From Pseudomonadota bacterium (lineage in GTDB: Bacteria; Chloroflexota; UBA6077; JAJPHF01), in NCBI GenBank assembly GCA_021325365.1, contig JAJPHF010000107.1:1-42914 (forward strand): a stretch of DNA of 42,914 bases, in the 5' to 3' direction. Position 1 is the stretch's first letter. Each line of letters begins with the position of its first letter. Positions 1 through 42,914 of the stretch are shown here, one piece after another. A model generated the notes under the pieces. It made no database searches. It was not told where the DNA came from and saw only the letters and a list, made by a program, of their open reading frames with translations. A program made the translations under genes and the position numbers.

Positions 1-744
1 CGCGGAAGGTCGCATCGTTTACCCCGTACGATACTCCCCCGCGGTCCCGCCGCGGGCCGGGCCGGCGGGGCGGGGTGCCCCGGGCCGGGCGCGGGCGGCG
101 GGCGGGGTGGGAGGCGTGTACGGCGCAAGATACGCGACCACGTCGCGCGGGATGGCGGGCGCTCTCCGGCGCGCCTCGCGGCCTCTCTAGTATGAATGCA
201 TTGACGAGGGGCGGTCGTCCGGCTCAGACGGGTGATACACGATGCAGCCGGGCGGTTGGCCGACCGGGACGGGCCCTCACCCCGACCCTCTCCCAGAGGG
301 AGAGGGGGAGGGACGCGGCGCCGGACCTCACCCCCCTGCCCCTCTCCCTTAGCAGAGAGGGAGAACGAGGGAGACGCCCTCACCCCGACCCTCTCCCAGG
401 GGGCGAGGGGGAGGGACGCGGCGCCGGACCTCACCCCCCTGCCGGCCTCTCCTAAGGGAGAGGGGGAGGACGGGAAGCCTGGGCCGGATTCGCTGAGACG
501 CCGGGCTGGGTGGCGACTGGGCAGGGCGCAGCAAGCAGCGCCCCTACAAGAGAAGACATTGGCGGGGGGCGATCGTCCGGGGGGCGGGGGCCGGGCAGGG
601 CACCGCGAGGAGCAGGCGAGAGGCGAGACATGTGCGGATGCGGGGCCGCGAGGCCGGCTGCAAGACGCAGGGAACAGCCCCGGCGTGGGCACGAGGAGGC
701 CAGACATGTGCGGATGCAGGGAAGCCGCGGGACGATTCTGGCGC
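1..744. other. Repeat-rich intergenic region, no convincing gene
   Basis: About 740 bases with no recognisable protein family in any frame. The region is dominated by C-rich/G-rich palindromic repeats (274-470) and by stretches such as the one near 527-547 that resemble decayed interspersed repeats. A 16-base direct repeat, AGACATGTGCGGATGC, occurs at 626-641 and 702-717. The open frames across it are by-products of high GC. The promoter of the downstream lipoprotein gene presumably lies near its 3' end but I cannot point to clear boxes. Confidence 0.6.
274..443. repeat. CCCTCTCCC/GGGAGAGGG palindrome cluster with 67-bp direct repeat
   Basis: Two nearly identical units begin at 274 and 377 (offset 103) and each runs about 67 bases, ending in CTCACCCCCCTGCC. 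Inside each, CCCTCTCCCAG is followed by its approximate complement GAGGGGGAGGG, so each unit can fold. A third, weaker palindrome lies between them (341-362) and another at 447-467. The same type of sequence recurs at 4767-4965 and 34140-34195, so this is a dispersed family in this genome. Confidence 0.85.
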
Positions 745-1956
745 ATGGCCCGGGAGCGAGGAATTCCAGCCTGGCCGGTCGCGGGGGCCGCTAGCGTTGA
801 CGCAGGCGAGACGCCCACGCTCCCAGGGAGGGGACGCTCGGCGTCACCGCTCGCGCTCACGGGGCTCCGCGCTGTCGCGCTGCTGGCCTTGCTCGCGCTG
901 GCCGCCTGCGCCCCGGCGAGCGCGCCGTCCGCCGCGAAGCCTGGCGCGGCGCCGGCGGGCGCGGGGGCGGTGGCCGGGGGCGCGGCCGCGCCGGCGGCCG
1001 GGGGCGCCACGGCCCCGGCGCCGACCGCCGCGGCGAGCGAGCCGGCCGTCGTGCCAGTGAAGATCAGCTACACCGTGCCGGGCGGCATCTACACGCCGCT
1101 CTACGTGGCCGAGACGGAGGGCATCTTCCGCAAGCACGGCCTGGACGCCGAGCTGATCCTGGGCGGCACGGGGGCGCGCACGGCGCAGGCGCTGATCGGC
1201 GGCGACGTGCAGTTCGCCTCCACCGGCTCGCTCACGGTGCCGATGTTGCAAGGCTCGGAGCTGGTGTACATCGCCGGCAGCGCCAATTACTTCGTCAGCT
1301 CGATCTACGCGCGGCCCGAGTTCACGCGCATGGAGGACCTGAAGGGCAAGACGATCGGCGCCAACGGCCCGTTCGACGCGAGCCACCTGGCCGTGCGCGT
1401 GGCGATCGCGCGCCTCGGCTGGGACCCTGACCACGACGTCGAGTTCTCGTTCCTCGGCGGCCAGCGCGAGCTGGTGGCGGGCATGCTGCAAGGCGTGGTG
1501 GCCGCGGGCGACATCTCGCCGCCCACTTCGCTCGAAGCGCGCAACGCGGGGCTGCACGAGCTGCTGAACATCGCGGAGCTGAAGCTGCCGTTCGTGCAGA
1601 ATGCCGTCGGCACCTCGCGCGCCTACCTGCGCGACCACCCGGAGGTCGTGCGCCGCTTCCTGCGCGCCTACGTCGAGGGCATCAAGGTGGCGAAGGCGGA
1701 GCCCGACGCGGCGATGGCGGCCATCGGTAAGTACACCAAGACCGACGATCCGGCCGTGCTACGCGAGGTCTACGACACCTACGTGAACGTGTGGGAGCGC
1801 GTGCCGCGGCTCACCGTGGAGGCGCTGCAAGGCCAGCTCGACGCCCTGGCGTTAACGACGCCCGAGGCGAAGACCGCCCAGCCCGAACAGCTCCTCGATA
1901 TGACCCTCCTCGACGAGCTAGACCGCTCCGGCTTCGTGGACAGCCTGTACCGTTAG
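745..1956 (+). CDS. ABC transporter substrate-binding lipoprotein (NMT1/NitT-TauT type)
   Basis: Probable periplasmic-side or membrane-anchored binding protein of the NMT1/SsuA-like family, which captures small organic substrates for ABC import; the substrate cannot be told from sequence. From the ATG at 745 the product has 403 residues. A hydrophobic segment ends in a lipobox (LALAAC), followed by a 50-residue Ala/Gly/Pro linker and then the mature domain beginning VPVKISYTVPGGIYTPLYVA, with the typical AETEGIFRKHGLDAEL and DLKGKTIGANGP segments. The start is uncertain: 745 is the last ATG before the signal peptide, but the N-terminal 40 residues look like translated repeat DNA and there is no clear ribosome binding site. 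No permease or ATPase gene is next to it, so it is an orphan in this window. Confidence 0.85.
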   Translation: MARERGIPAWPVAGAASVDAGETPTLPGRGRSASPLALTGLRAVALLALLALAACAPASAPSAAKPGAAPAGAGAVAGGAAAPAAGGATAPAPTAAASEPAVVPVKISYTVPGGIYTPLYVAETEGIFRKHGLDAELILGGTGARTAQALIGGDVQFASTGSLTVPMLQGSELVYIAGSANYFVSSIYARPEFTRMEDLKGKTIGANGPFDASHLAVRVAIARLGWDPDHDVEFSFLGGQRELVAGMLQGVVAAGDISPPTSLEARNAGLHELLNIAELKLPFVQNAVGTSRAYLRDHPEVVRRFLRAYVEGIKVAKAEPDAAMAAIGKYTKTDDPAVLREVYDTYVNVWERVPRLTVEALQGQLDALALTTPEAKTAQPEQLLDMTLLDELDRSGFVDSLYR

Positions 1957-1959
1957 CGG

Positions 1960-2346
1960 TTATCGGGCTCGCCCGGCGCCGGCAGGTGTGCGCGTATCCG
2001 CGGCGTCGTGGTGGGTGGGGACGCGGCGCGACGCGGCGAGCCGGCGCCCCCCGCGCGACTCCACCCTCAGGCGCCCGTCTGGCTCGACGATGAAGGCGGC
2101 TCCCACAGCCCGCGCGATCGCGACCAGAGTGTCGAGCCGCGGCGGGTGCTTGCCGCTTTCCAGACGCGCGATCGCCGATTGCTTCTTCCCCAGACGGTCG
2201 GCCAACTGCTGCTGTGTGAGCCCGGCTGCCAGTCGTGCCTTAATAAGCGCGCGCTCAAGCTCGAACTGCGGACGCTGCTCCTCCCATGCCGCCCGGAACT
2301 CGGGGTCCCGCGCCTCTCGCTCCGCGAAATACTCCTCGACGTTCAT
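1960..2346 (-). CDS. XRE/HigA-family antitoxin
   Basis: DNA-binding antitoxin of a type II toxin-antitoxin pair. The 128-residue protein has an N-terminal acidic region (MNVEEYFAEREARDPEF) typical of HigA2-like antitoxins, then a Cro/C1-type helix-turn-helix at about residues 37-90, with GLTQQQLADRLGKKQSAIAR as the helix-turn-helix core. The C-terminal 35 residues are basic and low in complexity and may be a read-through extension. It begins in the ATGA overlap with the upstream toxin gene, so the two are translationally coupled. It probably neutralises the toxin and represses the operon through the inverted repeat at 2703-2718. Confidence 0.88.
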   Translation of the reverse strand: MNVEEYFAEREARDPEFRAAWEEQRPQFELERALIKARLAAGLTQQQLADRLGKKQSAIARLESGKHPPRLDTLVAIARAVGAAFIVEPDGRLRVESRGGRRLAASRRVPTHHDAADTRTPAGAGRAR

Positions 2347-2693
2347 GATCCCTCACGCGCTTGAAAGTCCCCCATACGACCGATAGCGATAGCGATTTCT
2401 CCCCGGGGAGCTTCCTGCGTCTTCTTCGTAAAAGCATGGAGTAGGATTAGCCGCCGACCGCTGGCCGCGAAGTAAAGCACACGATGTTCCCACCCTGCCC
2501 GCACACGCAGCTCCCAAAGCTTCCGCTCCAATGGTCGCACATGCGGCATCCCCAGGCGGGAGCCGAACTCTCCCAGCAGCCGTAACCCTCGCCGGACAGC
2601 AGCAGCCTCGCGCCCGCCGAGCGCGTCGATATACTCTGCTACCGGACGCCGTCCGGCTGGCGTCTCGTAGAACTCGGGAGTCCACTGGCTCAC
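2343..2693 (-). CDS. RelE/HigB (Gp49-like) family toxin
   Basis: Probable ribosome-dependent mRNA interferase, 116 residues. The family signatures are visible: EFYETPAGRRPVAEYIDAL near the N terminus, LGMPHVRPLERKLWELRVR in the middle and HRVLYFAASGRRLILLHAFT followed by KKTQEAP near the end, matching phage-derived Gp49/HigB toxins. The gene starts with GTG and lies first in the operon, the usual toxin-antitoxin order for HigBA. There is no clear Shine-Dalgarno sequence, so translation may be inefficient or leaderless. The TGA stop overlaps the ATG of the antitoxin gene. All the features of an intact toxin are present; activity cannot be judged. Confidence 0.88.
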   Translation of the reverse strand: MSQWTPEFYETPAGRRPVAEYIDALGGREAAAVRRGLRLLGEFGSRLGMPHVRPLERKLWELRVRAGWEHRVLYFAASGRRLILLHAFTKKTQEAPRGEIAIAIGRMGDFQAREGS

Positions 2694-2699
2694 ACCGTC

Positions 2700-2731
2700 G
2701 TTATAACATGCGAGTTATCACGCTGAGACAA
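2700..2731 (-). promoter_or_regulatory. Putative higBA promoter/operator
   Basis: Just upstream of the toxin GTG is an AT-rich inverted repeat, ATAAC (2703-2707) and GTTAT (2714-2718), the most AT-rich stretch nearby. On the minus strand it overlaps a possible -10 (TTATAA or GTTATA) with TTGTCT at 2726-2731 as a possible -35, spacing 18-19. An autoregulatory HigA operator at this place would be expected. Proposed from sequence shape only. Confidence 0.45.
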
Positions 2732-2973
2732 GCAGGAGAGTCACGAGACTGATCTGTGTCCCGCTGCGGCGGGTCCCGGCTCCTCGCCGGTGCCCGGCAG
2801 GCCGGCGGCTCGTTGTTTGCCCGGCGCCGGGGGCTGTGCTTACAATCCGGATGAGCCGATTCTCCGCCTCGAGCTTGGCGCGCGCCGCGCGCCAGCGGGC
2901 CGCGCCGGGCGTGGGCGCGGGCCGCTCCCCAGGCGGGCGGGGTCGTAAGCCACCATGCAGGAGGAGGGACACC

Positions 2974-3717
2974 ATGGCCGTGAAGACCGAGTGGGTCACC
3001 GCCAAGACGCCTGAGGGCGACATGCGCGTGTACGTCGCGCGCCCCGAGGGCAGCCAGCCGCTCCCCGGCATCATCGTCATCCAGGAGATCTTCGGCGTCA
3101 ACGAGCACATCCAGGACGTGACGCGCCGCTACGCCGAGCAGGGTTTCGTCGCGGCCGCGCCCGAGATCTTCCACCGCTTCGAGCAGAAGGAGGCGCCCTA
3201 CTCCGACGTCCAGGCCGGGTTCGCGCTGCGCCAGCGGCTGTCCGACAACCAGGTAATGGACGACGTGAACGCGACCTGCGACCTCCTCAACAGCCGCTCG
3301 GACGTGCAGAAGGGGCAGATCGGCATCGTCGGCTTCTGCTACGGCGGCCGCGTCGTCTATCTCGCGCTCACGCGCAACCCGAACCTCAAGGCGGGCGCAG
3401 CGTTCTACGGCGGCGGCATTGCGGCCGACGCGGCCGACGCGCCGGTGAACGCGACGGCGAACATTCGGGCGCCGATCCACCTGTTCTTCGGCGGCAAGGA
3501 CCAGTCGATCCCGGCGGAGCAGGTCAGCAAGATCGAGACGGCGCTCAAGCAGAACAACAAGCGCTACGAGCTGAGCTGGTACCCCGAGGCGCCCCACGGC
3601 TTCTGCTGCGACGCGCGCCCGGGCAGCTACCACGAGGAGTCGGCGCGCGACGCCTTCCCGAAGGCCGTCAACTTCTTCAAGCGCACCCTCGGCGGCGCCG
3701 TGGCCGCCGCGGCCTAA
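2974..3717 (+). CDS. Dienelactone hydrolase family protein
   Basis: Alpha/beta-hydrolase of the dienelactone hydrolase family (247 residues), cytosolic. The family hydrolyses dienelactones in chlorocatechol degradation but most genomic members act on unknown esters or lactones. The Cys-Asp-His triad is visible: nucleophile C122 in GFCYGGR, D176 in FFGGKDQSIP and H208 in EAPHGF. The family's E38 lies in IQEIFG. The ATG at 2974 is chosen because a strong GGAGGAGGG site sits just upstream; longer in-frame extension to 2836 is possible but lacks such a site. A perfect hairpin terminator follows the gene. The presence of the extra Cys pair after H208 (FCCD) is common in this subfamily. Confidence 0.93.
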   Translation: MAVKTEWVTAKTPEGDMRVYVARPEGSQPLPGIIVIQEIFGVNEHIQDVTRRYAEQGFVAAAPEIFHRFEQKEAPYSDVQAGFALRQRLSDNQVMDDVNATCDLLNSRSDVQKGQIGIVGFCYGGRVVYLALTRNPNLKAGAAFYGGGIAADAADAPVNATANIRAPIHLFFGGKDQSIPAEQVSKIETALKQNNKRYELSWYPEAPHGFCCDARPGSYHEESARDAFPKAVNFFKRTLGGAVAAAA

Positions 3718-3733
3718 CGCACCAGCAGACCGG

Positions 3734-3756
3734 GGCCTGGGGGACCCCCCCAGGCC
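3734..3756 (+). terminator. Hairpin terminator after dienelactone hydrolase gene
   Basis: A perfect 10-bp stem, GGCCTGGGGG / CCCCCAGGCC, with a 3-base loop ACC, starts 17 bases after the stop codon. There is no T-tract, as is usual in this GC-rich genome. Confidence 0.7.
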
Positions 3757-3778
3757 TCGCGCATGGAGCCAGTCGCCG

Positions 3779-4969
3779 ATGGCGCCCGCGCGCGTGCTCG
3801 TCTACCGCCCGGGCGCCATCGGCGATTTCATCCTCGCGCTGCCGGCGCTCGCCGCCCTGCGCGCCCGCTTCCCCGGCGCGCCGCTGATCGTCGTCGGCCC
3901 CGCCGCGGCCGTGCTGCTCGCCGCCCACCTGGCCGACCGCCCCCTCGCCGCCGACGATGCCCGCCTGACGCCGCTGTTCGCCCCCGGCGCCGCCATCCCG
4001 CCCGAGGTAGCGGCCACGCATGCCGTCATCTGGGCGGGCGCCGCCGCCGAGCCCTTGGCCGCCAACCTGCGGGCGGCCGGCGCCACGGTCGTCCATACCC
4101 CCGCGCGCCCGCCAGCCGGGCGCCGGCAGCACGTGGCCGACTACCTGGTGGACACGCTCGCGCCGCTGGGGATCGAGGCGAATGGGCCGGCAGTGCCGCG
4201 CCTGGAGCCGAGCGCCGAGGCGCGCGCGGCGGCCGCCGCGTTCCTGGCCGCGCAGCCGGGGGCAACGGCGGCGACGCGCTGGGCGGCGCTGCACCTGGGC
4301 AGCGGCAGCCGGCGCAAGAACTGGCCCGTGGCGAGGTTCGTAGCGGTGGCGGCGGCGCTCGCCGCGCGCGGGCTACGGCCGCTCGTGGTCGCGGGGCCGG
4401 CCGAGGAGGCGGTCGTGGACGAGGCGCTGGGGGCGCTCGTGGCGTGGCGGCCCGCGCTTGCGCGCGAGTGGCCGCTGGAGCGCCTGGCGCCGCTCCTCGC
4501 CGCCTGCGCGTGCTATATCGGCGCGGACTCGGGGATCACGCACCTGGCCGCGGCCGCGGGCACGCCCGTGGTCGCCGTCTTCGGGCCGACCGACCCCGCG
4601 CTGTGGGCGCCGCGCGGCCCACGGGTGACGATCGTGCGCCATCCCGTGCCCTGCCAGCCATGCACCTGGGAGGCGATGTGGGCCTGCCCCCATCGCGCCT
4701 GCCTGACGGCCCTCGCGCCCGACGCCGTGCTGGCCGCCGCGCTCGGCTGCTTCGGGGGAAGCGGCGGACCTACCCCCCCGGCCCCCCTCCCGATGCGGGA
4801 AGGGGGAGGACCGGATGACCTACCCCCCCGGCCCCCCTCCCACTGTGGGAAGGGGGAGTGGGACGAAGCCCCGCGCCCCGGCCTCTCTCCCCCACCGGGC
4901 AGAGGGATAGAGATGAGGCCGGGGGGGCTCCCCCCTTCCTTCGGAGGGAAGGGAGGCCGGGGCGGTTAG
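3779..4969 (+). CDS. Glycosyltransferase family 9 protein with repeat-derived C-terminal tail
   Basis: Heptosyltransferase-like GT-B enzyme (GT9) that would transfer a sugar from a nucleotide-activated donor; the acceptor is unknown. The N terminus VLVYRPGAIGDFILALPAL is the classic GT9 start; AALHLGSGSRRKNWP and the donor-binding motif IGADSGITHLAAAAGTPVVA near residue 245 confirm it, as does the Cys-rich C-terminal motif CQPCTWE. From about residue 330 to 396 the frame runs through C-rich/G-rich palindromic repeats (4767-4965), giving a Pro/Gly-rich tail with no family similarity. The native protein probably ended near GCFGGSGG. The gene starts 61 bases after the dienelactone hydrolase stop but beyond a terminator. 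A paralogue lies at 21730-22815. Confidence 0.88.
   Translation: MAPARVLVYRPGAIGDFILALPALAALRARFPGAPLIVVGPAAAVLLAAHLADRPLAADDARLTPLFAPGAAIPPEVAATHAVIWAGAAAEPLAANLRAAGATVVHTPARPPAGRRQHVADYLVDTLAPLGIEANGPAVPRLEPSAEARAAAAAFLAAQPGATAATRWAALHLGSGSRRKNWPVARFVAVAAALAARGLRPLVVAGPAEEAVVDEALGALVAWRPALAREWPLERLAPLLAACACYIGADSGITHLAAAAGTPVVAVFGPTDPALWAPRGPRVTIVRHPVPCQPCTWEAMWACPHRACLTALAPDAVLAAALGCFGGSGGPTPPAPLPMREGGGPDDLPPRPPSHCGKGEWDEAPRPGLSPPPGRGIEMRPGGLPPSFGGKGGRGG
4767..4965. repeat. Tandem C-rich/G-rich palindromic repeats inside the GT9 3' end
   Basis: Two units starting at 4767 and 4817 (offset 50) share GACCTACCCCCCCGGCCCCC followed by CTCCC and, after a short variable loop, GGGAAGGGGGAG. Two further related palindromes follow at about 4880-4905 and 4925-4965, the last with CCCCCCTTCC / GGAAGGGAGG arms. 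They belong to the same dispersed type as 274-443 and 34140-34195. Confidence 0.85.
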
Positions 4970-4979
4970 GTCTTTCCCC

Positions 4980-5393
4980 CTAGCGCCGAAAGGCGTCGAC
5001 GCCGGCCTGGGCGATCTCCTCGTCCTGATCAGAGCTCGCGCCGCTCACGCCGATCGCGCCCACGACCTCGTCGCCGTCGCGCAGCACCAGGCTGCCCTGC
5101 GCGGGCACGAAGCGGCCGCCCGTGCGCGCGACCATCGCGCTGCCGACGGGATGGCCCGGCCCCCAGGCCTCGCCCAGCTCGCGGCCGGAGCGCCGGAACA
5201 TGGCGGCGGCGTAGGCTTTGCCGAGGGCGATGTCGGGCGAGAGGAGGTTCGCGCCGTCCGCGCGGGCGGCGGCCACCTGGATGCCGCTCGCGTCGACGAT
5301 CGCGATGGAGCAGCGGAGATTCATGCTGCGCATCTTCCCCACGCAGACCTGGAGCAGGTGCAGGCTCTCGTCCAGCGTAAGCGGCGCGGCCAT
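4980..5393 (-). CDS. GlcG/HbpS-family heme-binding-like protein
   Basis: Small cytosolic protein (137 residues) of the GlcG/HbpS/PduO-C fold. Members bind heme or cobalamin-related cofactors or occur beside glycolate and propanediol genes, but most have no assigned role. The sequence shows the family pattern: AIVDASGIQVAAARADGANL, then SPDIALGKAYAAAMFRRSGR, and the C-terminal GEVVGAIGVSG-like GDEVVGAIGVSGASSDQDEE. A GAGGAGAG site precedes the ATG at 5393. It lies 17 bases downstream of the small gene at 5411-5665 and probably shares its transcript. Confidence 0.88.
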   Translation of the reverse strand: MAAPLTLDESLHLLQVCVGKMRSMNLRCSIAIVDASGIQVAAARADGANLLSPDIALGKAYAAAMFRRSGRELGEAWGPGHPVGSAMVARTGGRFVPAQGSLVLRDGDEVVGAIGVSGASSDQDEEIAQAGVDAFRR

Positions 5394-5410
5394 GAGTCAC
5401 TCTCCTCGAG

Positions 5411-5665
5411 CTAGATGGCTCCCAGGACCTTGCCCCAGGGAATCATCTGGATGGGCGGTAGGCCGCTCGTATCGTCATAGATCGTGGTGGGCATGGGCAG
5501 CCCATAGCCGTGAGTATCCGCCCGGTCCTCGGGCCAGTACGCGGCCAGCACGACCGCGTCCAGCATTCGCTGCTCGGTGGGCGCCAGACTATCGCGGAAC
5601 GCCTTCAGCTTGTGCATGTAGGCGCGCACTTCCTGATCGCTGGGGAGAGTACCTCGCTCTGCCAT
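5411..5665 (-). CDS. Hypothetical 84-residue protein
   Basis: I do not recognise this family. The protein begins MAERGTLPSDQEVRAYMHKL and contains FRDSLAPTEQRMLDAVVLAA, predicted as two amphipathic helices, then a Gly/Pro-rich C terminus (THGYGLPMPTTIYDDTSGLP). The ATG at 5665 is preferred over an upstream in-frame start at 5710 because GAGGAGG lies 7-12 bases before it. No signal peptide or membrane segment. The two-helix N terminus with a variable C-terminal tail is reminiscent of small leader-like proteins, but no modifying enzyme is nearby, so that is not claimed. It precedes the GlcG-like gene. Confidence 0.6.
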   Translation of the reverse strand: MAERGTLPSDQEVRAYMHKLKAFRDSLAPTEQRMLDAVVLAAYWPEDRADTHGYGLPMPTTIYDDTSGLPPIQMIPWGKVLGAI

Positions 5666-5804
5666 CGCGCATGTCCTCCTCAACTCGGCCAGGGGCCTGG
5701 GCCGATCCAATCCCCACGGTCGTCACCCCGGACGGCATCACGCTGTCCGCCAGATGGTACCAGGTTCCGGAATTTCCCGGCGGCCGTCCTGTGCTAGCGG
5801 AGGC

Positions 5805-6641
5805 TCAGCCAGTCGGCGTCGCAGCCGGGCCGGCAGGGGCATTGGCGCCACCCGTGAGCGGGGCGGCGGCGTGGCCGTTCGCGCGGGTAGGGTCGGCAGA
5901 CACGGCCCCGGTGGTCGCTGGCGCGCTCGCGGCCGCCGCGGCAGCAGCGTCGGCAGGCGCGGCGTTACCATCCGCGGGGGCCGCATCGGCGGCGGGGGCG
6001 CTGGTACCGTCGTAGGCCGCCTCGCCGTCCGCGCTGTGCTTCTCGGGCTCGGGCGGCTGGGGGTTCCAGTAGCTGAGGATGGGCAGGGCATCGGGCGTCG
6101 GGTACTCGAAGATGACCACCGCGCCGCGGGCCGGCGCCAACGGCTCTTGCAGCAGCTTCGGCGTCACCGTCTCGCCGCCCGCCCAGAGCGTCAGGACCGC
6201 GATGGGGTCGGCGTGGCCGACGCAGACGACCGCCTGGTCGCGGTGTCGTCGGAGCAGCAGGCGCACCAGCCGCTGCTGGCGCGCGAGCACGTCCTCCACC
6301 ACCTCGTCGTCGGGATGCTTGCGGTCGACGTAAAAGCTCGTGCCCTTGGGGACCTCCTTGTTGGGCGTCCCCTGCCAGCCGGTGCGGATCTCGGCCAGCA
6401 GCGCGTTGCGGCGTACCGGCACGCCGGGGTGGAACGCGGCAATGGCGAGCGCGGTCTGGCGCGCGCGCAGCAGCGGGCTGGTGTAGATCGCGGCGACCGG
6501 CTCGTCGGCCAGGCACTCGGCGATCAGCTGGGCCTGCTCGCGCCCGCGCGCGCTCAGCCGGAACCGAGGCAGGCGGCCGTAGACGACGTTGCGTGGGTTA
6601 TGCACCTCGGCGTGGCGCACGAACAGCAGGCGCGTGCTCAC
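5805..6641 (-). CDS. Histidine phosphatase family protein with Ala-rich tail
   Basis: Phosphoglycerate-mutase-like histidine phosphatase, probably acting on a phosphorylated metabolite. The catalytic RHA is at residues 9-11 (LLFVRHAEVHNPRNVVYGRL), followed by YTSPLLRARQTA, the acidic EIRTGWQG and the second histidine in CVGHADPI. The catalytic domain ends near residue 200; the remaining 75 residues are an Ala/Pro/Gly-rich low-complexity tail of unknown use. The GTG start overlaps the stop of the upstream thioesterase gene by four bases (GTGA), so the two are coupled. Standard family members are about 200-220 residues, so the tail accounts for the extra length. Confidence 0.92.
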   Translation of the reverse strand: MSTRLLFVRHAEVHNPRNVVYGRLPRFRLSARGREQAQLIAECLADEPVAAIYTSPLLRARQTALAIAAFHPGVPVRRNALLAEIRTGWQGTPNKEVPKGTSFYVDRKHPDDEVVEDVLARQQRLVRLLLRRHRDQAVVCVGHADPIAVLTLWAGGETVTPKLLQEPLAPARGAVVIFEYPTPDALPILSYWNPQPPEPEKHSADGEAAYDGTSAPAADAAPADGNAAPADAAAAAAASAPATTGAVSADPTRANGHAAAPLTGGANAPAGPAATPTG

Positions 6642-7126
6642 CGCACCTCCGGCGCGGGCGGGGTGGGCGAAGAGGGCTGGGGCGTGGGCCAGATCGCCTC
6701 GCGCAGGGCGTCGGTTTCCTCGGGCGCGAGCTTCAGGAACAGGCCCGTGGCCTCCGCCACGACCTCCCCACTAGGGAGCAGGGCCTCGCCCCGCGCCTCG
6801 ACAAAGCGGCCGCGGTCGCGCACCTGCCGCGCGCGCACCTCCAGCGCCGCGCCGACGGGCACCGGGCGCCGGTAGCGTACCTCCAGTCGCGCGGTGAACG
6901 ACCACGCGCCGTGCAGCGCCACGGCGCGGCCGAGCGTCTCGTCGAGCACGCTGGCCAGCACGCCGCCGTGGACCCGCCCCGGATAGCCCTGGTAGCGGGC
7001 GTCGGGCGTGAAGCGCCCGCGCATCTCGTCGGGCGTCTCGCCAAGGCTGAACTGCGCGTGGAGCCCCGCCGGGTTGCTCTCGCCGCAGACGAAGCACTCG
7101 GCGTAAGTGCGCAGCGCCTCGGTCAT
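6638..7126 (-). CDS. PaaI-like hotdog-fold thioesterase
   Basis: Acyl-CoA thioesterase of the PaaI/YiiD hotdog type, 162 residues. Visible: CFVCGESNPAGLHAQF at the N terminus (a hallmark of this subgroup), GYPGRVHGGVLASVLDET with the catalytic HGG and Asp/Glu, and the strand RLEVRYRRPVPVGAALEV. The ATG at 7126 gives a normal family length. A Pro-rich C-terminal tail follows. It is the first gene of a two-gene operon with the histidine phosphatase. The substrate is not predictable. Confidence 0.9.
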   Translation of the reverse strand: MTEALRTYAECFVCGESNPAGLHAQFSLGETPDEMRGRFTPDARYQGYPGRVHGGVLASVLDETLGRAVALHGAWSFTARLEVRYRRPVPVGAALEVRARQVRDRGRFVEARGEALLPSGEVVAEATGLFLKLAPEETDALREAIWPTPQPSSPTPPAPEVR

Positions 7127-7274
7127 GGCCTCGTCCTTCCCACTGTCGCCCCCGCGCGAGCCGCCGCGCGCTGGGCACGGCGGGAGGAGAGGGCTGGCGG
7201 CTGGGACCGATGTCTCTTCAGTATACCGTGCGGGTAGCGACAACCCGAGCCTGCCGGCGGGTGGGTCGCGGTCC

Positions 7275-7290
7275 CCCGCGGTGCCGCGGG
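7275..7290. repeat. Perfect GC palindrome between divergent genes
   Basis: CCCGCGG-TG-CCGCGGG, a 7-bp perfect inverted repeat, lies in the 330-base region between the thioesterase gene (leftward) and the UGA-containing peroxiredoxin-like gene (rightward). It could be an operator or a structural repeat; a similar CCGCGG palindrome is at about 39-56. Confidence 0.4.
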
Positions 7291-7457
7291 CCACCTGGGG
7301 GTCGGACGGGCTCGGTGCGTGAGCAGGGTGGCAGCGGCCCGGTTCTTGGGCGAACCGCACAGCGCGGCCGGCCGTAGCCCCGCGCGGCCGGCGGGCGCTA
7401 TCATAGCCGGGGCAGCCGCTGGCGCCGGTGGGCGGGCCTGACCGGCGGGGAGGGACG

Positions 7458-8054
7458 ATGGCCCTACAGGTGGGGGACCGCGCGCCGGAGTTTACGCTGC
7501 CCCGCGTGGGCGGCGGCGCGGTCTCGCTCTCGGCCTACCGTGGCGGCTCGGTAGTGCTGATCTTTCTGCGCTACCTCGGCTGACTGTTCTGCGCCGAGCA
7601 CGTGGCGCAGTTGCGCCGTCACCACGCCGACCTCCGGGCCGCGGGCGGGGAAGTGCTGCTCGTCTGCTTCGACACGCGGGAGCGCGCCGAGCGCTACGCG
7701 CAGGAGCAGAATTTGTCCTTCCCGCTGCTGCTGGACCCGGAACGGCGGGTCTACCGCGCCTACGGACTGGAGCAAGGACCGCTCTGGCGCTTCCTGATGC
7801 CGCGGGTGGTGCTGGGCGCCTTACGCATGATGGAGAACGGGCGCCGCGTGCAACGGCCCCAGGAGGACCCGCTACAGCTGGGCGGCGACTTCGTGGTCGA
7901 CCCGGCGGGGCTGCTGGCGCTCGCGCACCCGTGCCAGGACCCGGCCGATCGGCCATCGCCCGCGGCCATCATGGCCGCCGTGGCGAGTAGTCAGGTGACC
8001 ACAATCGGAGGAGACAGCGATGGCCAAGCTACAACTGACGCTCGCCTGCGGTGA
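7458..8054 (+). CDS. Probable selenoprotein: peroxiredoxin-like (AhpC/TSA, PRXL2-type) with UxxC motif
   Basis: Thioredoxin-fold peroxiredoxin-like protein of 198 residues if UGA at 7581-7583 is read as selenocysteine (U42). The frame is open from ATG 7458 (GGGGAGGG upstream) to TGA 8052. The N terminus VGDRAPEFTLPRVGGGAVSL and strand VVLIFLRYLG lead straight into U-L-F-C, then AEHVAQLRRHHADLRAAGGE. Family members have C-x-x-C here (FLRxxGCxFC), so UGA replaces exactly the first redox cysteine. Downstream parts (LLVCFDTRERAERYAQEQNL, then FPLLLDPERRVYRAYGL, and VVDPAGLLALAH) are typical of the family. SECIS-like hairpins follow the UGA. If UGA were a stop, only 41 residues would be made; translation from GTG 7602 would lack the active site. 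The 3' end overlaps the next gene by 35 bases. Sec machinery genes are not in this window. Confidence 0.87.
7581..7617 (+). promoter_or_regulatory. In-frame UGA with SECIS-like hairpins
   Basis: UGA at 7581-7583. Two mutually exclusive stems lie just downstream. The first is a 7-bp perfect stem CTGCGCC (7589-7595) / GGCGCAG (7604-7610) with loop GAGCACGT, whose first base is G; its loop begins 12 bases after the UGA, a little nearer than usual. The second is GGCGC (7604-7608) / GCGCC (7613-7617) with loop AGTT, whose loop begins 25 bases after the UGA, within the usual bacterial range, with G in second position. Which one SelB would use is undecided. Confidence 0.65.
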
Positions 8055-8994
8055 CTATGATCTCACGCGCGGGCTGATCGAGGCGACGACCCCGCCGCAG
8101 GGGATCGACCTGGTGGTGCTCACCATGCCGTCGCCGGAGCGGCACTGGCGGATGACCAAGGGCCAGGAGTTCGACGTCTGCGAGTTCTCGATGGCGTCGT
8201 ACCTCGCCTCGCGCGAGGCCGGGCTGCCCTTCACCGCCATCCCTGCCTTTCCCCACCGGCGCTTCCGCCACTCGTTCATGGTGGTGAACGCCAAGGCCGG
8301 CATCAGCCAGCCGAGCGACCTGCGCGGCAAGCGGGTCGGGCTGCGCACCTGGCAAACTACCGCGGGCGTCTGGCAGCGCGGCATGCTGCAGAGCGAGTAC
8401 GGCCTGCCCGTGGACCAGGTGCAGTGGGTCGCGCAGAGCGAGGAGGACATTCCGCTGCAGCTGCCGCCGGGCATCTCGCTGGAGCGCCTGCCCGCCGACG
8501 CCAACCTCGACACGCTCCTGGCCGACGGCGACCTGGCGGCGGCGTTCTACCCCGAGCTGCTGCCCTCGCTGGCGCGGGGCGACAGCCGCGTGCGGCGCCT
8601 GTTCCCCGACTCGAAGGCCGAGGAGCAAGCGTACTTCCGCAAGACGGGCATCTTCCCGATCATGCACACCGTCGTCATTCGCGACGAGATCCTGCGCACG
8701 CATCCGTGGGTGGCGCAGAACCTCTTGCAGGCGTTCGAGAAGGCGAAGGAGCAAGCGTACCGGCGCCTGGAGAACCCGCGGACGGTGTCGCTGGCCTGGA
8801 TGCGCGACCTGCTGGAAGAGCAGCGCGCCGTGATGGGCGCCGACCCGTGGGTGTACGGCTTCGCGCCCAACCGCCACACGCTGGAGACGTTCTGCGAGTA
8901 CGGTCACCAGCAGGGCCTGACGCGCCGCCGCCTGAGCGCCGAGGAGCTATTCGTCCCCGGCACGCTGGCCGAGATCCCCAAGTACGTCGAGTAG
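8020..8994 (+). CDS. NMT1-type / 4,5-dihydroxyphthalate decarboxylase-like protein
   Basis: 324-residue protein of the periplasmic-binding fold without any signal peptide. It resembles the group annotated as 4,5-dihydroxyphthalate decarboxylase (Pht5-like), itself related to NMT1 substrate-binding proteins: MAKLQLTLACGDYDLTRGLI at the start, DVCEFSMASYLASREAGLPF, PSDLRGKRVGLRTWQTTAGV and the C-terminal GLTRRRLSAEELF. The absence of export signals favours a cytosolic enzyme or sensor over a transporter subunit. A GGAGGAG site lies 8 bases before the ATG. It overlaps the end of the UGA-containing peroxiredoxin-like gene by 35 bases, implying one transcript. Activity cannot be assigned from sequence. 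Confidence 0.82.
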   Translation: MAKLQLTLACGDYDLTRGLIEATTPPQGIDLVVLTMPSPERHWRMTKGQEFDVCEFSMASYLASREAGLPFTAIPAFPHRRFRHSFMVVNAKAGISQPSDLRGKRVGLRTWQTTAGVWQRGMLQSEYGLPVDQVQWVAQSEEDIPLQLPPGISLERLPADANLDTLLADGDLAAAFYPELLPSLARGDSRVRRLFPDSKAEEQAYFRKTGIFPIMHTVVIRDEILRTHPWVAQNLLQAFEKAKEQAYRRLENPRTVSLAWMRDLLEEQRAVMGADPWVYGFAPNRHTLETFCEYGHQQGLTRRRLSAEELFVPGTLAEIPKYVE

Positions 8995-9018
8995 CGCCCG
9001 GCTGCCACGCCCCGCGCC

Positions 9019-9669
9019 CTAATCGCTCGGGGGCACGGCAGCCGCCCGCAGGAGCCGCTCGTAGACCGCACGGTCCTCGGACAGGATGTGCGGGATGCCG
9101 TGGACCCACCGCTTGGCGAAGCCCGGGTTGTGGACGCGCTCGCCGTCCGGCAGGTAGACCTCTGGGCTGCCCTCGATGCCGCGCCGCGTCACCTCGTCGT
9201 ACTCGCGCAGCACCACGCGGCGCGTGCGGCCGCTGTCGTAGGCGTCGCGCAGAGCCGCCGCGTCCACGCTGGCCACCGCGGCGGCGACCTCGAACAGGAC
9301 CGTGCGCAGCGACAGGTTGCGGTGCTCCAGAAAGAAGGCGCGGCGCAGCGCCAGATCGAGATCCTCGGCCGGCCGCAACCCCTGCTCCTCGGCCGCCTAC
9401 ACCAGCTCGAAAGCCGGCAGGAAGGTGGTGGGCCACTCGGGGCCGCGCCAGGCGGCGAAGTCGTCGGGCTCGACCTGCGCCAGGACGGGCGTCTCGGCGT
9501 CGAGGATGGCGCGCGGGGCACCGCGGCCGTTCACTAGCTCCAGCGGCCAGTAGAGGTGGCGCAGCACGACGTCGAGGCCCAGCGCGTCGCGGGTGCGGAG
9601 CAGCCGCAGCACGCAGACGTAGGCCCAGGGGCAGTGGATGTCGGAGGCCACTTCCAGCACCGCGGCCAT
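9019..9669 (-). pseudogene. DsbA-family (FrnE/HCCA isomerase-like) oxidoreductase interrupted by an amber codon
   Basis: Thioredoxin-fold DsbA-family protein, normally about 216 residues. The first 90 codons (MAAVLEVASDIHCPWAYVCV to TTFLPAFELV) and the remaining 125 (AAEEQGLRPAEDLDLALRRA onwards, to the family's EGSPEVYLPDGERVHNPG) are in the same frame and separated only by TAG at 9397-9399. The sequence before and after reads smoothly as one helix, where homologues would be expected to have a Lys or Glu codon, so a single base change explains it. The active-site motif is CPWA instead of the common CPWC. It may be a young pseudogene, a split protein or a sequencing error; TAG does not fit selenocysteine. 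ATG at 9669 is the likely start. Confidence 0.8.
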
Positions 9670-10084
9670 CGCGTCCTCCCGCGCTTGGTAGGCGGCTCGC
9701 CGTCCACAGTATACGGCCCGGGGCACTGCCTGCGCGGCTGGCCGGGGGTGGCCAGCCGGCCGCGCGGCACCACCACCCGGCAGCTGTCAGCGGCCCGCCG
9801 TGGCGCGGCGAGCGGCGGCGCGCAAGGCGGGCAGCCAGCACGTTGGTCGGGCCGCCCAGCACGGTGCGCCGCGAGCGACGGGCGCTCGCCAATAGTACTT
9901 TGGTCCTGTTCTTCGCCGGAAGGGGCCAATATACCACCGCGTGCCTGATTCTGCGCTGGGGACGGTCGCTACAATGCCCCCGGCGTTCACCGCAGGCATT
10001 CCCCTCCGCATGTGCCCCCTGGGCCGGCGTGCGCGAGGCGCAAGCCGCGCGATGACGAGACTAGCTGGACGAGGTAGCAATCCC
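9670..10084. other. Intergenic region with a hairpin, no gene seen
   Basis: Between the divergent DsbA-like and LysM genes. It contains a hairpin GGCTGGCC (9736-9743) / GGCCAGCC (9750-9757) and an AT-richer stretch near 9890-9935. TACAAT at 9970-9975 could be a -10 element for the LysM gene, but no good -35 is present at the right distance. No coding pattern on either strand. Confidence 0.45.
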
Positions 10085-11119
10085 GTGAAGTTGTGGCGCT
10101 GGAACCTGCACGCGGCCATCGCGACGCTCGCCGTGTCGCCGCTCATGCTCGGCTGGGCCTGGAGCCTGCCGCTGCTGAACCAGCCGGATGGTTGGCTCCG
10201 CGGCGGCAGGCACGAGCAAACGGCCTTCGCCGCCGAGCGCGTGGCGCTACCGCCGCTGGCGCCGGCGGAGACGCAGCCGCTCGTGGCCCGCGTGACGACC
10301 TATCGCACCGAGGCGGGCGACACGCTGACGGCGCTGGCGCGGCGCTTCGGGATCAGCGTGGACACGCTGCGCTGGGCCAACGCCCTGCCGGAGGACGACC
10401 GCCTGCCGGTGGGGACCGACCTGCTGGTGCTGCCGGTCTCGGGCGTGCTGCACACGGTGGTGGCGGGCGACACGGTGGCGAACCTGGCCGAGCGCTACGG
10501 CGTCACCGTCGAGCGCCTCGTCGAGGCGAACGGCCTGGCCGAGCCCGCCGCGCCGCTGGGCGCGGGCCAGCGGCTGCTGGTGCCGGGGGCGCAGCCGCTG
10601 CCGCCGACGCCCGCGACGCAGACGGCCGAGTGGCCGGCGCCGGGCACGGGCGACCACCACAAGCGCCAGTTCATCGAGGCGGCCGCGGCCGCGGCGCAGG
10701 ACTCGCAGCGCCGCCTGGGCGTTCCCGCGTCGGTCAGCATCGCGCAGGCGATTCACGAATCGTACTGGGGCACCAGCAAGCTGGCGCGCGAGGCCAACAA
10801 CTTCTTCGGCATCAAGGCGCGCAACGGCGAAGGCTCGGCCGGCACCTACTGGATGGACGCCTGGGAAGTGGTCGGCGGCGAGGACGTGGTCGTGCCGGAG
10901 CCGTTCCGCGCCTACAACAACCCGGCCGAGTCGTTCCTCGATCACGGGATGTTCTTCCTGCAGAACTCGCGCTATCACGGCGCCTTCAAGTACAGCGAGG
11001 ATGCGCGCCGTTTCGCCAAAGCCATCGCGGAAGCGGGCTACGCGACCGACCCGGAGTACGCCGCCAAGCTGATCCACATCATGGACCAGTACGACCTGTA
11101 TCAGTACGACCTACACTGA
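10085..11119 (+). CDS. Exported LysM / glucosaminidase peptidoglycan hydrolase
   Basis: Cell-wall hydrolase, 344 residues from GTG 10085. A basic N terminus and hydrophobic segment (residues 9-30) form a signal or anchor, two LysM peptidoglycan-binding modules follow at about 73-117 (YRTEAGDTLTALARRFGISV) and 123-167 (HTVVAGDTVANLAERYGVTV), then a mannosyl-glycoprotein endo-beta-N-acetylglucosaminidase-like (GH73/FlgJ-type) domain at 195-340. The catalytic Glu is likely in IAQAIHESYWGTSKLA (E225). NNFFGIKA, and the YNNPAESFLDHGMFFLQN segment, are family hallmarks. In-frame ATGs at 10052 and 9941 are alternatives; GTG 10085 is chosen for its GAGG site and because the signal segment starts there. 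Role: cleaving glycan strands during growth or division. Confidence 0.9.
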   Translation: MKLWRWNLHAAIATLAVSPLMLGWAWSLPLLNQPDGWLRGGRHEQTAFAAERVALPPLAPAETQPLVARVTTYRTEAGDTLTALARRFGISVDTLRWANALPEDDRLPVGTDLLVLPVSGVLHTVVAGDTVANLAERYGVTVERLVEANGLAEPAAPLGAGQRLLVPGAQPLPPTPATQTAEWPAPGTGDHHKRQFIEAAAAAAQDSQRRLGVPASVSIAQAIHESYWGTSKLAREANNFFGIKARNGEGSAGTYWMDAWEVVGGEDVVVPEPFRAYNNPAESFLDHGMFFLQNSRYHGAFKYSEDARRFAKAIAEAGYATDPEYAAKLIHIMDQYDLYQYDLH

Positions 11120-11128
11120 GCTGGGTTC

Positions 11129-11177
11129 CCAGGAGGGGGGTGTGGGGGCGGCTGCGCCGCCCCCACCCCTCTCCTGG
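11129..11177. terminator. Long bidirectional terminator hairpin
   Basis: Inner stem GTGGGGGCGGC (11142-11152) / GCCGCCCCCAC (11156-11166) with loop TGC, and outer stem CCAGGAG (11129-11135) / CTCCTGG (11171-11177). It lies between two convergent genes (LysM hydrolase and HExxH protease) and could stop transcription from both sides. Confidence 0.75.
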
Positions 11178-11224
11178 ACCAATTGCTAAGTGCCGGGCGC
11201 CGCGGCAGCGGGGGTCCGCCGCGC

Positions 11225-12616
11225 TCAGGGCAGCGGGACCGTCGGCACCAGGACGTGCCCGGCCGTGGCCGGAACGCCGGCCAGTGCCTGTTCCAGGGTG
11301 GCGATCTCCTCCGGGGTCTTGGCGATGAGGATGGTCGTGGCGGTGCCGTCCCGGCTCAGCAGCTCCATCCCGTCCGGCGTGCGCCAGACCGTTCGGTCCG
11401 GCCGCTGCTCGACCGCCTCGGCGCGGCTGCCATACCGCGCCGCCACCGTCTGCGCGTACGCGCCATACCAAGTGCTGGCCGCGTCGGGAGTCTCCCAGCG
11501 GCTGCTCACGACCACCGCTACGTGGTCGCCGTTGCTCAGCAGCACGTAGCCATCGCCCGCCCACCCGGCAGCCGCCTGCTCCCCCCGCTGGCGGTCGGAG
11601 AACTGCTGGATCAGGATGCGATGGTCCACTTCGCCCAGGACATCCGCTTCGAGCTGCTGCCACCCATCGCCGAGCGCGGCGGCCAGGTCGGGGAAATGCA
11701 CGGCGACGGGGTTCTCCCCGGCCAGGTACTTCTCGGGGGGGATGATCTGCGCGGTCGAGCGAGGCGGGTCCTCGAAGATCCGGTTGACTCGCGGACCGTA
11801 GCCGGCGCCCTGGTCCAAGGCCTCGCGGATGGCGTCCTGCCCCAGGACGGCGCCGATGAAGCGGGGCCCCTGCTCATAGGGGAAGTAGGTCTCCTCCCGC
11901 AGCACCAACGGCACCTGGCTCAGGTCCACGCCGGCGGCAAGCGCGTTCTCCTCGCGCTGCTTCTCCTGGCGATCGGCGGGCGACATCGCCTGCCGCTGGT
12001 AGATCTCCTCCATGAGCAGCGCATCGCCCTCGAGAAGGGAGGAGACGCCGAGGTCGCGGTCCGAGTTGTCGGAGTTCTTGGGCATGAGGGCGCGGATGTC
12101 GTAGTACTGGTCCTGGAGCGCGTGCGTGTACTCGTGAGCGAACGTTACCCGCGCCATCGCGCTAGTCGGGTCGGTCCCGGTGATGACGTAGAGCTGTTTG
12201 GTGTCCGGATCGTACTGGCCGAGCACGATGCCCGCGCGGAACGCCAGCTCTAGCGCATAGAGATCGACGTCGGGACCAAGCAGCCCGAGGGCGACCATGA
12301 GCTGCCGGCTGTGCTCGATGGACGTCTGGGTTTCGGGGTCGCTCAGATCGTCGACGACGCGGGCGCGGAACTCGTCCGGCGTGAGCACGACGCGGGGCAC
12401 GTCGCGCCGGGGCGCCAGGCCGCGCAACTGGGAGGCCCGTTGCGCGATGGCGTCGAAGGCCGCGGCCACGTTCGCCGGGAGCGGCGCCTGTCCCGCCGCT
12501 TCCTGGGCGAGCGCCACCCCGGGCGTCAGCTCCCGCGCAGAGGACGCACTTGCGAGCAGGAGCGTGAGGAGGACACCCAGGGTCCACAAACGTGGCCGCC
12601 GACGCCGGACGTTCAT
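11225..12616 (-). CDS. Exported HExxH putative zinc metalloprotease
   Basis: Secreted protein of 463 residues with a signal peptide (MNVRRRRPRLWTLGVLLTLL, cleaved near ASA or LAQ). The zinc motif HEYTH is at residues 161-165 in FAHEYTHALQDQYYDI and E196 in LLEGDALLMEE is a good third ligand, a gluzincin-like arrangement. I do not recognise a named family; related proteins are generally annotated as hypothetical. The central part contains FRAGIVLGQYDPDTKQLYVI, as in proteins that place a strand before the zinc helix. The C-terminal third (WYGAYAQTVAARYGSRAEAV and after) may be a separate domain. ATG 12616 is supported by AAAGGAG. It faces the M28 peptidase gene divergently, so both exported proteases may share a control region. 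Confidence 0.78.
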   Translation of the reverse strand: MNVRRRRPRLWTLGVLLTLLLASASSARELTPGVALAQEAAGQAPLPANVAAAFDAIAQRASQLRGLAPRRDVPRVVLTPDEFRARVVDDLSDPETQTSIEHSRQLMVALGLLGPDVDLYALELAFRAGIVLGQYDPDTKQLYVITGTDPTSAMARVTFAHEYTHALQDQYYDIRALMPKNSDNSDRDLGVSSLLEGDALLMEEIYQRQAMSPADRQEKQREENALAAGVDLSQVPLVLREETYFPYEQGPRFIGAVLGQDAIREALDQGAGYGPRVNRIFEDPPRSTAQIIPPEKYLAGENPVAVHFPDLAAALGDGWQQLEADVLGEVDHRILIQQFSDRQRGEQAAAGWAGDGYVLLSNGDHVAVVVSSRWETPDAASTWYGAYAQTVAARYGSRAEAVEQRPDRTVWRTPDGMELLSRDGTATTILIAKTPEEIATLEQALAGVPATAGHVLVPTVPLP

Positions 12617-13163
12617 CCCGCTAGCTCCTTTCAGCGCGGGCCCGGCCGCGTAGGGCCGAGCCCGCGAGGGCGCGCACCGCGCCCGCACCTGCCCGGCGCA
12701 CCGCGTGCGGCCACCGGGAGCCGACGAGCGCATCGGGCCAGCGCGGCCGCACTGGCGAAGGACGAACCGCGCAGCCGCGCCGCGCGGAAGGAGGGTAGCG
12801 GCCCCGGTGGTCGTCCGCAAGAGATACCTCGGGTCGGCCCACGCGCGCCTCAGCGCTCCGGCCGCACGAGCTAAGGCGCCGCGACACCCTGGGGGCGGGG
12901 GGCGACCGCCAGGGAGACGAGGAAGACGGCGACGGTCAGCAGGACGATGGTCGGAGGCGAAGCTCCGGGCAGACGGCTTTTCGAGCGGGTCGCGGAATCC
13001 ATGCACCCGGACGCACAGACCGACTAGACTGGGGCCGTCGCCTAGCCGGTGGCCCGCGCCGAGGAGCACGACGGCGTTGGCGGGAGGAGCATGTTAGCCG
13101 AGGGGTCGGCACTTGGCTCCCGCGGCGAGTAATGCTGGCGTAGGAAGTGTTGGAGGGATGAGT
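12617..13163. other. Intergenic region between two exported protease genes
   Basis: About 550 bases. The only plausible coding signal is the small hydrophobic reading frame at 12871-13002 on the minus strand. No palindromic repeat family member is evident, and no clear promoter boxes. Confidence 0.4.
12871..13002 (-). CDS. Possible small membrane peptide (43 residues)
   Basis: Reading frame MDSATRSKSRLPGASPP followed by the hydrophobic stretch TIVLLTVAVFLVSLAV and a short tail ending GVAAP. The pattern (basic N terminus, one membrane helix) is that of a small membrane protein, but there is no clear Shine-Dalgarno sequence, so this is tentative. Confidence 0.3.
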   Translation of the reverse strand: MDSATRSKSRLPGASPPTIVLLTVAVFLVSLAVAPRPQGVAAP

Positions 13164-14183
13164 ATGTCAGCCAAGGAGTCGATACCGCCCGATCATTCCC
13201 TGTGGACCCGCCGACGCCTGCTGAAATGGGCTGGCGCCGGCCTCGTCGCCACGCCCATCCTCGCCCACGCGACGAGCGACCGCTTGCTGGCCCTGGCCGC
13301 CCCCTCCGCTCCCGGCGCAGGACGCCTGCTCGCGCAGAACGCGGCGCCCGAGACGCAGTTCAATGCCGACCGGGCCTGGCAAGACCTCCTGACGCAGGTG
13401 GAGGCCGGCCCGCGGGTGCCCAACCTGCCGGGCCACGACACGATCCGCGAGTACCTGCTGGGCCAGCTCCGCGGGCTAAGCGATCGCGTCGACGCGCAGG
13501 ACTTCTCCTGGGAGGTCCGCGGCACGCCGCTCGCGATGAGCAACATCTTCGGGCTGTTCGGCCCCGACGAGCCGAACAAGGTGGTGCTCGCGGCGCACTG
13601 GGACTCGCGCCCGCAGGCCGACCAGGACCCGAACCCCGCCAACCGCCAGACCCCGATTCCCGGGGCCAACGACGGGGCGTCCGGGGTGGCGGTCCTGCTC
13701 GAGGTAGCGCGCGTGTTGCAAGCGGCGCCGCCGCCCGTGGGCGTCATCATCATGTTCTTCGACGGCGAGGACTATGGCCCCGGGATCGACGCCATGTTCC
13801 TCGGCGCCCGCTATTACGCCGAGCACGTGGTGCCGGAGCGGCCGGGGTGGGGGATCCTCATCGACATGATCGGCGATCGGGATCTGCACATCCCGCGCGA
13901 GGCGGGCTCCCAGCAGCTCGCGGCCGCCGTCAACGACCGCGTGTGGCGCGCGGCCAAGGAGCTGGGGCGTGACGAGTTCGAGGACGTGATCGGCTCGCCC
14001 ATCCTGGACGATCACGTGCCGGTCCTGCAGGCCGGGATCCCGATGATCGACCTCATCGACTTCAGCTTCGGCCCCCACAACAGCTGGTGGCACACACTGG
14101 AGGACACGCCCGACAAGTGCTCCGCCGCCAGCTTGCAGGCGGTAGGCCAGGTCGTGCTGCGGACCGTGTACGACGCGTCCTGA
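13164..14183 (+). CDS. Tat-exported M28-family peptidase / glutaminyl cyclase-like protein
   Basis: Exported zinc enzyme of the M28 fold, 339 residues, close to glutaminyl-peptide cyclotransferases in its motif layout. A twin-arginine signal is at residues 15-36 (TRRRLLKWAGAGLVATPILA). Metal ligands are visible: H145 and D147 in AAHWDSRP, D170 in GANDGASG, E202 in FFDGEDYG and H310 in WWHTLEDTPD. The D-E-H set without the second M28 Glu-Glu pair fits a mono-zinc cyclase, but aminopeptidase activity is not excluded. ATG 13164 is preferred since GGAGGG lies six bases before it; ATG 13158 is the alternative. It is divergent from the HExxH protease gene. Confidence 0.88.
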   Translation: MSAKESIPPDHSLWTRRRLLKWAGAGLVATPILAHATSDRLLALAAPSAPGAGRLLAQNAAPETQFNADRAWQDLLTQVEAGPRVPNLPGHDTIREYLLGQLRGLSDRVDAQDFSWEVRGTPLAMSNIFGLFGPDEPNKVVLAAHWDSRPQADQDPNPANRQTPIPGANDGASGVAVLLEVARVLQAAPPPVGVIIMFFDGEDYGPGIDAMFLGARYYAEHVVPERPGWGILIDMIGDRDLHIPREAGSQQLAAAVNDRVWRAAKELGRDEFEDVIGSPILDDHVPVLQAGIPMIDLIDFSFGPHNSWWHTLEDTPDKCSAASLQAVGQVVLRTVYDAS

Positions 14184-14208
14184 GCCACGGTCAGGCAGGC
14201 GTTGCCGT

Positions 14209-15402
14209 TTAGCGGGCGAGCACCGCGGTGACGGGGGCCGCGAAGCGGGCGCGCGGCAAGAGCACGCAGACCAGCTCCTCGTCGGCAGCGCCAATGGCGC
14301 GCAGGCGCGCGGCGTGCTGGGCGGTGACCTGCTGGCCGGCGGGGATGAGGAGGGCGCCGCTGCGCGTGCGCACGTCGGTCACCACGACCATGCCCGGCTC
14401 GAGCTTCGCGAGCGGGATCTCCTGTACGGCGTCGTTCTGCTCGGGGCTGAAGGCCGTCTCGGCGAAGGCGGCCAAAATCTCCGGATCGTAGTGGCCGCGG
14501 CGCTCCCGGCTCTGCATCGCGTCGATCGCCGCGACCGAGGTCAGGCCGCTGGCGACGAGATCGTCGAAGTTCAGGGCGATCTTCAGCGCCCGCGCGCCCC
14601 AAGGAATGCCCTTGCCCCGCACGTTGTCGCGCGGGACGCCGCGCCCGTCGTACAACTTGGCCTGGTACGCGATGACGTGCCGCAAGGCCTCGGTGCCCGG
14701 GATGGCGGCTAGCCGTTGCGCGGCGGCCAGCGGCGCGCTGTCCACGGCGGCCTGCTCGTCCTCGCGCAGCGCGTGGCCCTCCTGCAGCTTGGCGAGGAGC
14801 GCCGGGGGCAGCGTGACGTAGCCCAGCTGGGAGAGGAGCGCGGCAGTCTCGGTCTCCCAGCGCTCGCGGGGAGGGCGCCCCGCGGTGAGGAAGCGCAAGT
14901 GCTCGCGTGCCCGGGTGGCCCGGGCGTGCAGCTCGGGGTGCGTGAACGCCTGCAGCTCCGCCAGCGCGCGCAAGCTGCCCTCGAGGAGCTGCTCGAGACG
15001 CGCGTACTCGGCAAGCCGAGCGCGGTAGCGGCCGGCGGCGGCTTGCAAGGCGAGGAACAGCGCCTCGGGCGCGCACGGCTTGGGCAGCAGCCGGAACACC
15101 TCTGCCTCGTTCACCGCGGCGCGGGCGGCGTGGACATCGGCCTGGCCGGTGAGCATCACGCGCACGGTGTCGGGGGCGATCTCGCGCGCGCGCACGAACA
15201 GGGTGGTGTTGAAGATCCCGGGCAGGCAGAGGTCGCCCACGAGCACGGCGAAGGGACCGTCAGTTTCCAGCAGCTGGAGCGCGGTCTCGCCGCTGGTGGT
15301 CGTGGTGATCGCAAAATGGCGCTGCAGCGCCTGGGCCACGCTCTCCATAACGCGCGGGTTGTCGTCGACCCAGAGCACCCGGGCGCGGCCGTCCGCGTCC
15401 AT
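14209..15402 (-). CDS. Response regulator with degenerate HD-GYP-like output domain
   Basis: 397-residue two-component response regulator. Receiver domain at 8-125 with acidic D13/D14, phosphoacceptor D57 in LVGDLCLPGIF, T85 in VMLTGQ and K108 in LLPKPCAP. The remaining part is arranged like an RpfG-type HD-GYP output (WETETAALLSQLGYVTLPPA, HVIAYQAKLYDGRGVPRDN, and the terminal EIPLAKLEPGMVVVTDV), but the HD dyad and the HHE-GYP residues are replaced (LSQLGY for LHDIGK, DGRGVP for DGxGYP). It is therefore probably not a c-di-GMP phosphodiesterase and may act through binding. No sensor kinase is adjacent. ATG 15402 follows a GGGAGACGAGG region. Confidence 0.85.
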   Translation of the reverse strand: MDADGRARVLWVDDNPRVMESVAQALQRHFAITTTTSGETALQLLETDGPFAVLVGDLCLPGIFNTTLFVRAREIAPDTVRVMLTGQADVHAARAAVNEAEVFRLLPKPCAPEALFLALQAAAGRYRARLAEYARLEQLLEGSLRALAELQAFTHPELHARATRAREHLRFLTAGRPPRERWETETAALLSQLGYVTLPPALLAKLQEGHALREDEQAAVDSAPLAAAQRLAAIPGTEALRHVIAYQAKLYDGRGVPRDNVRGKGIPWGARALKIALNFDDLVASGLTSVAAIDAMQSRERRGHYDPEILAAFAETAFSPEQNDAVQEIPLAKLEPGMVVVTDVRTRSGALLIPAGQQVTAQHAARLRAIGAADEELVCVLLPRARFAAPVTAVLAR

Positions 15403-15610
15403 CCTCGTCTCCCGCCGCGGCCACGCCGCACTCCACGCCCGCCCCGGGCGGCCCCGACTGGCCGCGCCGGGTGGCGCGGCGCCCGACCTACGGCAATAGT
15501 CGGCGGCGCGCGAAGGATTGTTGAGCAGCGACGCGGGCGCCAGGCAGGATTCCAGAGATGGGGTGGCGGTTCGGTGCGGGCCAGGCTCCACGCGACCCGT
15601 GACCGGAGGC

Positions 15611-15991
15611 TCAGACGGGCCAGGCGATGGTGGTCAGCAACGCGTGCGGGGGCTGGCGGGAGTCGAGCCGGGTGTGCTGGACCACGATCGGCACCGAGGA
15701 CCGCAGCACGCTGGAGTAGTCGGTGTCGCGGGGCACCGGCGCGGGGTCGGTGAGGTCGTTGAACCGCAGGTGCTTGGTGCGCCGCGGGTCCACGGTGACG
15801 CGGTACGGCCCGACGGGCTCGCGGTCGCTGAAGTAGATCGTGATCTCGACGTCGGCCGGCTGGTCGTTGGGGTTCAGGATGCAGGCGGTCTCGTGGCTCA
15901 GCATCGCGCGGGTCGGGTGGGCGTCGTAGCTCTCGCCGGGGATGTAGCCCTCGGCAATTACCCAGACCCGCCGCCCTAGCTCCTCGCTCAT
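15611..15991 (-). CDS. Sensory rhodopsin transducer-fold (ASRT) protein
   Basis: 126-residue protein of the Anabaena sensory rhodopsin transducer family, a small beta-sandwich that has been proposed to bind small molecules such as sugars. Nearly every family block is present: RRVWVIAEGYIPGES, SHETACILNPNDQPADVEIT, IYFSDREPVGPYRVTVDPRR, TKHLRFNDLTDP and VPIVVQHTRLDSRQPPHALL. Its ATG overlaps the stop of the GH15 glucoamylase gene by four bases, so it is the last gene of a GT4-GH15-ASRT operon. No rhodopsin gene is nearby. The setting supports a role linked to carbohydrates rather than to light; that is inference. Confidence 0.92.
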   Translation of the reverse strand: MSEELGRRVWVIAEGYIPGESYDAHPTRAMLSHETACILNPNDQPADVEITIYFSDREPVGPYRVTVDPRRTKHLRFNDLTDPAPVPRDTDYSSVLRSSVPIVVQHTRLDSRQPPHALLTTIAWPV

Positions 15992-17991
15992 GACTCCTCC
16001 GATGCGCTGTGCATGGCACGCGCCGGGCGCGGCGTAGGCCCGCCGTGCCCCTTGGCAGCCGCGTGGCGCGCCGGGCCGACCCGCTGGGCCTCCGTCTCGG
16101 CCTGCTCCTCGGGGCCGTGCGTCGCGATCTTCGCCAGGTTGACCGCGGCGCGGACCAGCGACAGGTGGGTGAACCCTTGCGGGAAGTTGCCGAGCAGCAG
16201 CCCGCGCTTGGGCTCGATCTCCTCCGAGAGCAGACCCACGTCGTTCGCGTAGCCGGCGACGCGCTGATAGAGGGCATGGGCTTCGTCGAGCCGTCCGCTG
16301 AGGGCGAGCGCGTCGACCAGCCACAGGGAGCAGAGCGCGAAGCTCGCCTCGCCGCCGGGCAGCCCGTCGGGCGTGTGGTAGCGGTCGACCAGCCCATTGC
16401 GCATGAGGTGGGTTTCGATGGCGTTGATCGTAGCGTCGACGCGCGGGTCGGTGGCTGGCAGAAAGCCGATGCGCGGGATGATCAGGACGCTGGCGTCGAG
16501 CGCCGAGCTGCCGAACGCCTGGGTGAACGCGCCGCGGTAGGGGTCGAAGCCGCGGGCCAAAATCGCCTGACGGATGGCGGCCCGGGTGGCCCGCCAGCGG
16601 CGACGCGGCGCATCCAGCCCCCAGTCGTCGGCCAGCCGCAGGCCGCTGTCCAGGGCGGCCCAGCACATCAGCTTGGAGTAGAGGAAGTGCTGTGGCCCGC
16701 CGCGCATCTCCCAGATGCCCCAGTCGGGCTCCTGCCAGTGCTCCGCGGCCAGGTCCACGAACCCACGCAGGAGGTCCCAGCTCGACGCCGGGACGCCGGC
16801 GCCGTCGTTTCCGGCCTCACCCTCGTCGGGGGCCTCGTCCGTCGGCCGCCGGTAGTGCAGGCGGGCCGCCATGAGGATTTCGCCGAAGATATCGAGCTGG
16901 CGCTGATCGGTCGCCGCGTTGCCGATTCGCACGGGGTGGGAATCGCGGTAGCCGGCCAGCGAGTCGAGGGCGATCTCGGGCGGAGCAGGCTGGGCATCCA
17001 CCGTGTACATAATGCGCGGCATTTGGGGTGGCTGGCCGCCGCAGGTGTCGTGGAGCCAATGGAAGAAGTCATCGGCCTCGGCGCTGTAGCCCACCGTCAT
17101 GAGCGCGTACAGGATCAGGGAGGCGTCGCGCAGCCAGGTGTAGCGGTAGTCCCAGTTCCGAACGCCGCCGATCGCCTCTGGCAGCGAGGTGGTCGGCGCG
17201 GCGACGATGGCGCCCGACGGCTCGTAAGTGAGGAGCTTGAGGACCAGAGCGCTGCGGAGCACCTCGGCGCGGTAGGGGCCCTGGTACGTGCAGGTGGCGG
17301 CCCACTCCTCCCAGTACGCGAGCGTGCGTGCGAGCGCGGTCTCGCAGTCCGGGAGCGCCAGCGCGCGACGGGTGTCGGTCGGATCGTCCGGATGGGCCAG
17401 CGCCAGCCAGAGCCGCTGACCGGCCACGACGCGAGGGGTGGCCCGCGCCGCACCCGCGTCATCCAGAGCGAGCGCGACGCCGGGACAGGCGAGCGTGAGC
17501 CACTCGCCGCCGCCCTCGGCCACCGCGCCGTCAGCAACCAGGCGAAGGCGCGTGGGCGCGCGCGCGTAGTCCAGGGTGGGCTTGAAGCGCAGCTCTAGCT
17601 CCACTTCGCCGCTGAGCCCCTCGATAAGGCGCAGCAGGTGGTGGCTGGTGCCCACGTCGGCGCCGCGCCGGCTCGCCGTGCGGCGGTAGACGGGCATGAA
17701 ATCGGTCACCCGCACTGCCCCATGGGCCGCCGTGAAGGTCGTCTGCAGGACGTTCGTGGCGCCCTGGTATTGGCGCGCGGCGCCGAACTCGCCACGGGGC
17801 GCGACGCTCAGGTAGCCGCCACGGTCGCGGTCGAGCAGGCGACAGAAGACGGCGGGCGCGTCGAAGCGCCGCGGGCAGTACCAGTCGACCGACCCATCGC
17901 GGGCGATGAGCGCGGCCGTATGGCAGTTGCCGATGAGCGCGTAATCGGCGATGGGCGGATAGCGCCGGCCAGAACTCGCGGGCCGATGCAC
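15988..17991 (-). CDS. GH15 glucoamylase/trehalase-like glycoside hydrolase
   Basis: 667-residue cytosolic GH15 enzyme, hydrolysing alpha-glucosidic bonds (glucoamylase, glucodextranase or trehalase activity cannot be separated by eye). N-terminal beta domain up to about residue 240 starts with YPPIADYALIGNCHTAALIA and DGSVDWYCPRRFDAPAVF; the (alpha/alpha)6 barrel follows with GGVRNWDYRYTWLRDASLIL near 275-294. The likely general acid is E428 in DWGIWEMRGGPQHFLYSK and the general base E590/E591 in LLSEEIEPKRG, followed by GNFPQGFTHLSLVRAAVNLA. The gene starts with GTG (17991) 39 bases after the GT4 gene and overlaps the ASRT gene. An insertion rich in acidic residues lies at 384-401. Confidence 0.94.
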   Translation of the reverse strand: MHRPASSGRRYPPIADYALIGNCHTAALIARDGSVDWYCPRRFDAPAVFCRLLDRDRGGYLSVAPRGEFGAARQYQGATNVLQTTFTAAHGAVRVTDFMPVYRRTASRRGADVGTSHHLLRLIEGLSGEVELELRFKPTLDYARAPTRLRLVADGAVAEGGGEWLTLACPGVALALDDAGAARATPRVVAGQRLWLALAHPDDPTDTRRALALPDCETALARTLAYWEEWAATCTYQGPYRAEVLRSALVLKLLTYEPSGAIVAAPTTSLPEAIGGVRNWDYRYTWLRDASLILYALMTVGYSAEADDFFHWLHDTCGGQPPQMPRIMYTVDAQPAPPEIALDSLAGYRDSHPVRIGNAATDQRQLDIFGEILMAARLHYRRPTDEAPDEGEAGNDGAGVPASSWDLLRGFVDLAAEHWQEPDWGIWEMRGGPQHFLYSKLMCWAALDSGLRLADDWGLDAPRRRWRATRAAIRQAILARGFDPYRGAFTQAFGSSALDASVLIIPRIGFLPATDPRVDATINAIETHLMRNGLVDRYHTPDGLPGGEASFALCSLWLVDALALSGRLDEAHALYQRVAGYANDVGLLSEEIEPKRGLLLGNFPQGFTHLSLVRAAVNLAKIATHGPEEQAETEAQRVGPARHAAAKGHGGPTPRPARAMHSASEES

Positions 17992-18030
17992 TTGGCTGCT
18001 CCTGCTCCGTGGCCTGGCGGGCCGCGGCGG

Positions 18031-19152
18031 TTAGCGGCCCGCCAGGGCGGCCCAGCGGGTACCCCACGGCGCCAGCTCGTCGGGTGCGCGGCCGTCGTGC
18101 TCGCCGGGGAGCAGCCGCGCGTACGCGGCCTCGTAGCCGTCGGCCATCGCGGCCGCGGAGAAGCGCCGCACGGCCGCCTCGCGACAGGCGGCCCGGTCGA
18201 GGGCGTCGACGCGGCTCACTGCCGCGACCAGCGCATCCTCGTCGTCGCCGATCCAACCGGTCACGCCGTCCTCGATCAGCTCCGGGACCGAGCCGCGGCG
18301 GGTGGCCAGCACCGGGGTGCCGCAGGCCAGCGCCTCGGCCATCGCCAGTCCGAACGGCTCTTCCCAATCGATCGGGTTGAGCAGCGCCAGCGCCTCGCCG
18401 AGCAGCGCCGGCTTCTCGGCGTCGCCGACCTCGCCGACGAAGTGTATCCCCGGCTCGCGGAGCAGGGGCTTGACGCGCGTCTCATAGTACTCGCGGTCAG
18501 CGCGCACGTTGGGGTCTTGGACGTTGGGCAGCGGCTCGCGCGCCGCGATCACCAGCTCGGCGCCCGCCCGCCGGGCGATGCGAATGGCCCGGTCGAGCCC
18601 CTTCTCGGGGCTGATGCGGCCGAGGAACACGAGCACGCGGCCCCCCTCGGGATTAAAGGCCAGATGGCGCACGTCCACGCCGTTGTAGACCGTCGCGAGC
18701 CAGCGGGCGTGGGGCAGCGGCCGCCGCTGACTCTGACTGATCGAGACAACGGGCGCCTCGGGGTAGGTCGTGTACAGCGGGCCGAGCAGGGGCAGGTCGA
18801 GGCGGCCGTGCAGCGTATGGACCGTTGGGGTTGAGCACAGGCGGGCGGGGGCGAAGGCGATGCTATCGACATGCGAGTGAATGACGTCGAATTCGTCGGC
18901 GCGACCATAGCAGACACCCAGCGCCATCGAGAGCGCGATCATGGGGTCGACATTGGTCCGCTGCCAGAGCGCCTGGGGCGCGACGGGAACGAGGTCCGCC
19001 GCGGTCCGGGAATCGCCGCTGGCAAACAGCGTGACGTGGTGGCCGCGCCGCACCAGCTCCTCCGTCAGGAGAGAGACGACACGCTCGGTGCCGCCATACC
19101 GGGGCGGCGGCACCGAGACGAACGGCGGGGCGAGCTGAGCGATACGCAGCAT
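18031..19152 (-). CDS. Glycosyltransferase family 4 protein
   Basis: 373-residue GT-B retaining glycosyltransferase (GT4). N terminus MLRIAQLAPPFVSVPPPRYG carries the GGTERVV glycine motif; VFLGRISPEKGLDRAIRIAR is the donor-domain entry, and the E-x7-E motif is in EEPFGLAMAEALACGTPVLA, followed by GSVPELIEDGVTG. Probably uses a nucleotide sugar to extend a glycan or make a disaccharide. First gene of the operon with the GH15 hydrolase and ASRT protein; a GGGAGAA site precedes the ATG. Neighbouring GH15 suggests a shared alpha-glucan or trehalose-like metabolite, which is inference. Confidence 0.92.
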   Translation of the reverse strand: MLRIAQLAPPFVSVPPPRYGGTERVVSLLTEELVRRGHHVTLFASGDSRTAADLVPVAPQALWQRTNVDPMIALSMALGVCYGRADEFDVIHSHVDSIAFAPARLCSTPTVHTLHGRLDLPLLGPLYTTYPEAPVVSISQSQRRPLPHARWLATVYNGVDVRHLAFNPEGGRVLVFLGRISPEKGLDRAIRIARRAGAELVIAAREPLPNVQDPNVRADREYYETRVKPLLREPGIHFVGEVGDAEKPALLGEALALLNPIDWEEPFGLAMAEALACGTPVLATRRGSVPELIEDGVTGWIGDDEDALVAAVSRVDALDRAACREAAVRRFSAAAMADGYEAAYARLLPGEHDGRAPDELAPWGTRWAALAGR

Positions 19153-19634
19153 AGGACGTTCTCCCTAGCGCCATTTTCGGACCGTGACGCGAGCGTCCCG
19201 GCACCCGCCCGGATAGGGCGCGGACCGCACCGCGAGGGGCTCACGCGGTCGAGCCAGCGCGCGACAGGCGGGAGCACGGCATAGAGCGCCCAACAGGACG
19301 AACGCGACGAGCGCACGGCCGTGGCGATTTCGCGGCGGCGAGAAGCCGGCTCGCGGTCGGCGTGCCGACCGGATCAATGCCGACGAAGAAGGCAGGACCC
19401 GCACCCGGTGGCGGAATGCAGCCTATCCCCCGAGCGGTGCAACGATTTGAGTCGCGGACTCTCGCCCATTGCCGGCGGGGAGCAAGATGCATACCAGGCT
19501 CCACCGGAGGTCAGGCGGGGCGGCGCCTGGCATGGCATGGCATTTGCCCCGTCCTCGGCGAAGCCCCCGGCGAGGCGGCGAACTGCGGCCAGACGGGCGG
19601 GGGCGAGGCGATTATCAGGCCAAGGGAGGATCCC
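19153..19634. other. Intergenic region between divergent genes, no gene seen
   Basis: 480 bases between the GT4 operon (leftward) and the DJ-1/PfpI gene (rightward). A minus-strand frame at 19165-19404 contains a short hydrophobic stretch but no start signal or family match. Promoters for both sides are expected here; none is clear. Confidence 0.4.
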
Positions 19635-20192
19635 ATGCCCGAGCTAGAGAACGTCCGCGTCGCCATCATCGCCACGGATGGCTTCGAGGAGTCGGAACTG
19701 ACCGAGCCGCTGCGCGCCCTGCGCGAGGCGGGGGCGCGCGTCGACGTCATCGCGCCGCACGGTGGCGAGATCCAGGGCTTCCGACACGACACGAAGAGCC
19801 AGACGGTGCGAGTCGACCGGACGCTGGACGAGGCGCGCCCGGACGACTACGATGCGCTCCAGCTACCCGGTGGGGCCCTGAACGCCGACGCGACCCGCAT
19901 GAACCCGAAGGTGCAGGCGTTCGTCCGCAGCTTCCAGCAGGCCGGCAAGCCCATGGCGATCATCTGCCACGCGCCGTGGCTGCTCGTCTCGGCGGATCTC
20001 GTCAAAGGCCGCACGCTGACCAGCTACCACACGATTCAGGACGACGTGCGGAACGCCGGTGGACACTGGGTGGACCAGGAGGTCGTGTGCGACGGCAACT
20101 GGGTGACGAGCCGCCAGCCGAGCGACCTGCCGGCGTTCAACCGTGAGATGGTGAAGCTCTTCGCGCGCGTGCCGCACGCGGCGCGGCGGTAG
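19635..20192 (+). CDS. DJ-1/PfpI family (type 1 glutamine amidotransferase-like) protein
   Basis: 185-residue cytosolic protein of the PfpI/YhbO branch of the DJ-1 superfamily, associated with stress protection and glyoxalase/deglycase-type or chaperone activities. Visible: VAIIATDGFEESELTEPLRA with the conserved acidic E18, and the nucleophile elbow IICHAPWLLVSAD with C111 and H112, then GRTLTSYHTIQDDVRNAGG and the late WVTSRQPSDLPAF. An AAGGGAGG site precedes ATG 19635. A hairpin terminator at 20249-20271 closes the unit. The SOD gene follows on the same strand and could belong to the same stress response. Confidence 0.93.
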   Translation: MPELENVRVAIIATDGFEESELTEPLRALREAGARVDVIAPHGGEIQGFRHDTKSQTVRVDRTLDEARPDDYDALQLPGGALNADATRMNPKVQAFVRSFQQAGKPMAIICHAPWLLVSADLVKGRTLTSYHTIQDDVRNAGGHWVDQEVVCDGNWVTSRQPSDLPAFNREMVKLFARVPHAARR

Positions 20193-20248
20193 CGGTGCGA
20201 GGCGTCCGGGACCGCATAGACGCGATGAAGGGCCTCGCGTATATGCTG

Positions 20249-20271
20249 GGCCGGGCGCGAGGCGCCCGGCC
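20249..20271 (+). terminator. Hairpin terminator after the DJ-1/PfpI gene
   Basis: Perfect 10-bp stem GGCCGGGCGC / GCGCCCGGCC with loop GAG, 56 bases after the stop codon, without a T-tract. Confidence 0.6.
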
Positions 20272-20394
20272 GGACGGCGCCGGACGTGGGAACGGCGCCG
20301 ACTTCGGATAGACTAGGTAGAGGGGGCGTCGGCCCATTTGCCCCCTTCAGACGCGCGCGGCTGCTCCGCGCGGAAGAACTCGGGAGGCTAGGTC

Positions 20395-21057
20395 ATGGCG
20401 GTAAGTCAGCAGGCGAACGCAGGCACGGGCGCGGCGCTCCCGAAGGGGCCCTACAAGGTTCACGATTTCTCGAACCTGAAGGGGCTCACGGGCATCTCCG
20501 ACACGCAGATCGAGGTCCACCTGAAGCTGTACGAGGGGTACGTCAACAACACGAACCTGCTCACCGAGCATCTGTGGCACATGATCAACAACGGCCAGCA
20601 GGGCACGCCGGAGTACGCCGAGCTGACCCGCCGCCTGGGCTTCGAGTACGACGGCATGATCTTCCACGAGTACTACTTCGGCAACCTGGTGAGCGGCGCG
20701 AAGCAGCTCGACCCGAACTCGGCGTTCGGCAAGGCGGCCGCGGGCAGCTTCGGCAGTGTCGATACCTGGATGAAGGACTTCCGCGCGCTGGGGAGCATGC
20801 GCGGCATCGGCTGGGTGATCACCTTCCAGGACCCGGTGACCGGCTGGCTGAGCAACTTCTGGGTGGCCGAGCACCAGAACGGCGTGCCGGGCGGCTTCAA
20901 GCCGATCCTGGTCATGGACGTCTGGGAGCACGCGTTCATGATCGACTACCGGCCGGCGGAGAAGGGCAAGTACATCGACGCCTTCTTCCAGAACGTCGAC
21001 TGGGCGGCTATCGAGAAGCGGCTGCAGTCGCCGTCGGCGACGCGCCCGATCGGCTAG
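20395..21057 (+). CDS. sod: Fe/Mn superoxide dismutase family protein
   Basis: Iron/manganese-type superoxide dismutase, converting superoxide to oxygen and hydrogen peroxide in the cytosol; 220 residues. The four metal ligands fit: H42 (IEVHLKLYEGYVNNTN), H91 (MIFHEYYFGNLV), D175 and H179 (ILVMDVWEHAFMIDY). The replacement of the canonical HHxxYV by HLKLYEGYV, and YYFGN, is typical of a divergent SOD branch found in several high-GC bacteria. No signal peptide. GGGAGG lies nine bases before the ATG and a 14-bp perfect terminator hairpin follows the gene. Whether Fe or Mn is used cannot be told. Confidence 0.93.
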   Translation: MAVSQQANAGTGAALPKGPYKVHDFSNLKGLTGISDTQIEVHLKLYEGYVNNTNLLTEHLWHMINNGQQGTPEYAELTRRLGFEYDGMIFHEYYFGNLVSGAKQLDPNSAFGKAAAGSFGSVDTWMKDFRALGSMRGIGWVITFQDPVTGWLSNFWVAEHQNGVPGGFKPILVMDVWEHAFMIDYRPAEKGKYIDAFFQNVDWAAIEKRLQSPSATRPIG

Positions 21058-21078
21058 CGCCTCAGCCCCCGTACCGCG

Positions 21079-21110
21079 AACGGCCGAGGGAGGCGGCTCC
21101 CTCGGCCGTT
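21079..21110 (+). terminator. Strong hairpin terminator after sod
   Basis: Perfect 14-bp stem AACGGCCGAGGGAG / CTCCCTCGGCCGTT with loop GCGG, 21 bases after the sod stop codon. Confidence 0.8.
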
Positions 21111-21221
21111 GGCTTGCCCGCCGAGGCGCGGGGCGGCCTGGGACGGTCGAGCGTCCGGGGATACGACTGGTCGAGATCTTGCAGGGGGTGGCAGGAGCGA
21201 GCCGCGGGGGAGGAGAAGCAG

Positions 21222-21557
21222 ATGCCCACCGTCATGGACGAGCGGTACGAGGAGTGGCTAGCCGCCCAGCCCGACATCCCGATGGCCACGATCGACCTGA
21301 AGCGCGTGTGGGGCGCGGCGTGGGAGGGCGCGCTCGCAGCGGTGCTCGCGCAGGCGCCGACCGATGACGCGGCCACGGACGCGCTGGCGGCGTGGCGCGA
21401 CACGATGGCCTCGCAGGACCGGCCGGTGGCCCCCGAGCACCGCACCTGGCCGGTGCTGGATGAGCGGGACCGCGAGGTCTGGCACGCCATCGCCGCGCGG
21501 GCTGTCAGCGGTGCAGTCCACCGCGTGCGCGAGCGGCCGGAATCGACGGCCGCCTGA
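21222..21557 (+). CDS. Hypothetical 111-residue protein
   Basis: No family recognised. Begins MPTVMDERYEEWLAAQPDIP and is mostly helical and acidic with several Trp residues (LKRVWGAAWEGAL, TWPVLDERDREVWHAIAARA). No signal or membrane segment. A GGGGGAGGAG site lies eight to twelve bases before the ATG, which supports real translation. Its last 33 codon bases and stop are repeated 71 bases downstream (21596-21632), a partial tandem duplication of the 3' end. Confidence 0.6.
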   Translation: MPTVMDERYEEWLAAQPDIPMATIDLKRVWGAAWEGALAAVLAQAPTDDAATDALAAWRDTMASQDRPVAPEHRTWPVLDERDREVWHAIAARAVSGAVHRVRERPESTAA

Positions 21558-21632
21558 GGCGACCTCAAGGGCGCCGCCACCGACGCGCTGAAGAAGTGCG
21601 CGAGCGGCCGGAATCGACGGCCGGCTGAGGCG
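21525..21632. repeat. 37-bp direct repeat at a gene 3' end
   Basis: GTGCGCGAGCGGCCGGAATC and the following 17 bases occur at 21525-21561 and again at 21596-21632, with one mismatch. The first copy encodes the C terminus and stop of the 111-residue protein; the second is non-coding. A local duplication (offset 71). Confidence 0.85.
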
Positions 21633-21729
21633 GCGCTGCGTGGCGGCCGTGGGGAGCGAGGCGATGGACGCCGGCGGGCGCGCGGGCGACGCGGAGGAAG
21701 CGGCGGCGCGACACTAGACCGGAAGAGCC

Positions 21730-22815
21730 ATGGACCATGCGCCGACCGGCGACGCCTTCGCCCCGGGACTGTTGGCGCGGCTGCCGGCGCCGCGGCGGGT
21801 GGCCCTGGTGCGCGTCTCGCGGCTTGGCGACTTCATCTGCGCGACGCCGGCTTTTCGGGCGCTGCGCGCCGCACTGCCCGAGGCCGAGATCACGTTGATT
21901 GGCCTCCCGTTCGCTCGTGAGCTAGTGGCCCGGTCGCGGCAGCTGGACCGTTTCGCGCCCTTCCCCGGCTTCCCGGGTATGGCCGAGCAGTTCTTCGACG
22001 CCCGGCGCGCGGCGGCCTTCCTACGACGGATGCAGCGAGAGCGGTTCGACCTGGCGGTGCAGATGCACGGGTCGGGCGTTTACTCCAACCCGTTCACGCT
22101 GCTGCTCGGCGCGCGGGCCACGGCCGGCTTCGTTCGGCCAGGCGATCCGTCTGGACGGCTGGACGCGGCGCTGCCGCTGCCGGACGAGCTGCCGGAGATC
22201 GAGCGGCTGCTGGCGCTCGTGACGTTCCTGGGCGCCCCGGCGCACGGCGCTACGCCTGAGTATCCGCTCTGGCCAGCGGACCACGCCGCGGCGGAGCGAT
22301 TGCTGGCCCGGCTGACCCGGCCGCTCATCGGGCTGCACCCGGCGGCGCGACACCCGACCAAACGGTGGCCGCCGGAACGCTTCGCGGCCGTCGGCACGGC
22401 ACTCGTGGAGCGATTCGGCGGCACTGTCGTGGTGCTGGGCGGCCGGGAGACGCGACCGTTGGCGGAAGCAGTGGCGGCGCAAGTCCGTGCTACGTGCCGG
22501 AACCTGGCCGGGCGGACGGGTCTCGGGTCGCTGGGCGCGGTCGTGGCACGGCTGGCCGTGCTGGTGACGAACGATACCGGGCCGGCGCACATCGCCTATG
22601 CGCTGGGCACGCCCACGGCGACGGTCTTCGGCGGGACCGATCCGGCGCAGTGGGGGCCGCCAGACGGGCCGCACCGCGTGGCGCTGCATCCCGTAGCCTG
22701 CCGGCCGTGCGAGGAGGTGCCCTGCCCGGTGGGTTACAGCTGCCTCGCGGGGGTGACCGTCGGCCAGGTGGTGGAGACGGCGGAGGCCGTGTGGCGCCCC
22801 GCGGAGCCGGGCTAG
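21730..22815 (+). CDS. Glycosyltransferase family 9 protein (heptosyltransferase-like)
   Basis: 361-residue GT9 enzyme, paralogue of the one at 3779. Family start RRVALVRVSRLGDFICATPA, acceptor-side loop, then PLIGLHPAARHPTKRWPPER, a glycine-rich VVVLGGRE, the donor motif LVTNDTGPAHIAYALGTPTA and the terminal Cys-rich block ACRPCEEVPCPVGYSCLAGV. The Cys block and chain length fit complete GT9 proteins and show, by comparison, where the other paralogue's native end would lie. The acceptor could be a cell-surface glycan; the family in bacteria without lipopolysaccharide is poorly characterised. A perfect hairpin begins at the stop codon. Confidence 0.92.
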   Translation: MDHAPTGDAFAPGLLARLPAPRRVALVRVSRLGDFICATPAFRALRAALPEAEITLIGLPFARELVARSRQLDRFAPFPGFPGMAEQFFDARRAAAFLRRMQRERFDLAVQMHGSGVYSNPFTLLLGARATAGFVRPGDPSGRLDAALPLPDELPEIERLLALVTFLGAPAHGATPEYPLWPADHAAAERLLARLTRPLIGLHPAARHPTKRWPPERFAAVGTALVERFGGTVVVLGGRETRPLAEAVAAQVRATCRNLAGRTGLGSLGAVVARLAVLVTNDTGPAHIAYALGTPTATVFGGTDPAQWGPPDGPHRVALHPVACRPCEEVPCPVGYSCLAGVTVGQVVETAEAVWRPAEPG

Positions 22816-22843
22816 CGGGGAGGCTGTCGGGCAGCCTCCCCGC
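22815..22843. terminator. Bidirectional terminator hairpin between GT9 and glutaredoxin genes
   Basis: Perfect 12-bp stem GCGGGGAGGCTG (22815-22826) / CAGCCTCCCCGC (22832-22843) with loop TCGGG, starting at the last base of the GT9 stop. The convergent glutaredoxin gene ends at 22888, so it may serve both. Confidence 0.7.
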
Positions 22844-22887
22844 GGCCGGAGAAGTGGCGGGACGACGGGCGGGTCGGACAGGAGCGG

Positions 22888-23121
22888 CTATTTGGCGAGC
22901 AGATCGTCGATCCGCGTGCGGTCGAAGCCCATCACCACCTGGCCGTCGATGACGGTGACGGGGGTGGCGCGGGCGCCGAGCGCGAGCAGCTCCTGGAGCG
23001 CCGCCGGGTCGTCGCGGATGTTCTTCTCGGTGAACTGGATACCCTTTTGAGAAAGATACTCTTTCTCGCTATGGCACGGCGCTCACCCGGTCTGCGTGAA
23101 CAGCGTTACCTGTTTGGCCAT
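22888..23121 (-). CDS. Probable selenoprotein: glutaredoxin with UxxC active site
   Basis: 77-residue glutaredoxin/YruB-like protein if UGA at 23083-23085 (codon 13) is selenocysteine. It reads MAKQVTLFTQTG, then U-A-P-C (Cys16), then HSEKEYLSQKGIQFTEKNIR, the cis-Pro motif ARATPVTVIDGQVVMGFDRT and ends DDLLAK-TAG. Family members have CxxC at this site, so UGA replaces exactly the nucleophilic cysteine. ATG 23121 has an excellent GAGGAGGAG site. The frame before the UGA is only 12 codons, so ordinary gene calling misses the gene. A perfect SECIS-like hairpin follows the UGA. Likely role: thiol-disulfide or peroxide-linked reduction with Sec as attacking residue. Divergent from an exported-protein gene at 23347. 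Confidence 0.9.
23049..23085 (-). promoter_or_regulatory. In-frame UGA with bacterial SECIS-like hairpin
   Basis: On the minus strand UGA (23085-23083) is followed by 15 bases, then GAGAAAGA (23067-23060), loop GTA (23059-23057) and TCTTTCTC (23056-23049). The 8-bp stem is perfect, the loop starts with G and begins 23 bases after the UGA, all as expected for a bacterial SECIS element read by SelB. The A/T-rich stem is unusual in this GC-rich setting. Confidence 0.8.
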
Positions 23122-23346
23122 CACTCCTCCTCGCCGCGGCTCCCTCGGCGCGTCCGGCGGCCGGGCCGGCCGTGTGGCGGGAGTCGCGCCCTGATCAACG
23201 TCTTTCAAGCCGCGTGCCAGCGTGGGCCCGTGGCTCGCTGCGCCGGCATTATAAACCGCGTGGTATGGCGACGGTGGGGAGTAGAATGCGCGGGGACATT
23301 GCCAGGGCGCCGGCGCGGGCGCGCCGGCGCGTCAAGGGAGGCATCC

Positions 23347-23949
23347 ATGCCACAGGTTACCGCTATCGGTCGTCGCTTCGTGGGCGTTGCCCTGATCGCG
23401 CTCGGCATGACAGGAGGGCTCGGGCTCAGCGCGGCCCGCGCCCAGGACACCGATCAGCTCGCGGGCGGCCCCGTCGTCGCGCTGGCGAACGGCCAGGCCA
23501 TCGTCGCTACGCCGACCGGGCCGGTAACGGTGCAGCTCGAACCCGACACCCGCTACGAGATGGACAGCCCCGGCACGCTCGCCGACGTGCAGCCGGGCGA
23601 GGTCGTGGGGGTGACGGGCCACCCGGAGAATGGCGAGTTGACCGCTGTCGAGATCCACGTCTTCCCGACGCTGCTGAACATCCGCCAGGCGCAGACTCAG
23701 ATGACCGGCGCGAACGCCGGGAACCTGATGACGAACGCGCGCGTCGAGAGCTTCGCCAACGGGGTGTTAACGCTGAACCTGGCGGGCCAGCTGATTCCGA
23801 TCAACACGTCGCCGGCGACCTCGGTCACGCACCCCGTGCCGGTCGGCCCGGACAGCGTGCAGCAGGATAGCCGCATCGCGGCCAGCGGCCCCGTGGGGCC
23901 GGATGGGGTCATTCAAGCGCGGGTGGTGTGGATTCCGGCGCTCCACTGA
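23347..23949 (+). CDS. Exported hypothetical protein (OB/DUF5666-like beta repeats)
   Basis: 200-residue secreted protein with a clear signal peptide (VGVALIALGMTGGLGLSAAR, cleaved after ARA). The mature part has short beta-strand repeats such as TGPVTVQLEPDTRYEMDSPG and DVQPGEVVGVTGHPENGELT, then AVEIHVFPTLLNI, similar to the DUF5666 type of exported proteins; a second related repeat may be VESFANGVLTLNLAGQLIPI. No catalytic residues visible. AAGGGAGG precedes ATG 23347. Its promoter probably lies in the AT-richer stretch 23245-23290, shared with the divergent UGA-containing glutaredoxin gene. Confidence 0.7.
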   Translation: MPQVTAIGRRFVGVALIALGMTGGLGLSAARAQDTDQLAGGPVVALANGQAIVATPTGPVTVQLEPDTRYEMDSPGTLADVQPGEVVGVTGHPENGELTAVEIHVFPTLLNIRQAQTQMTGANAGNLMTNARVESFANGVLTLNLAGQLIPINTSPATSVTHPVPVGPDSVQQDSRIAASGPVGPDGVIQARVVWIPALH

Positions 23950-23984
23950 CGGCGCCGAACGGGCAGCCGGCGCGCGGGCGCGGG

Positions 23985-24122
23985 TCAGCGCAGCGCGACG
24001 CCAACGGGCGCGGGAACCTGAACGGCGGCCGCGCCGCCCGCCCACTGCGCCGCGCCCCCGGCGGCCACCGCCGCGAGGACCAGGCTCAGGATTATCGCGT
24101 GGCGGGCCAGTCGCGCTCGCAT
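23985..24122 (-). CDS. Possible small exported peptide (45 residues)
   Basis: Frame MRARLARHAIILSLVLAAVA followed by AGGAAQWAGGAAAVQVPAPV. Basic start, a 15-residue hydrophobic core and a small-residue tail give a signal-peptide or single-helix membrane peptide. An AAGGGAGC sequence lies a suitable distance before ATG 24122. No homology recognised; it is convergent with the gene ending at 23949. It occupies most of the 334 bases before the helicase gene. Confidence 0.45.
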   Translation of the reverse strand: MRARLARHAIILSLVLAAVAAGGAAQWAGGAAAVQVPAPVGVALR

Positions 24123-24283
24123 CGTCGTGCTCCCTTGCATCGCCCCAGGCGGGCGGCGCGTCGCGCGACGCGCCGCCGGGCCACCCCGCTGGTGGCAAGG
24201 CATTACTTTTGCAGACAGCGTGCCAACGTGAGCGCTGAGAAGGCGATGGGCTCAGGAATCAGGACACCATACTGGGAGGGGAC

Positions 24284-25765
24284 ATGGACGGGTTCGCGGA
24301 GTTTGGGCTGCGGCGCGAGCTGACGCGCGCGCTGGCCGAGATGGGCTACGAGGAGCCGTCGCCGGTGCAGCGCCAGGCGATCCCGCTGCTGCTCGAAGGC
24401 CGCGACCTGATCGCGCAGGCGATGACTGGCACCGGCAAGACCGCCGCCTTCGGTATCCCGATCGTCCAGCGCGCGGACGCGCGGCAGCACGACCCGGAGG
24501 CGCTGGTCCTGACGCCCACGCGCGAGCTGGCGATCCAGGTAGCGGGCGAGATCACGCGGCTGGCTCGTTTCCGCGACCTGTGCATCCTGCCGATCTACGG
24601 CGGCCAGCCGTATGACCGGCAGCTGCGAGCGCTGCGGCAAGGCGTGCAGGTGGTCGTCGCCACGCCAGGCCGCCTGCTGGACCACATCCAGCGCGGCACC
24701 GTGCGGCTGGAGCACGTCAACTTCCTGGTGCTCGACGAGGCCGACGAGATGCTGAACATGGGCTTTCTGGAGGACGTGGAGGCCATTCTCCAGGCGGTGC
24801 CCGCCGAGCGGCAGACGGCGCTGTTCTCCGCGACGATGCCCGAGCCGATCGTGCGGCTCGCCCAGCGGTACCTACACGACCCCGCCCGCGTGACGCTGTC
24901 GCAGCCGCGCGCGCTCACCGTGCCGGCGATCGAGCAGTTCTACTATCAAGTGCCGCGCGGCCATAAGGTCGAGGCGCTGGCGCGACTGCTGGACCTGAAG
25001 GCGCCGACCTTGGCGCTGGTGTTCTGCGCCACCAAGCGCATGGTGGACGAGCTGGCCGAGGAGCTGCGCGCGCGCGGGTACCGGACGGAGGCGCTGCACG
25101 GGGACTTGAGCCAGGCGCAGCGCGAGAAGGTGCTGCGGGCGGCGCGCGCGGGGAAAGTCGAGGTGCTGGTAGCCACCGACGTGGCGGCGCGCGGGCTGGA
25201 CGTGGAGCAGATCAGCCACGTCGTGAACTTCGACCTGCCGTACGACGCCGAGGTGTACGTCCACCGCATCGGGCGCACCGGCCGGGCCGGCCGGGCGGGT
25301 GAGGCGATCACGCTGCTGGCGCCGTGGGAGCGCAACCAGGTGCGCGCGATCGAGACGGCGACGGGCGCGCGCATCCAGCGCGCCGAGGTGCCGACGGTGG
25401 CCGAGATGGAGGCGCGCGAGCGGGAGATGGTGGAGGAGCGGCTGCTGAAGACGCTCCAGGGGGGCACCTGGGGCGGCTACCGGGAGCTGGTGGCGGAACT
25501 GGCCGAGGAGCACGACCCGCTCGACCTGGCAGCCGCCGCCATCGCGCTGGCCGTTGGCCCGCGGCGCGAGCTGGTGGAGATTCCGCGGGTCACGGAGCTG
25601 CCGCCACGCGCTGCGCGCCGGCTGAGCGAGCCCGGCCGGGGCGCCCGCGGCGCCGCCCGCGAGCGCCCCGGCCGATTCCGCCCCGAGGCGCGTCCCGGCC
25701 CACGGCCGCACCGCGCCCGCCCGCAAGCCCCGGGCGGGGCGCGGGCACGGCGCTCGCGGCCGTAG
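24284..25765 (+). CDS. DEAD-box ATP-dependent RNA helicase
   Basis: 493-residue DEAD-box helicase of the DeaD/CshA type, remodelling RNA in ribosome assembly, decay or cold adaptation. All motifs are present: Q motif GYEEPSPVQRQAIP, Walker A MTGTGKT, PTREL, TPGRLLD, VLDEADEML, SAT (FSATMPEP), then helicase C motifs ATDVAARGLDV and HRIGRTGRAGRAG. After residue 370 an ancillary region (TATGARIQRAEVPTVAEMEA, then ERLLKTLQGGTWGGYRELVA) resembles the dimerisation part of CshA/DeaD. The C-terminal 50 residues are Arg/Pro/Gly-rich and probably bind RNA. A GGGAGGGG site precedes ATG 24284. Confidence 0.95.
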   Translation: MDGFAEFGLRRELTRALAEMGYEEPSPVQRQAIPLLLEGRDLIAQAMTGTGKTAAFGIPIVQRADARQHDPEALVLTPTRELAIQVAGEITRLARFRDLCILPIYGGQPYDRQLRALRQGVQVVVATPGRLLDHIQRGTVRLEHVNFLVLDEADEMLNMGFLEDVEAILQAVPAERQTALFSATMPEPIVRLAQRYLHDPARVTLSQPRALTVPAIEQFYYQVPRGHKVEALARLLDLKAPTLALVFCATKRMVDELAEELRARGYRTEALHGDLSQAQREKVLRAARAGKVEVLVATDVAARGLDVEQISHVVNFDLPYDAEVYVHRIGRTGRAGRAGEAITLLAPWERNQVRAIETATGARIQRAEVPTVAEMEAREREMVEERLLKTLQGGTWGGYRELVAELAEEHDPLDLAAAAIALAVGPRRELVEIPRVTELPPRAARRLSEPGRGARGAARERPGRFRPEARPGPRPHRARPQAPGGARARRSRP

Positions 25766-25937
25766 GTCGGCGGCACGGATGGTACCCCCGCCACTCCGCC
25801 CCGCGAGACTACGCGGACACGGCCGGACGACGTCGCGGGTATCCTCCAGGTAGCGGTGCCCGCGGCGGTGATCGGCTGGCAGGCGAACGGCGATGCCGCC
25901 GGGGCGAAGGCCGCGGCCGCGAGAGGGAGAGAGGGCG

Positions 25938-26675
25938 ATGGCGAGCGACGGCGCGGTGCGCTTCACGCGACAGGGCGGCATCTGGACCGCGACTCTGGAG
26001 AATCCCGAGGCGGGCAACGCGATCACCCGCACGATGCTGGAACAGCTCGCCGAGGGGCTGCTGGAGGCGGCGCGCACGCCGGACTGCGCGGTGCTCGTGC
26101 TGCAGGGCGCCGGGGAGCAGTTCTCGCTGGGGCGCATGCGGGGCGCGGGCCACGAGCGCCTGACGCCCGTAGGCATCCGGACGGAGCTGGAGGTGATCAC
26201 CCGCGCCAACGCTCTGCTGGTGGAGGCGCCGTGCGTGACGATCGCCGCCGTGCGGGGCCAGGCGCTGGGCGCCGCCTGTGGGCTCGTCGCGCGCTGCGAC
26301 CTCGCCGTGGCCGCTGCCGACGCGCGCTTTGGCTTCCCGGAGATCAAGGCCGGCATTCCGCCGACGATCGTCATGTCGTACGTGGCGAAAGCCTTACCGA
26401 CGAAGCAGGCGTTCGAGTTGATCATCACCGGCCGCGAGCTAAGCGCCGTCGAGGCGCAGGCGCTGGGGCTCGTGAACCGCGTCGTGCCCACGGAGCAGGT
26501 GTTGCAGGAGGCGATCGTGCTGGCGCAGGCGATCGCGGCGGGCGACCCGCTGGTGGTGCGGACCTGCAAGCAGTTCTTCCGCGAGGCGCAGGAGATCAGC
26601 TACGCCGCCGCGGCCCGCTACGGCGTGAACTTGCTCGCCACGATCCAGGCCGACCAGCAGGCCCGCCAGCAGTAG
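25938..26675 (+). CDS. Enoyl-CoA hydratase/isomerase family protein
   Basis: 245-residue crotonase-fold protein. Start at ATG 25938 after a purine-rich site. Visible: GGIWTATLENPEAGNAITRT, the first oxyanion-hole loop GEQFSLGRMRG, the second in GAACGLVARCDLAVAAADAR and the catalytic-region FGFPEIKAGIPPTIVMSYVA, then GRELSAVEAQALGLVNRVVP. The residue after FPE fits the usual catalytic Glu. The reaction (hydration, isomerisation or other acyl-CoA chemistry) is not determined. No beta-oxidation partners are adjacent. It is followed by repeat-rich DNA and a TAAGC-type palindrome. Confidence 0.9.
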   Translation: MASDGAVRFTRQGGIWTATLENPEAGNAITRTMLEQLAEGLLEAARTPDCAVLVLQGAGEQFSLGRMRGAGHERLTPVGIRTELEVITRANALLVEAPCVTIAAVRGQALGAACGLVARCDLAVAAADARFGFPEIKAGIPPTIVMSYVAKALPTKQAFELIITGRELSAVEAQALGLVNRVVPTEQVLQEAIVLAQAIAAGDPLVVRTCKQFFREAQEISYAAAARYGVNLLATIQADQQARQQ

Positions 26676-26822
26676 CCGCCGCCTACAGCGGCTTGCAGCC
26701 AGACTGAGCGATCGGCTGGCCGGGGGGTGGCGGCAGTGGCGCTTGCAGTATTCCGCGCCACAGGCCGCGGGCGGCCACGAGAGCCGCCCCTACGAGACGC
26801 TGGCCGCTCATCTTGCGCGCAA
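26676..26822. other. Intergenic DNA with decayed repeat fragments
   Basis: Contains GAGAGCCGCCCCTACGAG near 26778, a phrase similar to the one at 527-547 and typical of decayed interspersed repeats. No gene seen. Confidence 0.4.
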
Positions 26823-26908
26823 GGCGCTCTAAGCCCTTGGCCAGGGATATGGTGGTGGTCTGGCTTCGCCAAACCACACCCCAAGCTGGGCCGGCCGCTT
26901 AGAGCGCC
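26823..26908. repeat. TAAGC-type palindromic element, copy 1
   Basis: 86-bp imperfect palindrome with 12-bp perfect terminal inverted repeats GGCGCTCTAAGC (26823-26834) and GCTTAGAGCGCC (26897-26908). The core has CTGGC-TTCG-CCAAACCAC. The right end supplies the TAA stop (26899-26901, minus strand) of the GlsB-like gene. Lies between convergent genes and could act as a terminator for both. Confidence 0.85.
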
Positions 26909-27258
26909 CGCTGGCGCACGAGCGCCTTGCCCGCCAGGTCGACAATGACGGCAAGGACGATCGCCCCGACCAGCGCCGGCAGCAACGGGATGCTGAACAG
27001 CACCGGCCCGATCCGGTGCCAGCCCAGCATTGCGAATAGGCCAACACCGAGCCAGCTTCCGACGAGGCCGGCCGCGATCGCCCCGAGCCATCCATAGGCA
27101 TGGCGGCCGGGCATGACCTGGGTGATGATCCAGTCCGCCAGCCAGCCTACGAGGCCTGCCACGAACAGCATCAGCAGTAACTGTACGACGGCCCCGACCA
27201 TCCAGAAGAACACCGCAATTGCGAGGATCACCAGCACCGCCAGCAGCACTAACGGCAT
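26899..27258 (-). CDS. Membrane protein, GlsB/YeaQ/YmgE-like
   Basis: 119-residue integral membrane protein with an N-terminal anchor (MPLVLLAVLVILAIAVFFWM) and three further helices containing the family phrases GLVGWLADWIITQVMPGRHA, YGWLGAIAAGLVGSWLGVGL and ALVGAIVLAVIVDLAGKAL. This family is linked to envelope stress but has no known mechanism. Its stop codon lies within the terminal inverted repeat of a mobile palindrome. A shorter paralogue is at 32924-33184. Confidence 0.85.
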   Translation of the reverse strand: MPLVLLAVLVILAIAVFFWMVGAVVQLLLMLFVAGLVGWLADWIITQVMPGRHAYGWLGAIAAGLVGSWLGVGLFAMLGWHRIGPVLFSIPLLPALVGAIVLAVIVDLAGKALVRQRAL

Positions 27259-27383
27259 GGCTCGTTCCTTTCCATGAGTACCCCGCGCCCCTCCCTGACG
27301 AGCGAGCACGGCGGGAGCAGGCCTGCTGCCTGTCCCCAGGAGTAGTGTAGCAAGTGGCGAAGCGGGCAGCCGGGATTATCGGC

Positions 27384-27905
27384 TCAGTGGCCGGTCGGCG
27401 TCTCGGGGTGAAAGCGCGGCCAGAGCCGGTCGTAGGTCTGCTCCAGCGACTCGGGCAGCACCTTCGTGTCACCCACGACCGGCATGAAGTTGGTGTCGCC
27501 GTTCCAGCGTGGCACGACGTGCAGGTGCAGGTGATTGGGCACGCCGGCGCCCGCCGCCTGGCCGAGGTTCATGCCGACGTTGAAGCCATCGGGATGATAC
27601 TCGGCGCTCAGCGCGCCGACCGCGCGCTGGGTGAGAGCGAATAGCTCGTCGGCCGTCGGCGCGGGCAGCGCGACAAGGTCGCCGCCGTGGGCGTAGGGGG
27701 CGACCATCAGGTGGCCGGAGTTGTACGGGTAGAGGTTCATCAGCACGTAGGCGCGCGGGCCGCGATACAGGATCAGGTTCGCGTGATCGCGCGCCGCGCC
27801 CTCCGCCGGCTTCGCACACAGGAAGCAGGCCGGCCGCTCCGCCGGGGCGGCCGCGCTCGCCTGCTCGATGAACGCCATCCGCCACGGGGTCCACAGCCGA
27901 TCCAT
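27384..27905 (-). CDS. HIT family hydrolase/phosphorylase
   Basis: 173-residue HIT-fold protein of the AP4A-phosphorylase-like branch common in Actinobacteria and Chloroflexi, acting on dinucleoside polyphosphates or nucleotide adducts. The start DRLWTPWRMAFIEQA is diagnostic. C27 and C30 in ACFLCAKP, together with histidines, may bind zinc. NSGHLMVAPYAHGGDL precedes, and the HIT triad lies in NHLHLHVVPRW (H125, H127, H129). ATG 27905; the last residues extend normally. Upstream region is shared divergently with the MoxR gene. Confidence 0.93.
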   Translation of the reverse strand: MDRLWTPWRMAFIEQASAAAPAERPACFLCAKPAEGAARDHANLILYRGPRAYVLMNLYPYNSGHLMVAPYAHGGDLVALPAPTADELFALTQRAVGALSAEYHPDGFNVGMNLGQAAGAGVPNHLHLHVVPRWNGDTNFMPVVGDTKVLPESLEQTYDRLWPRFHPETPTGH

Positions 27906-28019
27906 CCATCCCCCTCGTGCCCTCGTGGATACCGAGCGAGTCTGTCGCCTCACCAGCTACAGTATGGTACAGGCAAGTAGACGCGCGCCCGTGGCGCGGC
28001 CCGCGCAGGGGAGACGACG

Positions 28020-29012
28020 ATGACAACGACCGATACACGCCCGGCGGAGGACTTCCGGGCGATCGCCGCGCGCATCGAGGGCGAGGTGGCGCGGCGGCTG
28101 GTAGGCCAGCAGGCCGTGCTGCGCCACGTACTGATCTGCCTGATCGCCGGCGGCCACGCGCTGCTGGAGGGCGTGCCGGGCCTCGGCAAGACGATGCTCG
28201 TGCGGACGCTGGCCGACGTGCTCGACCTGCGCTTCAGCCGCATCCAGTTCACGCCCGACCTCATGCCCGCCGACATCGTGGGCACCAACGTGCTCACCGA
28301 GACGCCGGAGGGCGGGCGCCGCTTCCAGTTCCAGCCCGGCCCGGTGTTCGCCAACCTCGTGCTGGCCGACGAGATCAACCGTGCGACGCCGAAGACACAG
28401 TCGGCGCTGCTGGAGGCGATGCAGGAGCGCACGGTGACGGTGGCGAACACGATCCACAGCTTGGAGCCGCCGTTCTTCGTGCTCGCCACGCAGAACCCGA
28501 TCGAGATGGAGGGGACGTACCCGCTGCCCGAGGCGCAGCTCGACCGCTTCCTGTTCAAGCTGCAGGTGGACTTCCCGCAGCCCGACGAGCTGGTGGAGAT
28601 CCTGAACCGCACGACCGGCGGCGACCTGCCGCCGGTGGCGCGGGTGACCGACGGACCGACGCTGCTGTGGATGAGCCAGCTCGCCCGGGACATCACGCCC
28701 GATCCCGCTATCGTCGACTACGCCGTGCGCCTGGTGGTGGCGAGCCATCCGACGAGCGAGCTGGCGCCGTCACTGCTGCGGCGGTACGCGCGCTACGGCG
28801 CGAGTCCGCGTGGCGCGCAGGCGCTGGTGCTGGCGGCGAAGATCGTGGCGCTGCTCGACGGGCGGCAGCAGGCGGAGATCGACGACGTGCGCGCGGTGGC
28901 CCCGGCGGCGCTGCGCCACCGCGTGCTGCTGAACTTCGAGGGCGAGGCCGAGGGCATCACCGCCGATGCCCTGGTCGCGGACCTACTCCACGCCACTCCC
29001 GCCGGCGTCTAG
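28020..29012 (+). CDS. MoxR-family AAA+ ATPase
   Basis: 330-residue AAA+ ATPase of the MoxR type, chaperone-like remodellers of metalloenzyme or envelope complexes. Walker A in EGVPGLGKTMLV, the MoxR signature FTPDLMPADIVGTNVLTE, Walker B VLADEINRATPKTQSALLEA, EMQERTVTV-like MQERTVTV, sensor 1 in FFVLATQNPIEMEGTYPLPE and the lid SPRGAQALVLAAKI. Usually followed by DUF58 and von Willebrand factor A genes; here none follows, and a substrate-binding lipoprotein gene faces it at 29040, so the operon partners are missing or elsewhere. Confidence 0.95.
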   Translation: MTTTDTRPAEDFRAIAARIEGEVARRLVGQQAVLRHVLICLIAGGHALLEGVPGLGKTMLVRTLADVLDLRFSRIQFTPDLMPADIVGTNVLTETPEGGRRFQFQPGPVFANLVLADEINRATPKTQSALLEAMQERTVTVANTIHSLEPPFFVLATQNPIEMEGTYPLPEAQLDRFLFKLQVDFPQPDELVEILNRTTGGDLPPVARVTDGPTLLWMSQLARDITPDPAIVDYAVRLVVASHPTSELAPSLLRRYARYGASPRGAQALVLAAKIVALLDGRQQAEIDDVRAVAPAALRHRVLLNFEGEAEGITADALVADLLHATPAGV

Positions 29013-29039
29013 CTGGGCGGCGCTCACCGCCGCAGGCCG

Positions 29040-30152
29040 TCACCGCGCGAGGAGCTGCCGCGCCCGCTGGATGTAAGTTGGGTCGCGCCACTGGCTCGCC
29101 GGCGGCATGTCGGTGATCGTCCCCTCGTCCTGCAGGATGCGCACGACCGAGTCCACCGGCTCGGTGCGGAGATCGTCCACTCCCATGATGCCCGGATCGG
29201 TGACGATGTAGAAGTTGTAAATGCGCTCGGCCACCGCTTGGGAGGCCTTCGTCTTGTCGACGATCAGGTCAATGAGCGCCTGCTTGTTGGCGGGGTCCTG
29301 CGCCCAGCGGCTGGCCGCCGCCTGCGCTACCTGGAAGCGCACCAGCACATCGGGGTGATCGCCCTGACTGAGCCAGTCATTCGTCACCCAGTCGGAAGCG
29401 AACGAGTACTGGGGCACCACCTTCGAGAAGTCCATCAGGTCGCGGTAGCCCTCGATCATCGCCTCGAAGTTGGCGGGGTCGGAGAGCATCGCCGCGTCGA
29501 CGCCGCCCGACTGCAAGGCGGCGTAGCGCTGAGGATTGCCGCCGGCCTGCACGAGCGTGTAGTCCGCGGGCTGCAGTCCCTGCGAGCTGAGCATGATACG
29601 CGCGAGCGAGCCCGAGCCGGTAGTGAGGCTAGACACGCCGATCTTCTTGTCGCGCAGGTCGGCGAAGCTCTGGATCTCTGGGCGGGCCATGAGGTTGTAG
29701 GGCGCCTGGGTGAGGTAGTCGTTCACCATCTTCATCTGGGCGCCCTTGGCCACCGCGGTCACGCAGGCGTCGGTGGGGCACATGAGCACGTCGAGCGAGC
29801 CGCTGACCGCCGCTGCGACGGCCTCGTTGGTCTGGAGCGTGGTGAGCTGGATGTCAAGGCCCTGCTGGGCGCCGAAGCCCTTCTCGGCCGCGATCCACAT
29901 CGGATAGAAGTAGGAGACGAAGGCGACCACCCCGAGATCGAAGGGGCGGGCCGGTCCGGCGGTGGCCGGCGGCGCGCCTGCGGCGGGCGCCGGCGCGGCG
30001 CTGGGTGCGGACGTGGCGGCGCCGGCGGCCGGGGCGGCGGGCGCGGGCGCGGCGGGCGGCTGCGCGGTCGGGCCGCTGCACGCGGCCAGCAGGCACACCA
30101 CGACGAGGACGAGGAGCGGGGCGCGGTGGGCGCGATAGGGATGGCCCTGCAT
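29040..30152 (-). CDS. ABC transporter substrate-binding lipoprotein (NMT1/NitT-TauT type)
   Basis: 370-residue lipoprotein: basic start, hydrophobic LLVLVVVCLLAACSG with lipobox LAAC, then a 45-residue Ala/Pro linker, then the binding domain (FDLGVVAFVSYFYPMWIAAE, GFGAQQGLDIQLTTLQTNEA, DLRDKKIGVSSLTTGSGSLA). The two-lobed architecture is that of NitT/TauT binding proteins; the ligand is unknown. A perfect GGAGGT site precedes ATG 30152. No permease or ATPase is adjacent; convergent with MoxR. Confidence 0.9.
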   Translation of the reverse strand: MQGHPYRAHRAPLLVLVVVCLLAACSGPTAQPPAAPAPAAPAAGAATSAPSAAPAPAAGAPPATAGPARPFDLGVVAFVSYFYPMWIAAEKGFGAQQGLDIQLTTLQTNEAVAAAVSGSLDVLMCPTDACVTAVAKGAQMKMVNDYLTQAPYNLMARPEIQSFADLRDKKIGVSSLTTGSGSLARIMLSSQGLQPADYTLVQAGGNPQRYAALQSGGVDAAMLSDPANFEAMIEGYRDLMDFSKVVPQYSFASDWVTNDWLSQGDHPDVLVRFQVAQAAASRWAQDPANKQALIDLIVDKTKASQAVAERIYNFYIVTDPGIMGVDDLRTEPVDSVVRILQDEGTITDMPPASQWRDPTYIQRARQLLAR

Positions 30153-30345
30153 CGTTCACCTCCGCCAGCCTGATTGGTTCGGATGGCCTCTATACTAGCG
30201 CGATGGCGCCGCGCCCGCGCGCCTCGGCACCGAGAGCACGGGCCGTCCCGCAGGTTGCGCCTAGGATACACTGGTTCGCACCCGCTTGCGTTCAGTATTG
30301 CCAACTGGTCATCGTTTCCCGCGGCGCCCTTCTTGTTTCGACTCA

Positions 30346-30364
30346 GTTAGCAGATTAACCTAAC
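30346..30364. promoter_or_regulatory. Inverted repeat upstream of the chemoreceptor gene
   Basis: GTTAG (30346-30350) and CTAAC (30360-30364) with a 9-base spacer, in an AT-rich stretch unlike its surroundings, 44 bases before the ATG. Possible operator; short, so weak. Confidence 0.3.
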
Positions 30365-30407
30365 AGGAGATTGTTCCACACGAGCCCTCCGACGGGAGAG
30401 CGCCTAT

Positions 30408-31895
30408 ATGAACGGTCAACAGGGCATTCGCACTCGCCTGCTGACGAGTTTCGCGGTGCTGCTCGCGCTCCTGTTGCTCGTCGGTCTGATCGGCTGGAAG
30501 AACACGACCGATCTCACGAGCGAGTTCCACGCGCTCTACGCTGACGGCCTGGAGCCCTCGCTGCAGCTCGCCGACATCGAGCAAGCGCTCGGGCAGCTCC
30601 GCATGGGCAGCCTGCTGTACGGCATCGACGACGCGACGGAGCGGGCGCAGGTGCGTGCCGACGAGGCCCGCTGGCTGAAGCAGATCGACGACAACACGCG
30701 GACGTACGCGGCGACCAATCTCACCCCCGACGAGCAGGCGGGCCTGCAGCGGTGGAACGAGCTATATCCCCAGTACGTGGCGGCTCGCAATCGCTACATG
30801 GCGCTCCAAGACGCGGGGCAATCGGCCGAGGCCGACGCCGAGCGCGCAGGCACCGCCGCGAACCTCTTCACTCAGGCTAGTCAGGCGATCGACGAGCTGC
30901 AAGACCTACAGCGCCAGAAGGGCATCGCGATGAACAACGCCGTCGCGGCCCGGGCGTCCATCTCGCTGCCGTTGCTGGGCGGTGCGCTCGCCCTCGCGCT
31001 GCTGCTGGGGCTCGCGGTCGCCTGGTGGGTGACGCGGAGCATCACGGCGGGGCTGGCCGCACGCATCCGCGAGAACGTCGCCGCGCTCTCCACCTCGACG
31101 GCGGAGATCGTGGCCGCCGTGGCCCAGCAGTCCGCGGGCGCCACCGAGCAGTCGGCCGCCATCGCCCAGACGACGGCAACGGTGGACGAGGTCAAAGCGT
31201 CGACCGAGCAGGCGGTACGCATGGCCGAGACCGTGGCCGACTCGGCACAGCAGGCGAACCGCGTGGCGGGCGAGGGGGTAGCGGCCGTGGCCCACGCCAC
31301 GGCCGGCCTGAGCGCCATCCGCGAGCAGGTGCAGTCGATCGCCGACAATATCCTGGCGCTCTCGGAGCAATCGCAGCAGATCGGGGAGATCATCGCGACG
31401 GTCAACGACCTGGCGGACCAGTCCAACTTGCTGGCGCTGAACGCGGCGATCGAGGCCGCGCGCGCCGGCGAGCACGGGAAGGGCTTCGGCGTGGTGGCCG
31501 GCGAGATCCGCACGCTGGCCGAGCAGTCGAAGGGCGCCACCGCACAAGTGCGGACGATCCTCTCGGACATCCAGCGGGCGACGAACGCGGCCGTGATGGC
31601 GACCGAGCAGGGCACCAAGGGGGTGGACGCGGGCGTCCACCTGATTGAGCAGGCGGGGCACACCATCGAGGACCTGTCGGGCATCATCGAGCAGACGGCG
31701 CAGGTGGCGCAGCAGATCGCCGGCGCGGTGCGCCAGCACGCCGCCGGCATGGAGCAGATCGCGGCGGCCATGCTGAACATCAACCAGGCCACGGGCCAGA
31801 GCCTCGCGGCCACGCGCGACACCCAGCAGGCGACGGAGCACCTGAACGACGTGGCCGGTCGCCTCAAGCTGATCGTGGCGCAGTCGCAGGCCTAA
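30408..31895 (+). CDS. Methyl-accepting chemotaxis protein
   Basis: 495-residue chemoreceptor. First membrane helix at about 11-31 ([20 protein letters not shown]), an extracytoplasmic helical sensor of about 150 residues of the 4HB type ([20 protein letters not shown]), second helix at 185-208 ([20 protein letters not shown]), then directly the coiled-coil signalling part. The hairpin tip is well conserved: [20 protein letters not shown] and [20 protein letters not shown]. The HAMP domain seems short or absent. No cheA, cheW or other chemotaxis gene is in the window. GGGAGAG lies eight bases before ATG 30408. Confidence 0.93.
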
Positions 31896-32011
31896 CGCCG
31901 CGCTGACGAGCGGACGCGCTCAAGCGCGCCGTACAATGGGGCAACGCCGACGCGCTGCCGGGCGGCGGTCCACGACGGCGGCGCGCGACGCACAGCGTGG
32001 AGGGACGAGGC

Positions 32012-32740
32012 ATGGCCGTGGAGACGAGCCTGAGCTACGGCAAGCAGCTGGTCGCGGAGGCGTGGCAGACGCATCCCTGGCTGCACCACCCGTTGTTCCA
32101 GGCGATGGCCGCCGGGCGGCTCAGCCCCGCGCAGCTTCGCGAGGTCATCAAGCAGCAGGGAGCCTTCTTCCTCGACACGGTGCGCCACGCCGCCGTGCGC
32201 CTGGCGGCGATCGGCGGCACGCGGCCGAGCCTGGACGACCTGCGCCTGCAGCGCGCGATCATTCCGGTGCTGCTCGAAGAGGCCGGGGAGGACCTGGTGG
32301 GCGGCAAGGAGTCGGCGCACGCCCTGCTGTACGTGCGGCTGGCCGAGGGGCTGGGCATCGGCGAGGCGGAGCTGTTCGGGACGACGTACCTGCCACACGT
32401 CGTGATCGAGAAGAACGAGCTGTTCCAGCTGCAGCGCGATGGGCTGCTGGAGGCGCTGTGCGGCGGGGCGCTCGCTACCGAGTCGATCAACGCGGAGGCA
32501 TCGCGCCGCCTATACGAGGCGTTCCGCACGCACTACGGCATCGCCGACGAGTACCTGGCTTTTTACAGCGTCCACGCGGGCGTCGAGGAGGAGCACGGGG
32601 CGAAGGCAGTATTGCTCGTCGACCGCCTCGCGCAGACGGACGAGGCCCGAGCGCGCGGCTGGCTGGCGCTGCGCCGCGCCATCACGGTGCGCTGGCTGGC
32701 CGCGGACGGCATTGCCCAGGCCATCGGCCTGCACGCCTAA
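32012..32740 (+). CDS. TenA/PqqC-like heme-oxygenase-fold (iron-containing redox enzyme type) protein
   Basis: 242-residue all-helical protein of the TenA/PqqC/CADD fold. YGKQLVAEAWQTHPWLHHPL at the start and LSPAQLREVIKQQGAFFLDT are family features. The acid/His patterns EEAGEDLVGGKESAHALLY and YSVHAGVEEEHGAKAVLLVD resemble the ligands of diiron members (heme-oxygenase-like diiron oxidases), so an oxygen-using enzyme is more likely than a thiaminase; I see no thiamine genes or THI-box nearby. GGAGGG lies seven bases before ATG 32012. The TAA stop codon is the first three bases of a TAAGC-type palindrome. Confidence 0.82.
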   Translation: MAVETSLSYGKQLVAEAWQTHPWLHHPLFQAMAAGRLSPAQLREVIKQQGAFFLDTVRHAAVRLAAIGGTRPSLDDLRLQRAIIPVLLEEAGEDLVGGKESAHALLYVRLAEGLGIGEAELFGTTYLPHVVIEKNELFQLQRDGLLEALCGGALATESINAEASRRLYEAFRTHYGIADEYLAFYSVHAGVEEEHGAKAVLLVDRLAQTDEARARGWLALRRAITVRWLAADGIAQAIGLHA

Positions 32741-32808
32741 GCACTCGGCCAGGCATAGTGTGTCCGTTTGGCGAAGCCAAACCCACACACCGGCCTGGGC
32801 CGCGGCTC
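32738..32808. repeat. TAAGC-type palindromic element, copy 2
   Basis: Left end TAAGCACTCGGCC begins at the stop codon of the preceding gene; core TTTGGC-GAA-GCCAAA at 32767-32781, flanked by GTGTGT / ACACAC-like arms; the right end GGCCTGGGCCGCGGCT is degenerate and lacks the terminal GCTTA. Confidence 0.8.
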
Positions 32809-32860
32809 CCCCAGCCGGCGCGGGCGCGCATCGGGGGACCGACCGCGCGGCGGGCGGGCA

Positions 32861-32896
32861 GACGAAAAACCGGGGCCTACCGGCCCCGGTTCGTCG
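32861..32896 (-). terminator. Intrinsic terminator for the GlsB-like gene
   Basis: AACCGGGGCC (32868-32877) / GGCCCCGGTT (32882-32891) with loop TACC and flanking GACGA/TCGTC. Read on the minus strand the hairpin is followed by TTTTT, a classic intrinsic terminator 28 bases after the GlsB-like stop. Confidence 0.85.
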
Positions 32897-32923
32897 CAGG
32901 TTTGTGGCCGCGCCTGGGCGCGG

Positions 32924-33184
32924 CTAGATTGTCGACCGCCGCGGGCTCACCGCGCGAGCGATGGCGATGACGATGATCGCGCCGACCACCGCGATAACCA
33001 GGCTCGTGACGTTGAAGCCGGTCACGTCGATGCCGAGCAGCGCGCTGCTGATGAAGCCGCCGACGAGCGCGCCGATGATGCCGAGGATGATGTCGCCGAT
33101 GATCCCGTAGCCGCCGCCGCGCATAATCAGCCCGGCGAGCCAGCCCGCGATCAGCCCGAGGATGATCCAGCCAATGATACTCAT
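32924..33184 (-). CDS. GlsB/YeaQ/YmgE family membrane protein
   Basis: 86-residue membrane protein of the transglycosylase-associated/GlsB family, three helices: MSIIGWIILGLIAGWLAGLI, GIIGDIILGIIGALVGGFIS, and TSLVIAVVGAIIVIAIARAV. This is the canonical length and the family's Gly-rich pattern. Associated in other bacteria with envelope or general stress. AGGAGGGG precedes ATG 33184; an intrinsic terminator with a T-tract follows. Confidence 0.93.
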   Translation of the reverse strand: MSIIGWIILGLIAGWLAGLIMRGGGYGIIGDIILGIIGALVGGFISSALLGIDVTGFNVTSLVIAVVGAIIVIAIARAVSPRRSTI

Positions 33185-33376
33185 CGGAACCCCTCCTTAC
33201 CGCTCTCGCATCGGCCGTTGCGAGTTTCGGCCGACTGCTTCGTCATCCCCGCTAATGCAAGCGGCGTGCCATCCCCCCGGCGCACGCCGCGAGGAATATT
33301 GCCCGGGGCGCGCAGCGCTAGGTTTGGCGAGCGGAGCCGGAGGGGTGGGAGCCGGCGACGGTCTCGATGGACAGGG

Positions 33377-34126
33377 TCAGGCACGGCGCCAGCGCAGCTC
33401 GCGCACGACGATGAACGTGCGGGTGGACTCGACCATCGGCATCGCGTGCAGGCGGTGGAAGACGAGCGCGTCTAGCTCGTCCTGGCCGGCGACCTCGGCC
33501 CGCGCGATGATGTCGGTCTCGCCGTAGATGACGCTGGCCTCGGCGATGGCGGGTATTGCCTGCAGCTCGGCCAGCACGGCTTCGACGTGCTTCGCGGGGG
33601 TCTTGAGCAGCACGTAAGCTTCCATAGACGACGCCTCTTCTCCCGCCGCGGACGCGGCCGCCCCGCGCTCCACCCAGCGGGCCACGTGGAGGACGAGCGG
33701 CGCGGCCACCACGGCGCGGCGGCTCACCAGGCGGCTCAGCGCCTCGTACACTTCGCTCTCGGCGGCAACCTCTAGCTCGGCGAGCGCGTCGACGTCGGCC
33801 CCGTAGAGGAGGCACGCTTCGCGCACCTCCGGCAGTCCGCGCAGCGCGGCGAGCGTCGCGGGGCCGTCGTGGGAAGGCACTTGCAGCAGGGCGTAGGCGC
33901 GGTGCCGTGGCCGGGCGACTAGCTCTTGCGCCGCTTGCAACGAGTAGCCGCGCTGGTAATAGCGCCACAAGTCGCGGATGCGCTGCACGTCGGCCTCGGC
34001 GTAATCGCGGCGGGCGATGCGGCGCTTCGGCACGCGCGTAGGGCGGATGTAGCCGAGCGATTCAAGGTAGTAGACGAACCGCTTCTCCAGCCCGGGAACC
34101 CGCGCCAGCAGCTCCTTCAGCTCCAC
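33377..34126 (-). CDS. Regulator with MerR-like HTH fused to two Lrp/AsnC ligand-binding domains
   Basis: 249-residue putative transcription regulator. Residues 14-72 form a MerR-type winged helix (VYYLESLGYIRPTRVPKRRI then YAEADVQRIRDLWRYYQRGY, SLQAAQEL). Two repeats of the Lrp/AsnC (RAM) sensor fold follow: about 76-150 (AYALLQVPSHDGPATLAALR) and about 167-245 (EAYVLLKTPAKHVEAVLAEL, ASVIYGETDIIARAEV). MerR and Lrp domains are normally in separate proteins. The second RAM copy keeps the typical G-x-x-D-I; the first is more diverged (LLYGADVDAL). GTG start at 34126. Ligand unknown; it may sense an amino acid. Convergent with nothing; the substrate-binding lipoprotein gene is upstream on the same strand. 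Confidence 0.82.
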   Translation of the reverse strand: MELKELLARVPGLEKRFVYYLESLGYIRPTRVPKRRIARRDYAEADVQRIRDLWRYYQRGYSLQAAQELVARPRHRAYALLQVPSHDGPATLAALRGLPEVREACLLYGADVDALAELEVAAESEVYEALSRLVSRRAVVAAPLVLHVARWVERGAAASAAGEEASSMEAYVLLKTPAKHVEAVLAELQAIPAIAEASVIYGETDIIARAEVAGQDELDALVFHRLHAMPMVESTRTFIVVRELRWRRA

Positions 34127-34139
34127 GGGCTGGCCCCCC

Positions 34140-34195
34140 TTTCCGGAGTGACCTAACCCCCCTACCCCCCTTCCCTCCGAAGGAAGGGGGGTAGA
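34140..34195. repeat. C-rich/G-rich palindrome
   Basis: CCCCCCTTCCCTCC-GAA-GGAAGGGGGG, with flanking GACCTAACCCCC, like the units at 4767-4965. Located between a lipoprotein gene and the regulator gene downstream of it. Confidence 0.75.
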
Positions 34196-34251
34196 TGCCG
34201 GGGGCGACCTACGTAGTATCCCACGACACGGGTTGGAGGAGTGGGCCGCGG

Positions 34252-35409
34252 TTAGTTCGGGTAGACGCCGAGCACTTTCAGGGCATTCTCGACGTAACTT
34301 GTGTCGACGATGCGATCGAGGTCGACCGGGGGACCTTCCAGTAGGCCGAGCGCGGCGAATTCTCGCTGCTGCTCCTTCAGGTTGTCCACCTGCAGGTGGC
34401 CGTTCGGGTTGACCCAGGACATCTCCATCTTGTCGTAGAGCGCCGGGTCCTTGATCGAGGTATGCTTGATCAGGGCCGCGACGACCTCGGGCCGGTTGGG
34501 CCGCATCTTGAACATGCCATCGTTGTACTCGCGCACGCCGCGTAGGTAGGCAATCATGAAGCGGTTTGCGGCGTCGGTGTGCTGGGCGAAGCCCTCGGAG
34601 TAGAAGACCTGGGCGATCTCCAGGTCCGGGAAGGTGTCGATCGCGCGCTGCCAGCGCACGGCGATACCGCGCTCGACGCTGGCCGTGATTAGCGGCTCGA
34701 TCATCACGCCCATGTCGAGGGCGCCCGAGCTGAGCGCCGGCACCATGTCCGAGAAGCCCACGATCTTCTGGTCCACGTCGTCCAGCGTCAAGCCGGCGGA
34801 GGCGAGCCCACGGACCAGCGCCAGCTGGGCGCCCGTGCCGGTGCCGTTGTTCGCCACCGGCCGCCCTTTGAAGTCCTGCCAGCCGGCGATCTGCCCGCTG
34901 TCGATCAGCTCCTTGCGGACCATGAAGCTGAGCGCGCCGTTGACGAGTGTGGCGCGGTCGGCCACGATCTTCAGCCGTACGCCGCGACCGATCGCGTTGA
35001 GCAAGCCGGCATTCAGCGACCCGACGCCGACGTCGAGTTGATTGGTGCCCAGCGCGCTGACCTGCAGGGCGCTCGTGTCGAACGGCGTCATCTCGACGTC
35101 GAGCCCCTCCTCGGCGAAGTAGCCCTTGTCGAGCGCCAGATAGAAGCCGCCGTCGGCGGTGGACTTGATGTCTGCCAGGACGACCTTCACGCGCGGATTG
35201 AGCGGGGCGCTCGGCTGGTAGGACGCGGGCGTCACCGCGTCCGGCCCGGGAGCCGGGGTGTTGGCGCCGCTGATGGCAGCCGCGGTGGGCGTGGCCGGGG
35301 CGCTGCTCGCAGGTGGGGGGCTAGGCGCGCGGGCGCCGGGCGCCTGACAGCCGACCGCCGCGGCCAGAAGCGCCAGCACGATCGTGTAGGAAAAGCGGGA
35401 GCCTCGCAT
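34252..35409 (-). CDS. ABC transporter substrate-binding lipoprotein (NMT1/SsuA type)
   Basis: 385-residue lipoprotein with signal VLALLAAAVGCQAPGAR (lipobox AVGC), a Pro/Ala/Ser linker of about 50 residues and an NMT1-type binding domain (VKVVLADIKSTADGGFYLAL, DKGYFAEEGLDVEMTPFDTS, DVGVGSLNAGLLNAIGRGVR). Family members bind sulfonates, nitrate or pyrimidine-like compounds; the ligand here is unknown. CAGGAGAC precedes ATG 35409. Third orphan lipoprotein of this kind in the window; no permease or ATPase gene adjacent. Confidence 0.9.
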   Translation of the reverse strand: MRGSRFSYTIVLALLAAAVGCQAPGARAPSPPPASSAPATPTAAAISGANTPAPGPDAVTPASYQPSAPLNPRVKVVLADIKSTADGGFYLALDKGYFAEEGLDVEMTPFDTSALQVSALGTNQLDVGVGSLNAGLLNAIGRGVRLKIVADRATLVNGALSFMVRKELIDSGQIAGWQDFKGRPVANNGTGTGAQLALVRGLASAGLTLDDVDQKIVGFSDMVPALSSGALDMGVMIEPLITASVERGIAVRWQRAIDTFPDLEIAQVFYSEGFAQHTDAANRFMIAYLRGVREYNDGMFKMRPNRPEVVAALIKHTSIKDPALYDKMEMSWVNPNGHLQVDNLKEQQREFAALGLLEGPPVDLDRIVDTSYVENALKVLGVYPN

Positions 35410-35663
35410 GCACGTCTCCTGCGGGAATTGGTGCCATGAAGCGGGCGAATCTGCCGGCGGGCGTCGAGCCGGCGATCCGAGACCATCAGTCGGACCAAAC
35501 CGGCGGGGGGCCATCCTACCCGATCGCGCGCGACGTGAACACGATGGATCGCGCCGCCACGACGGGCGCGGCGGTAAGTTGCAGCGCGCCCGCGGGCTGC
35601 TGGCCGCGCCGCCCCAGTATAGCCGCTTCCTACGCGGGGCCGAGGACGCGCCGAACCACGCGC
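35410..35663. other. Intergenic, no gene seen
   Basis: 254 bases between the lipoprotein gene and the end of the alpha/beta hydrolase gene, both leftward. No repeat family member and no clear hairpin. Confidence 0.4.
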
Positions 35664-36953
35664 TTACTGGACGAAGGCACGCAGGCTGGGCAGCGCGGCG
35701 ACCAGGGCGCTCTGGTGGTCGAGGCCGGGCAGCAGCTCGAGACGGATCTTGGCGCCGTCGGCCTTGAGCGCCTGGGCGAAGGTCTCGGCGCCCGCGGCCG
35801 GGGCCTCACCGTCGTTCAGTCCGTGGACGAGCAGGAAGGGCGGCGCGCCCTTTGCAACATAGTGCAGCGGCGCGGCCAGCGCCCAGCGCGTCGGGTCCTT
35901 GCCGAACGCGGCGTAGAAGATCTGCGCCAGCGGCGACGCGGCGTAGCGCGCGTCGAGGTCGTAGCCCGCGCCCGAGACGCCCACGACGCTGCGAATCACA
36001 CTCGGGCTGAGGCCCTCGGCGCCCAGGAAGGCGTCGTCGAGGGCTACCAGCGATGCCAGGTGCGCGCCGGCCGAGTGGCCGCCGATGTAGAGCCGCTGCG
36101 GATCGCCGCCGTAGCTCGGGCCGTTACGATACAGCCAGGCGACGGCGCGGGCGACATCCTGGGCGTGCGCGGGGTGCTGAACGGCCGGCGAGAGGCGGTA
36201 ATTGGTCACGGCGACGAGGACGCCCTGCTCCGCCAGCTTAGCGCCGAGCCAGCTTAGCTCCGTCTTGTCGCCGATGCTCCAGCCGCCGCCGTGGACAAAC
36301 AGCAGCATGGGCGCTGGCCCGCCGCCGCGCGGCTCGTAGAGATCGAGGCGCTGCAGTGGGTCGCTGCCGTATGGCAGATCGGCCAGCAGGGTTCCCCACC
36401 CGGGCGACGGCGCGCCCGGCATGGGGGCCAGCCCCGGTCCGGCACCCGGCGGGGTGAGCGGCAGCATCGGGCTACCGGGAAGCCCCGGCGGCTGCACGGG
36501 GCCGCCCGGCAGGCTCGGCGCCAGGCCGAAGCCCCCCGGCGGGACCGGCAGCGTTGGCGGCAGGCCCGGCGCGGGCGGGAATGGGATGCCTGGTCCCGCG
36601 CCCGGCGGCAGCGGCGTCTGCGGCCCCCCCGGCGGCAGCGCGCCGCTCGGCGGGAAGGGCCCCGGCGCGAATGGCGGCTGGCCCGGCGATGCCGGTGGGG
36701 CCGGCGGCTTGGCCGCCTCGGGCGGCGCGGGCGCGGTCGGGCTGTCCGGCGGGATCTTGGCGTCGGGGGGGGTGCCGGTGTCGGGCGCCAGCGCGGGATT
36801 GGTCAGGCCCGCAGCTGCGTCCGGTCGTGGCGCCCACAGCGTCTGCGGCGCCCCCGAGCGGATGCTGGCGACGAGCATGGGAAGCTGCAAGCCGATCACC
36901 ACGCCAAGGCCCAGCACTACCACGCCAACGAGCGCTCGCCACCTGCTTGCCAT
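35664..36953 (-). CDS. Membrane-anchored alpha/beta hydrolase with long Pro/Gly-rich stalk
   Basis: 429-residue protein. An N-terminal helix (WRALVGVVVLGLGVVIGLQL) anchors it or serves as signal; residues 40-185 are a Pro/Gly/Ala-rich stalk; the C-terminal 240 residues are an esterase/lipase of the HSL-like type. Oxyanion motif FVHGGGWSIGDK, nucleophile Ser in YIGGHSAGAHLASLVA, Asp in LVHGLNDGEAPAAG and His in LPGLDHQS. The stalk would hold the catalytic domain outside the membrane. ATG 36953 follows a strong GGAGGGAG site. Substrate unknown; similar domains cleave short acyl esters. Confidence 0.88.
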   Translation of the reverse strand: MASRWRALVGVVVLGLGVVIGLQLPMLVASIRSGAPQTLWAPRPDAAAGLTNPALAPDTGTPPDAKIPPDSPTAPAPPEAAKPPAPPASPGQPPFAPGPFPPSGALPPGGPQTPLPPGAGPGIPFPPAPGLPPTLPVPPGGFGLAPSLPGGPVQPPGLPGSPMLPLTPPGAGPGLAPMPGAPSPGWGTLLADLPYGSDPLQRLDLYEPRGGGPAPMLLFVHGGGWSIGDKTELSWLGAKLAEQGVLVAVTNYRLSPAVQHPAHAQDVARAVAWLYRNGPSYGGDPQRLYIGGHSAGAHLASLVALDDAFLGAEGLSPSVIRSVVGVSGAGYDLDARYAASPLAQIFYAAFGKDPTRWALAAPLHYVAKGAPPFLLVHGLNDGEAPAAGAETFAQALKADGAKIRLELLPGLDHQSALVAALPSLRAFVQ

Positions 36954-37167
36954 GCTCCCTCCAGTGGCCCCGCGGGCGGCTGGAGCGGCTGGCCCCTGGC
37001 CCGCCGCCTGGCTCCCGCGCCGGATACGGGCGAGCGCTGCACCCGCCCGCGAACAGTTTCCGTTACGAGCGCGACCGCTCACAACAAATTGTCCGCGCAG
37101 TGACGAGCGAGCGGCGAGGAGGCCACCCGCCGCCGGCCTGGCGCGCGGCGAGTAGCCTGCCCCGCCC

Positions 37168-37244
37168 TAAGCTGCCGGCCCAAGTCGGTGTGTAAGTCTG
37201 GCTTCGCCAAACTTACACACCATCTCTCTCTGGCCGAGTGCTTA
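37168..37244. repeat. TAAGC-type palindromic element, copy 3
   Basis: 77 bp from TAAGCTGCCGGCC to GGCCGAGTGCTTA. Core arms GGTGTGTAAGTCTGGC (37187-37202) and GCCAAACTTACACACC (37206-37221) pair over 16 positions with one mismatch; loop TTC. The right end provides the TAA stop (37242-37244) of the small coiled-coil gene. Confidence 0.9.
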
Positions 37245-37439
37245 GGGAAAGCACGGCGCCTCGACGATGGCGCGGAGCCGCGCCAAAACAAGCTGCCGCT
37301 GCAGGAGCGTCACCAGCTCCGAGAGCTGAGTGTTTTGGTCGCTCAGATCCTGCACCAGGTCGATCAGGGCCTCGATCTCGTCGTCGCGGCCGGCGGTCGT
37401 GACCAGCTCGGCTGGCCGGGTACGGATCTCTTCGTACAT
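37242..37439 (-). CDS. Small coiled-coil protein (65 residues)
   Basis: No family recognised. MYEEIRTRPAELVTTAGRDD is followed by a heptad-patterned helix EIEALIDLVQDLSDQNTQLS and ELVTLLQRQLVLARLRAIVE, a coiled coil of about 45 residues, ending APCFP. GAGGG lies nine bases before ATG 37439. Its stop codon is formed by the end of a TAAGC-type palindrome, so the native C terminus may have been changed by insertion. Possible dimerising regulator or scaffold; uncertain. Confidence 0.6.
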   Translation of the reverse strand: MYEEIRTRPAELVTTAGRDDEIEALIDLVQDLSDQNTQLSELVTLLQRQLVLARLRAIVEAPCFP

Positions 37440-37849
37440 CGTGTCACCCTCTTCGTACGACGGGCTCCGTGGCCGTCTGTACTGTGAGTCTAGTCTGCGG
37501 GCAGGCCGCCGGCTCATCACGGTATCGCCACACGCGGAGCGACGAAGCCATCGCGCCCTGACGGCGACGGTGATGATCGGATGCCGACCGAGCCTACAAG
37601 CTCGGGGGGACTCCCGAGCAAGTCGTCGCCGGCGGCGCGGGCGGGGCCCTCATCTTCACGGCGCCGCAGCTCGCGGCGCTGCGGCGCGTCGCCGTCCATC
37701 GGCGCGCCCGGGGCGATCTCTGCCGGACCGTCTCCAGACCTGTTCACTGGCATAGCGTCTGCATTCCCGCTGCATGCTGCCGGCATCATTTACAGAAGGC
37801 GCAGGACCGGCGGCGGGTTGAAGGAAGTACGGGCCTGCAGACTACCGGC
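37440..37849. other. Intergenic region, no convincing gene
   Basis: About 410 bases. Overlapping frames exist on both strands (for example 37517-37789 minus and 37581-37877 plus) but have neither a ribosome site nor recognisable protein features. No hairpin stands out. Confidence 0.4.
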
Positions 37850-37922
37850 TAAGCACTCGGCCGCGGAAACCGTGTAAGTTTGGCGAAGCCAAACCTACAC
37901 ACCAACCTGGGCCGGCAGCTTA
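37850..37922. repeat. TAAGC-type palindromic element, copy 4
   Basis: 73 bp from TAAGCACTCGGCC to GGGCCGGCAGCTTA. Core GTGTAAGTTTGGC (37872-37884), loop GAA, GCCAAACCTACAC (37888-37900). The right end supplies the TAA stop (37920-37922, minus strand) of the CPBP protease gene. Confidence 0.9.
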
Positions 37923-39095
37923 GGAGAAGCCGGCGAGCATGAGGAGCAGCAGCCAGAGGTCGTAGCCGGTGTGGGTGACGGCGGACACCGTGGTATTGAA
38001 GCGCCAGCGCACGACGCCGAGCACGAGCCCGGCGAGCAGCACGGAGATCAGCCCTTCGGGGCCGTACTGGAAGGCGTGCATAGCCGCGAAGCCGACGGTC
38101 GCCGGGACCAACCCGTAGCGGGGCTGAATCACCCCGCGCCAGATCAGCTCCTCGCCCACTCCCGCGCTCACCGCCGCCGCCAGCGCCCCGCCGACGCCAA
38201 AGGAGTGCCCGAAAAGCTGCTCGATCCACGCGTTCGACGTGGGCTGGAGCCCGAGGGCCTCGACGGCCGCCGCGGCCAGGTGGTCGACCCCGATGAACAC
38301 GGGCACCATCATCAGCGAGATGAGTATGCCGACGCCGAGGGCGCGCCAGCCCGGCCAGGTGAGCCCCAGCCGCGCCAGGGCATGCGGCAGCTTCACCCAG
38401 ACGGGGAAGCCGACCGCTACCAGGCAGAGCAGGACGGTCCAGCCCACGCTGTAAATGAACTCGTACCAGAGGGAGAGCACCGGCCCGCGCTCGGCCTGGC
38501 GCTGGAGCACCGGCTGGAGCTGGGTGACCACCTCGAACGGCGCGCGGCCGTCGAGCACGGGCAAGGGCGTGAGCGGGATGAAGGTGAACCAGAACAGCGC
38601 CACGAAGCCCAGCCAATGGCGAAAGTTATCGGGCTCGACGGCGTGGTAGCGAGCCAGCCACGTGCGCACGGGCCGAATGAGCAGCAAGAGCGGCGCCGCG
38701 AGCAGTCCGAGCAGCACCCAGATGAGTGGCTGCAAGACTGGCTTCACGCGCAGCACGGTCTCGGCAGGCAGCGGCCAATGCCAGTTCTCGGGTCCTACGA
38801 GGTAGAGCGCCACCAATGCGAGGACTATCGTCACCAGCGCCTCGCCGGCGGCGTAGAGTAGCAGCAGCGCGCCCACGCGCGCGAAGCGCGAGCGCGGCGC
38901 CTGCCACGACAGCAGCGCGAGCGCCAGGAGCGGCAACTGGCCGAGGCTCAGCGCCGCCTCCAGGAACGCGCCGACCTGATGCGCGAGCACCAGACCGACG
39001 AGCAGCGCCAGGCCGGCGGCGACCGCGATGGCGCGCACCACCCGCGCCCGCTGATGCGGTGGGGGCGGCGCAACCGAGGCCGTCGAGGTGCTCAT
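37920..39095 (-). CDS. CPBP family intramembrane metalloprotease
   Basis: 391-residue polytopic membrane protein of the CAAX-protease/bacteriocin-processing family (CPBP, ABI), with about nine helices. Catalytic motif 1 is the Glu-Glu pair and Arg in VGEELIWRGVIQPR; motif 2 histidines lie in GFAAMHAFQYG and in SAVTHTGYDLWLLL. The N-terminal half, with a first helix (VVRAIAVAAGLALLVGLVLA) and several more, is longer than in minimal members. Substrate unknown; family members cleave prenylated or bacteriocin-like peptides or act as immunity proteins, but no bacteriocin gene is nearby. Its stop codon is within a TAAGC-type palindrome. Confidence 0.9.
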   Translation of the reverse strand: MSTSTASVAPPPPHQRARVVRAIAVAAGLALLVGLVLAHQVGAFLEAALSLGQLPLLALALLSWQAPRSRFARVGALLLLYAAGEALVTIVLALVALYLVGPENWHWPLPAETVLRVKPVLQPLIWVLLGLLAAPLLLLIRPVRTWLARYHAVEPDNFRHWLGFVALFWFTFIPLTPLPVLDGRAPFEVVTQLQPVLQRQAERGPVLSLWYEFIYSVGWTVLLCLVAVGFPVWVKLPHALARLGLTWPGWRALGVGILISLMMVPVFIGVDHLAAAAVEALGLQPTSNAWIEQLFGHSFGVGGALAAAVSAGVGEELIWRGVIQPRYGLVPATVGFAAMHAFQYGPEGLISVLLAGLVLGVVRWRFNTTVSAVTHTGYDLWLLLLMLAGFS

Positions 39096-39188
39096 GGGGC
39101 CATCTCCGCGGGGCGTGGCGCGAGCCGGCGCGCCCCACCGGCGCATTCTCGTCTCGGGAGCCATCCCCTTGCACGGTTTAGGCCGGCT

Positions 39189-39767
39189 TCAGGCGAATCG
39201 GCAGTCGAGGTGCAGCGCGCGTGCCAGCAGCCGGTCGTACTCGGCGGCCGAGACGTAGTAGGCGCCGAGGCTGGCGAGGTGGTCGGTCATAAACTGCGTG
39301 TCGAGCAGGAGGTAGCCGCGCTCGCGGAGCCGCGCGGCCAGGTGGGCGAAGCAGACTTTCGACGCGTCGGTGACGTCGTGGAACATCGACTCGCCCATGA
39401 ACGCGCCGCCGATCGCCACGCCGTACAGACCGCCGACCAGCGCGCCGTCCTGATACGCCTCGACGCTGTGCGCGAAGCCGCGGGCGTGCAGCGCGCCGTA
39501 CACGCGCTCGACCTCGGGCGAGATCCACGTCTCGGCCCGCGCGGCGCAGGCGGCGATCACGGCGGCGAAGTCGGCGTTGATCCGCACGTCGAAGGGCCCG
39601 CTGCGCACGGTGCGCAGCAGTCGGCGCGACAGGTGGATGCGGTAGGGGTCGAAGATGGCGCGGGGATCGGGCCGAAACCACTCAATTGGGCCGCGCCGGC
39701 TGCGGGCCATGGGGAACAGCCCTCGGCAGTACGCCCCCAGCACCAGCTCGGGCGTCAGGCGTGGCAT
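39189..39767 (-). CDS. aat: Leucyl/phenylalanyl-tRNA--protein transferase
   Basis: Adds Leu or Phe to N-terminal Arg or Lys, marking proteins for ClpAP degradation through the N-end rule. The 192-residue protein has all family blocks: LVLGAYCRGLFPMARSRRGP, IEWFRPDPRAIFD, TWISPEVERVYGALHARGFA, HSVEAYQDGALVGGLYGVAI, and GGAFMGESMFHDVTDASKVC with LLDTQFMTDHLASLGA. It starts at MPRLTP, slightly short at the N terminus, as in several non-proteobacterial Aat proteins. Repeats follow upstream (39822-39897) between it and the ThDP gene. Confidence 0.96.
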   Translation of the reverse strand: MPRLTPELVLGAYCRGLFPMARSRRGPIEWFRPDPRAIFDPYRIHLSRRLLRTVRSGPFDVRINADFAAVIAACAARAETWISPEVERVYGALHARGFAHSVEAYQDGALVGGLYGVAIGGAFMGESMFHDVTDASKVCFAHLAARLRERGYLLLDTQFMTDHLASLGAYYVSAAEYDRLLARALHLDCRFA

Positions 39768-39821
39768 GGCAGCGTGCGGAGTGGGGTGCTCACGCGGCGG
39801 CGATCTCCACAGCGAGTGATT

Positions 39822-39897
39822 AGCTGTCAGCTGTCAGCTGTCGGCAGGGAGGATACCCCCGGCTGATGGCTGATGGCTGATGGCTGATGGCTGACGG
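39822..39897. repeat. Inverted heptamer arrays, left flank of the ThDP gene
   Basis: Three AGCTGTC units (39822-39842) followed after a spacer by four GGCTGAT units and a GGCTGAC unit (39861-39895). The two arrays face each other as an imperfect inverted repeat (AGCTGTC against GGCTGAC-type complement) and can form a long hairpin. The same unit type occurs at 41668-41743. Confidence 0.85.
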
Positions 39898-41652
39898 CTA
39901 CTCCCGCTCGTTGCTCGCGGCGATCCGCACGTCGAGCACGGCCGGCTGGCCGGCACGCACGGCCGCGACCGCGCGCCGCACCGCCGGGCCGACCTCGGCC
40001 GGGTCGGTCACCCGCTCGCCGTGGCCGCCGACCAGCGGCCCGAGCGCGGCGTAGTCGGGTGGCGGGGCGATGCCGGCACCGTGGTAGGTGCCCGTCTGCG
40101 CCGACCAGCCCTCGGGGTAGAACTTCTCGATGCCGCCCTTCATCGACGCGTAGGACTGGTTGGTGAAGACGATAGCCAGCACCGGCAGGCCGTACTCCTG
40201 CTGGTAGCCCATCGCCGCGAGCACCGGGTTGTAGTTGAACGCGCCGTCGCCCAGGATGGCGACCGTCACGTCGTCGGGCCGCGCCGTCTTCACGCCGCAG
40301 GCCACCGACAAGCCCACGCCGAGGCCCGCCGTCATGCGCGCGAAGTAGCGGCCCGGCTGGCTATGGGGCAGGTGGCGCTGGAGGAAGACGCGCGTGCTCG
40401 TCGTCTCCTCGACGACGTTGACATCGGGCGGCAGCGCCTGGCCGATGGCGTAGGCTGCCCAGCGCGCGTCGATCGGCGTGGCGCTCTGAGCGCCCCGCGC
40501 CGCCCGCTCCCACTCGGCCTGCATGGCCGCGTGCTGCTCGGCCCAGTGCGCCCGCCGCCGCGCCACCGTGTCGGCGTCCAGCTTGCGCTCGCGCAGCCGC
40601 GCCAGCAGGCCGTCGAGCGTCGCGGCCAGCGAGCCGGCGGCGTACTGGTCGACGCGGTAGTGCCACGTCGGGTAGTGCAGCTTCTCAGGGTTCTCGTCGG
40701 CCAGCAGGATCGTCGCGTCGGGGTCTGGCCCGCGCGAGGCGGGGTGCCACGAGCCGCGCGCGGCGCAGAGGAAGACGACGTCGGCCTCGCGCAGCAGCGG
40801 CCGCGCGCCGTAGCCCAGGTGCAGCGGGTGGTCGGCGGGGAAATTGGTATAGCCCATCGTCTGGGCCTCGGACACCGGGGCGCCGAGCAGCTCGGCGAGC
40901 GCCACCAGCCGCGCGACGTTGGCGGGATCGCGCCCCGCCTCCTCGGCGAAGATCACTGGCGCCCGCGCGCCGGCCAGCGCCTCGGCCATCGCGTCGAGCA
41001 CGGACGGATCGGGCAGCAGGCGGGGGCGCGACACGGGCGTGCGCGGCAGCAGCCGGCCCGGCACCGTGCCCATCATGCGCTCCATGGGGATCGAGAGGTA
41101 GGCCGGCCCGCGCGGCGGCGCGAGCGCCACGCGGCACGCCTGCTCGACCATGCCGGGCAGGGCCTCCTGGCTGGGCACCATGTCCGACCAGCGGACCAGC
41201 GGCGTCATCAGCCGGGCCGCGCCGCCCCGCTCGGCCAGCGAGCGCAGCCACTGGCCGCCCGGATCGAGGCCGTCGCGCTCGCCCCAGGTGACGCTATCGC
41301 CGGAGAAGATCACGAGCGGCGTCTGCTCGCGGTCGGCCATCTGGATTGGCATGGCGCCCTGAAGCGGGCCGACCGAGCTGTGCAGGAACACGGCCGGCAG
41401 CTCGCCGGTCGCCTTGTGATAGCCGGCCGCCGCCGCCACGGTCAGACTCTCGTGGCGCGTGTTCAGGTAGCGCAGTGGCCGCTCGCCCTCGCGCGGGGGC
41501 CGCGCCAGCGCGTCCCAGATCGCGGGCCACTCCGAGCCCGGCGACGAGAAGATCGTGCTGATGCCGTTCAAGCGCAGCACGTCGAGAATCGCCTCGGCCG
41601 CCGGCACCGCCTCCGGCACCGTGCCCACCGCGCGTCCATCTAGCGTAATCAT
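39898..41652 (-). CDS. Thiamine-diphosphate-dependent enzyme (acetolactate synthase/benzoylformate decarboxylase-like)
   Basis: 584-residue ThDP enzyme with three domains: PYR (1-180: VLRLNGISTIFSSPGSEWPA with the conserved activating Glu), central (200-340) and PP (380-560). Cofactor motif: GDGAFNYNPVLAAMGYQQEY to FTNQSYASMKGG, matching the GDG-x(~25)-N metal site. HESLTVAAAAGYHKATGELP and LPAVFLHSSVGPLQGAMPIQ are family-typical. No FAD-dependent features are clear, so decarboxylase or carboligase rather than AHAS is likely; the exact reaction is unknown. GAGGAGC precedes ATG 41652. The gene lies between two inverted heptamer arrays, and could be mobilised or terminated by them. Confidence 0.9.
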   Translation of the reverse strand: MITLDGRAVGTVPEAVPAAEAILDVLRLNGISTIFSSPGSEWPAIWDALARPPREGERPLRYLNTRHESLTVAAAAGYHKATGELPAVFLHSSVGPLQGAMPIQMADREQTPLVIFSGDSVTWGERDGLDPGGQWLRSLAERGGAARLMTPLVRWSDMVPSQEALPGMVEQACRVALAPPRGPAYLSIPMERMMGTVPGRLLPRTPVSRPRLLPDPSVLDAMAEALAGARAPVIFAEEAGRDPANVARLVALAELLGAPVSEAQTMGYTNFPADHPLHLGYGARPLLREADVVFLCAARGSWHPASRGPDPDATILLADENPEKLHYPTWHYRVDQYAAGSLAATLDGLLARLRERKLDADTVARRRAHWAEQHAAMQAEWERAARGAQSATPIDARWAAYAIGQALPPDVNVVEETTSTRVFLQRHLPHSQPGRYFARMTAGLGVGLSVACGVKTARPDDVTVAILGDGAFNYNPVLAAMGYQQEYGLPVLAIVFTNQSYASMKGGIEKFYPEGWSAQTGTYHGAGIAPPPDYAALGPLVGGHGERVTDPAEVGPAVRRAVAAVRAGQPAVLDVRIAASNERE

Positions 41653-41667
41653 GCGTAGCTCCTCACG

Positions 41668-41743
41668 CGCTGTCAGCCGTCAGCGATCAGCTATCAGCAG
41701 CTCGGCGCCTCGCCTGCTGACGGCTGATAGCTGATCGCTGACC
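41668..41743. repeat. Inverted heptamer arrays, right flank of the ThDP gene
   Basis: Left half has GCTGTCA, GCCGTCA, GCGATCA and GCTATCA units; right half has CTGACGG, CTGATAG and CTGATCG units, reverse complements of the left half. Together a long hairpin between the ThDP gene and the 41745 gene's stop. Same unit family as 39822-39897. Confidence 0.85.
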
Positions 41744-41744
41744 A

Positions 41745-42572
41745 CTACCGATTCCCGAACGCTCGGCCGAGGGCGAGCACCTGGTCACGGTCGCCGCTGG
41801 CCTGGATCGTGCCGTCGGCGAGCGCTTGCTCGAGGGCCACGCGGCCCCAGACGAAGCGGAGCAGCGTCTCCAGCGGCAGGCGGAGCGTCACGTCGGCCTG
41901 GCCGGCGGCGCCGCGCGTCACCTCGCACTGGCCGTTGCGGCAGGCGATCGTGATGGGACCGCCGCCCGGCCCGCTCGTCTCGCAGCGAAAGGTGGTGTCG
42001 AGCCCTTGCAGCGCGTCGGCCTTCGCCATGCGCGCCGCGTTGCCCAACACGTAGTCGGCGACGAGCGCCGCGCTCTCCGGGTCGAGCCGCGCGTCCGGCC
42101 GTGTAGGCGCCAGCAGGTCCCAGTGGTGCAGCAGCAGCTCGTTCAGGCGCAGCGCGGCGATCTGCGCGCCCGTGAGCGTGCGGCCCGGCCCGAGCGGCAC
42201 GGCGGGGCGGCCGAGCGCCGCGTCCTCGCGGGCCTCCAGGTCGTCGAAGAACACTTGGTTGCGCCGCTCCAGCTCGGCGAGCATCTCGGCGGGCGGCATG
42301 GCCTTGACCTGAGCCCGCCGCGCGTTGCGCTCTTCGGGGCTGAACTCCGGGACGGGCTGGCCGTCGAGGCCGGCCCGCGTCTGCAAGTAGAACCGCTCGG
42401 TGCCCTCGGTCAGGTGCGAGGTCACGTCGCGCAGCGACCAGCCCTCGCACCAGCTGGGCGCGTCCCAGGCGGCCGCGTCCTGGCCGCGCATGTGCGCGGC
42501 GATCGCGCCCGCCTCGCGCCGCACCGCCGCGCCGATGGCGCGCACGCCCGCCTGCAAGCCTCCGTCCGCCAT
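41745..42572 (-). CDS. DinB/maleylpyruvate isomerase-N type protein with SCP2-like C-terminal domain
   Basis: 275-residue protein. Residues 1-180 match the DinB-like/mycothiol-dependent maleylpyruvate isomerase N-terminal domain: IAAHMRGQDAAAWDAPSWCE, GWSLRDVTSHLTEGTERFYL with a metal-binding His, and RLNELLLHHWDLLAP with the paired His. Residues 190-270 resemble the SCP2 sterol-carrier-type domain (ITIACRNGQCEVTRGAAGQA, then LETLLRFVWGRVALEQALAD). Whether it uses mycothiol or another thiol is unknown. GAGGAGGGG precedes ATG 42572. Common in Actinobacteria and Chloroflexota. Confidence 0.85.
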   Translation of the reverse strand: MADGGLQAGVRAIGAAVRREAGAIAAHMRGQDAAAWDAPSWCEGWSLRDVTSHLTEGTERFYLQTRAGLDGQPVPEFSPEERNARRAQVKAMPPAEMLAELERRNQVFFDDLEAREDAALGRPAVPLGPGRTLTGAQIAALRLNELLLHHWDLLAPTRPDARLDPESAALVADYVLGNAARMAKADALQGLDTTFRCETSGPGGGPITIACRNGQCEVTRGAAGQADVTLRLPLETLLRFVWGRVALEQALADGTIQASGDRDQVLALGRAFGNR

Positions 42573-42914
42573 CGCCCCTCCTCGTCGCCGCGCGCCCCAA
42601 CCCTGCGGCGGCGCCCGGCCCTCCTGCTCGCCCGGCAGTGTACACGGCATGGGCGTCCGCGGCCACCGCGCCGGCCGGGAGGCGCGGTCGGCCTGAAACC
42701 GGCGTGGGGGACGGCGCGCGCCCATGATGATTTGCCGAGGAACGATCAAACGATGCTCTCCGGATGATGAGATTTCGCGTTGGGGGTAAGCGAAACCGGC
42801 GCGCGCTCCGGTGGGGCGCGCGAGCGGGAGGGTGGCGGCTCCCGGCCCGGCGGGTCGGGCGGGCCGGGAGCGCGCCGCGCGCGGCGCGGTGGTCACTCTC
42901 CGCCAGCGCGGTCC
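42573..42914. other. Intergenic region at window end, no gene seen
   Basis: An AT-richer stretch (42722-42780) may hold a promoter. Two GC hairpins follow: GCGCGC/GCGCGC around 42800-42822 and CCCGGCCCG / CGGGCCGGG around 42841-42868, the second possibly a terminator of a gene outside the window. Confidence 0.4.

What the first reader, a model, noticed from the sequence alone, without database searches (positions are those of the whole stretch)
22888..23121. Overlooked glutaredoxin selenoprotein: UGA in place of the first CxxC cysteine
Seen: one frame from ATG 23121 (GAGGAGGAG upstream) to TAG 22888 with one in-frame UGA at codon 13. Around it the protein is a clean glutaredoxin (QTG-U-APC-HSEKEYLSQKGI and ARATPVTVIDGQVVMGFD). 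The UGA falls on the nucleophilic cysteine position. Behind it, at 23 bases, is a hairpin with 8 perfect base pairs and a GUA loop starting with G. Known: Sec-containing glutaredoxin-like proteins and UxxC redox centres occur in bacteria. Inferred: this gene is decoded with selenocysteine. The pre-UGA part is 12 codons, so ordinary annotation misses the gene altogether.
Basis: partly seen in the sequence, partly recalled or inferred. Interest (0 to 1): 0.93.

Follow-up and report, generated by a model that had tools for sequence, protein, structure and literature searches.

The report
Selenocysteine-containing glutaredoxin gene, often mis-annotated
A small redox-enzyme gene carries a stop codon exactly where its key cysteine should be, and relatives, codon choice and a conserved RNA hairpin indicate that the stop is read as selenocysteine; this is a real gene of an already known kind.

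Summary
In detail: 23121..22888 (-) is a 77-codon glutaredoxin frame with one in-frame UGA, at codon 13, the first position of the CxxC motif. The selenocysteine reading is strongly supported. Of 46 distinct relatives read at codon 13, 44 have TGA, one GGA, one TGT. In 95 genomes of one phylum, 115 of 118 matches carry exactly one in-frame TGA. The hairpin fits the published bacterial SECIS model, covaries in 35 genes that share its register, and its codons are nearly frozen. SelB and SelA are each over cut-off in 83 of 95 genomes. The window's own genome is not held, so its Sec machinery is untested. Foldseek's first PDB match is Clostridium oremlandii Grx1, natively a selenoprotein. Sec-glutaredoxin is therefore a known kind and this is a new member, probably from a Chloroflexota host. 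A side finding: in that phylum 23 of 68 MerB places lie within 1 kb of such a gene, and 12 of those 23 MerBs carry an in-frame TGA. The window copy has no such neighbour.

The parts
22888..23121 (-). Sec-glutaredoxin coding sequence, 77 codons, UxxC motif U13-A-P-C16, stop TAG
23083..23085 (-). UGA read as selenocysteine (codon 13)
   Evidence: 44 of 46 distinct relatives read here have TGA; Cys in L017 and P0004
23049..23067 (-). bacterial SECIS-type hairpin, 8 bp, loop GUA starting 23 nt after the UGA
23029..23087 (-). larger predicted structure around the hairpin (two further stems, the outer one taking in the UGA); predicted in the window only, conservation not tested
23124..23132 (-). Shine-Dalgarno-like GAGGAGGAG, 2 nt before the ATG
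   Evidence: seen directly

Best explanation
A standalone gene for a small thioredoxin-fold glutaredoxin whose attacking residue is selenocysteine (U13-A-P-C16). A hairpin just behind the UGA recruits SelB carrying Sec-tRNA-Sec, so the UGA is read as Sec instead of stop. The selenol of U13 attacks a disulfide or similar oxidised substrate and C16 resolves the intermediate. Shown here: the frame, the family and fold match, conservation of the UGA, a hairpin that covaries and whose codons hardly change, and Sec machinery in genomes of relatives. Inferred: Sec insertion in this organism, the catalytic steps and the substrate.
For: Conserved UGA: 44 of 46 distinct relatives read at codon 13; 115 of 118 matches in 77 of 95 genomes have exactly one TGA, the other 3 being partial matches that start at query residue 13, 15 or 16; 20 of 21 matches in 18 of 43 genomes of a second phylum. 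Cys forms: L017, P0004. Hairpin in 35 genes: 95.0% of cells paired and 12 cells changed on both sides, 0 of 500 shuffles reaching either; RNAalifold predicts it there, 7 pairs. Stem codons in 26 genes: mean synonymous entropy 0.28 bits against 1.21 behind them, GC3 0.35 against 0.79. Window: GC3 8 of 15 in codons 14-28, 46 of 48 in 29-77; CTT is 0.8% of Leu and TCT 1.3% of Ser codons in six window genes. Window against six relatives, codons 29-77: dN 0.24-0.42, dS 0.74-1.36. Model pLDDT 95.1; first Foldseek match 7c10, Dithiol cGrx1, TM 0.92, rmsd 0.8, 49% identity; the cGrx1 paper says cGrx1 is natively a selenoprotein.
Against: The window's genome is not held, so its selA/selB/selC/selD are untested; the window has no tRNA and no Rfam hit. 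On all 45 aligned genes RNAalifold finds no structure, and two slid controls have 14 and 13 both-side cells against 12; the signal is clear only after 10 genes that look one register off were set apart. Even in the 35, 38 of 500 shuffles and one slid version equal the number of pairs changed on both sides, 3. Folding energy is ordinary under codon resampling. Stem codons are not frozen in every pair compared (L006/L010: dS 0.97 over seven codons). L046 has GGA at the aligned position. Six of the 77 genomes with the gene show neither SelA nor SelB at the thresholds used, and since 71 of 77 with it and 16 of 18 without it have at least one, co-occurrence has no power.
Confidence: 0.95

Rival explanations
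1. The UGA is a sequencing error, or the gene is a decaying pseudogene.
For: Only one contig was read here, and one base separates TGA from TGC or TGT.
Against: The same codon is TGA in 44 of 46 distinct relatives read there; the frame is otherwise intact, with dN well below dS behind the hairpin, and the hairpin is conserved.
Confidence: 0.02
2. UGA is reassigned genome-wide, for example to tryptophan, in this organism.
For: Two database entries, P0002 and P0003, show W at this position.
Against: Six window ORFs with family matches (2365 codons with stops) run through their domains without internal TGA (an ORF has none by definition, but the matches are near full length), and the frame with the DUF5666 match ends in TGA. 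Trp cannot act as the first residue of a CxxC site, and the hairpin and its unusual codons would be unexplained.
Confidence: 0.01
3. UGA is a real stop: a 12-residue peptide is made, and the rest is translated from an internal start or is conserved only as RNA.
For: 21 of 25 database homologues are 42-65 residues long; of seven of those read, six begin behind the UGA position and P0024 has another N-terminus.
Against: In the window the only in-frame starts after the UGA are codons 62-64; dN is well below dS behind the hairpin; residues before the UGA are conserved together with those after it.
Confidence: 0.02

Closest known systems
Clostridium oremlandii Grx1 (cGrx1), native selenoglutaredoxin; PDB 7c10 'Dithiol cGrx1'
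   Same: First Foldseek match (TM 0.92, 49% identity) and first sequence match in the PDB; catalytic residue and C16 align without gaps; the paper gives a U(or C)PXC site and native Sec. The link between 7c10 and the paper is by the name cGrx1; the paper's text search for the code gave nothing.
   Different: Another phylum; cGrx1 is proposed to reduce MsrA, and an MsrA partner was not searched for here
Glutaredoxin (Grx), UxxC, PF00462, in catalogues of bacterial selenoproteins
   Same: Same Pfam family and motif
   Different: The passages read name no Methylomirabilota or Chloroflexota example of this family
Uxx-star family glutaredoxin-like (seleno)protein, NF041212
   Same: Second-best NCBIfam match
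   Different: 58 bits, under its cut-off of 66; seven TGA relatives tested also do not reach it
GlrX_YruB, TIGR02196
   Same: Best NCBIfam match, 75.3 bits
   Different: Under its cut-off of 88.55

Membership tests
Glutaredoxin (PF00462) | Pfam gathering score | tested here: met
   49.2 bits against 22.9, with C for U
Glutaredoxin (PF00462) | thioredoxin-type fold with the motif at the start of the first helix | tested here: met
   predicted strands and helices E5-9 H14-25 E31-34 H39-47 E55-58 E61-64 H68-76, helix directly behind residue 13; PDB matches
Bacterial selenoprotein | in-frame UGA aligned with Cys in homologues that are not selenoproteins | tested here: met
   L017 TGT; P0004 Cys
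Bacterial selenoprotein | bSECIS model: 3-9 nt loop, 4-16 bp stem, G in the first two loop bases, 16-37 nt spacing, MFE <= -7.5 | tested here: met
   3 nt, 8 bp, G first, 23 nt; energy -8.8 with a few flanking bases, but -7.3 for the bare 19-mer, just short of the limit
Bacterial selenoprotein | Sec machinery in the same genome | not testable with these tools
   no genome held for the window; found in most relatives' genomes
Bacterial selenoprotein | Sec found in the protein | not testable with these tools
   needs mass spectrometry or 75Se
Uxx-star (NF041212) | curated score cut-off | tested here: not met
   58 against 66
GlrX_YruB (TIGR02196) | curated score cut-off | tested here: not met
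   75.3 against 88.55
NrdH (TIGR02194) | curated score cut-off | tested here: not met
   50.8 against 85.75

The most novel reading that the evidence does not exclude
This Sec-glutaredoxin lineage is a dedicated selenol partner of MerB-type organomercurial lyases, about half of the adjacent ones carrying an in-frame UGA of their own at a conserved cysteine, so that lyase and redoxin form a two-selenoprotein organometal detoxification module in Methylomirabilota-type bacteria. The window's standalone copy would be a relative kept for general redox or unlinked metal work.
Probability: 0.4. Interest if true: 0.58.

Novelty: new member of a known kind. Interest (0 to 1): 0.36.

Why it matters
It confirms from raw sequence a gene type that databases often hold truncated or with a wrong residue, and shows a glutaredoxin lineage with TGA at its active site in 77 of 95 genomes of one phylum. 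The link to MerB gives a testable substrate hypothesis for a selenoprotein family whose role is otherwise general.

Tried and rejected
Searching the window's own genome: none held. Rfam and tRNA scans of the window: nothing. RNAalifold on all 45 genes: no structure; a register shifted by one, tried on all 45, paired 70.8% of cells; that register was not tested on the 10 set-apart genes alone. Folding energy as a stand-alone argument: dropped, ordinary under codon resampling. Co-occurrence of the gene with SelA/SelB: no power. The tRNA-Sec cut-off as proof: 15 of 17 genomes pass, but so do 5 of 14 control genomes, so I give weight to the TCA anticodon that ARAGORN reads in 4 of 4 loci fetched. 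Host by names: hits that bear a taxon are Chloroflexota or Dehalococcoidia in 1 of 1, 12 of 13 and 3 of 6 cases, and the closest hits bear none, so the host is probable only. Not run: the second structure job, VIA-align, PHROGs and PADLOC scans, scans of viral contigs, covariance models.

Full report
What is in the sequence. On the minus strand a frame runs from ATG 23121 to TAG 22888, 77 codons, with one TGA at codon 13. With C for that residue it is a full glutaredoxin: PF00462 at 49.2 bits against a cut-off of 22.9. GAGGAGGAG lies 2 nt before the ATG. The only in-frame start codons behind the UGA are codons 62-64, so the domain cannot be made without reading the UGA.

Relatives. A scan of species genomes gave 19 loci, most of them titled Methylomirabilota, NC10 or Rokuibacteriota. 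In 17 the aligned codon 13 is TGA, in L017 (Fictibacillus aquaticus) TGT, and L019 matches only the C-terminal part (there the script printed a wrong codon for L018 because its match starts at residue 3; searches give TGA). Together with loci from two whole-genome searches (30 of 118 and 10 of 21 matches fetched), 58 entries less 12 duplicates left 46 distinct genes, the window included: 45 have TGA at codon 13, and L046 has GGA behind an unrelated N-terminal reading. L017 and L019 were not in that set; with L017, 44 of 46 relatives read at codon 13 have TGA. In the phylum of G002 (the genome of L002, titled Candidatus Rokuibacteriota), 77 of 95 genomes gave 118 matches: 115 with exactly one in-frame TGA and 3 without, which start at query residue 13, 15 or 16 (recounted as 118 in 77 genomes). 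In the phylum of G011 (the genome of L013), 18 of 43 genomes gave 21 matches, 20 with one TGA. A protein search found 25 proteins. Of these, 21 are 42-65 residues long; of the seven of them that I read, six begin behind the UGA position and P0024 has another N-terminus. P0002 (identical to the window apart from residue 13) and P0003 have W there and P0004 Cys.

The hairpin. GAGAAAGA-GUA-UCUUUCUC begins 15 nt behind the UGA, its loop after 23 nt. It fits the bacterial SECIS model given in PMC13188914 (passages read): loop 3-9 nt, stem 4-16 bp, G in the first two loop bases, spacing 16-37 nt, energy at most -7.5. The bare 19-mer is -7.3, with a few flanking bases -8.8. I aligned the 45 TGA genes. 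On all 45, 84.7% of cells pair, RNAalifold predicts nothing, and two slid controls have 14 and 13 both-side cells against 12. Ten genes (L013, L014, L016, L056, L057, L060, L062-L065) read GGUGAAGG-AGUU-CCUUCACC or similar and look one register off; I set them apart by eye, and did not test them alone. In the remaining 35, 95.0% of cells pair, 12 cells have changes on both sides, and 0 of 500 shuffles reach either; slid versions reach at most 77.5% and 6 cells. On the number of pairs changed on both sides (3 of 8), 38 of 500 shuffles and one slid version do as well. RNAalifold predicts the hairpin in these 35, 7 pairs, two of them with both-side changes. Codon use is the cleaner evidence. In 26 genes with the window's type of stem, the seven stem codons have mean synonymous entropy 0.28 bits and GC3 0.35, and 37 codons behind them 1.21 bits and 0.79, counting positions where at least 70% share the residue; not every pair of genes is frozen (L006/L010, dS 0.97 over the seven codons). 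In the window (72% GC) GC3 is 8 of 15 in codons 14-28 and 46 of 48 in codons 29-77; CTT and TCT are 0.8% and 1.3% of their families in six window genes. Redrawing synonymous codons from window usage gives the eight pairs in 4 of 100,000 draws, though the folding energy alone is ordinary (369 of 2000).

Machinery. No genome is held for the window. In the genomes of 17 relatives tRNA-Sec is over cut-off in 15, but 5 of 14 control genomes also pass; ARAGORN reads tRNA-Sec with anticodon TCA in 4 of 4 loci fetched. SelB is over cut-off in 12 of the 17. In the 95 genomes SelB is over cut-off in 83 and SelA in 83. Eight show neither (SelB at E up to 1e-60, SelA up to 1e-30), six of them with the gene (G013, G030, G069, G084, G085, G095); completeness of these assemblies is not given. 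The trait is so common that gene and machinery cannot be shown to go together (71 of 77 against 16 of 18).

What it works like and what it is. The predicted structure (19-row alignment, pLDDT 95.1) has 7c10, Dithiol cGrx1, as first Foldseek match (TM 0.92, rmsd 0.8, 49% identity); a sequence search of the PDB puts the same chain first. PMC7642778 on Clostridium oremlandii Grx1 (title, abstract start and two passages) says that cGrx1 is a native selenoprotein with a U(or C)PXC site and that its Sec was replaced by Cys for the work; I tie 7c10 to it by the name cGrx1. So the window gene most likely works like cGrx1, selenolate attack by U13 and resolution by C16; these steps are carried over, not shown. 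It is a member of PF00462. It stays under the cut-offs of NF041212, TIGR02196 and TIGR02194, as do seven TGA relatives, so I do not file it as Uxx-star, YruB or NrdH. Glutaredoxin stands in the selenoprotein tables of PMC13188914, PMC1794560 and PMC2398784, with the motif UxxC in the first and third (passages). PMC13188914 also cites a Methylomirabilota genome with 63 predicted selenoprotein genes, and PMC1794560 lists 3 selenoproteins in Chloroflexi.

Host. Hits that bear a taxon are Chloroflexota or Dehalococcoidia in 1 of 1 cases for the gene, 12 of 13 among the 120 listed for the helicase 24284-25765 and 3 of 6 among the 120 listed for the heptosyltransferase 21730-22815. The closest hits bear none. 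Chloroflexota is probable, not shown.

Surroundings. Beside the window gene lie a heptosyltransferase-type protein (21730-22815, +, convergent) and a protein with a DUF5666 match (in the frame 23047-23949, +, divergent). In relatives the picture differs. MerB (PF03243) has 68 places in 50 of the 95 genomes, 52 of them with in-frame TGA. Of the 68, 23 lie within 1 kb of one of the 118 glutaredoxin places, all on the same strand, 21 with MerB upstream, 12 with TGA; a rough uniform expectation at 4 Mb per genome is 0.06, and the cases are related, not independent. I read eight such pairs. In five TGA-MerBs aligned with five others, the UGA falls on a cysteine present in all five others; two stretches behind the UGA were folded and both form a hairpin. 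I recall this cysteine as catalytic in MerB; no call shows that. ArsR-type regulators lie in the same loci in 12 of 46 cases. No MerB relative was found within about 5 kb of the window gene. Three MerBs tested score under the NCBIfam cut-offs for MerB and SaoL; SaoL is in print as a MerB-like selenoprotein (passages). Whether the MerB-glutaredoxin pair is in print I could not settle: one search listed 6 papers, I saw passages of two, and the two papers by Haft and co-workers are not held.

Verdict. The finding is right and its reading almost certainly right. It adds a member to a known kind, so the interest is moderate; the MerB link is the part worth following.

Noticed in passing
phylum of G002; e.g. 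L004:4301-5202, L007:9330-10228, L066-L073: MerB often lies directly upstream of the Sec-glutaredoxin: 23 of 68 MerB places within 1 kb of one, all same strand, 21 upstream.
   Followed up: partly
L066-L073 (eight read); 52 of 68 MerB places: MerB genes with an in-frame TGA; in five aligned ones it falls on a cysteine present in five MerBs without TGA. Probably selenoprotein MerBs in tandem with a selenoglutaredoxin.
   Followed up: partly
L013, L014, L056, L060, L062, L063, L064, L065: In the phylum of G011 a relative of the CoA-binding-domain protein of L013 (PF13380) follows the Sec-glutaredoxin on the same strand in 8 of 10 distinct loci.
   Followed up: no
L046:494-682: A relative with GGA instead of TGA at codon 13 and an unrelated N-terminal reading; assembly fault, shifted frame or real loss not settled.
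   Followed up: no
L019:1218-1295: A relative in which what looks like the start of the protein runs straight into the C-terminal half, as if the middle with the UGA were missing.
   Followed up: no
P0002, P0003: Database proteins with tryptophan at the UGA position, perhaps from gene calling with a code that reads UGA as W.
   Followed up: no
window 23047-23949: Plus-strand frame with a DUF5666 match, divergent from the glutaredoxin; as listed it overlaps the glutaredoxin start, and by eye the real start may be the ATG at 23347.
   Followed up: no
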